Of a stretch of 54,880 bases of DNA, positions 1 through 54,880 are shown piece by piece (positions within the stretch are counted from its first letter, which is position 1; the number at the start of each line of letters is the position of its first letter). Both the position numbers and the translations under genes were made by a program. Source of the stretch: an uncultured Bacteroidales bacterium (GTDB lineage: Bacteria > Bacteroidota > Bacteroidia > Bacteroidales > Paludibacteraceae); NCBI GenBank assembly GCA_902762355.1, contig CACWNR010000012.1:1-54880 (forward strand), written 5' to 3'. Below the pieces are notes generated by a model. The model did not search any database, had not been told where the DNA came from, and was given only the letters and a program-made list of their open reading frames with translations.

Positions 1-86
1 TTGAGGGTCGTTGTAGACGACAACGTTGATAGGCTGCAGGTGTACAATGGTGACATAAAGCCGAGCAGTACTAATTGCCCGAATCT
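1..86 (+). rRNA. 23S rRNA, 3' end (partial)
   Basis: The first ~86 bases match the conserved 3' end of bacterial 23S rRNA: the GTTGATAGGCTGCAGGTGTA segment is followed by CCGAGCAGTACTAATTGCCC, the strand that closes the 5'/3' terminal helix. The rest of the gene lies before the window. The exact 3' end is estimated by analogy. A complete 5S gene follows on the same strand about 315 bases later. Confidence 0.93.
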
Positions 87-134
87 TTTTCTAAAAAAGG
101 TTTTTTGCATTTCGCGGCTCCGCCGCTGAATTGC

Positions 135-158
135 AACCTTCTTTCAAGAAGGTTTTTT
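135..158 (+). terminator. intrinsic terminator-like hairpin after 23S rRNA
   Basis: AACCTTCTT (135-143) pairs perfectly with AAGAAGGTT (146-154) across a two-base gap and is followed by a T run. It lies between 23S and 5S, so either it is read through (rRNA antitermination) or the 5S is partly made separately. Confidence 0.55.
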
Positions 159-161
159 AAT

Positions 162-236
162 GAGTGAAGGAGTGAAGGAATGAAAGAGTGAACGATTTTC
201 GTTAATTCTTTAAACTTTAATTCTTTAATTCTTTAC
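162..236 (+). repeat. 8-bp and 7/8-bp short tandem repeats
   Basis: Four octamers of the form GAGTGAAG run from 162 to 193. They are followed by degenerate TTTAATTC units from about 203 to 236. This is simple tandem structure in the rRNA spacer. Related 7-11 bp arrays recur elsewhere in the window. Confidence 0.7.
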
Positions 237-401
237 CTGCGAACTTAGTTCGCTAAAGCCCGTGAGGCTTTACATTCGTTGATCTGTCAACCCCATATGG
301 TGGTTGAGTGTAGTGGTGGCTTGGTTTTCACCATTAAGCGGCATAGCCGCGTCACCATTGAGCAAGCTTTGCTTGCGCTCATTCCATCATTAACCTTTAT
401 T

Positions 402-511
402 AAGGTGGTTATAGCGCTGAGGTCCCACCCCTTCCCATTCCGAACAGGGTCGTTAAGCTCAGCATCGCCGATGGTACTGCACTGCGTTGTGGGAGAGTAG
501 GTAGCCGCCAT
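402..511 (+). rRNA. 5S ribosomal RNA
   Basis: The sequence has the conserved 5S landmarks in order: GGTGGTTATAGCGCTGAGGT, then CCCATTCCGAACAGGGTCGT, TTAAGCTCAGC, CGATGGTACTGC and a GGGAGAGTAGGTAGCCGCC end that pairs with the 5' strand. Its length of about 110 nt is normal. It lies downstream of 23S on the same strand and ends just before an intrinsic terminator. Ends are accurate to a few bases. Confidence 0.93.
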
Positions 512-515
512 TTTT

Positions 516-550
516 AAGCCCTCGTTATCGTAAGATAGCGGGGGCTTTTA
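516..550 (+). terminator. rRNA operon terminator
   Basis: AAGCCCTCGTTATC (516-529) pairs with GATAGCGGGGGCTT (534-547) with one or two imperfections and is followed by TTTA. It lies immediately behind the 5S gene, where the rRNA operon is expected to stop. Confidence 0.8.
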
Positions 551-596
551 AAATGTCTTCTCCCTTACTCTCCATATTGTAGTGTAGTACAGAGGG

Positions 597-722
597 AACC
601 GATGTGTACTGCCGCGTTGTGCCGGTGAAGGAGTGCCTTGAATGGCACTCCGAGTTTCGCGCCCGAGGTGTTCCCACACCGAGGACTACGCGCGGAACAT
701 AGAACAAACAGGTAGCCGCCAC
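597..722 (+). pseudogene. degenerate second 5S rRNA 3' end, interrupted
   Basis: At 597-625 the sequence CCGATGTGTACTGC followed by CGCGTTGTG resembles the 3' half of the 5S gene (CGATGGTACTGC, then TGCGTTGTG). At 710-720 the 5S terminal block GGTAGCCGCC reappears, followed like the real gene by a terminator. About 80 bases between these blocks do not match 5S and contain two hairpins, one a perfect GGAGTGCC/GGCACTCC stem. I read this as a decayed or interrupted 5S duplicate. The 5' half is not recognisable, so chance similarity cannot be excluded. Confidence 0.45.
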
Positions 723-727
723 TTTCG

Positions 728-760
728 GAGCCCTTCAAGAGCAATCTTGAGGGGTTCTTT
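728..760 (+). terminator. terminator behind the 5S-like remnant
   Basis: CCCTTCAAGA (731-740) pairs with TCTTGAGGGG (745-754) over a GCAA tetraloop and is followed by TTCTTT. It sits in the same position relative to GTAGCCGCC as the terminator of the real 5S gene. From here to 900 I see only two triloop palindromes and a 7-bp array (AAATCAT units, 877-897). Confidence 0.65.
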
Positions 761-899
761 GTCTGTAGTGACTTTGTACCACTCTCCATGTTGCCACGCA
801 GGCTCTGCCTGCAGCAATCGGGCTTTGCCCGAAGCATTTATCAATTATCACTTGCACCGCACCCATAACCCATTTAAAATCATAAATCATAAATAAAAA

Positions 900-931
900 T
901 TTGCCCATCTCGCAGAAAAGCTGTATCTTCG
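900..931 (+). promoter_or_regulatory. Bacteroidota-type promoter for the 1027 gene
   Basis: TTTG at 900-903 and TATCTTCG at 924-931 (one mismatch to TAnnTTTG) are separated by 20 bp, as in the other promoters of this window. Transcription would start near 938, which places the following 11-bp repeats in the 5' leader. Confidence 0.5.
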
Positions 932-950
932 CAGCGAATTTGATATGTTT

Positions 951-994
951 ACCGACGGTCAACCGACGGTGAACCGACAGTCAACTATAACGTC
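951..994 (+). repeat. 11-bp tandem repeat array in a 5' leader
   Basis: Three contiguous 11-bp units (ACCGACGGTCA, with one or two changes per copy) occupy 951-983, and a degenerate fourth extends to 994. The array ends 32 bp before the ATG of the 1027 gene. Arrays of the same period occur upstream of three other genes in the window. Confidence 0.75.
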
Positions 995-1026
995 ATTTGT
1001 ACGTATAACCAATAAACACCCTTTTT

Positions 1027-1374
1027 ATGTCTGAAATCATCACCTCATCCGGAATCGACATCATCCGTGGGAAGTTCAAAAAATCAGATGCCGGTTACTT
1101 CTATGTCCGCAACGGCAAACAATTCTATCGTACCCGCGAGGAGGGTTATCAGAAGAACCAGTCTCCGCGCCAGAAATGGAATTCTGACGCCTTTAAGTAT
1201 GCGCATGGACAACTACACCAACTCATGTCCGATCCGGCCTCTGTAGCGCAATTAAAAGCCGAATACGAAGCAGCCAACCATGTCGCTTCTAATGGCAAGT
1301 CCTATACCACTCTTCGCGCCTGGAAATTCAACTCTCTCTTGCACGAATACAAACAATCCCATCCGTTTGAATAA
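1027..1374 (+). CDS. conserved hypothetical protein, 115 aa
   Basis: This is a short soluble protein with no signal peptide or membrane segment. It is rich in Lys, Tyr and Gln and contains the segments GKFKKSDAGYFYVRNGKQFY and SYTTLRAWKFNSLLHEYKQS. The regular composition, a promoter-like sequence about 100 bp upstream and an ATG start argue that it is a real gene. I do not recognise a characterised family. The many aromatic and basic residues would fit a small nucleic-acid-associated protein, but that is only an impression. It is monocistronic: the next gene has its own promoter. Confidence 0.7.
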   Translation: MSEIITSSGIDIIRGKFKKSDAGYFYVRNGKQFYRTREEGYQKNQSPRQKWNSDAFKYAHGQLHQLMSDPASVAQLKAEYEAANHVASNGKSYTTLRAWKFNSLLHEYKQSHPFE

Positions 1375-1439
1375 ATCGCCCGTTTTGGCTCTCTAAACGC
1401 AAAACTTTAAACTCTAAACGAAAAATTCTCCGATTTTTC

Positions 1440-1470
1440 TTGCATATATGCCGATTTTTGTGTAACTTTG
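1440..1470 (+). promoter_or_regulatory. promoter of the DUF4143 ATPase gene
   Basis: TTGCATATA starts at 1440 and a perfect TAACTTTG lies at 1463-1470, with 20 bp between TTG and TAAC. The same TTGCATAT/TAACTTTGC pair recurs at several other genes here. The start site would be near 1477, just before the leader repeats. Confidence 0.75.
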
Positions 1471-1479
1471 CAGCGAATT

Positions 1480-1594
1480 TCGTTGGAAAAATGTAACGAT
1501 TTGCGTAAAAAGTCGTTGGAAAAATGTATTACTTAATGAAAAAACTCATTAAAAAAACGTGACGATTAACGCAAAAAGTCGCTTGAAAAACGTA
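1480..1594 (+). repeat. direct repeats in the ATPase leader
   Basis: The 16-mer TCGTTGGAAAAATGTA occurs at 1480-1495 and 1513-1528, and a diverged third copy lies at 1579-1594. Each later copy is preceded by CGYAAAAAG. A small inverted repeat, TAATGA/TCATTA, lies at 1534-1551. The whole array falls between the predicted transcription start and the start codon, so it would be part of the mRNA leader. Confidence 0.7.
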
Positions 1595-1613
1595 ATTGCA
1601 AACAGATTATATT

Positions 1614-3026
1614 ATGTATAAACGGAAGATCGAAGACTATCTTTTGCAATGGAAAGAGAATCCAAAGCACAAACCCATCGTTATTAAGGGTGTCCGTCAG
1701 TGCGGCAAGACCAGCAGCGTGAAGGCTTTTGCCAAAACGCATTATGATCATGTCGTATATTTGGATTTCCGCGAGCATAGGGAATATAAACATTTCTTTC
1801 AGCCCAGTTTGGATGTTGACGAGATCATTATGCGCATCTCGGCAACTTTGCCGTCGTTGGTTATTGAGCCGCATAAGACCTGCTTTGTTTTTGATGAGAT
1901 ACAAGATTGCCCCATGGCTCGTGCGTCTCTTAAATATTTCTATCTTGACGGACGCTATGACGTGCTTTGTACCGGATCTTTGTTGGGCGTGAATGGTTAC
2001 AAGACTCAAGAGGAACAAAAGGAGGAAGATGAGGCTTCTATTCCTGTCGGCTTCGAACATATTGTCGATATGTACCCGATGGATTTTGAGGAATGGCTAT
2101 GGGCGAACGGCATCAGGGAAGAGCATATTGCCCTTTTGCGCAAGCATTTCCAAGAAGAGACTCCTGTTGACGAAGCCATTCATTTTAGAATGCGCGAACT
2201 GCTGTTGCAATATGTGTTTGTGGGCGGAATGCCGGAAGCGGTGAGTACTTTCTTGACAACCAGACAAGTAGGTCCGCTGTTGGAGGTGCAACGTCAGATT
2301 ATTGATAGCTACAAAGCCGATATGATCAAATATGCGCGTACCGAAGATAAGTCGCGTATTCGTGAATGCTTTGAGTCCATTCCCCGGCAGCTGGCGAAGG
2401 AGAATAAGAAATTTACCTATACTGCAGTACGTCCCAACGGCCGAGGCAAAGATTATGCCGGTAGCCTGCAATGGATAGAAGACGCAGGTATCATCCGTCG
2501 TTGTTACAATACGGAAATAACCGAACTTCCCTTGGAAGGCAATGCCATACAAGACCAGTTTAAGGTGTACATGGCGGATACGGGTTTGTTTGTCAGTATG
2601 TTGGAAGACGGTACGGCCTCAAGTATTATTCAAGGGCAGTTAGGTGCATATAAAGGCGCTATCTATGAGAATCTGATGGCAGATATATTGGGTAAGATGG
2701 GGCGTAAACTCTATTATTACCATAAAGATAGCGGACTGGAGATTGATTTCTTGATACGCCATCAAGGCGAGTGCGTTTTGTTGGAGTGCAAGGCCAGAGG
2801 CGGCAATGCCAAGTCCCTGCAGACCATACTCAAACATCCCGAGAAATATCATGTGTACCATGCCATCAAATGTGGTGATTACAACGTGGGGCGCAACGAA
2901 GCCTTATTGACCATACCACTATATATGGCATTCCTTTTGGACCTCGCTCCGGAAGATATGGTATTGGAGCCGATAGACACAGATCAACTCACCCAATTTG
3001 CCAAGGGGGCCCTCACCGACCGATGA
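1614..3026 (+). CDS. AAA ATPase with DUF4143 C-terminal domain
   Basis: This 470-residue protein belongs to the AAA_14/DUF4143 group of Bacteroidota ATPases. Walker A is GVRQCGKT at residues 26-33 and Walker B is FVFDEIQD near residue 90. The C-terminal third carries a nuclease-like pattern, EIDFLI followed by LLECKARG, of the kind seen in degenerate PD-(D/E)XK folds. I chose the ATG at 1614 rather than 1596 because family members begin with a basic, aromatic residue run just before the P-loop (here MYKRKIEDYL). Cellular function is not established for this family; roles in mobile-element or toxin-antitoxin-like contexts have been suggested. It stands directly before the AT-rich defence cassette but has its own promoter. 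A remnant of another member lies beyond the cassette. Confidence 0.85.
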   Translation: MYKRKIEDYLLQWKENPKHKPIVIKGVRQCGKTSSVKAFAKTHYDHVVYLDFREHREYKHFFQPSLDVDEIIMRISATLPSLVIEPHKTCFVFDEIQDCPMARASLKYFYLDGRYDVLCTGSLLGVNGYKTQEEQKEEDEASIPVGFEHIVDMYPMDFEEWLWANGIREEHIALLRKHFQEETPVDEAIHFRMRELLLQYVFVGGMPEAVSTFLTTRQVGPLLEVQRQIIDSYKADMIKYARTEDKSRIRECFESIPRQLAKENKKFTYTAVRPNGRGKDYAGSLQWIEDAGIIRRCYNTEITELPLEGNAIQDQFKVYMADTGLFVSMLEDGTASSIIQGQLGAYKGAIYENLMADILGKMGRKLYYYHKDSGLEIDFLIRHQGECVLLECKARGGNAKSLQTILKHPEKYHVYHAIKCGDYNVGRNEALLTIPLYMAFLLDLAPEDMVLEPIDTDQLTQFAKGALTDR

Positions 3027-3101
3027 GCGGGAGAAGACCAAGAGACGAGCGGGACAAAAAAGAGAAAAGCCAAAAAGGGCCATGCTGGGTGGGGAGGACG
3101 T

Positions 3102-3164
3102 GAAAGTGTTCTGAATGTATTGTGAATGTGTTGTTCTCGGAAGATGGTCCCGTGATGGTCCTGT
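3102..3164. repeat. 11-bp tandem repeat array between ATPase and SIR2 gene
   Basis: Three contiguous 11-mers (3102-3134, type GAATGTATTGT) are followed after 8 bp by two more of another sequence (3143-3164, type GATGGTCCCGT). The array lies in the 259-bp gap between the ATPase and the SIR2-like gene. The rest of that gap holds no gene that I can support. A weak promoter-like GATATTTG is present at 3260-3267. Confidence 0.65.
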
Positions 3165-3285
3165 CCTAAACTGCACATTGGACCGGTAAACAGAGGTGCC
3201 ACGCATGAACTGCAGCAAACCAAAACAAGCGGAATGAAAAGAGATATAGTAAATAGTTAGATATTTGTAGAATTAAAGTGATAAT

Positions 3286-4374
3286 ATGAGCAAAGTGGTA
3301 TATTTATTAGGGGCGGGAGCAAGTTATGGAAGCAGAGGCGTTTTGCAGAATTTTATTGTGCCATTTATGAGTACAGACAAAGCAGAAGCCCCTAAAGGAA
3401 TCATTCGGGGATTTCCTGTGCTTAATGAATTTCCAAAAGCTGTTTCTCAAATGCAAAGAGAAATAGGAAGCATGAAAGACTTTGGAGAAGATAACAAAAA
3501 AATAATAAAAGAAATCTTACAAAGTATCTTAAATGTCAGTAAAGAGTTTCCGACCATAGATACATATGCAAAAATGCTCTACACCACGAAACAATTTGAA
3601 AAATATGAACAATTCAAAGAACAAATAGCGTTGTTTTTCTTAATCTGGCAAAGGTCACACAAACACGATATTCGTTATGATGCCTTTATTGCATCTCTGA
3701 TTGATGCAGAGACAGCAGAATTTCCACCAATGACCATTTTGTCGTGGAATTATGATATGCAGTTTGAAATGTCATATTCCAAATATATTACAGAAGGAAA
3801 GGCTTTGTGGAAAATATGGGATAAATTGAATGTGTGCTGCAAATCCAATGGAAGTTTGCCGAAATACGATGTGCAACAACCATTCGCTTTCATCAAACTA
3901 AATGGTTCTGCAATGTTTCATACTTCAGAACAAGATAATAGCTCATTACGCTATACTTTGCAAGATGTCCTATGGAGCTCCACAGAAGGAGAGCAATTTA
4001 TTTGTGATATTTGTACTATTTATGAAAATGCTCAGCATAAAAATATCTATTCCATACCTAAATATGTAAATGAGTTGTCTTATGCCTGGGATGATTTCGG
4101 AAGAGATTATATAAAACAGAATATAGAACAACGAGTAGAAGATTGTGAAACTCTTGTGATAATTGGCTACTCTTTCCCGTATGTAAATAGAGAGATTGAT
4201 AGACATGTTTTCTCAAGTATGCCTAATCTTAAAACAATATATGTACAGGATAAAGATGCCACTAATGTATCAGAACGCGTCACTGCAATATATGAGTACT
4301 TAAAAATGAGAGTACCAAGAATCATTCCCAAAACGGATGTGGGACAGTTTTTCATTCCGAATGAATTAGGTTAA
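3286..4374 (+). CDS. SIR2-like domain protein (putative defence NADase)
   Basis: This 362-residue protein shows the hallmarks of the SIR2-like superfamily: an N-terminal GAGAS loop at residues 9-13 after a hydrophobic strand (VVYLLGAGAS), a SWNYD motif with Asn155 and Asp157, KLNGS at about 205-208, and IGYSFP near residue 294 in the closing nucleotide-fold half. Proteins of this group in bacterial defence islands bind NAD+, and many degrade it to stop phage-infected cells. The sequence supports the fold but not the activity. It has no transmembrane segment. It is the first gene of a same-strand set with gaps of 43, 15 and 2 bp, suggesting one operon. Base composition is clearly more AT-rich than in the genes after 10261, consistent with acquisition by transfer. 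Confidence 0.85.
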   Translation: MSKVVYLLGAGASYGSRGVLQNFIVPFMSTDKAEAPKGIIRGFPVLNEFPKAVSQMQREIGSMKDFGEDNKKIIKEILQSILNVSKEFPTIDTYAKMLYTTKQFEKYEQFKEQIALFFLIWQRSHKHDIRYDAFIASLIDAETAEFPPMTILSWNYDMQFEMSYSKYITEGKALWKIWDKLNVCCKSNGSLPKYDVQQPFAFIKLNGSAMFHTSEQDNSSLRYTLQDVLWSSTEGEQFICDICTIYENAQHKNIYSIPKYVNELSYAWDDFGRDYIKQNIEQRVEDCETLVIIGYSFPYVNREIDRHVFSSMPNLKTIYVQDKDATNVSERVTAIYEYLKMRVPRIIPKTDVGQFFIPNELG

Positions 4375-4417
4375 GCGGCTAAGACAATATTAATTTGACT
4401 ATATAGGAAATTGAACG

Positions 4418-5866
4418 ATGGCTAAGCAACAAGAAGATAATACGCTCACTCTCAATTTTGAAGAAGCTGGAATTGAGAACAAAAAGAGTATTCGTCTCTT
4501 CCGAGATTATGAGGAGAGACACTTCTTGATTGGCTATATTCCTCCAAAAACAAAAGACTGGATTCGGGAAAACAAACTTTACAACATCCGCGCTGGAGCA
4601 GAAAACTGCAAAGGTGGAGTAGATGAGAAAGATCCTAATTCATATGCCGTTGACTACATCGTTCTTTACGAGAATCGCTACAACAACCGCTGTCAAATCT
4701 TTAAAGCCGATGCGTGCCAATATAAGTCTCGCGAAGAGATGGCTGAACTCAAATACCCAGATCCGCATAGCGACTATATGGTCTTCACGTTAGGAGAGGA
4801 GGTAAAATTTGAAAAATTTAGTCTACGCTGGCTGCTTAATCAAGAAAACGAGCACAAGAAAGGAACGCCATTATTCCTAACCGGAAAGGAGTTATTTTAC
4901 CGTGCTCATAAAGGTATGAAGGGACGTTATGGCGAACAGTTGCTGCTCGGATTGGATGTGAATATGAATGCCAAACCATTTGTGAAATGGGCAGGAGGGA
5001 AGGGCAAACTGTTAGATACCATTGATAATAAAATACCAAGAGAATTTTTAGAGAGACCTGTAACGTATATTGATCCGTTTGTTGGAGGTGGCGCTGTGAT
5101 GTTTCATATACTGAAGAATCACCCGAATTTTAATCGAGTAATTATTAATGATATCAACCCTGCCTTAATTAACTGCTATCGCATCATACAACAGAGTCCG
5201 GATCAATTGATTGAAGGTTTACGTGAACTGGAACTACTATATTACGCTTGCCAGAACCGAGAAGAACGAACAGAACTATATATGGCGATGCGCGATGAAT
5301 ATAACGCACCTGAATTAAATAGGAATTCACTTCGTGCTGCTGTGCTCTTTATGTTTTTGAATAAAACTTGCTTTAATGGTCTCTACCGAGAGAACAAAGT
5401 TGGAGCATTCAACGTTCCGCTTGGCAGCTATGTGCACCCTACTATCTGTAATGCCGATAGTATTCGATATGCACATCAAACGCTGCAAGGAGTGACGATC
5501 TTATGTGGTGACTACAAAGGTATTCTTGAACACGTAGATTGGAACGAAAACAATTTCTTCTACTTTGATCCTCCATATCGTCCTTTATTAGGCGCAACTA
5601 ATTTTAAGAACTACAGTAGGATGGAATTTGGAGATTCACAACAAGAAGAATTAGCTGAGTTCTGTGGCTTAATCCACCAGCATGGAGGAAAATTCCTTCT
5701 TAGCAATTCGGATAGCGAGATTGAAGAAGGAGTTAATTACTTTGAAAGGCTTTATGAGCACGAGGGATATATTTTTGAGAGAGTATATGCTCCAAGATAT
5801 ATAAACGCATATGTATCTAAACGCGAGAATGCATCCGAAGTACTTATCCATAATTACGAAATATAA
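4418..5866 (+). CDS. Dam/DpnM-type DNA adenine-N6 methyltransferase with extra N-terminal domain
   Basis: Residues ~185-482 form a D12-class (alpha) adenine methyltransferase. Motif X is PFVKWAGGKGK near residue 187, the SAM-binding motif I is DPFVGGGA near 219, and the catalytic DPPY is at about 384-387 (FFYFDPPYRPL). FNGLYRENKVGAFNVPLG and LLSNSDSE match the DpnM/Dam pattern, so GATC is the most likely target, by inference only. The first ~180 residues are not part of the methyltransferase and do not match a domain I recognise. They are charged and aromatic-rich and could be a DNA-recognition or modified-base-reading module. The protein is 482 aa, against about 270-290 for a stand-alone Dam. 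Its position between a SIR2-like gene and a nuclease/helicase pair suggests it marks self DNA for the neighbouring effector genes. Confidence 0.9.
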   Translation: MAKQQEDNTLTLNFEEAGIENKKSIRLFRDYEERHFLIGYIPPKTKDWIRENKLYNIRAGAENCKGGVDEKDPNSYAVDYIVLYENRYNNRCQIFKADACQYKSREEMAELKYPDPHSDYMVFTLGEEVKFEKFSLRWLLNQENEHKKGTPLFLTGKELFYRAHKGMKGRYGEQLLLGLDVNMNAKPFVKWAGGKGKLLDTIDNKIPREFLERPVTYIDPFVGGGAVMFHILKNHPNFNRVIINDINPALINCYRIIQQSPDQLIEGLRELELLYYACQNREERTELYMAMRDEYNAPELNRNSLRAAVLFMFLNKTCFNGLYRENKVGAFNVPLGSYVHPTICNADSIRYAHQTLQGVTILCGDYKGILEHVDWNENNFFYFDPPYRPLLGATNFKNYSRMEFGDSQQEELAEFCGLIHQHGGKFLLSNSDSEIEEGVNYFERLYEHEGYIFERVYAPRYINAYVSKRENASEVLIHNYEI

Positions 5867-5881
5867 AAAAAACACGCAAAT

Positions 5882-8179
5882 ATGATTTTATCAGAACTAC
5901 AAATTGATGAGATTCGCAGTCACATGCTTCATCAGGAAGAGATTTTAAAAACCAAATTCAAAGCTCGTAATGATAACTTTGTGAGAATTAAAGTTCTGCA
6001 CAACGAAGTTGAAGACTGGGAAGCCAAAGGTTACTTTCCGCAGGCACGGACTGCACGTAAAACAACTATGGTTAAACCTAAGGAACATAGTATCCAATTG
6101 GAAGATGATGTTTGGTGTATGTTCTACAAATTGGGATTTAACAAACTTAATCTTGACGAGAATCTTCGTGTCCAGTGGGGACCGAACAAAGAAGATACTC
6201 AGCAATTGGATGTTGTTGCTGTTGGTGACGAAGCCATCTTTGTCGTGGAATGCAAATCAGCTGCTTCTCCTCAATCTCGCTCGTTTAAAAATGAGTTGAA
6301 CGCTATGGAACAATACATGGAAGGAGTTAGTGATGCGTTACGCCAAATCTATGGGAAAGAAAAACGTGTAAAGTTCATATTTGCGACACGTAATTTCCGT
6401 TTCCAAGAAGAAGGTGATGATATTTTGCGCATGAGAAATGCCGGTATCTTCCATTTGAATGAAAATGCATTCTCCTACGTCAACAACCTGATAAAATCAT
6501 ATAAAGAGGCTGTTATCTATCAGTTCCATGCTTTGATGTTCAAAGATGAACTGATTAGCACGAATTCTATTATTATTCCTGCGATGAGAGGTTCTATGGG
6601 AGGCAAGAAATACTATCTTTTCTCGGTAGAGCCAAGTACGTTATTGAAGATTGGATTTGTGCTACACAGAACTCGTGTTAATGATTCTATGGCTCCTACG
6701 TATCAGCGTCTATTAGTACCATCGCGTCTCAAAGGTATTACTAAATTTATTGATAATGGAGGATATTTTCCAAACTCAATCATTATCAATTTCTGCGAAC
6801 CTAACGAGGACTTGAAGATTGATTTTGCTCCAATTAAAGAAAAAACAGATTCAAATGTAGAGTTTGGCTATTTGGAGATACCTAATGCATATGGTATTGC
6901 CCATATAATTGACGGACAGCATCGTATCTATGGCTATGCCAACTCTCAATTTAAGGACAAAAACACTATTCCGGTTGTCGCTTTTGAGAACATGGAGTCA
7001 GAAGAACAATTAAAGATCTTCATGGAAATAAACGAGAATCAAAAATCAGTTAGTCCGAGTCTTCGATTAGACTTAGAAGAAGATTTGTATTGGAATTCCG
7101 GTCGTTTGGATTCACGCATGAAAGCTCTTCGCTCATCCATTATCAAAGCGCTTTCTGCAAGTTCCAACCACATCCTATACAATAAAATTTCCGTGGGAGA
7201 AGATTCGTCTTCGTTGACTTTTAAACCTTTCGATACTGCTTTGGCACACTCTGGACTCATTCCTAAGGCAAACCAGTCACAGTGGATAGGAGATCTGGAT
7301 ATTTGTATCTATAACACAAATGAAACAGACTCCGATAAAGCGATGAAGGACTCTCGCAAGCGTATAACACAATTTATAGATGGTGTTTATGCTATGCTAG
7401 CGGAGAATTTGACTGATGAGAACAAACAAGACTTCTTATTCTCCAACCGAGCCACATTCGCTATTATCACCCTGATTGGTTCTTTACATGAGTTCTTAAT
7501 TAAGTGTAATGTGATTCAACCTACCTCTTCGGTTCATGAGCGTTTAAACGCAATTCGTCCTTATATAGAGGCTTTAGCTTATGGACTGAATAATATTTCG
7601 GATGAAGGGAAAGCTGCAGTAAAGGGTTCTCTTGGATCTGGTGCAGATTCGTTCTGGTTGCATACTTATCAAGACTTGGTGAATAGAAAATATCCCGACT
7701 ATTGTCCAGAAGAATTAGTTACATTTAAAGAAACGCAAGACCAAGGTTTGCAAAAGAAAGGTCAAGACAGCAAGGCGGAAATCAAAGAGTTATTGCGTAC
7801 AGTGTTCTTTGCTAAAATGAATCAAGTACATGGCATGTCTGCCTCTAAGAAATTATCTGATCTAAAACTAGCATGTCAAGTTCGCATTATGAATGCTCAT
7901 ACCGATGATGAGGATTTTGATGTAGAATCTGAGGATTGGACAGATTGGATTGAAGTATCTGAATATAAAAAGAAAATTGAGGATAATTTCTCATCTCCGG
8001 AGTTTGAAGAAGCTTTTGCCATTGATTTAGGAGGCGCTTTCAAATCACGAAAAGACAAATTAGCATGGATGGCAAAGATAGAGGAACCTAAGGGGAAAAA
8101 GAAATCTGCCATAACTAACGCTGAACTAAGCCAACTTTGGATAATTCGTGATCACCTGGCTCAATTTAATGTCGAATAA
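5882..8179 (+). CDS. PD-(D/E)XK nuclease-like / DGQHR domain fusion protein
   Basis: This 765-residue protein appears to have two recognisable parts. Residues ~75-200 carry a restriction-nuclease-like pattern: a Glu in an early helix, LDVVAV with Asp110, then VVECKS with Glu123 and Lys125. That order fits a PD-(D/E)XK core. Residues ~280-440 contain DGQHR (344-348) inside IIDGQHRIYGYA, the signature of the DGQHR family that includes DndB of DNA phosphorothioation and DpdB of 7-deazaguanine DNA modification, related to the ParB/Srx fold. MEINENQKSVSPSLRLDL downstream is typical of this family. The C-terminal ~300 residues are mostly helical and unassigned. The gene begins 15 bp after the methyltransferase and ends 2 bp before the helicase, so co-expression is likely. 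An N-terminal nuclease fused to DGQHR suggests recognition plus cleavage or nicking, but this is inference. Confidence 0.8.
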   Translation: MILSELQIDEIRSHMLHQEEILKTKFKARNDNFVRIKVLHNEVEDWEAKGYFPQARTARKTTMVKPKEHSIQLEDDVWCMFYKLGFNKLNLDENLRVQWGPNKEDTQQLDVVAVGDEAIFVVECKSAASPQSRSFKNELNAMEQYMEGVSDALRQIYGKEKRVKFIFATRNFRFQEEGDDILRMRNAGIFHLNENAFSYVNNLIKSYKEAVIYQFHALMFKDELISTNSIIIPAMRGSMGGKKYYLFSVEPSTLLKIGFVLHRTRVNDSMAPTYQRLLVPSRLKGITKFIDNGGYFPNSIIINFCEPNEDLKIDFAPIKEKTDSNVEFGYLEIPNAYGIAHIIDGQHRIYGYANSQFKDKNTIPVVAFENMESEEQLKIFMEINENQKSVSPSLRLDLEEDLYWNSGRLDSRMKALRSSIIKALSASSNHILYNKISVGEDSSSLTFKPFDTALAHSGLIPKANQSQWIGDLDICIYNTNETDSDKAMKDSRKRITQFIDGVYAMLAENLTDENKQDFLFSNRATFAIITLIGSLHEFLIKCNVIQPTSSVHERLNAIRPYIEALAYGLNNISDEGKAAVKGSLGSGADSFWLHTYQDLVNRKYPDYCPEELVTFKETQDQGLQKKGQDSKAEIKELLRTVFFAKMNQVHGMSASKKLSDLKLACQVRIMNAHTDDEDFDVESEDWTDWIEVSEYKKKIEDNFSSPEFEEAFAIDLGGAFKSRKDKLAWMAKIEEPKGKKKSAITNAELSQLWIIRDHLAQFNVE

Positions 8180-8181
8180 CT

Positions 8182-9585
8182 ATGTATAAAGAAATATCAC
8201 GATTAGATCGTACATTGCGTTCATACCAACAAGATGCTAAGGAGAAGATCTTTTCTGCTTGGGATGAATGCAACAATGTAATGTTCCAGATGCCAACAGG
8301 TACTGGTAAAACACGTCTTTTTACATCTATCATATCGGATATTAAAGCATGGAGTATTTTGCGCTCAACGGATGCAAAGATCCTAATTATTGCACATCGC
8401 ATAGAATTGATTGAGCAGATTAGCGAGAATCTTGGCAAGTATGGAATCATACATGGAATCATAGCTGGTGGAAAAGATAGAGATCTATCTCTTCCTGTGC
8501 AAGTCGCATCCATTCAGACGATAACTCATCACACAAATGAAAGTGCTGCACGAGAGTTAAAAGCCAATTTTATAATTATTGACGAGGCACACCATTCAAT
8601 AGCCAACTCATATAGGAAGTTATGGAAGATGTTTCCTGACGCAAAAGTATTAGGCGTAACGGCTACTCCATGGCGTATGAACAATCGTGGGTTTAGCGAA
8701 ATGTACGACAGGTTAATCCTCTCTAAACCTATTAAAGAGTTTATTGAAGAAGGATGGTTGGCTCCATACGATTATTATTCAATAAAGGAGTCCAGTTATT
8801 TAAATACCGAAATTAGTAATATTGATCAGTTCGATATTGAGGGCGACTATAAAACTGCTGCTTTGGAAACGGTAGTTGATACGAGTAGAATCCGTGCACA
8901 GTTATTGGATAGTTACCTCAAATATGCGAAAGGCAAAAAAGGCATTATCTATTCCATTAGCAGAAAGCATAGTGACCATATTTGTAATGAGTTTAAACAG
9001 GCAGGAGTTAACATCGTTCGTATAGATAGTCTCACTCCACGTGATGAAAGACGCTTATATGTTAAGCGGTTTAGATCTGGCTTGATAGACATTATCGTTA
9101 ATGTAGATATATTCTCAGAGGGATTCGATTGTCCGGATATAGAATTCATCCAGTTAGCGCGACCTACAAAATCCCTTGTCAAATACATTCAACAAGTAGG
9201 ACGTGGATTACGACCGACTGCAAATAAAACGCGTTGTCTTATATTGGACAATGTAGGCTTACATCTAGCATTTGGACTTCCTGACGCGGATCAAGATTGG
9301 GAAAAGTATTTTGAAGGAGAAGTGCCTTCTCCATCGGGTAATAATGGTTCTGGTTGTGCAAATACGCAAATCACAAATACTCCCGAACCTTCATTTGAGG
9401 AAGGCAATGATGAGATGTGTCTAATCGTTAGTAAAGAAGAGGTATCTTGGTCAGAACACGACAACGAACTACTCAAAACACTTTACTTCGATAAACATTG
9501 TTCTGTGGCTGTGCTTTCAGAGGTTTTCAAAATGAAAGAGGAGCAAATCTTAGAGAAAATATCCACTATAAGTCAATCAATATGA
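8182..9585 (+). CDS. SF2 DEAH-box helicase (restriction-type), C-terminal HTH-like tail
   Basis: This 467-residue protein has all the main superfamily 2 motifs: a YQQDAKEKI region, Walker A PTGTGKT (about 38-44), DEAHHS (motif II, about 134), GVTATPWR (motif III), motif V NVDIFSEGFDCP and motif VI QQVGRGLRP (about 337). It resembles the SSL2/type III restriction ResIII-like translocases found in defence operons. The last ~50 residues (VSWSEHDNELLKTLYFDKHC and onward) look like a Myb/SANT-like helix-turn-helix, a possible DNA-binding tail. No nuclease domain is present in this protein, so cleavage would have to come from the DGQHR fusion encoded immediately upstream. Only 2 bp separate its ATG from the preceding stop codon. 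Confidence 0.9.
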   Translation: MYKEISRLDRTLRSYQQDAKEKIFSAWDECNNVMFQMPTGTGKTRLFTSIISDIKAWSILRSTDAKILIIAHRIELIEQISENLGKYGIIHGIIAGGKDRDLSLPVQVASIQTITHHTNESAARELKANFIIIDEAHHSIANSYRKLWKMFPDAKVLGVTATPWRMNNRGFSEMYDRLILSKPIKEFIEEGWLAPYDYYSIKESSYLNTEISNIDQFDIEGDYKTAALETVVDTSRIRAQLLDSYLKYAKGKKGIIYSISRKHSDHICNEFKQAGVNIVRIDSLTPRDERRLYVKRFRSGLIDIIVNVDIFSEGFDCPDIEFIQLARPTKSLVKYIQQVGRGLRPTANKTRCLILDNVGLHLAFGLPDADQDWEKYFEGEVPSPSGNNGSGCANTQITNTPEPSFEEGNDEMCLIVSKEEVSWSEHDNELLKTLYFDKHCSVAVLSEVFKMKEEQILEKISTISQSI

Positions 9586-9592
9586 TAAGTAT

Positions 9593-9739
9593 ATGCCCTG
9601 TCCACATAACAACATAGAATGCCCTTGTGTGAAAGAGAGCTGTCCGCGACACGGACATTGCTGTGAGTGCGTTTCACATCATAAAGAGCACGGCAAAAAA
9701 CTCCCTGCCTGCTTGCGCGGCATCATCTGGCAAACTTAG
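9593..9739 (+). CDS. small Cys/His-rich protein, 48 aa
   Basis: An ATG at 9593 opens a 48-codon frame encoding a protein with eight Cys and six His, with the core CPCVKESCPRHGHCCECVSH and a LPACLRG end. The spacing CxC-x4-C-x5-CCxC is that of a short zinc or metal-binding protein. It resembles the small Bacteroidota/Firmicutes proteins grouped as DUF6485, as I recall that family, which I cannot check here. It starts 7 bp after the helicase stop, so it may be co-transcribed with the cassette. It could also be a resident gene that the cassette inserted next to. Confidence 0.7.
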   Translation: MPCPHNNIECPCVKESCPRHGHCCECVSHHKEHGKKLPACLRGIIWQT

Positions 9740-9766
9740 TCTTTTTTTACTTAAGTCTGGGTTCTG

Positions 9767-9800
9767 ACTTGTTCCTTTTCATGTGCCAAAAGGAACAAGT
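9767..9800. repeat. 13-bp perfect inverted repeat
   Basis: ACTTGTTCCTTTT (9767-9779) and AAAAGGAACAAGT (9788-9800) form a perfect 13-bp stem over an 8-base loop. No T run follows on either side, so it is not a standard intrinsic terminator. It marks the transition from the AT-rich cassette to the following intergenic stretch. Confidence 0.7.
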
Positions 9801-9811
9801 TAAATCGGCCG

Positions 9812-9843
9812 CAAAGGTTATACAAAAAATCTGATATATGCAA
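9812..9843 (-). promoter_or_regulatory. promoter-like element facing the 3' end of the defence cassette
   Basis: On the minus strand, TTGCATATATC is followed by TAACCTTTG (9812-9820). This is close to the TTGCATAT/TAACTTTG promoters seen elsewhere, but one base longer in the -7 element. It would fire an RNA antisense to the Cys-rich gene and to the helicase 3' end. No gene on that strand is visible downstream. Confidence 0.35.
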
Positions 9844-9950
9844 GTTTTCGGGGTAGAAAGTTTATATTGCTGCGAAAATGCCACAAAAAAAGCCAGCTTC
9901 CGCTGACTTTCTGTTTTGTACCTGGGACATTCGCTGCTGGCTATTATAAA

Positions 9951-10139
9951 TTACAATAATGGTGTCATATACAAAGGCAGGTACGTGATACCCTCTTTGA
10001 TCTCCAAATCTTTGGTGTGGAGGACGATGGGGTTAGTAACGTATTGACTGAACTTGTCCATGCATTTATTGAGCGAGGATAAGGAGTAACACGGTGTTGA
10101 TTTAACTTCAATCGGGCAGATGTTTAACGCTTCCTTGCC
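9951..10139 (-). pseudogene. C-terminal remnant of a DUF4143-type ATPase
   Basis: The minus strand from about 10139 to the TAA at 9951-9953 encodes a fragment reading PIEVKSTPCYSLSSLNKCMD and ending YLPLYMTPLL. This is the typical end of DUF4143 ATPases: an IEVKS nuclease-like strand, a helix, a short strand and a YLPLYM tail. An in-frame stop lies just upstream and there is no start codon or P-loop, so only the last ~60 residues remain. It is a different subfamily from the intact ATPase at 1614. It indicates that deletion or insertion has occurred at this border of the cassette. Confidence 0.75.
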
Positions 10140-10172
10140 TTATTTTTTATGTATTTTTAACGTTTCCGGCTG

Positions 10173-10203
10173 TAAAGGTACACAAATTTTAGGAAATATG
10201 CAA
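10173..10203 (-). promoter_or_regulatory. minus-strand promoter-like element upstream of the ATPase remnant
   Basis: TTGCATATTTCC on the minus strand is followed after 20 bp by TACCTTTA (10173-10180), one mismatch from TAnnTTTG. It may be the surviving promoter of the destroyed DUF4143 gene, now lying back to back with the promoter of the 10261 gene. Confidence 0.45.
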
Positions 10204-10210
10204 GTAAAAT

Positions 10211-10241
10211 TTGCATATCTCGAAAATAAGTAGTATATTTG
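10211..10241 (+). promoter_or_regulatory. promoter of the DUF4874/DUF4832 gene
   Basis: TTGCATATC (10211) and TATATTTG (10234-10241) are spaced 20 bp apart. The start would fall about 13 bases before the ATG at 10261, giving a very short leader. Confidence 0.7.
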
Positions 10242-10260
10242 CGCAAAATTTACGAAGAAA

Positions 10261-11778
10261 ATGACTCTGTTTGCTTATGTTCTGAGCGCGGTGCTATCCG
10301 CGAGTATCGTCCACTATACGGCGGACGACGTAACGATTTTCCCCAACCCGGAACGTGGTTTCACGGATCAGTTAGGCGGCGAAGTGGCGCTGACGGACAG
10401 CAAGAACCATGTGGTGGCGCCAGAGGAGGAGTGGTACTGGGACGAAGAGGACGAGCACTACGCCGAACGCAAGAACCAGAGTCTGGTGATGCTGATGTAC
10501 TACCTGAAGAACTATAAAACGAAGGATCTGAGTAACAAGATACTGCAGGGGTTTGACGAAGATATGCAGATACTGCGCAACCACGGGTTCAAATGTGTGC
10601 TGCGGTTTGCGTACGACTGGAGCAGTAAGAACGACGCATCGCTCCAATGGGTGCAACGCCATGCCTCGCAGCTGCAGCCCCATCTGGCGTCTAACGCGGA
10701 CGTGATATACGCGCTGGAGGCCGGGTTCGTAGGGCGATGGGGAGAGTGGTACTACAGTTCCAATTTCGGCAACGAGACGCAGCATCTGAATGCTAACCGG
10801 CGTGCCGTGCTGGATACGTTATTAGGTGTGTGTCCGGCAGACAGGTGTCTGTTAGTACGCTATGCGCTGATCAAGAGCGAGTATATAGGTGACGAGGATG
10901 CGCTGACAGCGGCGCAGGCACATACCGGCACAGCGCGTGCGCGGATAGGGCATCATAACGACGCTTTCCTTGCGGATTGGGGTAACGACGGCACCTACGG
11001 TCGTGACGGCGACGGACCGAGTGACGACCCTATATTGCGGCAGTATATCGCGACGGAGACGCTCTATGTGCCGAACGGCGGGGAGACGAACGTAGATGCC
11101 GATAGCAGGGCGTCCATCGTAGCGCAACACGACACCACCATCGCCGAACTGAGCCGGTATCACTGGTCGTTCTGCGGGGCTGAGTATGCCCATGAGGTGA
11201 CGGACAGATGGCGGGTGAACGGTACGTTCGCCGAGATGGAGCGAAGGTTAGGGTACCGATTCCAGATGCAGACAGGTACGTATCCGGCACAAGCCTCGAC
11301 GGGAGGGCATCTGCCGATTGAGATGACGCTGGTGAACAAAGGTTTTGCACCGATGTATAACTACCGCCCGGTATATATAGTGTTGCGCAATGGCGCGCAC
11401 AGTTATGCGTTGCCATTGCAGGCCGACCCGCGTCAGTGGACCGCCGAGGCCGGCACGATCACCATTCAAGAATCACCGGTTCTGCCCGACCAGATGGCCG
11501 AGGGGACCTATCAATTATATCTCTATCTGCCGGACGCGTACGAGACCTTAGCCGGTGACCCGCGTTATGCCGTGCGGTTCGCCAACCAGGATATATGGGA
11601 TGCGGCTACGGGTATGAACGACTTAGGTGCGTCGGTAGCAATCGTACGCGGCGAAATGGGAACAGCGGAACAGAAAACACATCCGACAGCGTGCACGAAG
11701 GTCATGCACAACGGCCGGGTCTATATTCTCCGGGGAGAAAAAGTCTATACGCTGCTGGGCAACGAAACCGCCAAATAG
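10261..11778 (+). CDS. DUF4874/DUF4832 family secreted protein
   Basis: This 505-residue protein starts with a hydrophobic segment (MTLFAYVLSAVLSASIV) that may act as a signal sequence, although it lacks the usual basic n-region. The FPNPERGF motif near residue 28 is the signature of DUF4874 proteins. The central part (LEAGFVGRWGEWYYS, LVRYALIK) resembles a TIM-barrel glycoside hydrolase-like fold. Residues ~340-470 form the beta-rich DUF4832 part. The last ~25 residues, with RVYILRGEKVYTLLG, match a tail also present in three other exported proteins here, suggesting surface sorting. A carbohydrate-related role is suggested by family context only. It is high-GC compared with the preceding cassette. 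It converges with the crotonase gene and no clear terminator is seen in the 50-bp gap. Confidence 0.85.
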   Translation: MTLFAYVLSAVLSASIVHYTADDVTIFPNPERGFTDQLGGEVALTDSKNHVVAPEEEWYWDEEDEHYAERKNQSLVMLMYYLKNYKTKDLSNKILQGFDEDMQILRNHGFKCVLRFAYDWSSKNDASLQWVQRHASQLQPHLASNADVIYALEAGFVGRWGEWYYSSNFGNETQHLNANRRAVLDTLLGVCPADRCLLVRYALIKSEYIGDEDALTAAQAHTGTARARIGHHNDAFLADWGNDGTYGRDGDGPSDDPILRQYIATETLYVPNGGETNVDADSRASIVAQHDTTIAELSRYHWSFCGAEYAHEVTDRWRVNGTFAEMERRLGYRFQMQTGTYPAQASTGGHLPIEMTLVNKGFAPMYNYRPVYIVLRNGAHSYALPLQADPRQWTAEAGTITIQESPVLPDQMAEGTYQLYLYLPDAYETLAGDPRYAVRFANQDIWDAATGMNDLGASVAIVRGEMGTAEQKTHPTACTKVMHNGRVYILRGEKVYTLLGNETAK

Positions 11779-11828
11779 GCGCTACATTGCAGTAGTAATC
11801 AAACGAACAAACGTCATCACTACCACGC

Positions 11829-12638
11829 CTATTCATCCAGGTCGGACGCTTTGCCGCGGTACTGCGGGGTCCGTTTCTCGAAGAAAGCAGTGATGCCCTC
11901 TTTATAGTCCTCGCCGCAATACACCTTCGTTCGATAGGCGTTGATACGCTCGAAACTCTCGCTGGACATGGTGGAAGCCGCTCTGCTGAGGATGCGGAAC
12001 TGCCGTTTGATGGCCGATACACTCAGCACCGAATTGCGGCGTAGCGGTGCACAGAATTTCTCCTCCAGGAGGGCGGGAAGTGCCTCTTCGGGCGCGATAT
12101 GATTGACCAGACCGACATTGAGCGCATCCTCTGCGGTGATGGGATTGGCGGTGAAAAACATCTCACGCGCTTTGTTAATACCCAACTGGTTGATGAAATG
12201 CATGATACCGGACGCATTGTAGGGAATACCTATCTTGGCAGGGGTGATGGCAAAGGTAGCCTTGTCAGACGCCACTATCATGTCGCAACTCAGACACAGA
12301 TCGCAGGCTCCGCCCCAAACGGTCCCGTTCGCACACGCAATCACAGGAATAGGTATATCCTGCACCTTGCGCAGCAACTGCTCCATCGGCACTTCGTAGG
12401 CTAAGGGGTCCGACCCATCCGTCGGCAGCTCGTGGATGTTATGCCCGGCGGACCACACGCCGCGTTTGCACTCGGCACTGATGATGATGCCCACGCACTC
12501 CGACGCATATGCCTCATTGATGGCCGAGATCAACTCGCCACACATCTGTTCGCTCAAACAATTGAAATGCTCCGAATCCTGCATCGTGATAAAAGCGATA
12601 CGGTCGTCAATTCTCAAATCTACAATCTGTTCACTCAT
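11829..12638 (-). CDS. scpB: crotonase family, methylmalonyl-CoA decarboxylase-like
   Basis: This 269-residue enoyl-CoA hydratase/isomerase superfamily protein is co-linear with E. coli ScpB. It has SAGHNIHELP with a following DPLAYEVP segment, the oxyanion-hole region GTVWGGACDLCLSCD, TPAKIGIPYN, FTANPITAEDAL, and a C-terminal EDYKEGITAFFEKRTP. ScpB decarboxylates (2R/S)-methylmalonyl-CoA to propionyl-CoA, which fits propionate and succinate metabolism in a Bacteroidales. No methylmalonyl-CoA mutase gene is seen in this window, so the pathway assignment rests on similarity alone. It is a single-gene unit with its own promoter directly upstream. Confidence 0.85.
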   Translation of the reverse strand: MSEQIVDLRIDDRIAFITMQDSEHFNCLSEQMCGELISAINEAYASECVGIIISAECKRGVWSAGHNIHELPTDGSDPLAYEVPMEQLLRKVQDIPIPVIACANGTVWGGACDLCLSCDMIVASDKATFAITPAKIGIPYNASGIMHFINQLGINKAREMFFTANPITAEDALNVGLVNHIAPEEALPALLEEKFCAPLRRNSVLSVSAIKRQFRILSRAASTMSSESFERINAYRTKVYCGEDYKEGITAFFEKRTPQYRGKASDLDE

Positions 12639-12659
12639 ATTTTTGTTGGTTTACGAGTG

Positions 12660-12690
12660 CAAAGTTACACAAAAATTCTGACATATACAA
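12660..12690 (-). promoter_or_regulatory. promoter of scpB-like gene
   Basis: On the minus strand, TTGTATATG (CAA at 12688-12690) and a perfect TAACTTTG (12660-12667) are 20 bp apart, about 25 bp before the start codon. Confidence 0.75.
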
Positions 12691-12728
12691 GAAAAATCAG
12701 AGATTTTTTGTTTAGTGTTTAGAGGTTC

Positions 12729-12757
12729 AAAAAAAGACACAACCTATTGGCTGTGTC
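12729..12757 (-). terminator. terminator of the SDR gene
   Basis: On the minus strand, GACACAGCC and GGTTGTGTC form a stem (12736-12757) followed by a run of seven T. It lies 33 bp behind the SDR stop codon. Confidence 0.8.
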
Positions 12758-12789
12758 TGTAGGGGTTGGTTGGGTGTGATGTTGCGGAG

Positions 12790-13563
12790 CTACACGCAGG
12801 TGTAACCGCCATCAACGGGCAGGGCGACACCGGTGACATAGGTCGAAGCGTCGGAAGCGAGGAAGACAACCGCCGAGTCCAATTCGCCTTCGTGCCCGTA
12901 ACGCTCCAACGGGATGACGGTCTTCGCGTACTGCGCGAAATAGTCCGACTCCAGCGTCTCTTTGGTCAGCGGCGTGATGAAATAGCCCGGACAGATGGTG
13001 TTGACCGTGATACCGTGTTTGCCCCATTCGGCTGCGAGCGCACGGGTGAGGTTAACAACGCCACCCTTGGCGGCGTGATACGGCGATGCCGGAGCGATCT
13101 TATTGCCTACCAGACCGTACATCGACGCGATGTTAATCACACGACCGTAGCGGTTCGGAATCATCGACTTCTTGGCTACCGCACGCGCCACACGGAAGGT
13201 GCCGAAGAGATCAATCTGCATCTCGTTCTCGAACTGCGCATCGGTGATATCCTCTGCCGGAGCTACTGCGCCTGTACCGGCATTGTTGACCACGATGTCA
13301 ATACGTCCGAAATGCTTAACGGCTTCATCCACCATCGTATCTACCGCTACCGTATCGGTGATGTCGCACTTGAGCGGCAACACCCGCACACCAAACTCAG
13401 CCTCAATAGCAGCTTTCACTTCGAGCAGTTTCTCATACCGACGGGCGATGATGACGAGGTCAGCACCTTTTGCCGCCAAAGCGTTCGCCATCTGCACGCC
13501 CAGACCTCCACTACAGCCGGTGACGAGTGCCACACGGCCCTTCAAATCAAAGATATCTTTCAT
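12790..13563 (-). CDS. SDR family NAD(P)-dependent oxidoreductase
   Basis: This 257-residue classical short-chain dehydrogenase has the nucleotide-binding TGCSGGLG motif near residue 15 (the usual TGxxxGIG with small changes), NNAG near 92, catalytic Ser in INIASM, and YHAAK (Tyr/Lys) near residue 160, with CPGYFITPLT after it. The start MKDIFDLKGRVALVTG resembles gluconate 5-dehydrogenase/3-oxoacyl reductase type SDRs of Bacteroidota. The substrate cannot be told from sequence. It is monocistronic, with its own promoter and terminator. Confidence 0.85.
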   Translation of the reverse strand: MKDIFDLKGRVALVTGCSGGLGVQMANALAAKGADLVIIARRYEKLLEVKAAIEAEFGVRVLPLKCDITDTVAVDTMVDEAVKHFGRIDIVVNNAGTGAVAPAEDITDAQFENEMQIDLFGTFRVARAVAKKSMIPNRYGRVINIASMYGLVGNKIAPASPYHAAKGGVVNLTRALAAEWGKHGITVNTICPGYFITPLTKETLESDYFAQYAKTVIPLERYGHEGELDSAVVFLASDASTYVTGVALPVDGGYTCV

Positions 13564-13604
13564 ATATTATAGTTGTTTTTATTCTTTGCACACAAAATCG
13601 GGTA

Positions 13605-13635
13605 CAAAGTTACACAAAAATTCGGAGATATGCAA
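13605..13635 (-). promoter_or_regulatory. promoter of the SDR gene
   Basis: On the minus strand, TTGCATATC and TAACTTTG (13605-13612) lie 20 bp apart, 42 bp before the SDR ATG. The intervening bases are nearly identical to those of the scpB promoter. Confidence 0.75.
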
Positions 13636-13661
13636 GTTTCCAATCAATTCTTCGCCACTTT

Positions 13662-13698
13662 GAGAGAGTCTAAGTTCGCTTAGGCTCTCTTTTTTTTT
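13662..13698 (+). terminator. plus-strand intrinsic terminator with no visible gene before it
   Basis: GAGAGTCTAAG (13664-13674), loop TTCG, then CTTAGGCTCTC (13679-13689) and nine T. This is a good intrinsic terminator in the plus direction, yet the sequence before it is the divergent SDR promoter region. It may stop antisense RNA or belong to an unseen short transcript. Confidence 0.7.
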
Positions 13699-13706
13699 GC
13701 TTTCTC

Positions 13707-13737
13707 TTGCATAAGTCAAAAAAATGTAGTATCTTTG
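13707..13737 (+). promoter_or_regulatory. promoter of the DUF2130 gene
   Basis: TTGCATAAG (13707) and TATCTTTG (13730-13737) are separated by 20 bp. The gene's ATG follows 20 bases later. Confidence 0.75.
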
Positions 13738-13756
13738 CACGCAAAATCGTGCGAAG

Positions 13757-14878
13757 ATGAAAGAACTGAAATGTCCGCATTGCGGGAATGTGTTTACTGT
13801 AGATGAGAATGACTACGCAGCTTTGCTTAATCAAGTAAAGAATTCGGAGTTTGAACGTGAGTTGGCACGTCGTATCCATGAGTTGGAGCAGAACCAGCAG
13901 TTGCAGAGCCAACTGCAGCAACAACAGCTTCAGACGCAGATGCAGCAGTTACAGGCGCAGATTCAGCAAGCGGAGCAGGCGAAGCAGTTAGCGGTTGCCC
14001 AGGTGCGTCAGCAGGCCACAGAAGCGTATATGAAGAAAGAGCAGGAGTTGGCAGAAGCAAAGACCAAGTGGACTGAGCAACTGAAGGCCGCGCAAGACCA
14101 AGTGGCGTATTACAAGGATCTGAAACTGCGCCAATCGACCAAGATGGTGGGCGAGACGCTGGAGATCCATTGCTCGACGCTCTTCAATCAGTTGATACGT
14201 CCGCTGATGCCGAATGCGTATTTCGAGAAAGATAACGAGGTGGTGGAAGGCACGAAGGGTGATTTCGTGTTCCGCGACAAGAGCGACGATGGAGTGGAGT
14301 ACGTATCGATCATGTTCGAGATGAAGAACGAGAACGACGAGACGGCGACGAAGCATAAAAACGAGGACTTCCTTGCTAAGTTAGACAGCGACCGCAAGAA
14401 GAAAGGCTGCGAGTACGCGGTGTTGGTGTCGATGCTCGAGCCGGACAGCGAGCTGTATAACGGTGGCATCGTGGATATGAGTCATCGATTTGAGAAGATG
14501 TACGTGATCCGTCCGCAGTTCTTCATTCCGCTGATCACCTTGCTCTGCCAGACGAGTAAGAAGAGCCTGGAGGCGAAGCGCGAGTTGGCGTTGGTCAAGG
14601 CGCAGCAGGTGGATGTAACGAATTTCGAAGAGAAGTTAATGGCCTTCAAGGACGGTTTCACGCGCAATGTGCGCCTGGCTAATGAGCGCTTCTCCGATGC
14701 GATAGACGAGATAGACAAGACGATTGCGCATCTGACCAAAGTGCGTGAGAACCTGATTAAGTCGGGCGACAACCTCAATGCAGCGGATAAGAAACTGCAG
14801 GACGTGACGATCAAGCGTCTGACCTACGGCAATCCCACTATGAAAGCTAAGTTCGACGAAGCCGGAACAACTAAATAA
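13757..14878 (+). CDS. DUF2130 family protein
   Basis: This 373-residue protein begins with a zinc-ribbon-like CPHCG (residues 5-9). It continues through a long Gln-rich coiled coil (about 30-120) and then the DUF2130 core. The core contains GDFVFRD and IMFEMKNEND, a pattern compatible with a PD-(D/E)XK nuclease fold, as has been proposed for this family. KNEDFLAKLDSDRKKKGCEY and VLVSMLEPDSELY are well-conserved family blocks. A second helical region closes the protein. Molecular function is unproven. It has its own promoter and converges with the fRMsr gene, with an 8-bp overlap of the 3' ends. Confidence 0.85.
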   Translation: MKELKCPHCGNVFTVDENDYAALLNQVKNSEFERELARRIHELEQNQQLQSQLQQQQLQTQMQQLQAQIQQAEQAKQLAVAQVRQQATEAYMKKEQELAEAKTKWTEQLKAAQDQVAYYKDLKLRQSTKMVGETLEIHCSTLFNQLIRPLMPNAYFEKDNEVVEGTKGDFVFRDKSDDGVEYVSIMFEMKNENDETATKHKNEDFLAKLDSDRKKKGCEYAVLVSMLEPDSELYNGGIVDMSHRFEKMYVIRPQFFIPLITLLCQTSKKSLEAKRELALVKAQQVDVTNFEEKLMAFKDGFTRNVRLANERFSDAIDEIDKTIAHLTKVRENLIKSGDNLNAADKKLQDVTIKRLTYGNPTMKAKFDEAGTTK

Positions 14879-15326
14879 CTAATACGGATATCTGTTGTGA
14901 GATTTGTTCCAGGTAAAGTTGGTCTGTTTCGTCGAAGGTGCCGAAATCGGTACTATCGATGTCAAGAACTGCGATGACTTGTTTGTTGCGCATAATCGGA
15001 ACGACAATCTCGCTGTTGGAAGCAGATGAACAAGCGATATGTCCGGCGAACTCATGCACATTGGGCACGATAACCGTTTCTGCGCGTTTCAAAGCCGTGC
15101 CGCATACTCCTTTTCCATAGGGAATGCGCGTACATGCAATAGGGCCTTGAAACGGACCTAAGACGAGTTGTTGCCCCTCCACGCGATAAAATCCTGTCCA
15201 CCAGAAACCGAACGCCTCGTGAAGCACAGCGGCAACGTTGGCCATTTTCGCAATCATGTCCGTCTCTCCGGCCATCAGCGCTTCAATCTGTGGCAGTATG
15301 GATTTGTATGTCTCTTGTTTCGTCAT
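14871..15326 (-). CDS. msrC: free methionine-(R)-sulfoxide reductase (GAF domain)
   Basis: This 151-residue single GAF domain protein matches fRMsr throughout. It has the FWWTGFYRV segment, GPFQGPIACTRIPYGKGVCG with two of the catalytic/resolving cysteines, and HIACSSASNSEIVVP with the third. The end LDIDSTDFGTFDETD is also typical. The enzyme reduces free methionine-R-sulfoxide with thioredoxin. The length equals that of the family. It is transcribed toward DUF2130 and sits 29 bp downstream... on the minus strand it precedes no other gene, and the CotH gene lies upstream with a 29-bp gap, so it may be read together with CotH and CYTH. Confidence 0.9.
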   Translation of the reverse strand: MTKQETYKSILPQIEALMAGETDMIAKMANVAAVLHEAFGFWWTGFYRVEGQQLVLGPFQGPIACTRIPYGKGVCGTALKRAETVIVPNVHEFAGHIACSSASNSEIVVPIMRNKQVIAVLDIDSTDFGTFDETDQLYLEQISQQISVLVI

Positions 15327-15355
15327 TAAGTCGTGGTTAATTTCTTAGTCGTTTA

Positions 15356-16717
15356 TTATCTCACTTCTGTGCCGGTGATGGTGTAGGTCTTATCGCCGCG
15401 GATGATGAGGAGTTGGCCATCGCGGAGGATTTTATTGGTGATTGGCAATTGGTGGTTGGTGATTGGATCGATGCCCCACGTGGCGGGTTGAGTGCCATCG
15501 CCCCATTGCTCATGGAGCCATTGCATGCGGGGATTATAACGGCGGAAGAACTTCGCCGTTTTTTCGGTCATATCGCGGTTCTCGCAGTAGTTCTGGGTTC
15601 CGTTCCACCGCTGCGCATCGTTTTTAGCCGCCTCTTTGATGGAGTTGGCAAAGGCATTGATACGCGCAACGACGGAATCGTTGCAGGTCTGGTTATAGAT
15701 CCACCAATACTCCAGCACTTTGGCATGGAACTCCGGCCAGGAAGCGAGTTGTCCGACCCAGTGTTGCGAGAACTGAGGCTCGACGTATATCCATTGATGG
15801 TCGGGGCCGTTTCGACTGCGGTCGTAAGCATTGCCAAAGTCCCAGACGGGTCCGAATTTCCATTTATCGACCTGTCCGTTGGTATCGCGATCCTTATAGA
15901 GGAAACAACTGCCGTGGTACGCCTCGCAATCGTCCATGATCTCTTGCACGAGGTAGTATTTGACGGCTTCGTCGAGGTCGAGTCTGCTCCATAAATCTTC
16001 TGCTGACGCGCCATAGATAGCATCGTTGAGGCCATAGAGTTGGTTCTCGATATAAGTGCGTTGTGCGGAAGAGAGGATCTCGGGCGATTTGGGCGTCACC
16101 ATGACGTTCTCTCCATTGCCTTCGGTGAAGGTGATATTATTCGATTCCGCGTAATTATCTATCTCAACGAGCCAGCCGCCCGTGACATCGTCCGTGGCGT
16201 TATCCTCTTGTTCGGTTATATTGACGCGATTGGAACCAACCCGCACGTGCTCGGTCAGGAAATAGAGTCCCTGATACTGATTGTTGATGTACAGTTCGAC
16301 GGGTTGTATGCGCGGCGTCCAACGCAAACCGAGTGCCTCGCTGATGATGAAACCCGCCGGGCCTTTGAGGTATCCCAGATAATCGTCGGCGTACGCGAGC
16401 AGGCACCAATGGCGGTTCTTGGGCATGCCGAGGACAGCCTGTTTGGCATCAAACTTGATGCGATAGGGTTTCTTGTCGAATCCGGTCCAAGTCCAGTTAC
16501 CGCGTCCTTTGAACTGCGCCGCTACCTCCGCGAGAGCAGGGTAGGAGGTGGTCGTCGGGTCGATCCGCAAGGTACCCGTTACATAGGTCTCTTTGCTGTT
16601 GATGGCCTGGTTGTTGGTGGTTGTGATATAAACCACAGGCAGGGTGTTCGTCGGGGTTGCGGCGAACGCAGCGAATAGAGAAAAGAGAAAAGTGAAGAGA
16701 AGGAATATTCGTCGCAT
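15356..16717 (-). CDS. CotH kinase family secreted protein
   Basis: I place the start at the ATG at 16717, which gives a normal signal peptide (MRRIFLLFTFLFSLFAAFAA). An ATG 15 bases earlier would overlap the upstream gene. The mature protein shows CotH family blocks: FKGRGNWTW, KKPYRIKFD, YLGYLKGPAGF, ELYINNQYQGLYFLTEHV, and FGPVWDFGNAYD in the catalytic region. CotH proteins are atypical protein kinases in spore coats; bacterial surface homologues are mostly uncharacterised. The C-terminus has a ~25-residue tail with GQLLIIRGDKTYTITG, shared with three other exported proteins here. Just before the tail, a heptamer DNA repeat encodes PITNHQLPITN. It follows the CYTH gene with a 1-bp gap. Confidence 0.88.
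   Translation of the reverse strand: MRRIFLLFTFLFSLFAAFAATPTNTLPVVYITTTNNQAINSKETYVTGTLRIDPTTTSYPALAEVAAQFKGRGNWTWTGFDKKPYRIKFDAKQAVLGMPKNRHWCLLAYADDYLGYLKGPAGFIISEALGLRWTPRIQPVELYINNQYQGLYFLTEHVRVGSNRVNITEQEDNATDDVTGGWLVEIDNYAESNNITFTEGNGENVMVTPKSPEILSSAQRTYIENQLYGLNDAIYGASAEDLWSRLDLDEAVKYYLVQEIMDDCEAYHGSCFLYKDRDTNGQVDKWKFGPVWDFGNAYDRSRNGPDHQWIYVEPQFSQHWVGQLASWPEFHAKVLEYWWIYNQTCNDSVVARINAFANSIKEAAKNDAQRWNGTQNYCENRDMTEKTAKFFRRYNPRMQWLHEQWGDGTQPATWGIDPITNHQLPITNKILRDGQLLIIRGDKTYTITGTEVR
15433..15467 (-). repeat. five 7-bp repeats inside the CotH coding region
   Basis: Five contiguous heptamers of the form GATTGGT fill 15433-15467 and are translated on the minus strand as a PITNHQLPITN linker. 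They sit exactly between the CotH domain and the sorting-like tail, where an insertion would be harmless. Confidence 0.8.
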
Positions 16718-16718
16718 A

Positions 16719-17186
16719 TTACATGTTGGCATTATAGTATTGGGGTAGGCCGGTTACTTCATCGCCGAGCCAGTCGGGGCGGAGGAAGGGTTCGTTCTCA
16801 CTGCCTAACTCGATCTCGGCAAGTGCTTTGCCGCTCATGGTGCCGGAATGGAAGACGTCCACTTCCCAACACCGCTCTTGTCCTTCGAACGGCGCTGCAG
16901 GAATAATATAACGGGTCTTGGAGATAGCTCCAGGCAGGCAAAGGTTCATCAGTTCGCGGGCGTCGGCGAGATCGATCTCACGCTCCCATTCGAACTTAGC
17001 AATGCCCTCGCGCATCTTGCCGGATTTAATAGTAAGGAACGCCTGTGCGTCACGTATACGCACGCGAATGGTCTTACTCGGCTCCTTGCACAGATAGCCC
17101 TGCTCGATTTGATAATGACGCGTAGCTTGGGATAAGAAAGCATCGGACGTCACCAAAAACTTACGTTCAATCTCCGTGTTTTGCAT
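16719..17186 (-). CDS. CYTH domain protein (triphosphate tunnel enzyme family)
   Basis: This 155-residue protein has the diagnostic EIERKF (ExExK) at residues 5-10, followed by the alternating charged strands of the CYTH tunnel: IRVRIRD, FLTIKSG, EWEREI, SKTRY, WEVDVF and AEIELG. Members hydrolyse triphosphates or make cAMP/thiamine triphosphate; this short class is close to bacterial CYTH triphosphatases. An unusually strong Shine-Dalgarno sequence AAGGAGGA (17191-17198) lies 4 bases before the ATG, rare for this genome. The upstream terminator isolates it from tRNA-Ser. It likely forms an operon with the CotH gene. Confidence 0.88.
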   Translation of the reverse strand: MQNTEIERKFLVTSDAFLSQATRHYQIEQGYLCKEPSKTIRVRIRDAQAFLTIKSGKMREGIAKFEWEREIDLADARELMNLCLPGAISKTRYIIPAAPFEGQERCWEVDVFHSGTMSGKALAEIELGSENEPFLRPDWLGDEVTGLPQYYNANM

Positions 17187-17204
17187 ATAGTCCTCCTTTA
17201 GACA

Positions 17205-17228
17205 GAAAAAGGCAACCGATGGGTTGCC
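17205..17228 (-). terminator. terminator of tRNA-Ser
   Basis: On the minus strand, GGCAACCCATCGGTTGCC (stem of 7 bp) at 17211-17228 is followed by TTTTT. It begins 13 bp beyond the tRNA 3' end. Confidence 0.8.
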
Positions 17229-17240
17229 AATTTCATTTTG

Positions 17241-17328
<88 letters not shown>

Positions 17329-17352
17329 TAGCTTAAATTCCGAAAGCGGGTG

Positions 17353-17384
17353 CAAAGGTACTGCTTTTTTTTGAAACTACCAAA
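17353..17384 (-). promoter_or_regulatory. promoter of tRNA-Ser
   Basis: On the minus strand, TTTGG (17380-17384) and TACCTTTG (17353-17360) are separated by 19 bp. The same arrangement, with the same A-rich and GCAG spacer end, precedes tRNA-Val and a third site at 17657-17688. Confidence 0.75.
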
Positions 17385-17401
17385 TTTTTACAAAAAAAAA
17401 T

Positions 17402-17590
17402 GCAAAAAAAAAGAAGCTGGTACTTCTTTTACTTTTGTAGCCAAGCACTTGGCAACGAAAGAAAAAAAAAGAAGGTTGTACTTCTTTTACTTTTCTAATC
17501 ACATTGCGTGATTACAAAAGAAAAAAAAAGAAGGTTGTACTTCTTTTACTTTTCTAATCACATTGCGTGATTACAAAAGAAAAAAAAAGA
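17402..17590 (-). repeat. tandem 59-bp units, each a terminator-like module
   Basis: Two identical 59-bp units (17461-17519 and 17520-17578) are preceded by a diverged copy (17402-17460) and followed by a truncated one. Read on the minus strand, each unit has a hairpin (GTAATCAC/GTGATTAC; in the diverged copy GCCAAG/CTTGGC) and then AAAAGAAG-TACAAC-CTTCTTTT followed by more T, which is terminator-like. It lies downstream of the candidate short RNA and upstream of tRNA-Ser. Confidence 0.85.
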
Positions 17591-17591
17591 A

Positions 17592-17650
17592 GGTTGTCTC
17601 ACGACAACCCAACCTTTTCATTTAACCTTAAATCTAATACCATGAAAAAC
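17592..17650 (-). ncRNA. candidate short RNA with tRNA-type promoter and strong terminator
   Basis: A tRNA-like promoter at 17657-17688 would start transcription near 17650 on the minus strand. About 40 bases later comes a perfect hairpin, GGTTGTC-GTGA-GACAACC (17592-17609), followed by TTCTTTTTTTTTC. The resulting RNA would be 60-75 nt. It includes a tiny frame ATGGTATTAGATTTAAGG that ends at a TGA in the hairpin loop (14 codons), so a leader peptide is an alternative. I do not recognise an RNA family. Confidence 0.4.
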
Positions 17651-17656
17651 ACGATG

Positions 17657-17688
17657 CAAAAGTACTGCTTTTTGACCAACTGACCAAA
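17657..17688 (-). promoter_or_regulatory. tRNA-class promoter before the candidate short RNA
   Basis: TTTGG (17684-17688) and TACTTTTG (17657-17664) on the minus strand are 19 bp apart. This is identical in spacing and similar in flanks (GCAG before TACTTTTGCA) to the promoters of tRNA-Ser and tRNA-Val. Confidence 0.65.
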
Positions 17689-17762
17689 TATTTTATGAAA
17701 AAAGTGTTAAATTTCTAAAAATTGCTAAATTTAGTTGACAAAATGGCAGTATTTATGTGTTT

Positions 17763-18323
17763 CTAATCGCATAATGAGAACAAATCCTCCCTTGGATTGA
17801 TCAACATGACAGGAACAAGTGCCCTCTGTATGGCTTTTCTCTCGGGTGGACCGAACAAAATGTCATCTAAACCGTAATCACGGCTTGCAGTAAGGATGAG
17901 CAAGTCATGCCGGAAATCGCGTTGTCGTTCGGAGGCTTCGCGTACCAAACCAAAGGAGTCTTTGCGCGCCATGCATACTTCGTAGGAGATGTTTTCGCCT
18001 GATTTCTCTGCCACGGCCTTGATATGCGTGACAATGCGATTGACGTTCTGGCGGGCATGCGAACCGTAGTCATTGGCCTGCAGCAGGATGATATGTGCGC
18101 CCGTTTTGCGCGCGAGATAGGTGCAGATCTCCGCTTTATAGGTCTCTTCCTCGAGCATGGAGACGGGCACCAGCAGGCGTCGCAAGGGCTTAATGTTCAT
18201 CGTCGGGGTGACGAACACATATGGCCGCCGTTCCTCGCGGCATTCGTTGAGGTGTTTCTGAATCGTGCGTCCGTTATTGGCACATTCAATGAGTTTGATA
18301 TCGTCGTTATTATCCCAGATCAT
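17763..18323 (-). CDS. universal stress protein-like (UspA fold)
   Basis: This 186-residue protein has a Usp-like alpha/beta fold. RRLLVPVSMLEEETYKAEIC marks the first strand and helix, AHIILLQANDYG the second strand, DLLILTASRDY the fourth, and GPPERKAIQRALVPVMLINP the final nucleotide-loop region of Usp proteins. The N-terminal ~45 residues add an extra segment. Such proteins bind ATP or act in stress adaptation; the partner is unknown. Its ATG overlaps the mltG stop codon by 3-4 bases, so it is translationally coupled and ends the TonB receptor-mutS-mltG run. No terminator is obvious right behind it; the tandem units at 17402-17609 come 150 bp later. Confidence 0.75.
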   Translation of the reverse strand: MIWDNNDDIKLIECANNGRTIQKHLNECREERRPYVFVTPTMNIKPLRRLLVPVSMLEEETYKAEICTYLARKTGAHIILLQANDYGSHARQNVNRIVTHIKAVAEKSGENISYEVCMARKDSFGLVREASERQRDFRHDLLILTASRDYGLDDILFGPPERKAIQRALVPVMLINPREDLFSLCD

Positions 18324-19387
18324 TGTAGTCTGTCCCAGTTGATGGTATCCATGGTGTGGCGGTACTGCCGTGCCGCGGCGGAGTGTGCGCTATAAGAGGA
18401 AGAGAAGATATGCGTGTTGTTGAGTTCGGGGCTGGCGCACATAAAGAGGTAGTCGGTTTTGGGCGCATTGAGCACGATATCGATAGTCTCGGGTGCAGGA
18501 CAACGGATCGGTCCGGGCGGCAAACCGGGGTTCTTATAGGTGTTATATGGTGAATCGACGTTCAGATGGCTGTATAGGATACGTCTGAGTTTGAAATCGC
18601 CCACCGCATATTTGATGGTAGGACAGGACTGGAGCGGCATGTTCTTATGCACGCGGTTGAGGTAGAGCGAGGCGATGAGGGGCAGTTCGTTCTTATTATG
18701 GCTCTCGCCTTCGACGATAGATGCCACGATGGCAATCTCGATGGGCGTGAGGCCAATCGAATCGGCTTTAGCACGGCGTTCGTCGTTCCAGAACGTGTTG
18801 TACTCGCGCTGCATGCGGTCGAAGAGTTGCTCGGGGGTGATGTTCCAATAGACCTCGTAGGTGTTGGGAATGAAGAGGCATCGGCTGGTCTCTTTGTTGA
18901 AGCCATACGGCGCGAGATAGGCATCATCTTCGAGCAGGCGCAAGAGCGTGACGCTATCCATGAGCAGGTGAGTCGTCACTTTGCCGGCCAGTTCCTCGCG
19001 GGTACGCACGAAATGATTCCATGTGATACGCACGGGTGTCTGCCGACCGTATTTGAATTTCTCAATCAGTTCGCGGTCACCGATCTTGGCGGGCACGATA
19101 TAATGTCCGGGTTCTGGATAGCGGAAGAGCAGAATGCGCATGTGCCATTTGAGGTCGGTCTCGGCGTCGATGTCGTAGTCCTGACGCAACATACTCATCA
19201 AGGAGTCGATGGACGTCCCTTCGTAGATGTTGTACACGTGTGCTTCTCCGTCGCGCGCGGTGAAGTTAGACACCTCCCAGCGGTAGTACTGCTCGGTGAC
19301 GAACAGAAGGATCATACAGAAGATCCATCCTGAGATACCTAATGTCCAGCGCAGAATGCGGGCTTTTGTCCATTCGTATTTAGCCAT
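18320..19387 (-). CDS. mltG: endolytic murein transglycosylase MltG
   Basis: This 355-residue membrane-anchored protein has one N-terminal transmembrane helix (about residues 12-30) and the YceG/MltG domain. The domain includes IAIVASIVEGES with the catalytic Glu near residue 225, then LPLIASLYLNRVHKNMPLQS and SPYNTYKNPGLPPGPI, both family hallmarks. MltG cuts nascent glycan strands in the periplasm and sets chain length during peptidoglycan synthesis. The start codon follows the mutS stop by 1 bp. AGGAGG within the last mutS codons can serve as its ribosome binding site. Confidence 0.92.
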   Translation of the reverse strand: MAKYEWTKARILRWTLGISGWIFCMILLFVTEQYYRWEVSNFTARDGEAHVYNIYEGTSIDSLMSMLRQDYDIDAETDLKWHMRILLFRYPEPGHYIVPAKIGDRELIEKFKYGRQTPVRITWNHFVRTREELAGKVTTHLLMDSVTLLRLLEDDAYLAPYGFNKETSRCLFIPNTYEVYWNITPEQLFDRMQREYNTFWNDERRAKADSIGLTPIEIAIVASIVEGESHNKNELPLIASLYLNRVHKNMPLQSCPTIKYAVGDFKLRRILYSHLNVDSPYNTYKNPGLPPGPIRCPAPETIDIVLNAPKTDYLFMCASPELNNTHIFSSSYSAHSAAARQYRHTMDTINWDRLQ

Positions 19388-19388
19388 A

Positions 19389-22004
19389 TTATTTTCCTCC
19401 TACGAGGCGTTTGATTTCCGATAGTTTATTGAGTGCCTCCAGCGGCGTCAAGTTATTGATATCCAGCGATTTGACCTCATCGCGTATCTGCTCGAGCACG
19501 GGGTCATCGAGTTGGAAGAACGACAGTTGCATTCCCTCGCGTGTCTCACCGATATGGTCGGTGGGTTTGGCCAGATCGCCGTTCTTGGCCGCACGTTCGA
19601 GGTCGGCGAGAATCTGGTTAGCGCGCTCCACGATGGACGCGGGCATACCGGCCAGTTTGGCCACGTGGATACCGAAGCTGTGCTCCGAACCGCCGCGAAC
19701 GAGTTTGCGTAGGAAGATGACCTTGCCGTTCACCTCACGCACGGAGACGTTGTAGTTACGAATCCGCTCGAAGGTCTTCTCCATCTCGTTGAGTTCGTGG
19801 TAGTGGGTAGCAAAGAGCGTCTTGGCGTGTCCGCGGTTCTCGTGGATATACTCCACAATAGCCCATGCAATACTTATGCCATCGTACGTACTTGTACCGC
19901 GACCGAGTTCATCAAAGAGCACGAGACTGCGCTCGGAGAGGTTGTTGAGGATCGATGCCGCTTCGTTCATCTCGACCATGAACGTGGACTCGCCGAGGGA
20001 TATGTTATCGCTGGCTCCGACGCGGGTGAAGATCTTATCCACGACACCGATGGATGCACTCTCTGCGGGGACGAACGAACCCATCTGCGCGAGGAGCACG
20101 ATGAGCGCCGTTTGGCGGAGTAGGGCGGATTTACCGGCCATGTTGGGTCCGGTGATGATGATGATCTGCTGGCTGTTGTTATCGAGCAGCACGTCGTTGG
20201 CGATGTACTGTTCTCCCGGCGGCAGCTGTTGCTCGATGACGGGGTGACGTCCCTGACGGATGTCGATGACGAGGCTGTCGTTGACGTCCGGACAGACGTA
20301 GCGATGCTCTGCAGCAACGGTTGCGAACGAGAGCAGACAATCGAGTTGGGCGAGGACATTGGCGTTGAGTTGCATCTGCGGCACCCATTCGGAGAGCGCG
20401 AGCATCAACTCCTGATAGAGCCGGTTCTCGATGATTTGGATCCGCTCTTCAGCCGATTGGATCTTCTGTTCGTAGTCCTTGAGTTCGTCGGTTATATAGC
20501 GCTCGGCATTGACGAGTGTCTGTTTGCGGATCCACTCGGCGGGCACTTGATCCTTGTAGGTATTACGCACCTCAAGATAATAACCGAAGACGTTGTTATA
20601 ACCGATCTTAAGGCTCGTTATTCCCGTTCGTTCTATCTCGCGTTGTTGGACTTGCAGCAGGTACTCTTTGCCGTCCGATTGGATAGCACGCAGTTCATCG
20701 AGTTCGGTGTCCACGCCTCGTGCGATGATATTGGGTCTGCCCTGTGCAATCGGCGGATCGGGCACTATCTCGCGCTCTATACGCATGCGCATCTCGGAGC
20801 AGGGGTCGAGTTGTTCGCCCAGAAGAGATAGATAGCTGTTGTCTCGCGCTTCTTCGCACACCTGTTTGATGGGTTTGACGGCTTTGAGTGCCCGTCCGAG
20901 TTGAACCATCTCACGCGGTCCGATACGGCCGGTAGAGACCTTGCTGACGATACGCTCGAGGTCACCTACTTGGTTGAGTGCCTCGCGGATGGCCTCGCGT
21001 GCATCGGGTTGTTTGAACAGGTACTCGACGACGGTCTGGCGGTTGCGGATAGGCCGCACATCCTTGAGCGGGAACGCCATCCAGCGGTGGAGGAGTCGTC
21101 CACCCATCGGGGTGATGGTGCGGTCGATGATATCATAGAGCGTGGCGCTGTCTTCCGTCTGGCCGCGCATCAGTTCAAGGTTACGGATGGTGAAACGGTC
21201 GAGCCAGACGTATTTGTCTTCCTCGATACGGCTCAGATGTTGGATATGTCCCGTTTGGAGGTGTTGCGTCATGTCGAGGTACATGAGGATACCGCCGGCC
21301 GCTGTGACGCCTGCGGGCATTTTCTCCAGTCCGAAGCCTTTCAGACTCGATACGCCCCAGAGCTTTTGCAACCGCTCTTTGGCGGTCGATTCAACGAGCA
21401 TCCAGTCCTCAAGTTCGAAGGTGAAATACTTGCTGCCGAACAGGTTCTCGATATCCGCTTTGCGTCCTCTCACGTACAATACCTCTTTGGGCGCGAAGTT
21501 GGTCAGCAGTTTGTCAATATAATCGCTGTCGCCTTGTCCGGCGAGGAACTCGCCTGTGGAGATATCGAGGAAAGCGACGCCGATGACATGTTTGTCAAAA
21601 TGCAGACACGCTACCCAGTTGTTCTCTTTCTGGGTGAGGGTAGTGTCCGAATAACTGACACCCGGTGTGACGAGTTCGGTAACGCCTCGTTTGACGAGTT
21701 TCTTGGTCAGTTTGGGATCTTCCAGCTGGTCGCAGATCGCCACGCGCAGACCCGCCCGCACGAGCTTGGGCAGATAGGTGTCCAAGGCATGGAAGGGGAA
21801 ACCCGCCATCTCCAGCGGTTGCGCAGCCGAACTGCCACCGTTGGAACGGTGCGTGAGCGTGATGTTGAGGATCTTAGCAGCCTTGACGGCATCTTCGGCG
21901 TAAGTCTCATAGAAATCGCCGCAACGGAAGAGCAGCATCGCATCGGGATACTGCGTCTTGATGTCGCGAAACTGCTTCATCATCGGTGTCAATTCCTCTG
22001 TCAT
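19389..22004 (-). CDS. mutS: DNA mismatch repair protein MutS
   Basis: This 871-residue protein is a full-length MutS. The mismatch-binding Phe-x-Glu occurs in [10 protein letters not shown] near residue 30, connector and lever domains follow, and the ATPase has Walker [14 protein letters not shown] near residue 620, [14 protein letters not shown] and FATHYHEL. It recognises base mismatches and small loops and recruits MutL. It starts 1 bp after the TonB receptor stop and leads into mltG, so it is the middle of a minus-strand operon. Length and all motifs are intact. Confidence 0.96.
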
Positions 22005-22005
22005 A

Positions 22006-24438
22006 TTATCTCAAATCTACTGTTATTTTCAAATTATATCGGCGTCCGGTGAGGTAGTTGGGACTGGCCCATTGGTTGCCATAGGCATCGGCTACCCAGA
22101 AATACGAGTTGACGTTTCGCCATCCTACGATATTAAACACCTCAAACTGGATTGCCCATTGTTTGACATGCTTGGCGGACGGCTTGCGCATGAACTTGGC
22201 GGTCTGGGCGTTGAAGGTGTAGGTGGCGCCCAAGTCGATACGTTTGTAGGTCGGCATGCGTCCCCAAGCCTGGTTATTACGCGGTGCGTAGAAAGGCTGT
22301 CCTTCGGCGAACTGCATCTTGATGTGGAACTTGAGTTGCGGCAGTTGCGGGATGTAGTCCTGGAAGAGCATCGAGAAGTTCCACCGCTGTTCGGTGGGGC
22401 TGGGGATCCACAGACTCGAACCGATGAGACGCTGCCGCGCTACCATCGTGCTGAACGAAATCCATGAGTCGGCTCCCGGCACGAGTTCACCGTATAATTT
22501 CAGATCCAGACCGCCAGCATAACCTTTGGAGTCGTTCTTACCCGAATAGCGCACGCGCACGTTATCTACCGTATAACTCTCCATCCGGTCGATGTACTTG
22601 TAGTAGCCTTCGGCGGTGAATTTAAACGGTCGCCCCCACGCGCGGAAGTAGTAATCGCCGCCCAAGACGACATGCACCGACCGTTGGGCTTTGAGGTGCT
22701 TGTTCAGTTGGATACGCGTCACGCCGAGTGCATCGGTGACGGTATCGCGCAGTTCCTTATAGAAAGGCGCTTGGTAATAGAGACCAGTTGCAAAACGGAA
22801 ACAGAGGTCCCGTTTCCAACCGGGAATCCATTCGACGGAAGCACGGGGTGAAGGGAGCACTTCGTTGTTCCAACTCCACCATTGTAACCTGCCGCCGACG
22901 GTGAGTATCCATTGTCCGGAGGAGGTGTTCCATTTATGTTCGTTCTGGATGTAGGCTTGCACGCGTGCGGAGACCATGGACGTGTCGCCTCGCAGGGCGT
23001 AATAGAGTTCCATCGACTGCCCGTCGTTCGGCAGCGAGTAACCCGCCGAGTCGCGCCATTCCCATTCGCTGATACGGTCGCGGATAAGTTCCGCCTGACC
23101 GCTCACGCCCCATTTGAGGGTGTTGTTGCCGCGTTTCCAGGCACCGTTGTGCGCGAGGGTGATAACACCTGCTTCGAGGCTGTTACGTGCGTGTTGGTGG
23201 AAAAGACCCGTGCCTAACGCGTCCGCTATCTCCCCTGCCGGCGCATTGGAAAGTACGTATTCACCGGTGATATCGAAATTCTCCCGCTCGTTGGTGTAGA
23301 AACCGGAGACATCGAAGCCGATCTCCACTTCATCGCTCACATGCCCCTTGGCACTCAGCGCTGCAAAAGCTGTCAGGAAACGGTCTTTCTCCTGGCCGTC
23401 GTAATAGATGGTGAGGTTCTTGGCATCCTGTCCGCCGAAGGACTCACTCAAACTATCAGGGGTAAAACGATAGTCGTTCTGGCTCACATTGCCGAGAAAT
23501 GACATCGACCACGGACTTTTGGCTCTTTCCTCCTTGCTCTTTCCTCCTACTTTCCATGTGATGTAGGTTTGATAATCGATGTAGGTCGGTTGGTAATTGC
23601 CGGAGGTAGATAGTCCGCCGAGCATGTATTTGCTGGTTTTGTAGCGCAGGCCGTGCATCTGAGAATACGTGCTGTCGCCGTGTCCCACATAAGCGTGTGC
23701 ACCTAAGAGACTGGCACTGAAACTGGCCTCAAAAGCCGTCGGACGTTTGTACGTGATATCCAATACGGACGACATCTTATCGCCGTACTGCGCGCTGAAT
23801 CCGCCGGACGAGAACTGCACGTTCTCCACCATCTCCGGATTGACGAACGAGAGTCCTTCTTGTTGGCCGCTGCGGATGAGTAGCGGACGGTGGATCTCGA
23901 TGTCGTTGACATAGACAGAGTTCTCATCGAACGAACCGCCGCGCACGTTGTATTGGCTACTCAATTCATTGGTCTGACTGACGCCGGCAAAGGTGATGAG
24001 CAGACTCTCGATAGAGCCGCCCGTGGCATCAGGCATAAAACGTGTGGTGGTTGCATCGATATAATCCATCGTGCCTTGGGTGTGTTTGAGACCACGCACC
24101 TCAATCTCCGTGAGCAACTGTTCGTCCGTGAGCAGTTGGACGTTGATATTGATCACCTCGCGAACATCAATAATACGCTGTTGCACGGAGGTATAACCGA
24201 TCATGGAGAAATTCAATACCACCGTATCCGTTTCGTCGAGTAGCAACTCGTAATAACCGTTTTTGTTCGTCGCCGTTCCGGTGGGGCGGTCGGCATTGAG
24301 TACCACCACGTTCGCCAGTTCGATACCTACATTGTCCTGATCCGTCACATACCCGTACACACGAGCGCTGCGCGCGTACGAAAAAACGCTGCACGCACAC
24401 AACAACACAAAATGTACTATTTTTAAGATTCTACCCAT
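22006..24438 (-). CDS. TonB-dependent receptor with carboxypeptidase-like N-terminal domain
   Basis: This 810-residue outer-membrane protein has a signal peptide ([20 protein letters not shown]). A CarboxypepD_reg-like beta sandwich follows ([20 protein letters not shown], about 25-105), then the plug ([40 protein letters not shown]) and a long beta-barrel region ending in LKITVDLR. No SusD partner is adjacent, so the ligand is open; siderophore, cofactor or peptide are equally possible. Five 11-bp repeats fill the spacer directly before its start codon, and a heptamer repeat is embedded in the barrel-coding part. It heads the operon with mutS, mltG and the Usp-like gene. Confidence 0.9.
23522..23549 (-). 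repeat. 14-bp tandem duplication inside the TonB receptor gene
   Basis: GCTCTTTCCTCCTT (23522-23535) is followed by the same 14 bases with one change (23536-23549). On the coding strand this yields [12 protein letters not shown], a basic hydrophilic stretch that would sit in a loop of the barrel. Confidence 0.7.
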
Positions 24439-24447
24439 GGAGAGTGT

Positions 24448-24502
24448 GAACGTATGTGGAACGTATGTTTAACCTATGTTTGACCTATGTATGTCCTATC
24501 TA
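24448..24502 (-). repeat. five 11-bp tandem units upstream of the TonB receptor
   Basis: Units of the type GAACGTATGTT run from 24448 to 24502, nine bases before the start codon of the minus-strand receptor gene. In the coding orientation the unit reads ACATAGGTTAA/ACATACGTTCC. A weak promoter-like TACATTTTTG lies just beyond, at 24513-24522, so the array is probably in the mRNA leader. Confidence 0.75.
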
Positions 24503-24528
24503 AAAACAGGCTCAAAAATGTACGATTG

Positions 24529-25128
24529 TTAAGATTTTACGGAATCATTCAATTCCTCAATATACGCTGTTAACTCTTCTCCTCCTAATTTGGTTTCGGC
24601 GGAAGTGACAAAGACAGGCGGCAGTTCTTCCCATTCCTCCAGCAGACGCGTCTTATAGGCCTCCACGTTCTCTTTCAACCGCACTTTGCCTAACTTATCC
24701 CCTTTAGTGAACACCAACGCAAAAGGTACGCCGTTCTCGCCGAGCCAGTTAATGAACTCCAAATCGATCTTCTGCGCTTCGTGGCGGCAGTCGATGAGCA
24801 CAAACAGGCACACCAACTGCTCGCGATACAGGCAATACCGCTCGATCATCTTCTTCAGTGCCTCGCGTTGTTTCTGCCCGGCTTGCGCATAACCGTAGCC
24901 CGGCAGATCGACCAGATGCCATTCCCCGTTGATGAGGAAATGGTTAATCAATAAGGTCTTACCCGGCTTCTGACTCGTCTTCGCCAGTTTGGGATTATGG
25001 CAAAGCATATTGATCAGACTCGACTTGCCCACATTACTGCGCCCGATAAAAGCGTACTCCGGAAGCGTACTCTGCGGACAGTCCTTCACGTCCGGACTGG
25101 AGATGACGTATGTTGCTGTTTTTACCAT
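24529..25128 (-). CDS. engB: ribosome biogenesis GTPase EngB/YihA/YsxC
   Basis: This 199-residue TRAFAC GTPase has G1 GRSNVGKSS, a G2 region with SQKPGKT, G3 DLPGYGYA and G4 [15 protein letters not shown] closes the domain (G5). EngB acts in late assembly of the 50S subunit. I chose the start at 25128 ([15 protein letters not shown]), which matches the family. A longer frame upstream is only the cstA gene in another phase. The ATG lies inside the cstA end (ATGGTAA overlap), so cstA and engB are translationally coupled. Confidence 0.94.
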
Positions 25129-26537
25129 AGATGCAGATGGAAGCCTTCCGGCGCGATAAGGATATAACTGATACAAACGACGGTCATGAAGGCCGCAGGA
25201 ACAGCGGCAATGAGCCAACCGTACGGATATTTGTCACGACGGTATTTATAGAGCCAAACGGTACCCGCCCAGAGGGTGAAGACCGCCAAGGACTGGTTCG
25301 TCCAAGCGAAATAACGCCACACGATATTGAAATCGACAAACACCATGCCGAACACGCACAGGAAGAGCGGCAGGGCAATCATCAGACGGCGCGGAATAGG
25401 ACGTTGATCCCATTTAAGGAAATCCGCCACGATTAATCGGGCACTACGTAATGCGGTATCACCACTGGTGATAGGCGCCGCAATCACACCGATAATCGCC
25501 AGAATACCGCCTACTGCACCGAGCCAGTTACGACTCACTCGGTCAATCACCAGTGCCGCGATATTCTCTCCGCGGTGTTCTGCCGCAAAAGCCAACAGAC
25601 CATCAATACCATATAATCCCTTCTCCGGATCAGCGAAGAACGTACCCGCTGCAGCTGCCCATATAAGTGCCAGAATACCTTCGGCTACCATCGCGCCGTA
25701 AAAGATCCATCGGCCTTGCCGTTCGTTGGTTACGCAACGCGCCATGATAGGACTCTGCGTGCCGTGGAAACCGGAGATAGCACCGCAGGCAATCGAGACG
25801 AACATCATCGGGAAGAGCGGCAAACCATTCGTCTGTCGGTTATGCAGGCCGTCCATAACTTCCGGCATCTCACCGCTATGCCAACCGAGCATCACAATCA
25901 TAATACCTATGCCCATGAAAAGCAGGATAGCACCGAAAATAGGGTAGAAACGACCAATCAACTTATCCACAGGAAGGACGGTTGCCAACGCGTAATAACC
26001 GAAAATGATGAGTATCCAAATGATAGGAATCTGATAGACTACGCCGAAACGCTCCATGCCGTATGTCGACAATGGAGCCAGGCCTTGCAGCAGCACCGCC
26101 GGACCACTGAGGAAAGTGGTAGTCAGCAAAATGAGCAATACCAGACTCAGTATGCGCATAAAGACCTTGACGCCGTTTCCTAACTCATCTCCCACAATAT
26201 CCGGTAACGACGCACCGCCCTTGCGGATAGAGAGCATACCGGAGAGGTAATCGTGTACACCGCCGGCGAAGATGGTACCGAAAACAATCCACAGGAAAGC
26301 CGCCGGGCCGTAGAAAATACCCATGATAGCACCGAAGATCGGACCAAGACCCGCGATGTTGAGGAATTGTACCAAGAAGATGCGCCACGGCGCCATCGGC
26401 ACAAAGTCCACGCCGTCCGTCTTGGTAACCGCCGGCGTTTGACGCTCCGGTTCAATGCCGAAAATCTTCTCAACCAGCACTCCGTAGGTTAAGAAACCTA
26501 CGACCAACAGAATCAATGCGACAATAAATGTAATCAT
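25122..26537 (-). CDS. cstA: carbon starvation protein CstA-type transporter
   Basis: This 471-residue integral membrane protein has about a dozen hydrophobic helices. CstA family blocks include [69 protein letters not shown], and [13 protein letters not shown]. CstA/BtsT proteins import pyruvate or peptides during carbon limitation. This is the shorter form common in Bacteroidota. It has its own promoter and is followed by engB with a 7-bp overlap. Confidence 0.92.
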
Positions 26538-26558
26538 AAGTCAACAATTTTGCGACTG

Positions 26559-26589
26559 CAAAATTACTACAAAAATTTGGAATATACAA
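26559..26589 (-). promoter_or_regulatory. promoter of cstA
   Basis: On the minus strand, TTGTATATTCC (CAA at 26587-26589) and TAATTTTG (26559-26566) are 20 bp apart, 22 bp before the start codon. Confidence 0.7.
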
Positions 26590-26639
26590 GATTTTTGCTG
26601 AAAAAAATTATCTATGCTTGCATAAGTAAAGTTTTTCAG

Positions 26640-26794
26640 CAAAAAGATTGTTGTTCGCTCAAGGTAGCGAACGTAAATTCGGAGGATTCCTTGTTCGCTT
26701 GCGAATAAGGGCGTGCCGAAGTTACTTATATACCCAGACCGGACTGCGGTTTGAAATAATCGTGCCCTTGTGGCTAAGAAGGCCGTAGCGCATT
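26640..26794. other. unassigned intergenic stretch between cstA promoter and tRNA-Val
   Basis: No protein gene is supported here. The stretch contains the palindromes GTTCGCT/AGCGAAC (26651-26670) and TTCGC-TT-GCGAA, and a GC-rich segment around 26720-26790 with paired GGGCGTGCC and GGCACG-like strings. It could be a structured RNA or decayed repeat, but I recognise no family. Confidence 0.35.
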
Positions 26795-26825
26795 CTAAAA
26801 GAACAAGGACACCGTTTGGTGTCCT
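26795..26825 (-). terminator. terminator of tRNA-Val
   Basis: On the minus strand, AGGACACC-AAAC-GGTGTCCT (26806-26825) is followed by TGTTCTTTT. It begins 11 bp beyond the tRNA 3' end. Confidence 0.8.
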
Positions 26826-26836
26826 CGTCTTTTATG

Positions 26837-26911
26837 TGGGCGTTTACGGATTCGAACCGCAGACCCTCTGCTTGTAAGGCAGATGCTCTAAACCAGCTGA
26901 GCTAAACGCCC
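26837..26911 (-). tRNA. tRNA-Val (TAC)
   Basis: The minus strand folds as a 75-nt tRNA: acceptor GGGCGTT paired with AACGCCC, D arm GCTCAGCTGG, anticodon arm CTGCCTTACAAGCAG with anticodon TAC, and T arm ending GGTTCGAATCC. CCA is not encoded. Anticodon TAC reads valine codons. Confidence 0.93.
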
Positions 26912-26941
26912 TCATTTCTGCTTCCTTTTCGAAAGCGGGTG

Positions 26942-26973
26942 CAAAAGTACTGCTTTTTTTTGATATGACCAAA
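26942..26973 (-). promoter_or_regulatory. promoter of tRNA-Val
   Basis: TTTGG (26969-26973) and TACTTTTG (26942-26949) on the minus strand are 19 bp apart. The CACCCGCTTTCG that follows is almost identical to the leader of tRNA-Ser. Confidence 0.75.
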
Positions 26974-27002
26974 TTTTTTTGAAAAAAAATGCACTTTACC
27001 CC

Positions 27003-27677
27003 TCATTTTTTTGCAAAAAGGCGGTAATTATACCATTTTTTGTCCTCGTAACGAATAAAAATAGCATAACAAAGCACCGTGATAAGCGTGCCGACCAATA
27101 TCCCTGCAAACACATCCAGCGCGAAATGCTGGCTCAGATAAATACGGCTGTAACCGCCGAGAGCCGCTGCCATAAATAGCAGCAACTGGACTAGGATCCT
27201 AGGAAGCCTAGTAATCCTAGGGTGACTAGTTAGCAGAATGCATACCACAAATGCGAGCGCGAAGAAGGAGGTGGTATGTCCGGAAGGGAAGGAGAACCAG
27301 TGGTTCATGCGTACGCCGTCTACCAGCGGCAGTTGCGTATCGGGCATAACCAGGGTAAACCACGTCACAGGCCGCGGGGCATTGACGATATGCTTAAGTA
27401 GTTGGGTGGAGAGCGCAGACAGGATCATTGCTGAAGAGGCAAAAACACCGTTGCCGATACGGCTGAAGAGTAGCAACGCTATGCACACCACGTACGGAAA
27501 CCACTCCGCTACCTGCGTGTAATACCTATAGAATATATCGCGCGCGGGCGTGTGGTGGTCGCATAAGAGCAGGTGCAATTCGCCTTTAGAGATCAGCAAA
27601 AGCGCTAAGCCCAATGCTACAAGGAGCATCAGGCTTAGTGCAATAAAGATAGCGTTTTGTTTAAATAAAGTCTTCAC
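27003..27677 (-). CDS. PAP2 family phosphatase (membrane)
   Basis: This 224-residue membrane protein has about five hydrophobic helices and the three-part PAP2 signature: KHIVNAPRP, then FPSGHTTSFF with the catalytic His, and SRIYLSQHFALDVFAG with the second His. Such enzymes dephosphorylate undecaprenyl pyrophosphate, phosphatidic acid or lipid A precursors; the substrate is not decidable here. A CTAG-rich 9-bp repeat at 27191-27229 encodes the loop HPRITRLPRI between two helices. The gene lies 2 bp after the IgGFc/PKD gene and may be its last co-transcribed gene. Confidence 0.88.
   Translation of the reverse strand: MKTLFKQNAIFIALSLMLLVALGLALLLISKGELHLLLCDHHTPARDIFYRYYTQVAEWFPYVVCIALLLFSRIGNGVFASSAMILSALSTQLLKHIVNAPRPVTWFTLVMPDTQLPLVDGVRMNHWFSFPSGHTTSFFALAFVVCILLTSHPRITRLPRILVQLLLFMAAALGGYSRIYLSQHFALDVFAGILVGTLITVLCYAIFIRYEDKKWYNYRLFAKK
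27191..27229 (-). repeat. CTAG-containing 9-bp repeats inside the PAP2 gene
   Basis: CTAG occurs five times in 39 bases (27191, 27199, 27208, 27217, 27226), the last four at exact 9-bp spacing, so the frame is kept. CTAG is among the rarest tetramers in most bacterial genomes, which makes the cluster notable. Confidence 0.75.
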
Positions 27678-27679
27678 GT

Positions 27680-30412
27680 TTATTCAACCCGCTGACCGTA
27701 GATATTATAGCTCTCAGTGCCTTTGCGAATGACAATCTGACGATTGATCAGGTGTTTCGTAGCCGGAGCATTATGCAGATCGCTATAATCCGGGATCTTG
27801 TCTTCTTTAATGTCCTGCGGGCACGAAGGCATCGTCAGGCCGTTGGCATCGGTGAGCATGACAAAGTACTCTCCGGCCTCGAGCGGAACCTCCGAATGGT
27901 AAACGGAAGTGTTCGCTCCTGCGATTGGTTGTCCGTTATAGTACCACTGGTAGTCGGTGAAAACATATCCTCCGTTATAATCCTCGTTATATACTGCCAG
28001 CACGTTGTTGAACTTGAACTTGAAGATATCCTTCGGATAATTCACCGTCATATTCAACGGGAACTCGAGTGTCTGCTCGCAAACAATATCTTGCACGGTT
28101 ATCTTCGCCTGATATTTACCCGGTTTCATGTTCTGCGTCGGCAGGGAAACAGAACTATTGCTCGGGTCGAGTACCACATTCGTCGAACCGCTGATGAAGC
28201 GCATCTCGCCCATCTCGCCCTTCGTGAGTGTATATGCCAGATTATACGGATCGCCCGGGCAGATATGGAGGTCTTTTTCCGGAATGTCCATCACAAGACA
28301 CATCTTAAGGGTGAGCTCGCAAATTTCAATCGAGTCACAGCCTGCGGCATTCTGACCGACACGGAATGTATCTTCCTGATACGGTTCGGTGTACCAATGT
28401 CCGTGCATTTCATAACCGTCAGTTACCTTTTCCTCCTTAGCATATCTGCGAACACTCTCTTTTGCGTAATGCTTGTGAATGATATACACGGTTTCGCATT
28501 TGCCGTCGTCCTTTGTTATGATTTCATCTGCAGGCAGCGATTTGTCAGCCGGAACGCAGATGAGTGTATCTTTGTAAACCGTATCCGGACGAACGACACG
28601 GAAGGAGAACTTGAGGTTGCCCAACCATTGGTTGGCATCATCCGTACAAACTTGCTTTCCATACAGCTCGGCTTCTACATCGTACCAACCGGGAACGGTG
28701 TAATCGTGGGAGATTTGAGTGGTAGAGTTATACTCGGATATACCATCGCCGAAGTTCCAATCAACGCGTGTTACATTGTACTTACCGCCCAAATTGGCAT
28801 CGAAATTCATCGTTGTGCCCATGCAGAAACGTGTCTCGCTGACGTAGCCGTTGGTGAAGGTTTCTCCGTTTATATCCACACCTAACTCGACGGCCGACGA
28901 ACCGGCAGAGTAGGCATAACTCTCTGCTTTTCCGTGACCATATACGGTGGCAATAAAGCCTTTAGGATTCTCTAAGCGGAAAACACTATATAGTTCCGTA
29001 TCGCGCGTTCCGATTTGAGCTCTTGCATACGAGTACGCCGGATTTCCGCGAACAGGGAGCCATACTAGCAGACTGGTTTTATCTATTTGTGAGGCTCCAT
29101 AGATGGCGGTCAGTGTGGTATTTTGACACGTAGCTGTCTCGGCAACTATATTGAGGAAGTGATCCGGAGTTAAGTCCGTATAACAGGTACCAAAAGTAAT
29201 CTTACTGATTTTCTGCTGTATCGGTGAAACCCAAACAGAGGATGGGTCACCTTTTTCATTGCCACTTGTAATCTCACTCGCGGGGACATTGCTTGAACTA
29301 TTGGCATAACTTTGCCCGGTCTCATAACTATAAACTGCGCACGGACAAGAGGTCTCAATATACAAGGTAGTGTCGGTTACCACTTTGTTAATAAGTGGAT
29401 CGGGGTGTTTAGAGGCGGGATCATTGGTACTTTGAAGCATGATATAATAGGTCTGACCTTCCGATAGAAGTATTTTCGGATTTTGAGAACGACCATTCAA
29501 CCTGACTTCCGTCTGATCATTCATGGCGGTGATACCAATGAGATTACCATTTTTTCTGAGTGATCGAGTTACGATAAACTGCGTACCCCAATACTCGGTC
29601 GGAAGCGGTTGCTCAAACAGTGCATCACGTGCTGCTACTTCATTCGGCAGACGAGTTAACGGAGAACCCGTGAAAATGGCTATCTTCTTATCATCGCGCG
29701 CCATGATATGCGTGCCGGCTAACTGCTGCTCTTTCTTACTGATCAGGTAGTAGGTTTGACCTTGGTTAAGCTCGATGGAGTACGAAACGCCGCTTGCGTG
29801 GTTGTCATACGTATCACCATGGGGTACAATATCTACTATTGTTCCATCCTCCGTACCGAGGATAGTGGTTACCGTAACCATATTACCTTCATTGGTGCCC
29901 CAACTTTCGCCGTTATGCGCTTCCGGCCTATAATCCTGCGTATAATACTCTGCTCCCAGTGCAGTAAGCGGCAGAATATTACTTGCATCCATCGAAGCGT
30001 TGCCTCGCAGAATGACATATACCGAGATGTTCTCGGTGGCAGTAATATGTAAACCGTACATATTTTTTTGTCCGGCAAGATTGCATACCGTAGCAGGCTC
30101 TATCGTGTTAATTGGATACCATTTATCCGGAGTTAATCCATTGGTCCTATTAAACTCCGTCCACGAACCGGCGGTTACCTGTTGGGTGATATTGATGGCA
30201 TTGCCGACACCACCGGTAATCTTTACCGTGCAGGCTTTCTCTGCGGACACAGCGATATATGGATCGATACTGGTGTTGGGGTCTTTCGTTGGCGAGCACA
30301 CAATACTCGAACTAACCCAGAACTCTTTTCCTTGCGTGGACTGTGCCCAGGCGGGTACAGCCATACAAAGAAGAACGGTTACACATACAAGCGATTCAAT
30401 CAATCGTTTCAT
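27680..30412 (-). CDS. secreted IgGFc-binding-like / PKD protein (copy 2)
   Basis: This 910-residue protein has a signal peptide (MKRLIESLVCVTVLLCMAVPAWAQ) and begins its mature part with STQGKEFWVSSS, the usual start of Bacteroidota IgGFc-binding-type N-terminal domains (about 25-500). A PKD domain follows near residues 545-600 with VDWNFGDG. More beta-rich domains follow, and the tail RQIVIRKGTESYNIYGQRVE matches the tails of three other exported proteins. It is probably surface exposed via T9SS-like sorting. Adhesive or structural roles are inferred from the domain types. It is the third gene of a trio with the OmpA-family gene and its paralogue at 32616. Confidence 0.85.
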   Translation of the reverse strand: MKRLIESLVCVTVLLCMAVPAWAQSTQGKEFWVSSSIVCSPTKDPNTSIDPYIAVSAEKACTVKITGGVGNAINITQQVTAGSWTEFNRTNGLTPDKWYPINTIEPATVCNLAGQKNMYGLHITATENISVYVILRGNASMDASNILPLTALGAEYYTQDYRPEAHNGESWGTNEGNMVTVTTILGTEDGTIVDIVPHGDTYDNHASGVSYSIELNQGQTYYLISKKEQQLAGTHIMARDDKKIAIFTGSPLTRLPNEVAARDALFEQPLPTEYWGTQFIVTRSLRKNGNLIGITAMNDQTEVRLNGRSQNPKILLSEGQTYYIMLQSTNDPASKHPDPLINKVVTDTTLYIETSCPCAVYSYETGQSYANSSSNVPASEITSGNEKGDPSSVWVSPIQQKISKITFGTCYTDLTPDHFLNIVAETATCQNTTLTAIYGASQIDKTSLLVWLPVRGNPAYSYARAQIGTRDTELYSVFRLENPKGFIATVYGHGKAESYAYSAGSSAVELGVDINGETFTNGYVSETRFCMGTTMNFDANLGGKYNVTRVDWNFGDGISEYNSTTQISHDYTVPGWYDVEAELYGKQVCTDDANQWLGNLKFSFRVVRPDTVYKDTLICVPADKSLPADEIITKDDGKCETVYIIHKHYAKESVRRYAKEEKVTDGYEMHGHWYTEPYQEDTFRVGQNAAGCDSIEICELTLKMCLVMDIPEKDLHICPGDPYNLAYTLTKGEMGEMRFISGSTNVVLDPSNSSVSLPTQNMKPGKYQAKITVQDIVCEQTLEFPLNMTVNYPKDIFKFKFNNVLAVYNEDYNGGYVFTDYQWYYNGQPIAGANTSVYHSEVPLEAGEYFVMLTDANGLTMPSCPQDIKEDKIPDYSDLHNAPATKHLINRQIVIRKGTESYNIYGQRVE

Positions 30413-30432
30413 ATCTATAAATATTTATTTTC

Positions 30433-32595
30433 TTAAAGTATTTCGATCTCAACACGACGGTTGTTCTGACGACCTTCTTCGGTGTCGTTCGTGTCGATCG
30501 GTTGGGTCTCACCACGGCCTTCAGCCTCGATACGATCAGCAGCTATACCGCGCTCGATGAGGTCTTTCATAACCTCGTTCGCACGTCCGTCAGACAGCTT
30601 CTGGTTCGCCTCGTCTTTACCTACGCTATCGGTGTGGCCGATAATCTTAATACGTACCTGCGGGTTACGCGCGAGATACATATAAAGGTCATTCAGCGCT
30701 TCTTCCGAAGTCTTCAAGATACGGGTCTTGTTGGTGGCGAAGAACAGGTTCTTAACGATGAATACCTCACCTTTCTTGATCGGCATCAACTCGATATTGA
30801 GCGAGTCGCCGATGTTAGCAATCGCCATATCGACGGTGTCGTAACCCATCTGAGCTATATGGAGGCTGTACTTCGGACCTTCATCGAGCATCTGACGCGT
30901 CGTACCGGTGGTGGAGTCGGTATTCAAGCTATATGCCGGCTCTTCTACGCCGCTCTTGCGGATATGAATAGTAGCCGGAACAGCGAGGCCTGTCTCTTTG
31001 TTAGTCACGCGGATACGGAGGACAGGTAGCGGACGCATAGCAATCGTGACGTACTCGGTGCTACCCACTTGCTCGATCGTGAACGGGAAGGTAGCGGGGT
31101 AGTAACCGTCAGCCTTCACATCTGCGGTGAAGTTACCTACAGCATGTTTCTGACGGAAGCCCTTCGGACCGATCTGTTTCGAGCGCATAGCAATCTTACC
31201 GCTCTCAGTGCCGCGGGTCTCAACAAACGCTTTATCCAGCGGTTTGTTGGTCTGAGCATCTACAACGCTGTAGAACGCGTACGATGCAGGAGGCGGAACC
31301 GGACGAGCTTGCTTACCCGGAACCTCAAACTGAATCGTGAATTTAGCACCCACGAAGAGGTTGTTAAGCTTCGTATCGCCGTTCATCGCCAGCAGGGTAT
31401 TGGTCTTTGCTACCTCTACTGCTTTGGAGTCAAACTCTACCGGATTAGCTTTCGGAGTAGCATTCGTATTGAGTACACCGTACTCGGCAAACAGTGCTAC
31501 GCGATAGTGGATATGTTCGCGGCCAAACGGAAGACGCTGACCGGGTTTAACTTTGCCTTTCTTAGCCTTGGGATCCGGTTGTTTCTGCAACCACTCGTCC
31601 AAGTCCAGACCTACTTCGGCTGCCACGCTGACATCCAGCGGCTTGAATTCCATCTTCTGGTTCGTTTCTCCCTTCAGATCATAGATACCCATACCGTAGG
31701 GCTCCAAGAGGGCGGGGTCGTTCACGGTGATATCATACTGACCTTTGTGGCGGTAACCGAGCGGCAGACCATAATGCACTTTCGCGCCCAAGAGGAAGTA
31801 ATAACGGCTGAATTGCGCACCGAACATTACCGGAATACCGATCTCGAACATGTTACGCATCTCGCGCATGTTATCGAACCAATAATGATACTCCGTACCA
31901 GGGTACGCTTTGTCGTTACGTTTCACTTGGAATCCATATGCAGAGGTGGAGTTCAGGAATCGGAAGTCCAAACCTGTCTCGAAGAGGAAATGTCCGTATT
32001 CGAGGTTATAGGTCAGGTCTAATCCCGCACCGGGACCACCTATGAGCTGCTGCAACGCATTGCTCTGGTTAAGCGTACCGGCGCCCATGTATGTGCCGTT
32101 CAACTTATCCATCATGGCTGCATATCCGAGGCGGAAGCCCAAGTTGAAATAGGAAATCACTTCCGTCTTGGGATTCTCTAAACTCTCCTGATAACGCTGG
32201 TAGTCGCGCAATGCTTTCTCTTCTTTAGCCTGTGCTTCAGCCTCTTTCTTAGCCTGTGCTGCTGCACGTTCTTCGGCAGCTTTAGCACGCTCAGCAGCAG
32301 CTTTATCGCGCTCTTCCTGCTTCTTGGCGTTCTCCTTGGCTGTCTCGGCTTTCTTCTTCTCAGCCTCACGTTTCTTCGCGTCAGCCGCTTTTTGTTTCTC
32401 GCGCTGTGCTTTCTCTTTCTCACGAGCCTTTTGAGCTTTGGCTTTCTCTTGCTCTTTTTTCTTCTTGGCAGCAGCTTTCTGCTTATCCGTCTGACCGGCA
32501 GGAACCGGTTCCGGCATTGCGTACGCAACGATCGGTGCGCAGTTCAAACTAAGAACAACACTCGCAATCAGAATATTGTGCAATAAGTTTTTCAT
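30433..32595 (-). CDS. OmpA-family outer-membrane protein with coiled-coil N-terminus
   Basis: This 720-residue protein has a signal peptide (MKNLLHNILIASVVLSLNCA) and a highly charged Ala/Lys/Glu coiled coil (about 35-140). A predicted outer-membrane beta-barrel follows (about 150-430, e.g. YFNLGFRLGYAAMM), then one or two beta-sandwich segments, and a C-terminal OmpA domain (about 610-720) with IKIIGHTDSVG and NQKLSDGRANEV for peptidoglycan binding. A strong Shine-Dalgarno AAGGAGGA (32603-32610) lies 7 bases before the ATG. It is sandwiched between two secreted IgGFc/PKD paralogues with 20-bp gaps, which suggests it anchors or exports them. It differs from common OmpA proteins by its long Lys-rich N-terminal arm. 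Confidence 0.87.
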   Translation of the reverse strand: MKNLLHNILIASVVLSLNCAPIVAYAMPEPVPAGQTDKQKAAAKKKKEQEKAKAQKAREKEKAQREKQKAADAKKREAEKKKAETAKENAKKQEERDKAAAERAKAAEERAAAQAKKEAEAQAKEEKALRDYQRYQESLENPKTEVISYFNLGFRLGYAAMMDKLNGTYMGAGTLNQSNALQQLIGGPGAGLDLTYNLEYGHFLFETGLDFRFLNSTSAYGFQVKRNDKAYPGTEYHYWFDNMREMRNMFEIGIPVMFGAQFSRYYFLLGAKVHYGLPLGYRHKGQYDITVNDPALLEPYGMGIYDLKGETNQKMEFKPLDVSVAAEVGLDLDEWLQKQPDPKAKKGKVKPGQRLPFGREHIHYRVALFAEYGVLNTNATPKANPVEFDSKAVEVAKTNTLLAMNGDTKLNNLFVGAKFTIQFEVPGKQARPVPPPASYAFYSVVDAQTNKPLDKAFVETRGTESGKIAMRSKQIGPKGFRQKHAVGNFTADVKADGYYPATFPFTIEQVGSTEYVTIAMRPLPVLRIRVTNKETGLAVPATIHIRKSGVEEPAYSLNTDSTTGTTRQMLDEGPKYSLHIAQMGYDTVDMAIANIGDSLNIELMPIKKGEVFIVKNLFFATNKTRILKTSEEALNDLYMYLARNPQVRIKIIGHTDSVGKDEANQKLSDGRANEVMKDLIERGIAADRIEAEGRGETQPIDTNDTEEGRQNNRRVEIEIL

Positions 32596-32602
32596 ATCTG
32601 TG

Positions 32603-32610
32603 TCCTCCTT
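32603..32610 (-). promoter_or_regulatory. strong Shine-Dalgarno of the OmpA-family gene
   Basis: AAGGAGGA on the minus strand lies 7 bases from the ATG. Such a full match to anti-SD is unusual here, where most genes have none. It fits a gene translated at high level relative to its operon partners. Confidence 0.7.
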
Positions 32611-32615
32611 AGTTT

Positions 32616-35336
32616 TTACTTGTTAATGATAAATTTGAAACTGCGGTTCTTGCCGTCTGTATAGACGCGCAGCAGATACAAACCGTTGTCGTTCGGCGTC
32701 GGGATCGTACATCCGCCATCGGGGATGTCGAATTTTAGATCACCGTAGATGTTACCGCTGGCATTGATCCATTGTGCGTAGCACTCGATATCTGTCTTTC
32801 CACCCCAGCTCGCATTGACGAAGATCTTATCTTCTTTGATGTCGTAATTGGCGGTAATGATGAGGCTGTCCGGATTGGCTTCGAACTCATGCTCCTTAGC
32901 GCTGGCATCAAAACCTTTTGCGCATGCGCAAGTATAGCGCTCGTCGCTCTTACCTTTGTTTATCGTATAGCAAACGTAGAACTCATCCTTGTCATATACC
33001 GTTTCCGGCAGGTCGTACATGTTGAGGTTTGAACTAACCTGACCCTCAATAGCCGTACTATCGCTCTTGCGATACCATTGGAAATCGCTCAGTGTTTGGC
33101 CGACAAAAAGCGGGTCGTCCAGCAGACCGAGCACGTTATTGTAGCGCTGCGTAATAACATCGTTGCCGACCGGCAATTGGAAGAGCATCGTCGTGTCTTT
33201 ATCGCCGCAACTCGAGGTGATCTTGATATTGATTCCGTAAGGAACGGAAACTTCGGCTGTGGAAGGAATATTCAGTTCAAAGTAACCGGCCTTGATGGTG
33301 ATGTCGCTTTGTTTGAATCCTGCCGCCTTGGCTGCAGCATCAAAGTCCACCGTTACATTGTCGCCCTTCAGATCTATCGAACTGGTATAAGGGATACGTC
33401 CCGGTTGCTGAACACCGTTCTCGGGGCAAGGAATATTGGCCTTACCAATGCTGAATTCATAACGGCCGATAGTCACTTTGATCTTAATAACGCTTACTGC
33501 CGATTGACCTTCGCAAACATTACTGCTGTTGCGGTATATGGAGCACGAAGCATCGTAATCGCCGCCGTTCTGATAGTAATGAGGAACAACGGTATTCGTA
33601 TCCTGAACGAGTACTACGTCCGCGGAACCATCGCCGAAATGCCAAATGATACTATCCGGCAAGAAATCCGGTTTGCAAGCAAACTTAACGGTATCAATAC
33701 CGCAGAGTTTATTCTCTTTGTCCGGAGAAAACTCCTCGCCGTTGATATAGATGGATTGTGTTAACGGTCTGGTAGAACCACCGGCTGAATAGCCGTAAGA
33801 CTCTTTATTTCCATAGCCGTACACGTGTGCAATGAAACCTTCGTTACCGGTCAGGTGGTGAGTGTCGTAAGTGATATTTTTACGAGCATAATACCACTTG
33901 TTGCCACTACCGCTTACGGGATGGAAATCGGCAGAGATATCGTCACCGTCGAGTTTCATAGATGCTACACCAAGTTGGTCTGTTACGACATTGACATAAT
34001 GGGTGTTATTTTGACCGTAAGTAGCGAAAGTAATATCGTTAATTCGTTGCTCAATTGGGTTCACCCATACCATTGCCGGGTCACCTACAGGGTTGGCATC
34101 CCATGTGTTGCTGACCATGAAGATATGAGTTGATGCCGGGCACGATGTGGTGATAAAGCAACTACTATCCGCTACCAACGGATCCGGTAGGGTTTGGTCA
34201 GAATGGCTTTTCTTGTAGTCCGAGTCGGTACACTTAACGCCTTTCTTACCGATCTCAAACTCAAAGGTACGTTTGGGATTCGTAGCAAAATCAAAAGTGT
34301 ATACCGAGTCGCCGTTAATGCGAACCTCAGTACCATCCTCGCGAGCCATGATACGGATGATATCACGTCCACGGGTCATAGAAGAGGTGATTACGAAGGT
34401 GTTTCCCCAATACGAAACGGGCATCGCTTGCGAGAACAAGTGGTCGCGGTCACGGATTTTATCCGGCAGGTTGGTGTGCGGAGCGCCCTGGAAAACAGCA
34501 ATCTTCTTACTATCACGAGCCTTGAGCCATGTACCGGACAAATCTGCTGTCTCACCATTCTTGTTACCCGTCCAGAGATAATATACTTGACCTCTCATTA
34601 AGACCGGAGTCTGGAGAGTGTCTTTCCCTAATTCATATTTCGCTAATTTTAATTCTTCCGGAGTTAAAAGACTCTCATCTCCTCCAACAAAGATCAGCTT
34701 GCTTTCTGCCGCAGCCATGGCGGTGGTCTTCACCGTCGGACAATAATCGACTACCGTGTTGTCTTCTGTAGCAATGATACAAAAGTGGGTTCCCTGCGGG
34801 CTATTCTGGTGATCTGAAGGCGGTACAGATTGAATCAGATACTCGTCGAGCAGTGAAGCGGTCGGCAGTACGTTCGTGGCATCGAACGATTTCGAACGAC
34901 GGTTGCTGGCAAACAGCGAAATAGCCGCCGTAGATTCGACATGAATAGCACTTTGATCAACTGAATCGGGATAGTACGTGTAACATGTAACCAAAGCTTT
35001 TTGAGCATCTGTACGAGTTCTGGCAGTCTCTCCGGCATCGCCGGTGTAGAAAGGCACCTCCTTGATGGCTCCGGCTGTTAAATGCTCACTCAGTGTCTCT
35101 CCGGTAATAGGATTCGTGAACGTGACATCGCATTCTTCTTTTGCGGATACGGTTAACGCCAATGTTACCGCTTTGTCCGTTGCATCACTGTGGTCATTCT
35201 GGTCTGCACGCATGAACGTTACCCAGAAATCTTTACCCTCTGTAGACTGACCCTCATCTACCACGTCTGCTTTCAGTTGACCAAACGGTACTGTCATCAG
35301 ACAGAAGAGTAGGGCTTTGAATAGTTGTTTTTTCAT
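32616..35336 (-). CDS. secreted IgGFc-binding-like / PKD protein with T9SS type A-like C-terminus (copy 1)
   Basis: This 906-residue protein has a signal peptide (MKKQLFKALLFCLMTVPFGQ) and a mature start STEGKDFWVTFMRADQ typical of the IgGFc-binding domain family in Bacteroidota. Similar blocks to its paralogue at 27680 occur in the same order (KIAVFQGAPHTNLPDKIRDR; VYGYGNKESYGYSAGGS). A PKD domain lies near residue 567 (IIWHFGDGSA). It ends in NGLYLLRVYTDGKNRSFKFI, a T9SS type A-like sorting signal that differs from the tail of its paralogue. It is the first gene of the trio, with its own promoter. Confidence 0.87.
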   Translation of the reverse strand: MKKQLFKALLFCLMTVPFGQLKADVVDEGQSTEGKDFWVTFMRADQNDHSDATDKAVTLALTVSAKEECDVTFTNPITGETLSEHLTAGAIKEVPFYTGDAGETARTRTDAQKALVTCYTYYPDSVDQSAIHVESTAAISLFASNRRSKSFDATNVLPTASLLDEYLIQSVPPSDHQNSPQGTHFCIIATEDNTVVDYCPTVKTTAMAAAESKLIFVGGDESLLTPEELKLAKYELGKDTLQTPVLMRGQVYYLWTGNKNGETADLSGTWLKARDSKKIAVFQGAPHTNLPDKIRDRDHLFSQAMPVSYWGNTFVITSSMTRGRDIIRIMAREDGTEVRINGDSVYTFDFATNPKRTFEFEIGKKGVKCTDSDYKKSHSDQTLPDPLVADSSCFITTSCPASTHIFMVSNTWDANPVGDPAMVWVNPIEQRINDITFATYGQNNTHYVNVVTDQLGVASMKLDGDDISADFHPVSGSGNKWYYARKNITYDTHHLTGNEGFIAHVYGYGNKESYGYSAGGSTRPLTQSIYINGEEFSPDKENKLCGIDTVKFACKPDFLPDSIIWHFGDGSADVVLVQDTNTVVPHYYQNGGDYDASCSIYRNSSNVCEGQSAVSVIKIKVTIGRYEFSIGKANIPCPENGVQQPGRIPYTSSIDLKGDNVTVDFDAAAKAAGFKQSDITIKAGYFELNIPSTAEVSVPYGINIKITSSCGDKDTTMLFQLPVGNDVITQRYNNVLGLLDDPLFVGQTLSDFQWYRKSDSTAIEGQVSSNLNMYDLPETVYDKDEFYVCYTINKGKSDERYTCACAKGFDASAKEHEFEANPDSLIITANYDIKEDKIFVNASWGGKTDIECYAQWINASGNIYGDLKFDIPDGGCTIPTPNDNGLYLLRVYTDGKNRSFKFIINK

Positions 35337-35377
35337 ATTAGTTGTTGTGTTAAATGTGTGCGATATAAAATCGACTG

Positions 35378-35385
35378 CAAAATTA
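35378..35385 (-). promoter_or_regulatory. -7 element before the surface trio
   Basis: TAATTTTG on the minus strand (35378-35385) matches TAnnTTTG, 42 bp before the start of the first trio gene. I see no convincing TTG at the expected distance, so the promoter is less certain than others. Confidence 0.45.
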
Positions 35386-35445
35386 CAACTTTTTTATCGC
35401 ACGCGCGTACACATATTCTCGAAAAATGTGTAAAAATTGACACAC

Positions 35446-37272
35446 TTATCGTATCTGTTGACCTAATGGAGTATAAATTGACGAATTCCGAATGATCACA
35501 ACACGCCCTTCACGGATTTCCTTGCGTGCTGTTTGATTTTCTGCTTGCGTATTACTGACGTCAGTTGGGGAATCATCATAGGGGTCGCCGTAACTCTGTG
35601 TAAGGTTGTAGAAATTGACTGCTTGACCTTGCTTGTTACCCCAGATATATTCCACCAACTCAGGGTAGTCAATAAAAGGATTCCGGTTTCCTTGGATCTT
35701 ATTGACCTCAATAGCGCGCGCCAATTCTTTATTGCTGACCGGATCCATTCGATGCCATGCGAGTAACAAGTCGCGCAACCATGGTTGGAACTCCTGCCAG
35801 CCTTCGTTCGTGACTGCAGCGCCCGGTTCTCCGGTTTCCAGCCATGTAAGTGAATCACCATAACAAGCGGCAATATAGAAGTAAGCACGCGCAAAATCAC
35901 CTTTGTAATCGTCTGCCGGACAGAAGACGCGCTGCAAACCGAGTATGGTGTCAGATCCTGTAACGAAAGAACCGTTATTGAATGAACTATCGGTAGGAAT
36001 ACCCGGTGCATGGTTTGATTTACTGCGGTTAGCAGATGCGTCGCCGGGAACCAGATGGAAGAGGTCACAGTAAGCAGGATTGACATCGCCGCCCCACCAA
36101 CTCTTCGGCAACATATGTTCGATATCAAAACCAACAACACTAGCCGTCGGTTTCTCGGGATTGAAATAGCGCACCTCATTCGAGTACATATCCAGCACTT
36201 GGTTCGTGTTGGAGTCGCGGTCGGTATGGAAGAAACCATCCCACGATTTCTTTTCTCCGCTACCGTAACGATAACGCTTACCGCAACAGATGATATAGCC
36301 CAGATGGTTCTTTAACGTCGAATCGGCAGTTCCTTGAGCGAATTGGTAATAATTACCCGGCATAGGACCGACTGCCATACGTGTAGTATCTAAGTCAAAC
36401 GTGCTAGCTCCTCCTGAACTGGGTGGTACAACGGTTAACTGAATTGCCAGTTCGCGTGTGCGTTCGATGCCGTCCAAACCTGTAGCTTTGGCAATAATTA
36501 CATTGGAGATAGGAAAAGCTTTCTCTACCGTATCCAGAGTAATGCTATAGAAAATATCCACTTCGCCTCCTTCTGCCGGCAAAGTTGTCTGAGAAAGCGT
36601 GAAGGGAGTTCCGTTTTTCTCAAGAGACAAGTTAACGGAGCCGTTGATATGTTTTCCAACGAGATCAAAACTAAGCACATCTTCGATGGGTTCGTCTTTA
36701 CTCTCCCATTTGGCTCCGCCAAAATCCATTACCGGATATTGCGTTTCCAGAATTGCTTGTGTCGGGTGCGGATCTTCTGCTTCGAACTCGATCTTTTGGA
36801 CGTACCAGCGGTTGTTGGATGCTACTTTAGCAGCGATGTGAATCGAGTCTACGTCATTGTTGATGGTGAAATTATACGGACGAATTTCCGTGCGATATCC
36901 AGCTTCCCATGTGACAAATTGATCATATACCAAAAATCCTCTGTCTGCAGCGGTATCTTTAGTGTGCGGATAGGTCGCGGCATAGACGGTCATCGTTGTG
37001 ATATGATACGTATCATCCAAGCCCAACACTAATTCACCTTTCACGGTTCCAGTACCACCCTTAATACCGAAACCGGGTTTAGCGCGAGCGACTTTTGATG
37101 CTAATATAATACGGTCTGCGCAATTATTGGAGGCTGTCAGCACAAGTGCCTCCAACTTTTCGGTCGCAGAACCGTCTCCGTTCTCGTTGCTATTGAAGAC
37201 AATCGTGTACTTCTCTGCCATCATGGCGATGGAGAGGCTTAATGCGATGAGGATAAGAAGATTTTTTTTCAT
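35446..37272 (-). CDS. secreted endonuclease I family protein
   Basis: This 608-residue protein has a signal peptide (MKKNLLILIALSLSIAMMA) and N-terminal beta-rich domains. An endonuclease I (EndA/NucM-type) domain follows at about residues 310-560. The catalytic block is FDIEHMLPKSWWGG with the His, followed by DLFHLVPGDASANRSKSNHA with the Asn/His metal-binding set. Such enzymes cut DNA or RNA non-specifically outside the cell. The tail GRVVIIRNSSIYTPLGQQIR is the short sorting-like tail seen in three other proteins here. Five 11-bp repeats fill the whole spacer to pssA. It is probably the last gene of the run from 42393. Confidence 0.88.
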   Translation of the reverse strand: MKKNLLILIALSLSIAMMAEKYTIVFNSNENGDGSATEKLEALVLTASNNCADRIILASKVARAKPGFGIKGGTGTVKGELVLGLDDTYHITTMTVYAATYPHTKDTAADRGFLVYDQFVTWEAGYRTEIRPYNFTINNDVDSIHIAAKVASNNRWYVQKIEFEAEDPHPTQAILETQYPVMDFGGAKWESKDEPIEDVLSFDLVGKHINGSVNLSLEKNGTPFTLSQTTLPAEGGEVDIFYSITLDTVEKAFPISNVIIAKATGLDGIERTRELAIQLTVVPPSSGGASTFDLDTTRMAVGPMPGNYYQFAQGTADSTLKNHLGYIICCGKRYRYGSGEKKSWDGFFHTDRDSNTNQVLDMYSNEVRYFNPEKPTASVVGFDIEHMLPKSWWGGDVNPAYCDLFHLVPGDASANRSKSNHAPGIPTDSSFNNGSFVTGSDTILGLQRVFCPADDYKGDFARAYFYIAACYGDSLTWLETGEPGAAVTNEGWQEFQPWLRDLLLAWHRMDPVSNKELARAIEVNKIQGNRNPFIDYPELVEYIWGNKQGQAVNFYNLTQSYGDPYDDSPTDVSNTQAENQTARKEIREGRVVIIRNSSIYTPLGQQIR

Positions 37273-37277
37273 GGTAT

Positions 37278-37332
37278 CAACGTATGTTTACCGTATGTTT
37301 ATCGTATGTTTACCGTATGTTTATCGTGTTCA
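37278..37332 (-). repeat. five 11-bp tandem units upstream of the endonuclease gene
   Basis: Units TACCGTATGTT/TATCGTATGTT alternate from 37278 to 37332, five bases before the endonuclease start codon. The last unit overlaps the pssA stop codon. In the coding orientation the unit is ACATACGGTAA. Spacing is exactly 11 bp throughout. Confidence 0.85.
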
Positions 37333-38034
37333 TTGACTCTTTCTCGTACAAGCCAACAGCAGGTTCAGCAACACGTACCATAGAATACAACCTGTGCCGC
37401 TGAAGAGTGCGAACTCGATATGCTTGGCCACAATCGCCTTCGCTACGCAAAAACCGATGATAATCACGCAGCCCGCAAGGAAACTGATGATCACTACTTT
37501 GTCTCGTTTGAAACCCTTGAAACTGAAGAACGGAATCTCTGCGTTCAGCAGCCAGCAACTCACAAACGACAAACCGATCAGCACCCACGCCATCCAATCG
37601 TACGCTAACATCGCCAACGGCATACAGCATATACCGCCCCAGAAAATAGCATTCGCCGGCGTAGCCAAACCGATAAACGAATCGTGCTGACGCTCATCTA
37701 CATTGAATTTCGCTAATCTCAGCGCCGAGAAGGCCGCCATAACCAATGCCAGCGCAGCCCACCAACCGAGTATCGGACGCAGATAGCAGAAGACCATCAT
37801 CGACGGCGCAAGACCGAACGTGATATCGTCCGCCAGCGAGTCCAACTCTACGCCTATCGGGCTCGGAGCCTTCAACAGGCGGGCACTCAGACCATCGAAG
37901 AAGTCAAAGAAAGCACCTGCCAGAATGAACACAAAGGCCCATACAAAAGCGCCTTGCGTGGCTAAGAAAACTGCTATACTGCCGCACAACAAGTTGCAGC
38001 TCGTTATTGCATCAGGAATGATTCGTTTATTCAT
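37330..38034 (-). CDS. pssA: CDP-diacylglycerol-serine O-phosphatidyltransferase
   Basis: This 234-residue membrane protein has about seven hydrophobic helices and the CDP-alcohol phosphatidyltransferase signature FDGLSARLLKAPSPIGVELD, followed by SLADD, which supplies the conserved Asp residues. MNKRIIPDAITSCNLLCG is typical for bacterial PssA type II. It makes phosphatidylserine, the precursor of phosphatidylethanolamine. The decarboxylase gene is not in the window. The 8-bp overlap with the MFS gene implies co-translation. Confidence 0.9.
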   Translation of the reverse strand: MNKRIIPDAITSCNLLCGSIAVFLATQGAFVWAFVFILAGAFFDFFDGLSARLLKAPSPIGVELDSLADDITFGLAPSMMVFCYLRPILGWWAALALVMAAFSALRLAKFNVDERQHDSFIGLATPANAIFWGGICCMPLAMLAYDWMAWVLIGLSFVSCWLLNAEIPFFSFKGFKRDKVVIISFLAGCVIIIGFCVAKAIVAKHIEFALFSGTGCILWYVLLNLLLACTRKSQ

Positions 38035-39373
38035 TATTTATCGTTTTTTTTCCGTAATTAGTATCTATCGATCGGTGCGCAAAGAAGGTCACAAGCACCG
38101 TAAACACCGAGCAGGCAATGGCAATCCAGAAGAAAGCCGTATAACCCACGCTCATCTGTATCTTACCCGCTACAAAACCCGGAATCATCATACTCAGCGC
38201 CATAAAAGCCGTGCACAACGCATAATGAGAGGTCTTGAATTCGCCTTGCGAGAAATACATCATGTACATCATGTACGCCGTAAAACCAAAGCCGTAACCG
38301 AATTGTTCCAAGGAGATAGCACTTCCGATGATCCATAGATTAGTCGGCTGCGCCATGCTCAAATAGACATACACAAAATTCGGGATAGTCAACAACGCCG
38401 CCATGAACCATAACGACCGTTTAAGGCCGCGGCGGGAGATGTAAATACCGCCTAAAATACCTCCTAACAAAAGGAAGAAGGTACCGGCAAGACCATACAC
38501 CAGGCTCACGTGAAGTGTACTCATGCCCAAGCCGCCGCCGATAAACTGCCCGTCACGCATCGTCACTTCCGGTGCATCGATAAGGAACGGCATACTCATC
38601 TTCACCAGCAGACCTTCCGGTAAGCGGTAAAGCAGCATAAAGAAGACAGCCAATAATATACCGGGCTTGGTGAAAAAAGTCTTAATAGCTTCCCACATCC
38701 GCTGTCCGCTGTTCTCCTCTGTTTCCGCCGCTTCCTGCTCTACACGCGGTAAAGCGAAGATATGATAGATGCATATAACGAACAATATCACAGCGGCAAT
38801 AGCGATCGTGACTTTCCAGGAATAGGGGATGTCTCCGGTTTGGTTCTCCAGTACGCCGGCGATACCAAGTAAAACACCCGTTCCGAAGATCGTAGAGATC
38901 CTATAAAATGTGGAGCGAATCCCGACAAAACGGGCTTGGCTGCTCGGGTTATGCGCCAGCATGTAGTAGCCGTCGGCGGCAATGTCATGCGTAGCCGAGG
39001 CAAAAGCCATGATGATGAATAAAATCAGCGTGAAACGGAACAGACTGACAGGCGTTTGTTTGCTCGCTATCAGTTCCGTATCCGGCGAGGGAATAGAGAA
39101 AATAAGGAGCGCGCAGAGGATAGCCATCAGCACTTGCATCGCGATGATCCACCAGCGCTTGGATTTTACCACATCTACCAGCGGACTCCACAAACCCTTC
39201 AAAAACCAGGGGAAATAGAGCAGGGTAGTAAAGAATGCCAACTGATCATTAGGCACCCCCATTTTGGCAAACAGCATCACGGAGATGCTGTTTACCAGAA
39301 AATAAGGGATTCCTTCCGTGAAGTACAACGTCGGTACCCACACCCATGGTGATATGTGATGGTCACTCTTCAC
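38027..39373 (-). CDS. MFS transporter, AmpG-like muropeptide permease family
   Basis: This 448-residue protein has about 12 predicted membrane helices. The first helices carry PTLYFTEGIPYFLVNSISVM and YFPWFLKGLWSPLVD, and the DIAADGYYM segment follows at about helix 4-5; these are typical of AmpG-like Bacteroidota permeases. AmpG imports anhydromuropeptides for wall recycling; the substrate is inferred from family resemblance only. It lies between ppiD and pssA with short spacers. Confidence 0.8.
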   Translation of the reverse strand: MKSDHHISPWVWVPTLYFTEGIPYFLVNSISVMLFAKMGVPNDQLAFFTTLLYFPWFLKGLWSPLVDVVKSKRWWIIAMQVLMAILCALLIFSIPSPDTELIASKQTPVSLFRFTLILFIIMAFASATHDIAADGYYMLAHNPSSQARFVGIRSTFYRISTIFGTGVLLGIAGVLENQTGDIPYSWKVTIAIAAVILFVICIYHIFALPRVEQEAAETEENSGQRMWEAIKTFFTKPGILLAVFFMLLYRLPEGLLVKMSMPFLIDAPEVTMRDGQFIGGGLGMSTLHVSLVYGLAGTFFLLLGGILGGIYISRRGLKRSLWFMAALLTIPNFVYVYLSMAQPTNLWIIGSAISLEQFGYGFGFTAYMMYMMYFSQGEFKTSHYALCTAFMALSMMIPGFVAGKIQMSVGYTAFFWIAIACSVFTVLVTFFAHRSIDTNYGKKTINNE

Positions 39374-39399
39374 CTTATTATATTATACGCGCGTGCGTA

Positions 39400-41409
39400 T
39401 TATTGGAAGTTCGCGCGATTGTCCGTTACTTCTGCTTTGTCTTCCATTAACTGAATTGCCTGGTACGGAAGATAAGCAAAACGGCTTGCCAATTGTGCTT
39501 TCTCGCTTTCAGCGTCGAAAGAACCGCCCTCCTGTTTGTAGGATACACCGGTCTTAACGACGAACACACCCATGTTGCCCTGAATAGGCTCGCTCAACAC
39601 GTTCTCGCCTTGTGCAACAGCTGCACCGATAACTGCCGGCTCCATACCTGCATTACCGAAACGGCTGTCGTTCAAAGTGACGTGCTCTACGTGCTGAATC
39701 TGCTGACCCATGATCTCTGCCGCTTTCTCCAGACTCTCAACGCCCTTCAATTCTTTCTTGATATACTCTGCTTTTGCATTGTTAGTAGCTTCGTACGTCA
39801 ACTCGGCACGAACAGCATTCAACGGACGATACTCGCCGTCGTTAACCTCTGTCAGAGCAGCCACAACGAACTGCTGACCGCACTCAAATACGTCGCTGAC
39901 AGCACCTTCTTTAGCCTCGAATGCCCAACGAACGATAGGACGGCTGGCTTTCAGTTGACCTACCTTGTCGGTGGTAGCCGTCAGGTTGTATTGCGGAACA
40001 ACGGTCATACCTGCCTCTTGTGCAGCAGCCTCCAATGCCTCGGCGTTGTTATTGTTAACGACGAACTGCTTAGCGCTGTTATAAATGATCGAGTAGGTCT
40101 TGCTCGACGGAGTGACCTCACGTGCCAGGATAGCTAACTTCACCTTCGGAGTCGGTTTGCCGATCTCCATGATCTCGTAAGTCTGCTCACCCATACCCAT
40201 CGCTACCGTGAATTTCTCACCGCGCTTGCCTGCCAATGCCGGCTCTGCGATGTTCTTCGGCAGATCAGCGGCCTTGAACCAACCCAGCTCTTGATCCTCT
40301 TGACCCTCTTCAGCGGCAATAGCCTTCAACTCAACCGAGTCAGGCAGCGAGTAGCCGGCTTGCATGATACGAGCCATGGCGTAGGTGTTGTCCTCAAACA
40401 GGATGTCTGTGCAGTCACCTGCCTTGGCTCCCTTAGCGAATGCAAACTCCTTGAACTGTGCCGGAACGGTCTCTTCCGAGTAGTCACGACCATCGTACAT
40501 GATATCCGAGTTGGTATTAACAACCAGGCTCACGTCTTCGGTGGTCTTGAACTCGTCTTGCAGACGAACCAACAACTCCTCAGCTGCCTTGAAGTCATCC
40601 TCACTCGGTACGATATCGAATGCGATGTACTTGATAGCGCGGTTCGGAGTCTGTTTGTATTGCTCTTTGTGCTGCTTGTACAGTTTCTTGATGTCGCCCT
40701 CGCTGACCTTTACCAAACTATCGGCTACGGAGAAGTACGGTTGCATAACATAATCTGCACTCACACCGTGCTGACGACCGTTGAATGCATACTCAGCATC
40801 CAACGAGTTAGCCTTGAGCAGGTGTTGGAACAAAGCGGTGTATTTCTCTTGCATGTAACTGATACGAACGGCTTTCTCCCAATACAACCAATAGGTCTTA
40901 GCCTGCTGGAGGTTTGCGTTCTGCGCTGCATCGTCACTGCCTTCTTGGATAGCGGCGATCAGTCCCTTAACCGTCTCGCGGCTGTACTGACCGTTCTCGT
41001 CCATGAACGCACGACGACCACGAAGGAGCTGGTGAACGTTCTCACCGATACAGAGTTCTGTCAACTCGTCCGGCGTGATATCCATACCGATCTTCTCTGC
41101 CTGTGCACGCAGGGTATAGTCCATGACGAACATGTTCCATACCTGATTGCGAATCTGAGAATATGCGTCTTCGTCAAAATCCGTACGACCACTCTCAATC
41201 TTGTACACTTCTGTCAATTGGTCCTTAGCTGCCTCATACTCCGTGTAGTGAATCTTCTGACCCTCAACAACACCGACGTTCTCGCGGCTACGGTTGAAGA
41301 AACTGCTACCGGAGTTCAAAAAGTCTCCGAGGATAAATGCTAGCATGGCGAGACCCACAATTGCGATCAACAACGCGCCATGATTTCTAATTCTTTGTAA
41401 ACTTGCCAT
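39400..41409 (-). CDS. PpiD/SurA-like periplasmic foldase with reduced parvulin domain
   Basis: This 669-residue membrane-anchored protein has one transmembrane helix near residues 13-31 (ALLIAIVGLAMLAFILG), a SurA_N-type chaperone domain (about 40-260) and a C-terminal part. In relatives of about 700 residues, a full parvulin (PpiC) domain lies in the middle. Here, LPDSVELKAIAAEEGQEDQE passes directly into LGWFKAADLPKNI, so about 50 residues of the usual domain, including the SHIL-type first strand and active-site helix, are missing. The remainder (EPALAGKRGEKF, TYEIMEIGK) matches the second half. I expect chaperone but not prolyl isomerase activity. It follows the lipoprotein gene by 36 bp. 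Confidence 0.85.
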   Translation of the reverse strand: MASLQRIRNHGALLIAIVGLAMLAFILGDFLNSGSSFFNRSRENVGVVEGQKIHYTEYEAAKDQLTEVYKIESGRTDFDEDAYSQIRNQVWNMFVMDYTLRAQAEKIGMDITPDELTELCIGENVHQLLRGRRAFMDENGQYSRETVKGLIAAIQEGSDDAAQNANLQQAKTYWLYWEKAVRISYMQEKYTALFQHLLKANSLDAEYAFNGRQHGVSADYVMQPYFSVADSLVKVSEGDIKKLYKQHKEQYKQTPNRAIKYIAFDIVPSEDDFKAAEELLVRLQDEFKTTEDVSLVVNTNSDIMYDGRDYSEETVPAQFKEFAFAKGAKAGDCTDILFEDNTYAMARIMQAGYSLPDSVELKAIAAEEGQEDQELGWFKAADLPKNIAEPALAGKRGEKFTVAMGMGEQTYEIMEIGKPTPKVKLAILAREVTPSSKTYSIIYNSAKQFVVNNNNAEALEAAAQEAGMTVVPQYNLTATTDKVGQLKASRPIVRWAFEAKEGAVSDVFECGQQFVVAALTEVNDGEYRPLNAVRAELTYEATNNAKAEYIKKELKGVESLEKAAEIMGQQIQHVEHVTLNDSRFGNAGMEPAVIGAAVAQGENVLSEPIQGNMGVFVVKTGVSYKQEGGSFDAESEKAQLASRFAYLPYQAIQLMEDKAEVTDNRANFQ

Positions 41410-41445
41410 TTTTTTTATATCTAATCTTTTAAACTTTATTGTTCA

Positions 41446-42393
41446 TTAGAAGTTCGGATTCGTCGATTCCGCTACATATCCGCGATAAGGTTCGCAGGTA
41501 CCGTTGAAGTTCTCAATCTTTCCAATCACCATTACCGTGTCGCCTACTGCTACTTGATTGATGTTGGTGAACTTACCTTTTTCTGTTTTGCAATATGTCT
41601 GGTAGCATTTTGCATAGGACATACCGTCACTTATCGTGAAGTTAAGCGAACCGTAACTATCCGGAGTACTGGAGTCCAAGCCTACAACGACACCGCGTAC
41701 GTTATAGGTCTCGTCTGTAGTCGGATATTTATCATTCGGCTTGTCTTTCTTTACCTGAATAGCAACTCTCTCGGCCTCCGTTACATCGATCTCACCTTCC
41801 TTTAACTCGGGAGATCCGGCAACTTGGAACGGGAAAGTCTCGTTAAAGTGATCATTGCTTGACGAATAGATGAAACATGCACCGCTCGACTCAAAAGTAC
41901 CGCCGAAGTTGGTGATATAACAACTGATTACGATGAAATCACCTTCATGGATACAATCGTGATCAGGGAGTTTGGCACCGAACTTGCCTAAAACGCGGTA
42001 TGCATAAAAATCGCGCCTGCTGGCAACAGGAGCATCCGGAGCTGTAGCGGACATATGAACATAATCATTGCCGTATTGCGGGAAATCTGTTTCCCATTCA
42101 TCTCCACGACCCTTGGCATCAAAATTGGTTACCCAACCTTTGATGAAGTACTTGCGGTCGCTCACTTGAGAACCATGCAGCTTGCGAGCGATTGCGCATG
42201 CTTCATGAACTGTAATGGCTTCTTCCGGAACAATTACTCCTTCAGGATCGGGACTCGGATCAGGATCAACAACCACCGGCATGGAGTCGGGGACAAACTC
42301 GTTCTCTCCCGGAGCCGACATGTACGGGGTCTCCTTACAACCAAACATTACCATTGCGACCATTGCGGTCAATACAAAAATACTCTTTTTCAT
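41446..42393 (-). CDS. lipoprotein with two OB-fold-like domains
   Basis: This 315-residue protein has a lipoprotein signal with lipobox MFGC (Cys near residue 19) and an acidic Pro-rich linker (VVVDPDPSPDPEG). Two domains of OB-fold type follow: the first with KYFIKGWVTNFDA, the second with ETYNVRGVVVGLDS and VGDTVMVIGKIENFNG. Such domains are common in Bacteroidota surface lipoproteins of the DUF6359/YhcR-like kind; the ligand is unknown. It has a good promoter and starts the run that continues to ppiD. Confidence 0.8.
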   Translation of the reverse strand: MKKSIFVLTAMVAMVMFGCKETPYMSAPGENEFVPDSMPVVVDPDPSPDPEGVIVPEEAITVHEACAIARKLHGSQVSDRKYFIKGWVTNFDAKGRGDEWETDFPQYGNDYVHMSATAPDAPVASRRDFYAYRVLGKFGAKLPDHDCIHEGDFIVISCYITNFGGTFESSGACFIYSSSNDHFNETFPFQVAGSPELKEGEIDVTEAERVAIQVKKDKPNDKYPTTDETYNVRGVVVGLDSSTPDSYGSLNFTISDGMSYAKCYQTYCKTEKGKFTNINQVAVGDTVMVIGKIENFNGTCEPYRGYVAESTNPNF

Positions 42394-42459
42394 ATGCTTT
42401 TAGTTTTTTAGATATTATCTTCAAGGTACGCTATTATCCATAATTCCCAAAATAGCGCA

Positions 42460-42490
42460 CAAAATTACAAAAAATATTTCACGCGCGCAA
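42460..42490 (-). promoter_or_regulatory. promoter of the lipoprotein gene
   Basis: On the minus strand, TTGCGCGCG (CAA at 42488-42490) and TAATTTTG (42460-42467) are 20 bp apart. The start would be about 60 bases before the ATG. Confidence 0.7.
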
Positions 42491-42549
42491 GTATTTATAG
42501 GAAAAAAATAAAAAAAAATAGCAAAAGCATGATTATTCTTCGAATTTTC

Positions 42550-42580
42550 TTGCGTATATCATAAAAATGTAGTATCTTTG
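42550..42580 (+). promoter_or_regulatory. promoter of the infC operon
   Basis: TTGCGTATATC (42550) and TATCTTTG (42573-42580) are 20 bp apart. The start is predicted near 42587, giving a leader of about 75 bases before the infC start. Confidence 0.75.
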
Positions 42581-42661
42581 CACGCTTTTTCGATTGTAGG
42601 GCATAGTGTGCCTAAGCGAGAAGTAAGTTATTAACTTAATAATTGTAAGCATATAGCAACT

Positions 42662-43210
42662 ATTACTCCCAGACCGCGTGGCGGTCGCGTCATCAAAGAG
42701 GACCCGCATCGTATCAACGATAAGATCCGCGGTGTCGCTCAAGTTCGCCTCATCGGCGACAATGTAGAGCAAGGCATCTACTCGTTTCAACAGGCAATGC
42801 ATATTGCTGATGAGCAAAACCTCGACTTGGTCGAGATAGCGCCTACGGCCAATCCGCCTGTCTGCCGAATTGTTGACTACCAGAAGTTCCTCTATGCGCA
42901 GAAGAAAAAGCAAAAGGAGGCGAAAGCTAACCAAAAGAAGCAAGAGGTGAAAGAGATCCGTTTCGGTCCGCAAACCGACGATCATGACTATAACTTCAAG
43001 CTCAAACATGCGCAGGAGTTCCTCAAGGAAGGCAATAAAGTGAAAGCTTACGTCTTCTTCCGCGGACGCTCCATCGTCTTCAAAGAGCAGGGCGAATTGC
43101 TGCTCGCGCGCTTTGCCGCTGACCTCGAAGAATACGGCAAAGCCGATAATGTACCAAACCTCGAGGGCAAACGAATGATCATGTTCGTCAGCCCGAAGAG
43201 TAATAAATAA
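42662..43210 (+). CDS. infC: translation initiation factor IF-3, probable AUU start
   Basis: The frame that encodes IF-3 is open from 42635, but the first ATG (42797) would remove the conserved N-terminal domain ([21 protein letters not shown]). The ATT at 42662 gives 182 residues beginning [20 protein letters not shown], matching relatives; an ATA at 42653 is a second choice. In E. coli and others infC also starts with AUU, and IF-3 represses its own translation by rejecting that codon. The C-terminal domain contains [20 protein letters not shown]. It heads the infC-rpmI-rplT operon. Confidence 0.9.
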
Positions 43211-43419
43211 ACAACCGCAAGTCGTAGGGCTTACCTTTACCAAGTCCTCTTCCTGTTGGGGTCCCCAGCGCAAACCGGTTTTGTGTTTGTGATGGGGAGA
43301 GTGGGCATCTCCGAGTACCTTTAGCCAAGCTGTGCTTGAGCTCGTGTACGAGGGGTTTGCACGCGAGGGGGCGGCTGCCTGAGACTGCGTATTTACTAAC
43401 AATTAATTTTTATTACAAA
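43211..43419 (+). promoter_or_regulatory. structured infC-rpmI leader region (possible L20 autoregulatory site)
   Basis: A 209-base gap separates infC and rpmI. It is GC-rich and contains several complementary stretches, for instance CCCCAGCGCAAAC with GTTTGTGATGGGG (about 43263-43297) and nearby GAGAGTGGGCATCTC. In many bacteria L20 represses this operon by binding such a leader. That it does so here is inference; a small frame reading into rpmI from 43336 is not supported. Confidence 0.45.
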
Positions 43420-43617
43420 ATGCCAAAGGTAAAAACGAACTCCGGTGCAAAAAAGCGTTTCACGCTTACCGGAACCGGTAAAATCAAGCGTAAGCACGCT
43501 TACAAAAGTCACATTCTGACGAAGAAGACTAAAAAGCAAAAACGCAACTTGACTCATGTTGCTATCGTTGATCAGTCGAACATGCGCTCCATCCGTGAGA
43601 TGTTATTGCTTCGATAA
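43420..43617 (+). CDS. rpmI: 50S ribosomal protein L35
   Basis: This 65-residue basic protein begins [20 protein letters not shown] and contains [20 protein letters not shown], the standard L35 sequence. The start at 43420 is set by the family. It is followed after 31 bp by rplT. Confidence 0.96.
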
Positions 43618-43648
43618 GTACTAACCATTAAAGTGAAAGGACAGAAAC

Positions 43649-44008
43649 ATGCCAAGATCAGTAAATCACGTTGCTTCGCGCAACCGTCGTAAGAAGATCA
43701 TGTCGCTCACCCGTGGTAACTTTGGTGGTCGTGCTAATGTATGGACCGTAGCAAAGAACACATGGGAGAAAGGTTTGCAGTACGCTTACCGCGATCGTAA
43801 GAACAAAAAACGTACGTTCCGTGCGCTCTGGATCCAGCGTATCAACGCTGCCGCTCGCCTCGAAGGTCTGAGTTACAGCCAGTTGATGGGCGCTCTCAAG
43901 AACGCAGGTATCGTTATCAACCGCAAGGCACTTGCTGACCTCGCTATGAATCAACCGAAAGCTTTCAAAGCTGTCGTTGATCAAGCCAAAAAGAAAGCTG
44001 CTAAGTAA
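43649..44008 (+). CDS. rplT: 50S ribosomal protein L20
   Basis: This 119-residue protein matches L20 from [20 protein letters not shown] through [20 protein letters not shown] to the C-terminal [20 protein letters not shown] block. L20 is needed for early 50S assembly and represses its operon in several bacteria. An AAAGGA Shine-Dalgarno-like sequence (43636-43641) sits 7 bases before the ATG. It ends the operon, and a bidirectional terminator follows. Confidence 0.97.
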
Positions 44009-44020
44009 TAAGGTTCTTAC

Positions 44021-44057
44021 AAAAAAATGAGATGGTCATTTGGCCATCTCTTTTTTT
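44021..44057. terminator. bidirectional terminator between rplT and dapA, overlapping dapA's end
   Basis: GAGATGG (44029-44035) and CCATCTC (44044-44050) form the stem, flanked by A and T runs on both sides, so it works on both strands. The dapA stop codon (44036-44038) lies in the loop and its last codons form one arm of the stem. Confidence 0.8.
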
Positions 44058-44926
44058 ATTTCTTCTTGTAGTTCCTTACTTGCCGGAACTAACGGAAGTC
44101 GTAGATAATTCTCAATAATCCCTTTCTGCGCCAATACTGCTTTAATCCCCACCGGATTGCCTTCTTTAAATAGAAGCCGTACCATATGATCGTATTTCGC
44201 CTGCTTTACTTGGTCCTTTTTATGCACGATCGCTTTGAAATCCTCAGGGAAAGCATTACTTGCTACGGATATCAATCCGGCACCACCGGCTTCCATGACC
44301 TTGCACGCGATACCGTCGTCGCCGCTTATTACCAAAGGTAGGTTTATTGCTTCGCGTTTAGTGCCTTCGGCGTTTATGAGGTTTATCAGGTGCTTGATCT
44401 GCTCAATATTGCCGCTCGCTTCTTTGATGCCGCATATCTTATCGGGGTGCGCATTGTAGATGCGCATAACGGTCTCCGGCAACAGGTTCACACCCGTGCG
44501 TCCGGGTACATTATACAATATTACGGGTATAGGACTTGCTTCTGCCACCGCACAGAAATGCTGATACAATCCTTCTTGATTCGGTTTATTGTAGTACGGA
44601 CATACGCTAAGGATAGCAGTAAAGTCTAGGATTAATTCGGTGCGCATAGCTTTTAGGTCCGCGATAACCGCTGCGGTATTATTACCGCCTACGCCTAATA
44701 CTAATGGCAGTCGACCGTTTACGTGTTGACGAATAAACGTCCGTACTTCTTTGCGTTCTTTGTCTGTCATCGTGGCCGCTTCACCGGTGGTGCCCAACAC
44801 TACGATATAATCGACAGCACCTGTCAACTGCGTATCCAATAAGCGCGCGAGTGCCTCATAATCGACGCTCTTGTCTGCCTTAAACGGCGTAATAAGTGCT
44901 GTACCAAGTCCCCTTAACTCTTTCAT
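44036..44926 (-). CDS. dapA: 4-hydroxy-tetrahydrodipicolinate synthase
   Basis: This 296-residue class I aldolase-fold enzyme condenses pyruvate with aspartate semialdehyde in lysine and meso-diaminopimelate synthesis. VLGTTGEAATM is the pyruvate-carboxylate loop, VILYNVPGRTG has the catalytic Tyr and KICGIKEASGN the Schiff-base Lys. It is the last gene of the run EEP-ligA-DUF6913-dapA, 3 bp after the preceding stop. Confidence 0.95.
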   Translation of the reverse strand: MKELRGLGTALITPFKADKSVDYEALARLLDTQLTGAVDYIVVLGTTGEAATMTDKERKEVRTFIRQHVNGRLPLVLGVGGNNTAAVIADLKAMRTELILDFTAILSVCPYYNKPNQEGLYQHFCAVAEASPIPVILYNVPGRTGVNLLPETVMRIYNAHPDKICGIKEASGNIEQIKHLINLINAEGTKREAINLPLVISGDDGIACKVMEAGGAGLISVASNAFPEDFKAIVHKKDQVKQAKYDHMVRLLFKEGNPVGIKAVLAQKGIIENYLRLPLVPASKELQEEIKKEMAK

Positions 44927-44929
44927 TCT

Positions 44930-49105
<4,176 letters not shown>

Positions 49106-49129
49106 GTGGCTATTTAATTAAATCGGCTA

Positions 49130-49177
49130 CAAAAGTACATAAAAATTTGCATATATGCAAGTTTTTTCGTAACTTTG
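49130..49177. promoter_or_regulatory. divergent promoters overlapping at a palindrome
   Basis: The perfect palindrome TTGCATATATGCAA (49147-49160) supplies the -33 element in both directions. Rightwards the -7 is TAACTTTG (49170-49177), and leftwards TACTTTTG (49130-49137, minus strand), both with 20-bp gaps. The two promoters therefore cannot easily be occupied together, which would couple the EEP-ligA-dapA run to the ftsB-ruvC run. Confidence 0.75.
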
Positions 49178-49197
49178 CGCAAAATTTTGGAGATACA

Positions 49198-49503
49198 ATG
49201 ACTTTTTCTGACTTTTGGGAGACGATTAAGATACGCAAATGGGCTAAGTACGTGATCACGCTCTTGGTCTTTTTGATGGTGTTCTTGTTCATCGGCGATC
49301 AGAGTGTCATTCGTTTCATGCAGCGCGGCCGTGAGATACGCCATTTGGAGGAGCAACGGGATATGTACCGTGAGGGTGCAGAGAAGGCCCAACGGGAGAT
49401 CCAAACGCTCAGTCAACCCGATAGCCTCGAGCGCTACGCGCGTGAACATTATTATATGCATACCCCCAACGAGGATATTTATTTGGTAGATGAAGCTGAG
49501 TAA
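49198..49503 (+). CDS. septum formation initiator family protein (FtsB/DivIC-like)
   Basis: This 101-residue single-pass membrane protein has a cytoplasmic N-terminus, one transmembrane helix (about 20-37, VITLLVFLMVFLFIGDQSVI), a coiled coil (about 40-75) and the end LERYAREHYYMHTPNEDIYL, which carries the conserved ARE-Y-M motif of DivIC/FtsB. The ATG at 49198 is preferred because an earlier in-frame ATG would lie on the promoter. It acts in the divisome with FtsL and FtsQ. The promoter is directly upstream. Confidence 0.9.
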   Translation: MTFSDFWETIKIRKWAKYVITLLVFLMVFLFIGDQSVIRFMQRGREIRHLEEQRDMYREGAEKAQREIQTLSQPDSLERYAREHYYMHTPNEDIYLVDEAE

Positions 49504-49657
49504 TATTATATTGATCATCGGCCTGGTTATTCTGGCCGCAGGCGCCGCGTTGAGCATGGCGAAAATCGAACCCTGGGCGGATTACGTGCTCATTGCCGGC
49601 GCGGCGGTAATCATCATCCGCGGATTTATCCGCAATCACGAGAGAGATGATAGATAA
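49490..49657 (+). CDS. small membrane protein, 55 aa
   Basis: This ATG overlaps the end of the ftsB-like gene by 14 bases, and its TAA overlaps the ruvC start by 11 bases. The encoded protein has two hydrophobic segments (NIILIIGLVILAAGAALSM, YVLIAGAAVIIIRGFI) separated by a short polar turn, and ends in a charged NHERDDR tail. Tight packing between two real genes and clean helices support it. The function is unknown. Confidence 0.75.
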   Translation: MKLSNIILIIGLVILAAGAALSMAKIEPWADYVLIAGAAVIIIRGFIRNHERDDR

Positions 49658-50279
49658 AGTTCGATCCGAACATATCATCTTAGGAGTTGACCCGGGAACG
49701 CTCTTTATGGGTTATGCCCTTCTGCACACCGTCGGACAACAGGTGGAGATACTCGAGTTCGGCGCGTACGATGTGCATAAACTCGAAGGTCAATACCCGC
49801 GCCTTCAAAAAGAATTTTTCTTTTTGCAAGAACTCATCGATAAGTATCATCCCACCTCCTTGGCCATCGAGACGCAGTTCGTGGATAAGAACCCGCAGAC
49901 GATGATCAAGATCGTCCATGCACAGGGGGTGGCGATTGCGGCTGCACTCAGCAAAGATGTGCCTATCTACGAGTACTCGCCAATGAAGATCAAGATGGCC
50001 ATCACCGGTAACGGACATAGCTCCAAAGAGCAAGTGGCGGGTATGTTACAGCGCTTCATGCATATTCCCGACGAACAGATGCCTAAGAAACTCGATGCCA
50101 CCGATGCCCTCGCCATCGCCTATTGCCATTACCTGCAATTAGGGATGCCGGTCTCTGAGGGCGGTGCCAAAGACTGGACGACGTATGCCAAACGTAAAGG
50201 CCTGACAGATAAAGGTTTAACCGGTCCGGCTGCTCAACTCGCTGCCGCACTGGCTACGGTCAAAAAGACAAAAAAATAA
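49647..50279 (+). CDS. ruvC: crossover junction endodeoxyribonuclease RuvC
   Basis: This 210-residue protein carries the four acidic residues of RuvC: Asp in ILGVDPGTLFMGYALL, Glu in LAIETQFVDKNPQT, and the Asp pair in DATDALAIAYCH. It resolves Holliday junctions with RuvAB. The C-terminus is about 20-25 residues longer than in E. coli (a Lys/Ala-rich tail). It is the third gene of the ftsB operon. Confidence 0.94.
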   Translation: MIDKVRSEHIILGVDPGTLFMGYALLHTVGQQVEILEFGAYDVHKLEGQYPRLQKEFFFLQELIDKYHPTSLAIETQFVDKNPQTMIKIVHAQGVAIAAALSKDVPIYEYSPMKIKMAITGNGHSSKEQVAGMLQRFMHIPDEQMPKKLDATDALAIAYCHYLQLGMPVSEGGAKDWTTYAKRKGLTDKGLTGPAAQLAAALATVKKTKK

Positions 50280-50320
50280 AAAATCTATCCCTAAAATTTG
50301 GTAGTCTCGATTTTTTGTTG

Positions 50321-50328
50321 TACCTTTG
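50321..50328 (+). promoter_or_regulatory. -7 element of the ferredoxin promoter
   Basis: TACCTTTG at 50321-50328 matches TAnnTTTG. A TTTG (50297-50300) lies 20 bp upstream. The leader between it and the ATG holds the heptamer array. Confidence 0.65.
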
Positions 50329-50340
50329 CAGCGTCAATCG

Positions 50341-50375
50341 TTAAACATTAAACATTCAACATTAAACATTAAATA
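50341..50375 (+). repeat. five 7-bp repeats in the ferredoxin leader
   Basis: Five contiguous heptamers of the form TTAAACA (with changes in the third and fifth) occupy 50341-50375 and end two bases before the ferredoxin ATG. They lie in the predicted 5' untranslated region and contain no Shine-Dalgarno sequence. Confidence 0.85.
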
Positions 50376-50377
50376 CT

Positions 50378-50542
50378 ATGGCTTACAAAATTTCAACTGA
50401 CTGCATTGCTTGCGGTACATGTATTGAAGAATGCCCGATGGGTGCTATCTCTGAAGGCGAGCACTATTCCATCGATCCGGACGTTTGCACCGAGTGCGGA
50501 ACCTGTGCTGACGTTTGCCCGAGTGGAGCTATCTCGCTCTAA
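50378..50542 (+). CDS. 2[4Fe-4S] ferredoxin
   Basis: This 54-residue protein has two CxxCxxCxxxCP clusters: CIACGTCIEECPMGAI and CTECGTCADVCPSGAI. It is a clostridial-type ferredoxin, a low-potential electron carrier for anaerobic metabolism and a natural partner of the pyruvate:ferredoxin oxidoreductase downstream. It has its own promoter and terminator, so it is monocistronic and probably highly expressed. Confidence 0.96.
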   Translation: MAYKISTDCIACGTCIEECPMGAISEGEHYSIDPDVCTECGTCADVCPSGAISL

Positions 50543-50588
50543 TCGATGCGAAAAAAGGTGCATTTTTTAACGAAAATTGTGTAATTTT

Positions 50589-50621
50589 GAGGGACTACGC
50601 GTTGTAGCCCCTCATTTTTTT
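50589..50621 (+). terminator. terminator of the ferredoxin gene
   Basis: GAGGGACTAC (50589-50598) pairs with GTAGCCCCTC (50604-50613) with one mismatch, over the loop GCGTT, and is followed by ATTTTTTT. Confidence 0.8.
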
Positions 50622-50643
50622 ATAAAAAATGTAAGGTGGGTAT

Positions 50644-50673
50644 TGCAAATATCAAAAAAAAATCGTACCTTTG
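50644..50673 (+). promoter_or_regulatory. promoter of the 50745 ATPase gene
   Basis: TTGCAAATATC (50644) and TACCTTTG (50666-50673) are about 20 bp apart and conform to the other promoters here. A leader of about 65 bases follows. Confidence 0.7.
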
Positions 50674-50744
50674 CGGCGAATTTTCAAAATTTTGGTGAAA
50701 AATCGTGCCAAATGGCTAAGAATTTTTAAAACTTTTAGTTCAAA

Positions 50745-52046
50745 ATGGAGAAAAAAGAACCATTAACCGAATCGAAAAACGTACAAGTTGAGCAAAAAGC
50801 TCCCATGCTAGACGCATTTTTTAGGATACACGACTTTCTGGTCGCGCATTCTTCCATGCCTATCCGCCGGAAACTAATGGACGAGATCAATTGGAACGAT
50901 CGTCTGATTGCCATCAAGGGTGGTCGTGGAGTAGGGAAAACGGATTTCTTACTGTCGCGTGTCAAGGAGATTGAGACCGAGTGGCGGAACATGCCTGTGC
51001 CCTTGACCAAGAAAGGACGTCCCTGTAAACGTAAATCCTTACGAGACGTTCGTCCGTGCTTGTTTGTGAGCATGAACGATTTCTATTTCACCAAGCATAC
51101 CTTAATGGAGCTGGCCAGCGCGTTTGCCGCTACCGGAGGACGATACCTCTTCCTCGATCAGTTGTTCAAGTATGAGAACTGGTCGCGCGAACTCAAGCGC
51201 TGTTACTCCAAGTACAAACATCTGCATATCATCTTCTGCGCCACGCCGGTCATGCCGATCGACGAGGATAACCATGACCTCGAGCGCATCGTGCATACCT
51301 ACAACCTGCGTGGCTTCTCCTTCCGCGAGTACCTCAATATACAGACCGGTCTGAAACTGCCGTCTTATACGCTCGAGGATATTATGCAGCGCCATGCTTC
51401 CATCTCCCGCGAGATTTGTGAGCGGGTACAGCCGTTGAAATACTTCAAGGCTTACCTCGACCACGGCTACTATCCCTCGTATCTGGAGAGTAAGTCCTTC
51501 GAGGCAGAGTTGCTGAAGGTGATGAACTCGCAGCTCGAGGTGGACGTGCTCATGATCAAGCAGATCGATGTAGCGTGCTTGCATAAACTACGCAAACTGC
51601 TCTATATCCTCATGCATGACGCGCCGTGTGCACTCAATATATCCAATATCTCCGATGAGATAGGCCTGAGCCGTGCGACGACGATGAACTACGTTAAGTA
51701 CCTCAAGGACTCGCGTCTGATCAACCTCCTCTATCCGGAGCACAAGAGCTTCCCGATGAAGCCGACCAAGGTCTATATGCATAACACTAATGTGGCTCGC
51801 ATGGATTTCACGCGTGAGATCACGCCGATGGATATGTACGAGACCTATTTCTACATGGCCGTGCATGGCGCACACCGCGTCAATGCTACCGAACGTTCGG
51901 CGATGTTTATTGTGGACAATCAGTATTATTTCGATGTCAAAGAGCAAGTGTCCATGCGTGACACGATCCGTCCGACGGCTGTCGGCGAACTCGAGACCGG
52001 TCGCGGCAACCAGATGCCGCTTTGGCTATTAGGATTCTTATACTAA
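50745..52046 (+). CDS. AAA ATPase, AAA_14/DUF4143-related
   Basis: This 433-residue protein has Walker A IKGGRGVGKTDF near residues 57-66 and Walker B YLFLDQLFKY, in which the usual catalytic Glu after Asp is replaced by Gln. NLRGFSFREYLNIQTG and YLDHGYYPSYLE match the AAA_14 group. A winged-helix segment follows (ISNISDEIGLSRATTMNYVK, LKDSRLINLLYP). The C-terminal nuclease-like part is reduced (FIVDNQYYFDVKEQ). The missing Glu suggests weak or altered ATP hydrolysis. The gene separates ferredoxin and nifJ and ends 24 bp before nifJ, so it may be co-transcribed with it. Confidence 0.8.
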   Translation: MEKKEPLTESKNVQVEQKAPMLDAFFRIHDFLVAHSSMPIRRKLMDEINWNDRLIAIKGGRGVGKTDFLLSRVKEIETEWRNMPVPLTKKGRPCKRKSLRDVRPCLFVSMNDFYFTKHTLMELASAFAATGGRYLFLDQLFKYENWSRELKRCYSKYKHLHIIFCATPVMPIDEDNHDLERIVHTYNLRGFSFREYLNIQTGLKLPSYTLEDIMQRHASISREICERVQPLKYFKAYLDHGYYPSYLESKSFEAELLKVMNSQLEVDVLMIKQIDVACLHKLRKLLYILMHDAPCALNISNISDEIGLSRATTMNYVKYLKDSRLINLLYPEHKSFPMKPTKVYMHNTNVARMDFTREITPMDMYETYFYMAVHGAHRVNATERSAMFIVDNQYYFDVKEQVSMRDTIRPTAVGELETGRGNQMPLWLLGFLY

Positions 52047-52070
52047 TCAACATTATAAAACTCAACAACA

Positions 52071-54880
52071 ATGGCAAAAGAGAAAAAATTTATGACCATG
52101 GATGGTAACGCAGCTGCGGCGCATGTGGCTTACATGTTCACCGAGGTAGCTGCTATCTATCCTATCACGCCGTCGTCTCCGATGGCAGAGAACGTGGACG
52201 AGTGGGCTGCCGCAGGTCGCAAGAACCTGTTCGGCGAGACCGTTTTGGTACAGGAGATGCAGTCTGAGGCCGGTGCAGCAGGTGCTGTTCACGGTTCGCT
52301 GAACGCAGGTGCCCTGACCACCACTTTCACGGCTTCGCAGGGTTTGCTGCTCATGATCCCGAACATGTACAAGATCGCCGGTGAGTTGATCCCGACCGTC
52401 TTCCATGTATCGGCTCGTACGCTCGCTTCGCACGTGCTCTGTATCTTCGGTGACCACCAGGATGTCATGGCGTGCCGTCAGACCGGTTTCGCTATGCTCG
52501 CTGAGGCTTCCGTACAAGAAGTGATGGACCTCGCAGGTGTAGCTCACTTGGCAACGATCAAGAGCCGCGTGCCGTTCCTCAACTTCTTCGACGGTTTCCG
52601 TACGTCGCACGAGTACCAGAAAGTAGAGGCGATGGATATGGAGGATCTCCGTCCATTAGTAGACTACAAGGCACTCCAGGAGTTCCGTGAGCGTGCTCTC
52701 AGCCCGATGCGTCCTGAGATGCGCGGTATGGCGGAGAACCCCGATGTCTTCTTCGCTCACCGCGAGAGCTGCAACCGTTATTACGACGGCGTAGCGGACA
52801 TCGTTTCCGATTACATGAAGGAGATCAGCAAGATCACCGGCCGCGAGTATCGTCCGTTCAACTACTACGGCGCTGCTGACGCAGAGAACATCATCATCTG
52901 TATGGGTTCTGCTTGTGAGGCTATCCGCGAAGTGATTGATTATGAGGCTGCTAAGGGTAACAAGAAACTCGGTCTCATCAACGTACACCTCTATCGTCCG
53001 TTCAGCCTCAAGTACTTGCAAGAGGCTCTGCCGAAGAGCGCAAAACGTATCTGCGTGCTCGATCGTACCAAAGAGCCGGGCGCTAACGGCGAACCGCTTT
53101 ACCTCGATGTAAAAGACGCACTCGACGAACTCGGTCTCAAGGACCTGCTCGTAGTAGGCGGTCGTTACGGTCTGGGTTCCAACGATACCACTCCGGCACA
53201 GATGCTCGCAGTATTCGAGAACCTCGCGCTGCCGCAACCGAAGAACCACTTCACCGTGGGTATCAACGATGACCTCACCTTCACTTCTCTGCCTGTTGGC
53301 GAGGAGATCGCGATGGGTGACGCTTCGCTCTTCCAGGCTAAGTTCTACGGACTCGGTGCAGACGGTACCGTCGGTGCTAACAAGAACTCGGTTAAGATCA
53401 TCGGTGACACCACCGACAAATACTGCCAGGCTTACTTCTCTTACGATAGTAAGAAATCCGGTGGATTCACCTGCTCGCACCTCCGTTTCGGCGACGAGCC
53501 TATCCACTCGACCTATCTCGTTACCACGCCTAACTTCGTGGCATGCCACGTTCAGGCTTACCTCCACATGTACGATGTGACCCGCGGTCTGCAGGACGGC
53601 GGTACGTTCCTGCTGAACACCATCTGGGAGGGTGACGAGCTGGTTAAGAACCTGCCGAACAAAGTGAAGAAATACTTCGCTGACCATAAGATTAAAGTTT
53701 ATTACATCAACGCTACGAAGATCGCACAGGAGATCGGTCTGGGCAACCGTACCAACACCATCCTCCAGTCTGCATTCTTCCGTATCACCGCAGTCATTCC
53801 TGTTGACAAAGCTGTCGAGGAGATGAAGCACTTCATCGTGAAGTCTTACGGCAAGAAGGGTGAGGATGTCGTTAATAAGAACTACGCTGCTGTGGATCGC
53901 GGTGGTGAGTACAAAGAGCTTGCTATCGATCCCGAATGGTCGAAACTGCCTGCTGATCCCGCTAAGGACTACGGAGATGAGCCGGAGTTCATCACCAAGG
54001 TTGTTCGTCCGATCAACGGTCAGGACGGTGACCTCCTCCCGGTTAGCTCGTTCAAGGGCATCGAGGATGGTACATGGCCTGCAGGTACCGCTAAGTTCGA
54101 GAAACGTGGTGTGTCTGCCTTCGTTCCGGTTTGGACCGCTGACAACTGTATCGAGTGTAACAAGTGTGCGTATGTTTGTCCTCACGCTTGTATCCGTCCG
54201 TTCGTCCTCGACGAGAAAGAGCTCGCAGGCCTCAACGGCGCTGCTACCCGCGAGATGAAAGCTCCGGCTGCCATGAAGGGTATGCACTTCCGTATGCAGG
54301 TCGGCGTTATGGACTGCCTCGGTTGCGGTAACTGCGTCGATGTTTGTCCGGGCAATCCGAAGACCGGCAAAGCACTCGCTATGGTCGATCTCGAGAGCCA
54401 ACTCGGCGAGGCTGCTAACTGGGATTACTGCGTAGAGCACGTAGCTACCAAGCAACACCTCGTTGAACTCAACAACGTCAAGAACAGCCAGTTCGCTACG
54501 CCGCTCTTCGAGTTCTCCGGCGCTTGCTCCGGTTGCGGTGAGACTCCGTATCTGAAGCTCATCAGCCAACTCGTCGGCGACCGCGAGATCATCGCTAACG
54601 CTACCGGTTGTACCTCTATCTACTCCGGGAGGACTTCTGCGAGTACGGTCTCGGTATGCAGATCGCACACCGCAAACTGCGCGAGCGTCTTGCTGCTCTC
54701 ATGCAGAAAGGTCTCGAGTGCGCTGACTGCTCCGACGAACTCAAAGCGATGTTCAAAGAGTGGCTGGAGAACCAGAACTCTGCAGAGGTTACCAACCGTC
54801 TCTACGAGCCGATGGTGGCTGCTATGGAGAAATGCGGTTGCGACACCTGCAAGGCTATCCTCGCTGAGAAAGACCATATC
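52071..54880 (+). CDS. nifJ: pyruvate:ferredoxin (flavodoxin) oxidoreductase, frameshifted and cut by the window end
   Basis: The protein starts MAKEKKFMTMDGNAAAAHVA and follows one-chain PFOR: YPITPSSPMAENVDEW, TASQGLLLMIPNMYKIAGE, the two-cluster domain (CIECNKCAYVCPHAC near residue 693, CLGCGNCVDVCPGN near 749) and the TPP/proximal-cluster start ACSGCGETPYL. It oxidises pyruvate to acetyl-CoA and CO2, reducing ferredoxin. After TGCTSIYSG (54627) about 25 expected residues are absent and the frame changes: the continuation EDFCEYGLGMQIAHRKLRER reads from 54629 in another phase. So the gene has an out-of-frame deletion of roughly 75-80 bases, or the assembly is faulty. The C-terminal ~250 residues lie outside. 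Confidence 0.9.
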   Translation, partial: MAKEKKFMTMDGNAAAAHVAYMFTEVAAIYPITPSSPMAENVDEWAAAGRKNLFGETVLVQEMQSEAGAAGAVHGSLNAGALTTTFTASQGLLLMIPNMYKIAGELIPTVFHVSARTLASHVLCIFGDHQDVMACRQTGFAMLAEASVQEVMDLAGVAHLATIKSRVPFLNFFDGFRTSHEYQKVEAMDMEDLRPLVDYKALQEFRERALSPMRPEMRGMAENPDVFFAHRESCNRYYDGVADIVSDYMKEISKITGREYRPFNYYGAADAENIIICMGSACEAIREVIDYEAAKGNKKLGLINVHLYRPFSLKYLQEALPKSAKRICVLDRTKEPGANGEPLYLDVKDALDELGLKDLLVVGGRYGLGSNDTTPAQMLAVFENLALPQPKNHFTVGINDDLTFTSLPVGEEIAMGDASLFQAKFYGLGADGTVGANKNSVKIIGDTTDKYCQAYFSYDSKKSGGFTCSHLRFGDEPIHSTYLVTTPNFVACHVQAYLHMYDVTRGLQDGGTFLLNTIWEGDELVKNLPNKVKKYFADHKIKVYYINATKIAQEIGLGNRTNTILQSAFFRITAVIPVDKAVEEMKHFIVKSYGKKGEDVVNKNYAAVDRGGEYKELAIDPEWSKLPADPAKDYGDEPEFITKVVRPINGQDGDLLPVSSFKGIEDGTWPAGTAKFEKRGVSAFVPVWTADNCIECNKCAYVCPHACIRPFVLDEKELAGLNGAATREMKAPAAMKGMHFRMQVGVMDCLGCGNCVDVCPGNPKTGKALAMVDLESQLGEAANWDYCVEHVATKQHLVELNNVKNSQFATPLFEFSGACSGCGETPYLKLISQLVGDREIIANATGCTSIYSGRTSASTVSVCRSHTANCASVLLLSCRKVSSALTAPTNSKRCSKSGWRTRTLQRLPTVSTSRWWLLWRNAVATPARLSSLRKTI

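Follow-up and report, generated by a model that had tools for sequence, protein, structure and literature searches.

DndI and SspE, in the sections of PMC11662687 that describe them, are phosphorothioate-sensing, ParB-like NTPase nucleases that carry a DGQ(Q/H)R motif. The locus analysed here lies in a window of 54,880 nucleotides (the whole stretch of DNA under study, from contig CACWNR010000012.1 of an uncultured Bacteroidales bacterium). It resembles these proteins, as far as those sections go, in that a ParB-like DGQ(Q/H)R domain appears to be coupled to a nuclease and a DNA mark, but its nuclease is of the PD-(D/E)XK type where theirs is HNH, and a Dam methylase takes the place of the dnd or ssp genes. 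No HNH domain was matched in the cassette, where PD-(D/E)XK is present instead, and profile scans of the four genes detected no phosphorothioate modification genes. The features are as follows.

3286..4374, + strand: SIR2-like protein, 362 aa
4418-5866, + strand: Dam-type methylase gene, whole ORF, 482 aa
4418..4963, + strand: extra domain at the methylase N-terminus (residues 1-182, approximately), common to other restriction-modification proteins
4964..5866, + strand: Dam/DpnM-like D12 adenine methyltransferase domain, predicted to act at GATC (TIGR00571, 2dpm, DpnII-operon kin)
5882..8179, + strand: nuclease-DGQHR protein, 765 aa; PD-(D/E)XK, ParB-fold DGQHR and helical C-terminus
8182..9585, + strand: SF2 helicase/translocase, RadD/ResIII-like, 467 aa; motifs intact

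DndB and DpdB have the DGQHR domain in common with the window protein, which exceeds the TIGR03187 cut-off (114.2 bits against 58.85) but, unlike them, carries a nuclease domain; membership of Dpd and of Dnd was rejected (DpdB, 53.9 bits against a cut-off of 300; DndB, 30.3 bits against 328). DpnII/MboI-type restriction-modification systems share with the window the Dam/DpnM-like D12 methylase, and kin of its core hold a DpnII endonuclease (three loci) or a DpnA-like second methyltransferase (eight loci); the window, by contrast, has a ParB-fold PD-(D/E)XK nuclease and an SF2 helicase instead of DpnII and DpnA, and none of its four proteins matches the DpnII endonuclease (PF04556) at E<=0.01. 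The SIR2 fold and a WNYD motif link the first gene to SIR2-HerA, Thoeris ThsA and the SPARSA SIR2, from all of which its family differs in having Asn at the presumed catalytic His (33/33), and neither HerA nor ThsB, the partners in SIR2-HerA and Thoeris, is encoded among the window's four genes.

Gene layout and flanks

A sequence-only reading of this DNA had described four closely spaced genes of low GC on one strand, and the coordinates and GC values agree: the intergenic gaps, from ORF coordinates, are 43, 15 and 2 bp in gene order, and GC is 34.6% in the SIR2 gene and 38.2-39.7% in the other three, against 50.1% at positions 10000-54880 of the window. The intact and ruined DUF4143 ATPases that it had placed at the flanks are likewise present, the former as an ORF at 1596-3026 (Pfam) and the latter, downstream of the set, as a 62-codon remnant on the minus strand (9954-10139) that shares 84% identity with the C-terminal end of an ATPase ORF still intact in a genome of the same genus; a Pfam scan of the 62 residues gave no match. 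Its Dam, DGQHR and SF2 domain calls are upheld by Pfam and NCBIfam profiles, and its view that the set fits no named system stands, since no named system results from the profile matches of its four proteins taken together and the profile-library comparison that it had proposed, carried out with PADLOC 2.0, names no matching system.

Promoter and terminator scans gave signals at the level of shuffled sequence. GATC counts, taken in the window only, showed no depletion in the cassette (18 observed, 21.5 expected; 200 and 175.2, respectively, in the rest of the window). In four genomes compared for a possible empty site, flanking homology was limited to short pieces and the gene downstream, and does not demonstrate an insertion; no DNA-level copies of the cassette were found on plasmids.

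The methylase and the helicase

The methylase has its D12 domain at residues 191-449 (Pfam, E 9e-56), scores 257.5 bits against the TIGR00571 dam profile (cut-off 114.85), and by its similarity to DpnM (2dpm; phmmer E 6.5e-36) is DpnM-like, with kin found within DpnII operons; GATC is its predicted target, judging by sequence. The Dam partners of related loci form two subfamilies, with 43-54% identity to the window's enzyme in one and 27-31% in the other, and for this reason a single specificity for all of them is unproven. Across 24 loci, Dam and nuclease-DGQHR identities correlate no more than moderately (Spearman 0.49).

The extra N-terminal domain of the Dam protein (about 182 residues), on which the earlier reading was silent, has no Pfam match. 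Its relatives are fused to a C5 methyltransferase (in the same genome) or to DUF2357/PDDEXK_7 nucleases, or stand alone; the fusion is absent from the other Dam partners. No homologues were found in viral contigs, or on plasmids at E<=1e-5, and equivalence to the DUF7226 protein of the kin was rejected, as the two have no similarity.

The helicase contains ResIII (Pfam, E 1.2e-31) and Helicase_C (E 7e-17) domains with intact motifs (GTGKT at 40, DEAH at 134, QQVGRGLRP at 337), and scores 151 bits against RadD, below the cut-off of 720.

Relatives of the core

A D12 methyltransferase gene lies beside the nuclease-DGQHR gene, or one gene from it, in 26 of 29 distinct full-length relatives, window included, which is the methylase-nuclease linkage that characterises restriction-modification loci. 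These Dam-linked relatives span Bacteroidales, a Paenibacillus and virus-labelled contigs, at identities down to 23%. Ten of the 29 loci hold both the SF2 helicase and a Dam-type methylase, and the ten helicase-bearing rows constitute one supported clade (98/95). The DpnII endonuclease gene lies between those for Dam and nuclease-DGQHR in L051 and L053 (Pfam) and L083 (BLAST); in two other loci, L081 and L082, neither a further partner nor another nuclease gene of the set was found beside Dam and nuclease-DGQHR, suggesting that these two proteins may suffice. Among phage records there were no full-length relatives (none of four matches covers 80%), and a scan of viral contigs with the L006 protein found nothing.

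Relatives were counted among the 29 if their protein spanned nuclease and DGQHR domains (about 750 aa or more). Left out were 15 of 21 and 8 of 15 genomes, three of four and seven of eight rows of two further searches, 20 of 25 plasmid records, and L093, L172 and L173. Two of the five full-length plasmid records were kept, L007 (with the protein accession of L005) and two matching records being set aside as duplicates; L165 and L167-L171 repeat contigs encountered before. Some dropped rows were looked at further, namely seven DGQHR proteins of 569-612 aa, one of 474 aa in G414, L030-L034 (616-617-aa ORFs without a DGQ motif), and the gene neighbourhoods in G016, G712 and G391.

We consider it probable that the core at 4418-9585 is a restriction-modification system made up of a Dam-like methylase and the nuclease-DGQHR protein, joined in one clade by the SF2 helicase. 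The basis is the gene association, the domain folds, the intact catalytic motifs and the loss of the nuclease triad in three full-length relatives that lack Dam.

The SIR2 gene

The SIR2 protein has no PADLOC, Pfam or NCBIfam match at E<=0.01, and no sequence profile links its family to solved SIR2s; the original SIR2 call is nevertheless borne out by an AlphaFold model that matches SIR2 folds, and the WNYD motif is invariant in the family. The catalytic His would presumably stand in an LHG-like motif; this position is Asn (N206 in the window) in 33 of 33 aligned members, window included, which makes NAD cleavage doubtful.

The sequence-only reading had treated the four genes as one defence system with SIR2 as a defining part. 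Methylase, nuclease-DGQHR and helicase do recur together elsewhere; the set of four does not, as SIR2 is found in one of the 29 full-length core loci, that of the window, and has no match in the fetched stretches (some ending at contig ends) of the other 28. The idea that the four genes recur as a unit was accordingly rejected. The three closest relatives found for the SIR2 protein (57-81% identical; L137-L139), which belong to the same genus, have no core genes nearby, and no full-length nuclease-DGQHR was found in their genomes. SIR2 homologues were not found on plasmids at E<=1e-5. For these counts L100, a near copy of L099, was removed, and partial matches without a fetched neighbourhood were omitted.

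PrrC is a guard for a type I system, and the four genes could similarly be one two-layer system in which a block to restriction would lead SIR2 to kill the cell or arrest it. The shared strand and the 43-bp gap to the methylase gene accord with such an arrangement, as does the position of SIR2 relatives in at least 10 of 33 other loci, where they lie within three genes of BREX or restriction-modification genes (a raw count, which ordinary clustering in defence islands may also yield); in four of these loci the distance to a restriction-modification gene is no more than 30 bp, and in another the distance to BrxL is 34 bp. The single co-occurrence, the core-less nearest relatives and a GC content unlike that of the other three genes argue against it, and we regard it as unlikely. 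Since core relatives manage without SIR2, the gene is placed outside the core: going by sequence, it looks like a modular, separate defence gene adjoining it, probably an abortive-type one that evolves separately, and it may be co-transcribed with the core.

The nuclease-DGQHR protein

The protein comprises a PD-(D/E)XK nuclease (residues 1-225 approximately), a ParB-fold DGQHR domain (roughly 232-400) and, last, a helical C-terminal part. Solved structures match both the nuclease fold and the ParB fold; Foldseek with the 765-aa model returned nothing at E<=0.001. The catalytic triad of the window protein (D110/E123/K125) is intact, as it is in all 26 Dam-linked full-length proteins, down to 23% identity, and it is broken in all three full-length relatives without Dam (a small sample), which lie near a radical SAM gene. 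L164 and L166, which are nearly the same as each other and came to light after the pattern had been seen, fit it. The tree requires two separate partner changes, and the DGQHR motif was intact in all 27 proteins first examined.

The main role of the nuclease-DGQHR protein might instead be DndB-like, as a regulator or reader within Dam-type operons, with other enzymes, such as DpnII in the kin, doing the cutting. In a shorter DGQHR subfamily (569-612 aa), whose gene immediately follows that of an N4/N6 methylase (PF01555) in 7/7 loci, Thr occupies the aligned position of the catalytic Lys in 7/7, so that linkage to a methylase is not by itself a sign of an intact site; and G414 has a DpnII operon (L194) with a 474-aa DGQHR protein lacking the nuclease domain, which indicates that the DGQHR part can have a use that involves no cutting. 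Both observations also weigh against the restriction-modification reading. DndB itself is a transcriptional repressor, according to the relevant part of PMC12704722. We nevertheless find this explanation quite improbable, given the triad kept in every Dam-linked protein at such low identities and the lack of another nuclease gene of the set in L081 and L082.

It is very doubtful that the set is what decay or reshuffling has left of a DpnII-type operon, non-functional here: DUF7226, DpnA and DpnII partners, present in the kin, are missing, the ATPase downstream is ruined and the methylase fusion is unseen in other Dam partners, but each of the four ORFs has its full length, and no nuclease, DGQHR or helicase motif is broken. 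A type IV-like, modification-dependent nuclease that cuts methylated DNA beside an orphan or regulatory Dam, as might be supposed from the weak DpdB/DndB similarity and from the related GmrS domain, which belongs to a modification-dependent enzyme in the portion of PMC4619093 concerned with it, is highly improbable, as a cutter of Dam-modified DNA would hardly be viable beside an active Dam and triad and Dam go together in 26/26 loci.

Discussion

In the restriction-modification system that we propose, the Dam/DpnM-like enzyme would methylate adenine on the cell's own DNA, most likely at GATC, and the 765-aa protein would be the restriction endonuclease that cuts unmarked DNA. Its ParB-fold DGQHR domain would bind nucleotide and DNA and govern the N-terminal PD-(D/E)XK nuclease; by analogy with DndI we infer that this domain reads the mark, so that the nuclease would let go of self DNA that carries it and stay active on phage or plasmid DNA that does not. 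The role of the SF2 motor, confined to one clade, may be translocation along DNA or delivery of DNA to the nuclease.

More broadly, and tentatively, it is possible that DGQHR proteins are general mark readers working with varied marking enzymes (Dam, N4/N6 methylase, radical SAM, Dnd, Dpd), among which the Dam branch would be the methyl-sensing counterpart of DndI with a live nuclease, and the branches with other partners, their nuclease site altered, would read or regulate, and that the His-to-Asn SIR2 is a portable fail-safe for type I, II, III, ISP and BREX systems and for the window set.

If the proposed restriction-modification system is real, ordinary adenine methylation would join phosphorothioate and glucosylated DNA among the marks that ParB-like nucleases sense, with the genetic prediction that the full catalytic triad occurs only with Dam. 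The modularity of SIR2 is, in turn, a warning against treating adjacent genes as one system.

The cassette and its surroundings

The sequence-only reading described four same-strand genes, AT-rich and separated by gaps of 43, 15 and 2 bp, and ORF and GC computation bore out every part of this. The flanking DUF4143 ATPases were also as described, intact on one side and reduced to a remnant on the other; the cassette is preceded by the intact ATPase (Pfam) and by an rRNA operon end (23S end at 1-95, 5S at 401-513). Two small features follow the helicase gene:

9593-9739: Cys/His-rich ORF of 48 aa, with no Pfam match
9954-10139, minus strand: DUF4143 ATPase remnant of 62 codons, 84% identical to the end of an intact ATPase from a same-genus genome

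Recurrence of the core

Seven full-length relatives of the nuclease-DGQHR protein lie on genome contigs; leaving the window aside, the 393 order-level genomes gave 5 and the 358 family-level genomes 6. Plasmids added 2 distinct ones among 5 records, and virus-labelled contigs 6 and then 2 new ones, for a total of 29 with the window. A D12 methylase gene adjoins the nuclease-DGQHR gene, or lies one gene off, in 26 of these 29 loci. The SF2 helicase occurs in ten (window, L009-L014, L078-L080), which form a single supported clade (98/95). Other partners are a DpnII restriction endonuclease (3/29: L051, L053, L083), a DUF7226-like small protein (7/29: L009-L014, L078) and a DpnA-like second methylase (8/29: L010-L014, L051, L053, L083), calls for which Pfam was used at example loci. 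SIR2 is found in the window alone; all partner absences refer to the fetched stretches, several of which are short, as they are 3' of the gene in L054 (0.5 kb) and in L088 and L090 (0.8-0.9 kb), to give examples.

The methylase carries an unnamed N-terminal domain of about 180 residues (window 4418-4963; also L151, L152, L153, L154, L155), common to m6A methylases, m5C methylases and DUF2357/PDDEXK_7 nucleases, and perhaps a target-recognition or coupling module.

The SIR2 gene

SIR2 relatives occur in 21 of the 358 family genomes. The three nearest (L137-L139; 80-81, 77 and 57-59% identity by alignment or BLAST) showed no Dam, nuclease-DGQHR or SF2 match within the fetched stretches (only 1.6 kb upstream in L138), and no full-length nuclease-DGQHR protein was found in their three genomes, one of which (G569) has a partial DGQHR match. 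An R-M methylase or BrxL lies within three genes in at least 10 of 33 other SIR2 neighbourhoods (L055, L056, L060, L061, L063, L095, L140, L145, L147, L149), and none was seen that close in the remaining 23, whose neighbours were partly scanned and whose stretches in some cases end early. In L147 (4119-6678) the relative lies 34 bp past BrxL; L146 has a D12 methylase at a greater distance, OloB and AbiH adjoin in L143 and L144, and some neighbourhoods are phage-like. Every one of the 33 aligned family members, window included, has N155 and N206, the latter at the presumed position of the LHG histidine of SIR2 NADases. The family gave no alignment to a solved SIR2 sequence, so that a loss of NAD-cleaving activity can only be suspected.

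The nuclease site and its methylase partner

In an alignment of 27 proteins, D110, E123 and K125 are kept in all 24 that are Dam-linked and damaged in all three without Dam, while DGQHR, QR and FxxxN are unbroken throughout, those three included. Two later finds (L164 and L166, mutual near copies) have Dam and an intact triad. The tree requires two independent changes, one in L005 and L006 and another in L092, whose sister pair carries Dam. A radical SAM gene adjoins or lies one gene off in all three Dam-less loci (by annotation in L005 and L006; in L092 under the Pfam cut-off, at 41% identity to that of L006), and no match was found in the remaining 25 non-window loci.

Dam-less loci with a broken triad and a nearby radical SAM gene
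L005:7875-14579, K to T
L006:7893-16343, K to R
L092:7971-11496, D to N plus K to R

This sister cassette is possibly another DNA-modification system. On the two plasmids it also comprises genes of ATP-binding and of PIN-like type and one for a small DGQHR protein.

Seven DGQHR proteins of 569-612 aa (L025, L028, L029, L035, L038, L072, L073) fall outside the full-length set. An N4/N6 methylase gene (PF01555) immediately precedes each, and all seven align with E-x-T instead of E-x-K; the full triad thus accompanies Dam rather than methylases at large.

N4/N6 methylase and 569-612-aa DGQHR pairs (Thr at the presumed nuclease Lys)
L188:2578-5629
L189:4353-7401
L190:4265-7333
L191:5225-7844
L192:9784-12867 (helicase-like gene next)
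L193:1378-4418
L195:2355-5350

DpnII-type operons (DGQHR gene between the endonuclease and DpnA-like methylase genes)
L051:5184-10844, nuclease-DGQHR
L053:5188-10156, nuclease-DGQHR
L083:5357-10273, nuclease-DGQHR
L194:4093-8696 (genome G414), DGQHR protein without the nuclease domain

The Dam proteins form two subfamilies (43-54% and 27-31% identity to the window Dam), which, judged on identity, need not share one target.

A proposed restriction-modification mechanism

The literature searched, which covered few subscription papers, no preprints and no REBASE entries, yielded in its accessible text no Dam-linked PD-(D/E)XK-DGQHR system; this silence is, given such coverage, weak evidence of novelty. 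DUF7226 (same coverage of preprints and subscription papers) and SIR2 with type ISP, or with DpnII and further terms, likewise drew no mention there. DndI couples an HNH nuclease to a ParB-like DGQQR NTPase, the self mark stimulating its ATP hydrolysis and releasing it from self DNA (PMC11662687); for a DndB-like protein with a ParB fold, binding of both ATP and GTP is reported (PMC12704722); and GmrS and DGQHR domains are relatives (PMC4619093). By analogy, the window core would follow DndI-like logic, with adenine methylation as the mark. The Thr-form subfamily, the nuclease-less L194 and the two Dam subfamilies lower our confidence by a small step, and we still consider it probable that the core is a restriction-modification system, in which Dam would mark self DNA and the nuclease-DGQHR protein would cut DNA left unmarked.
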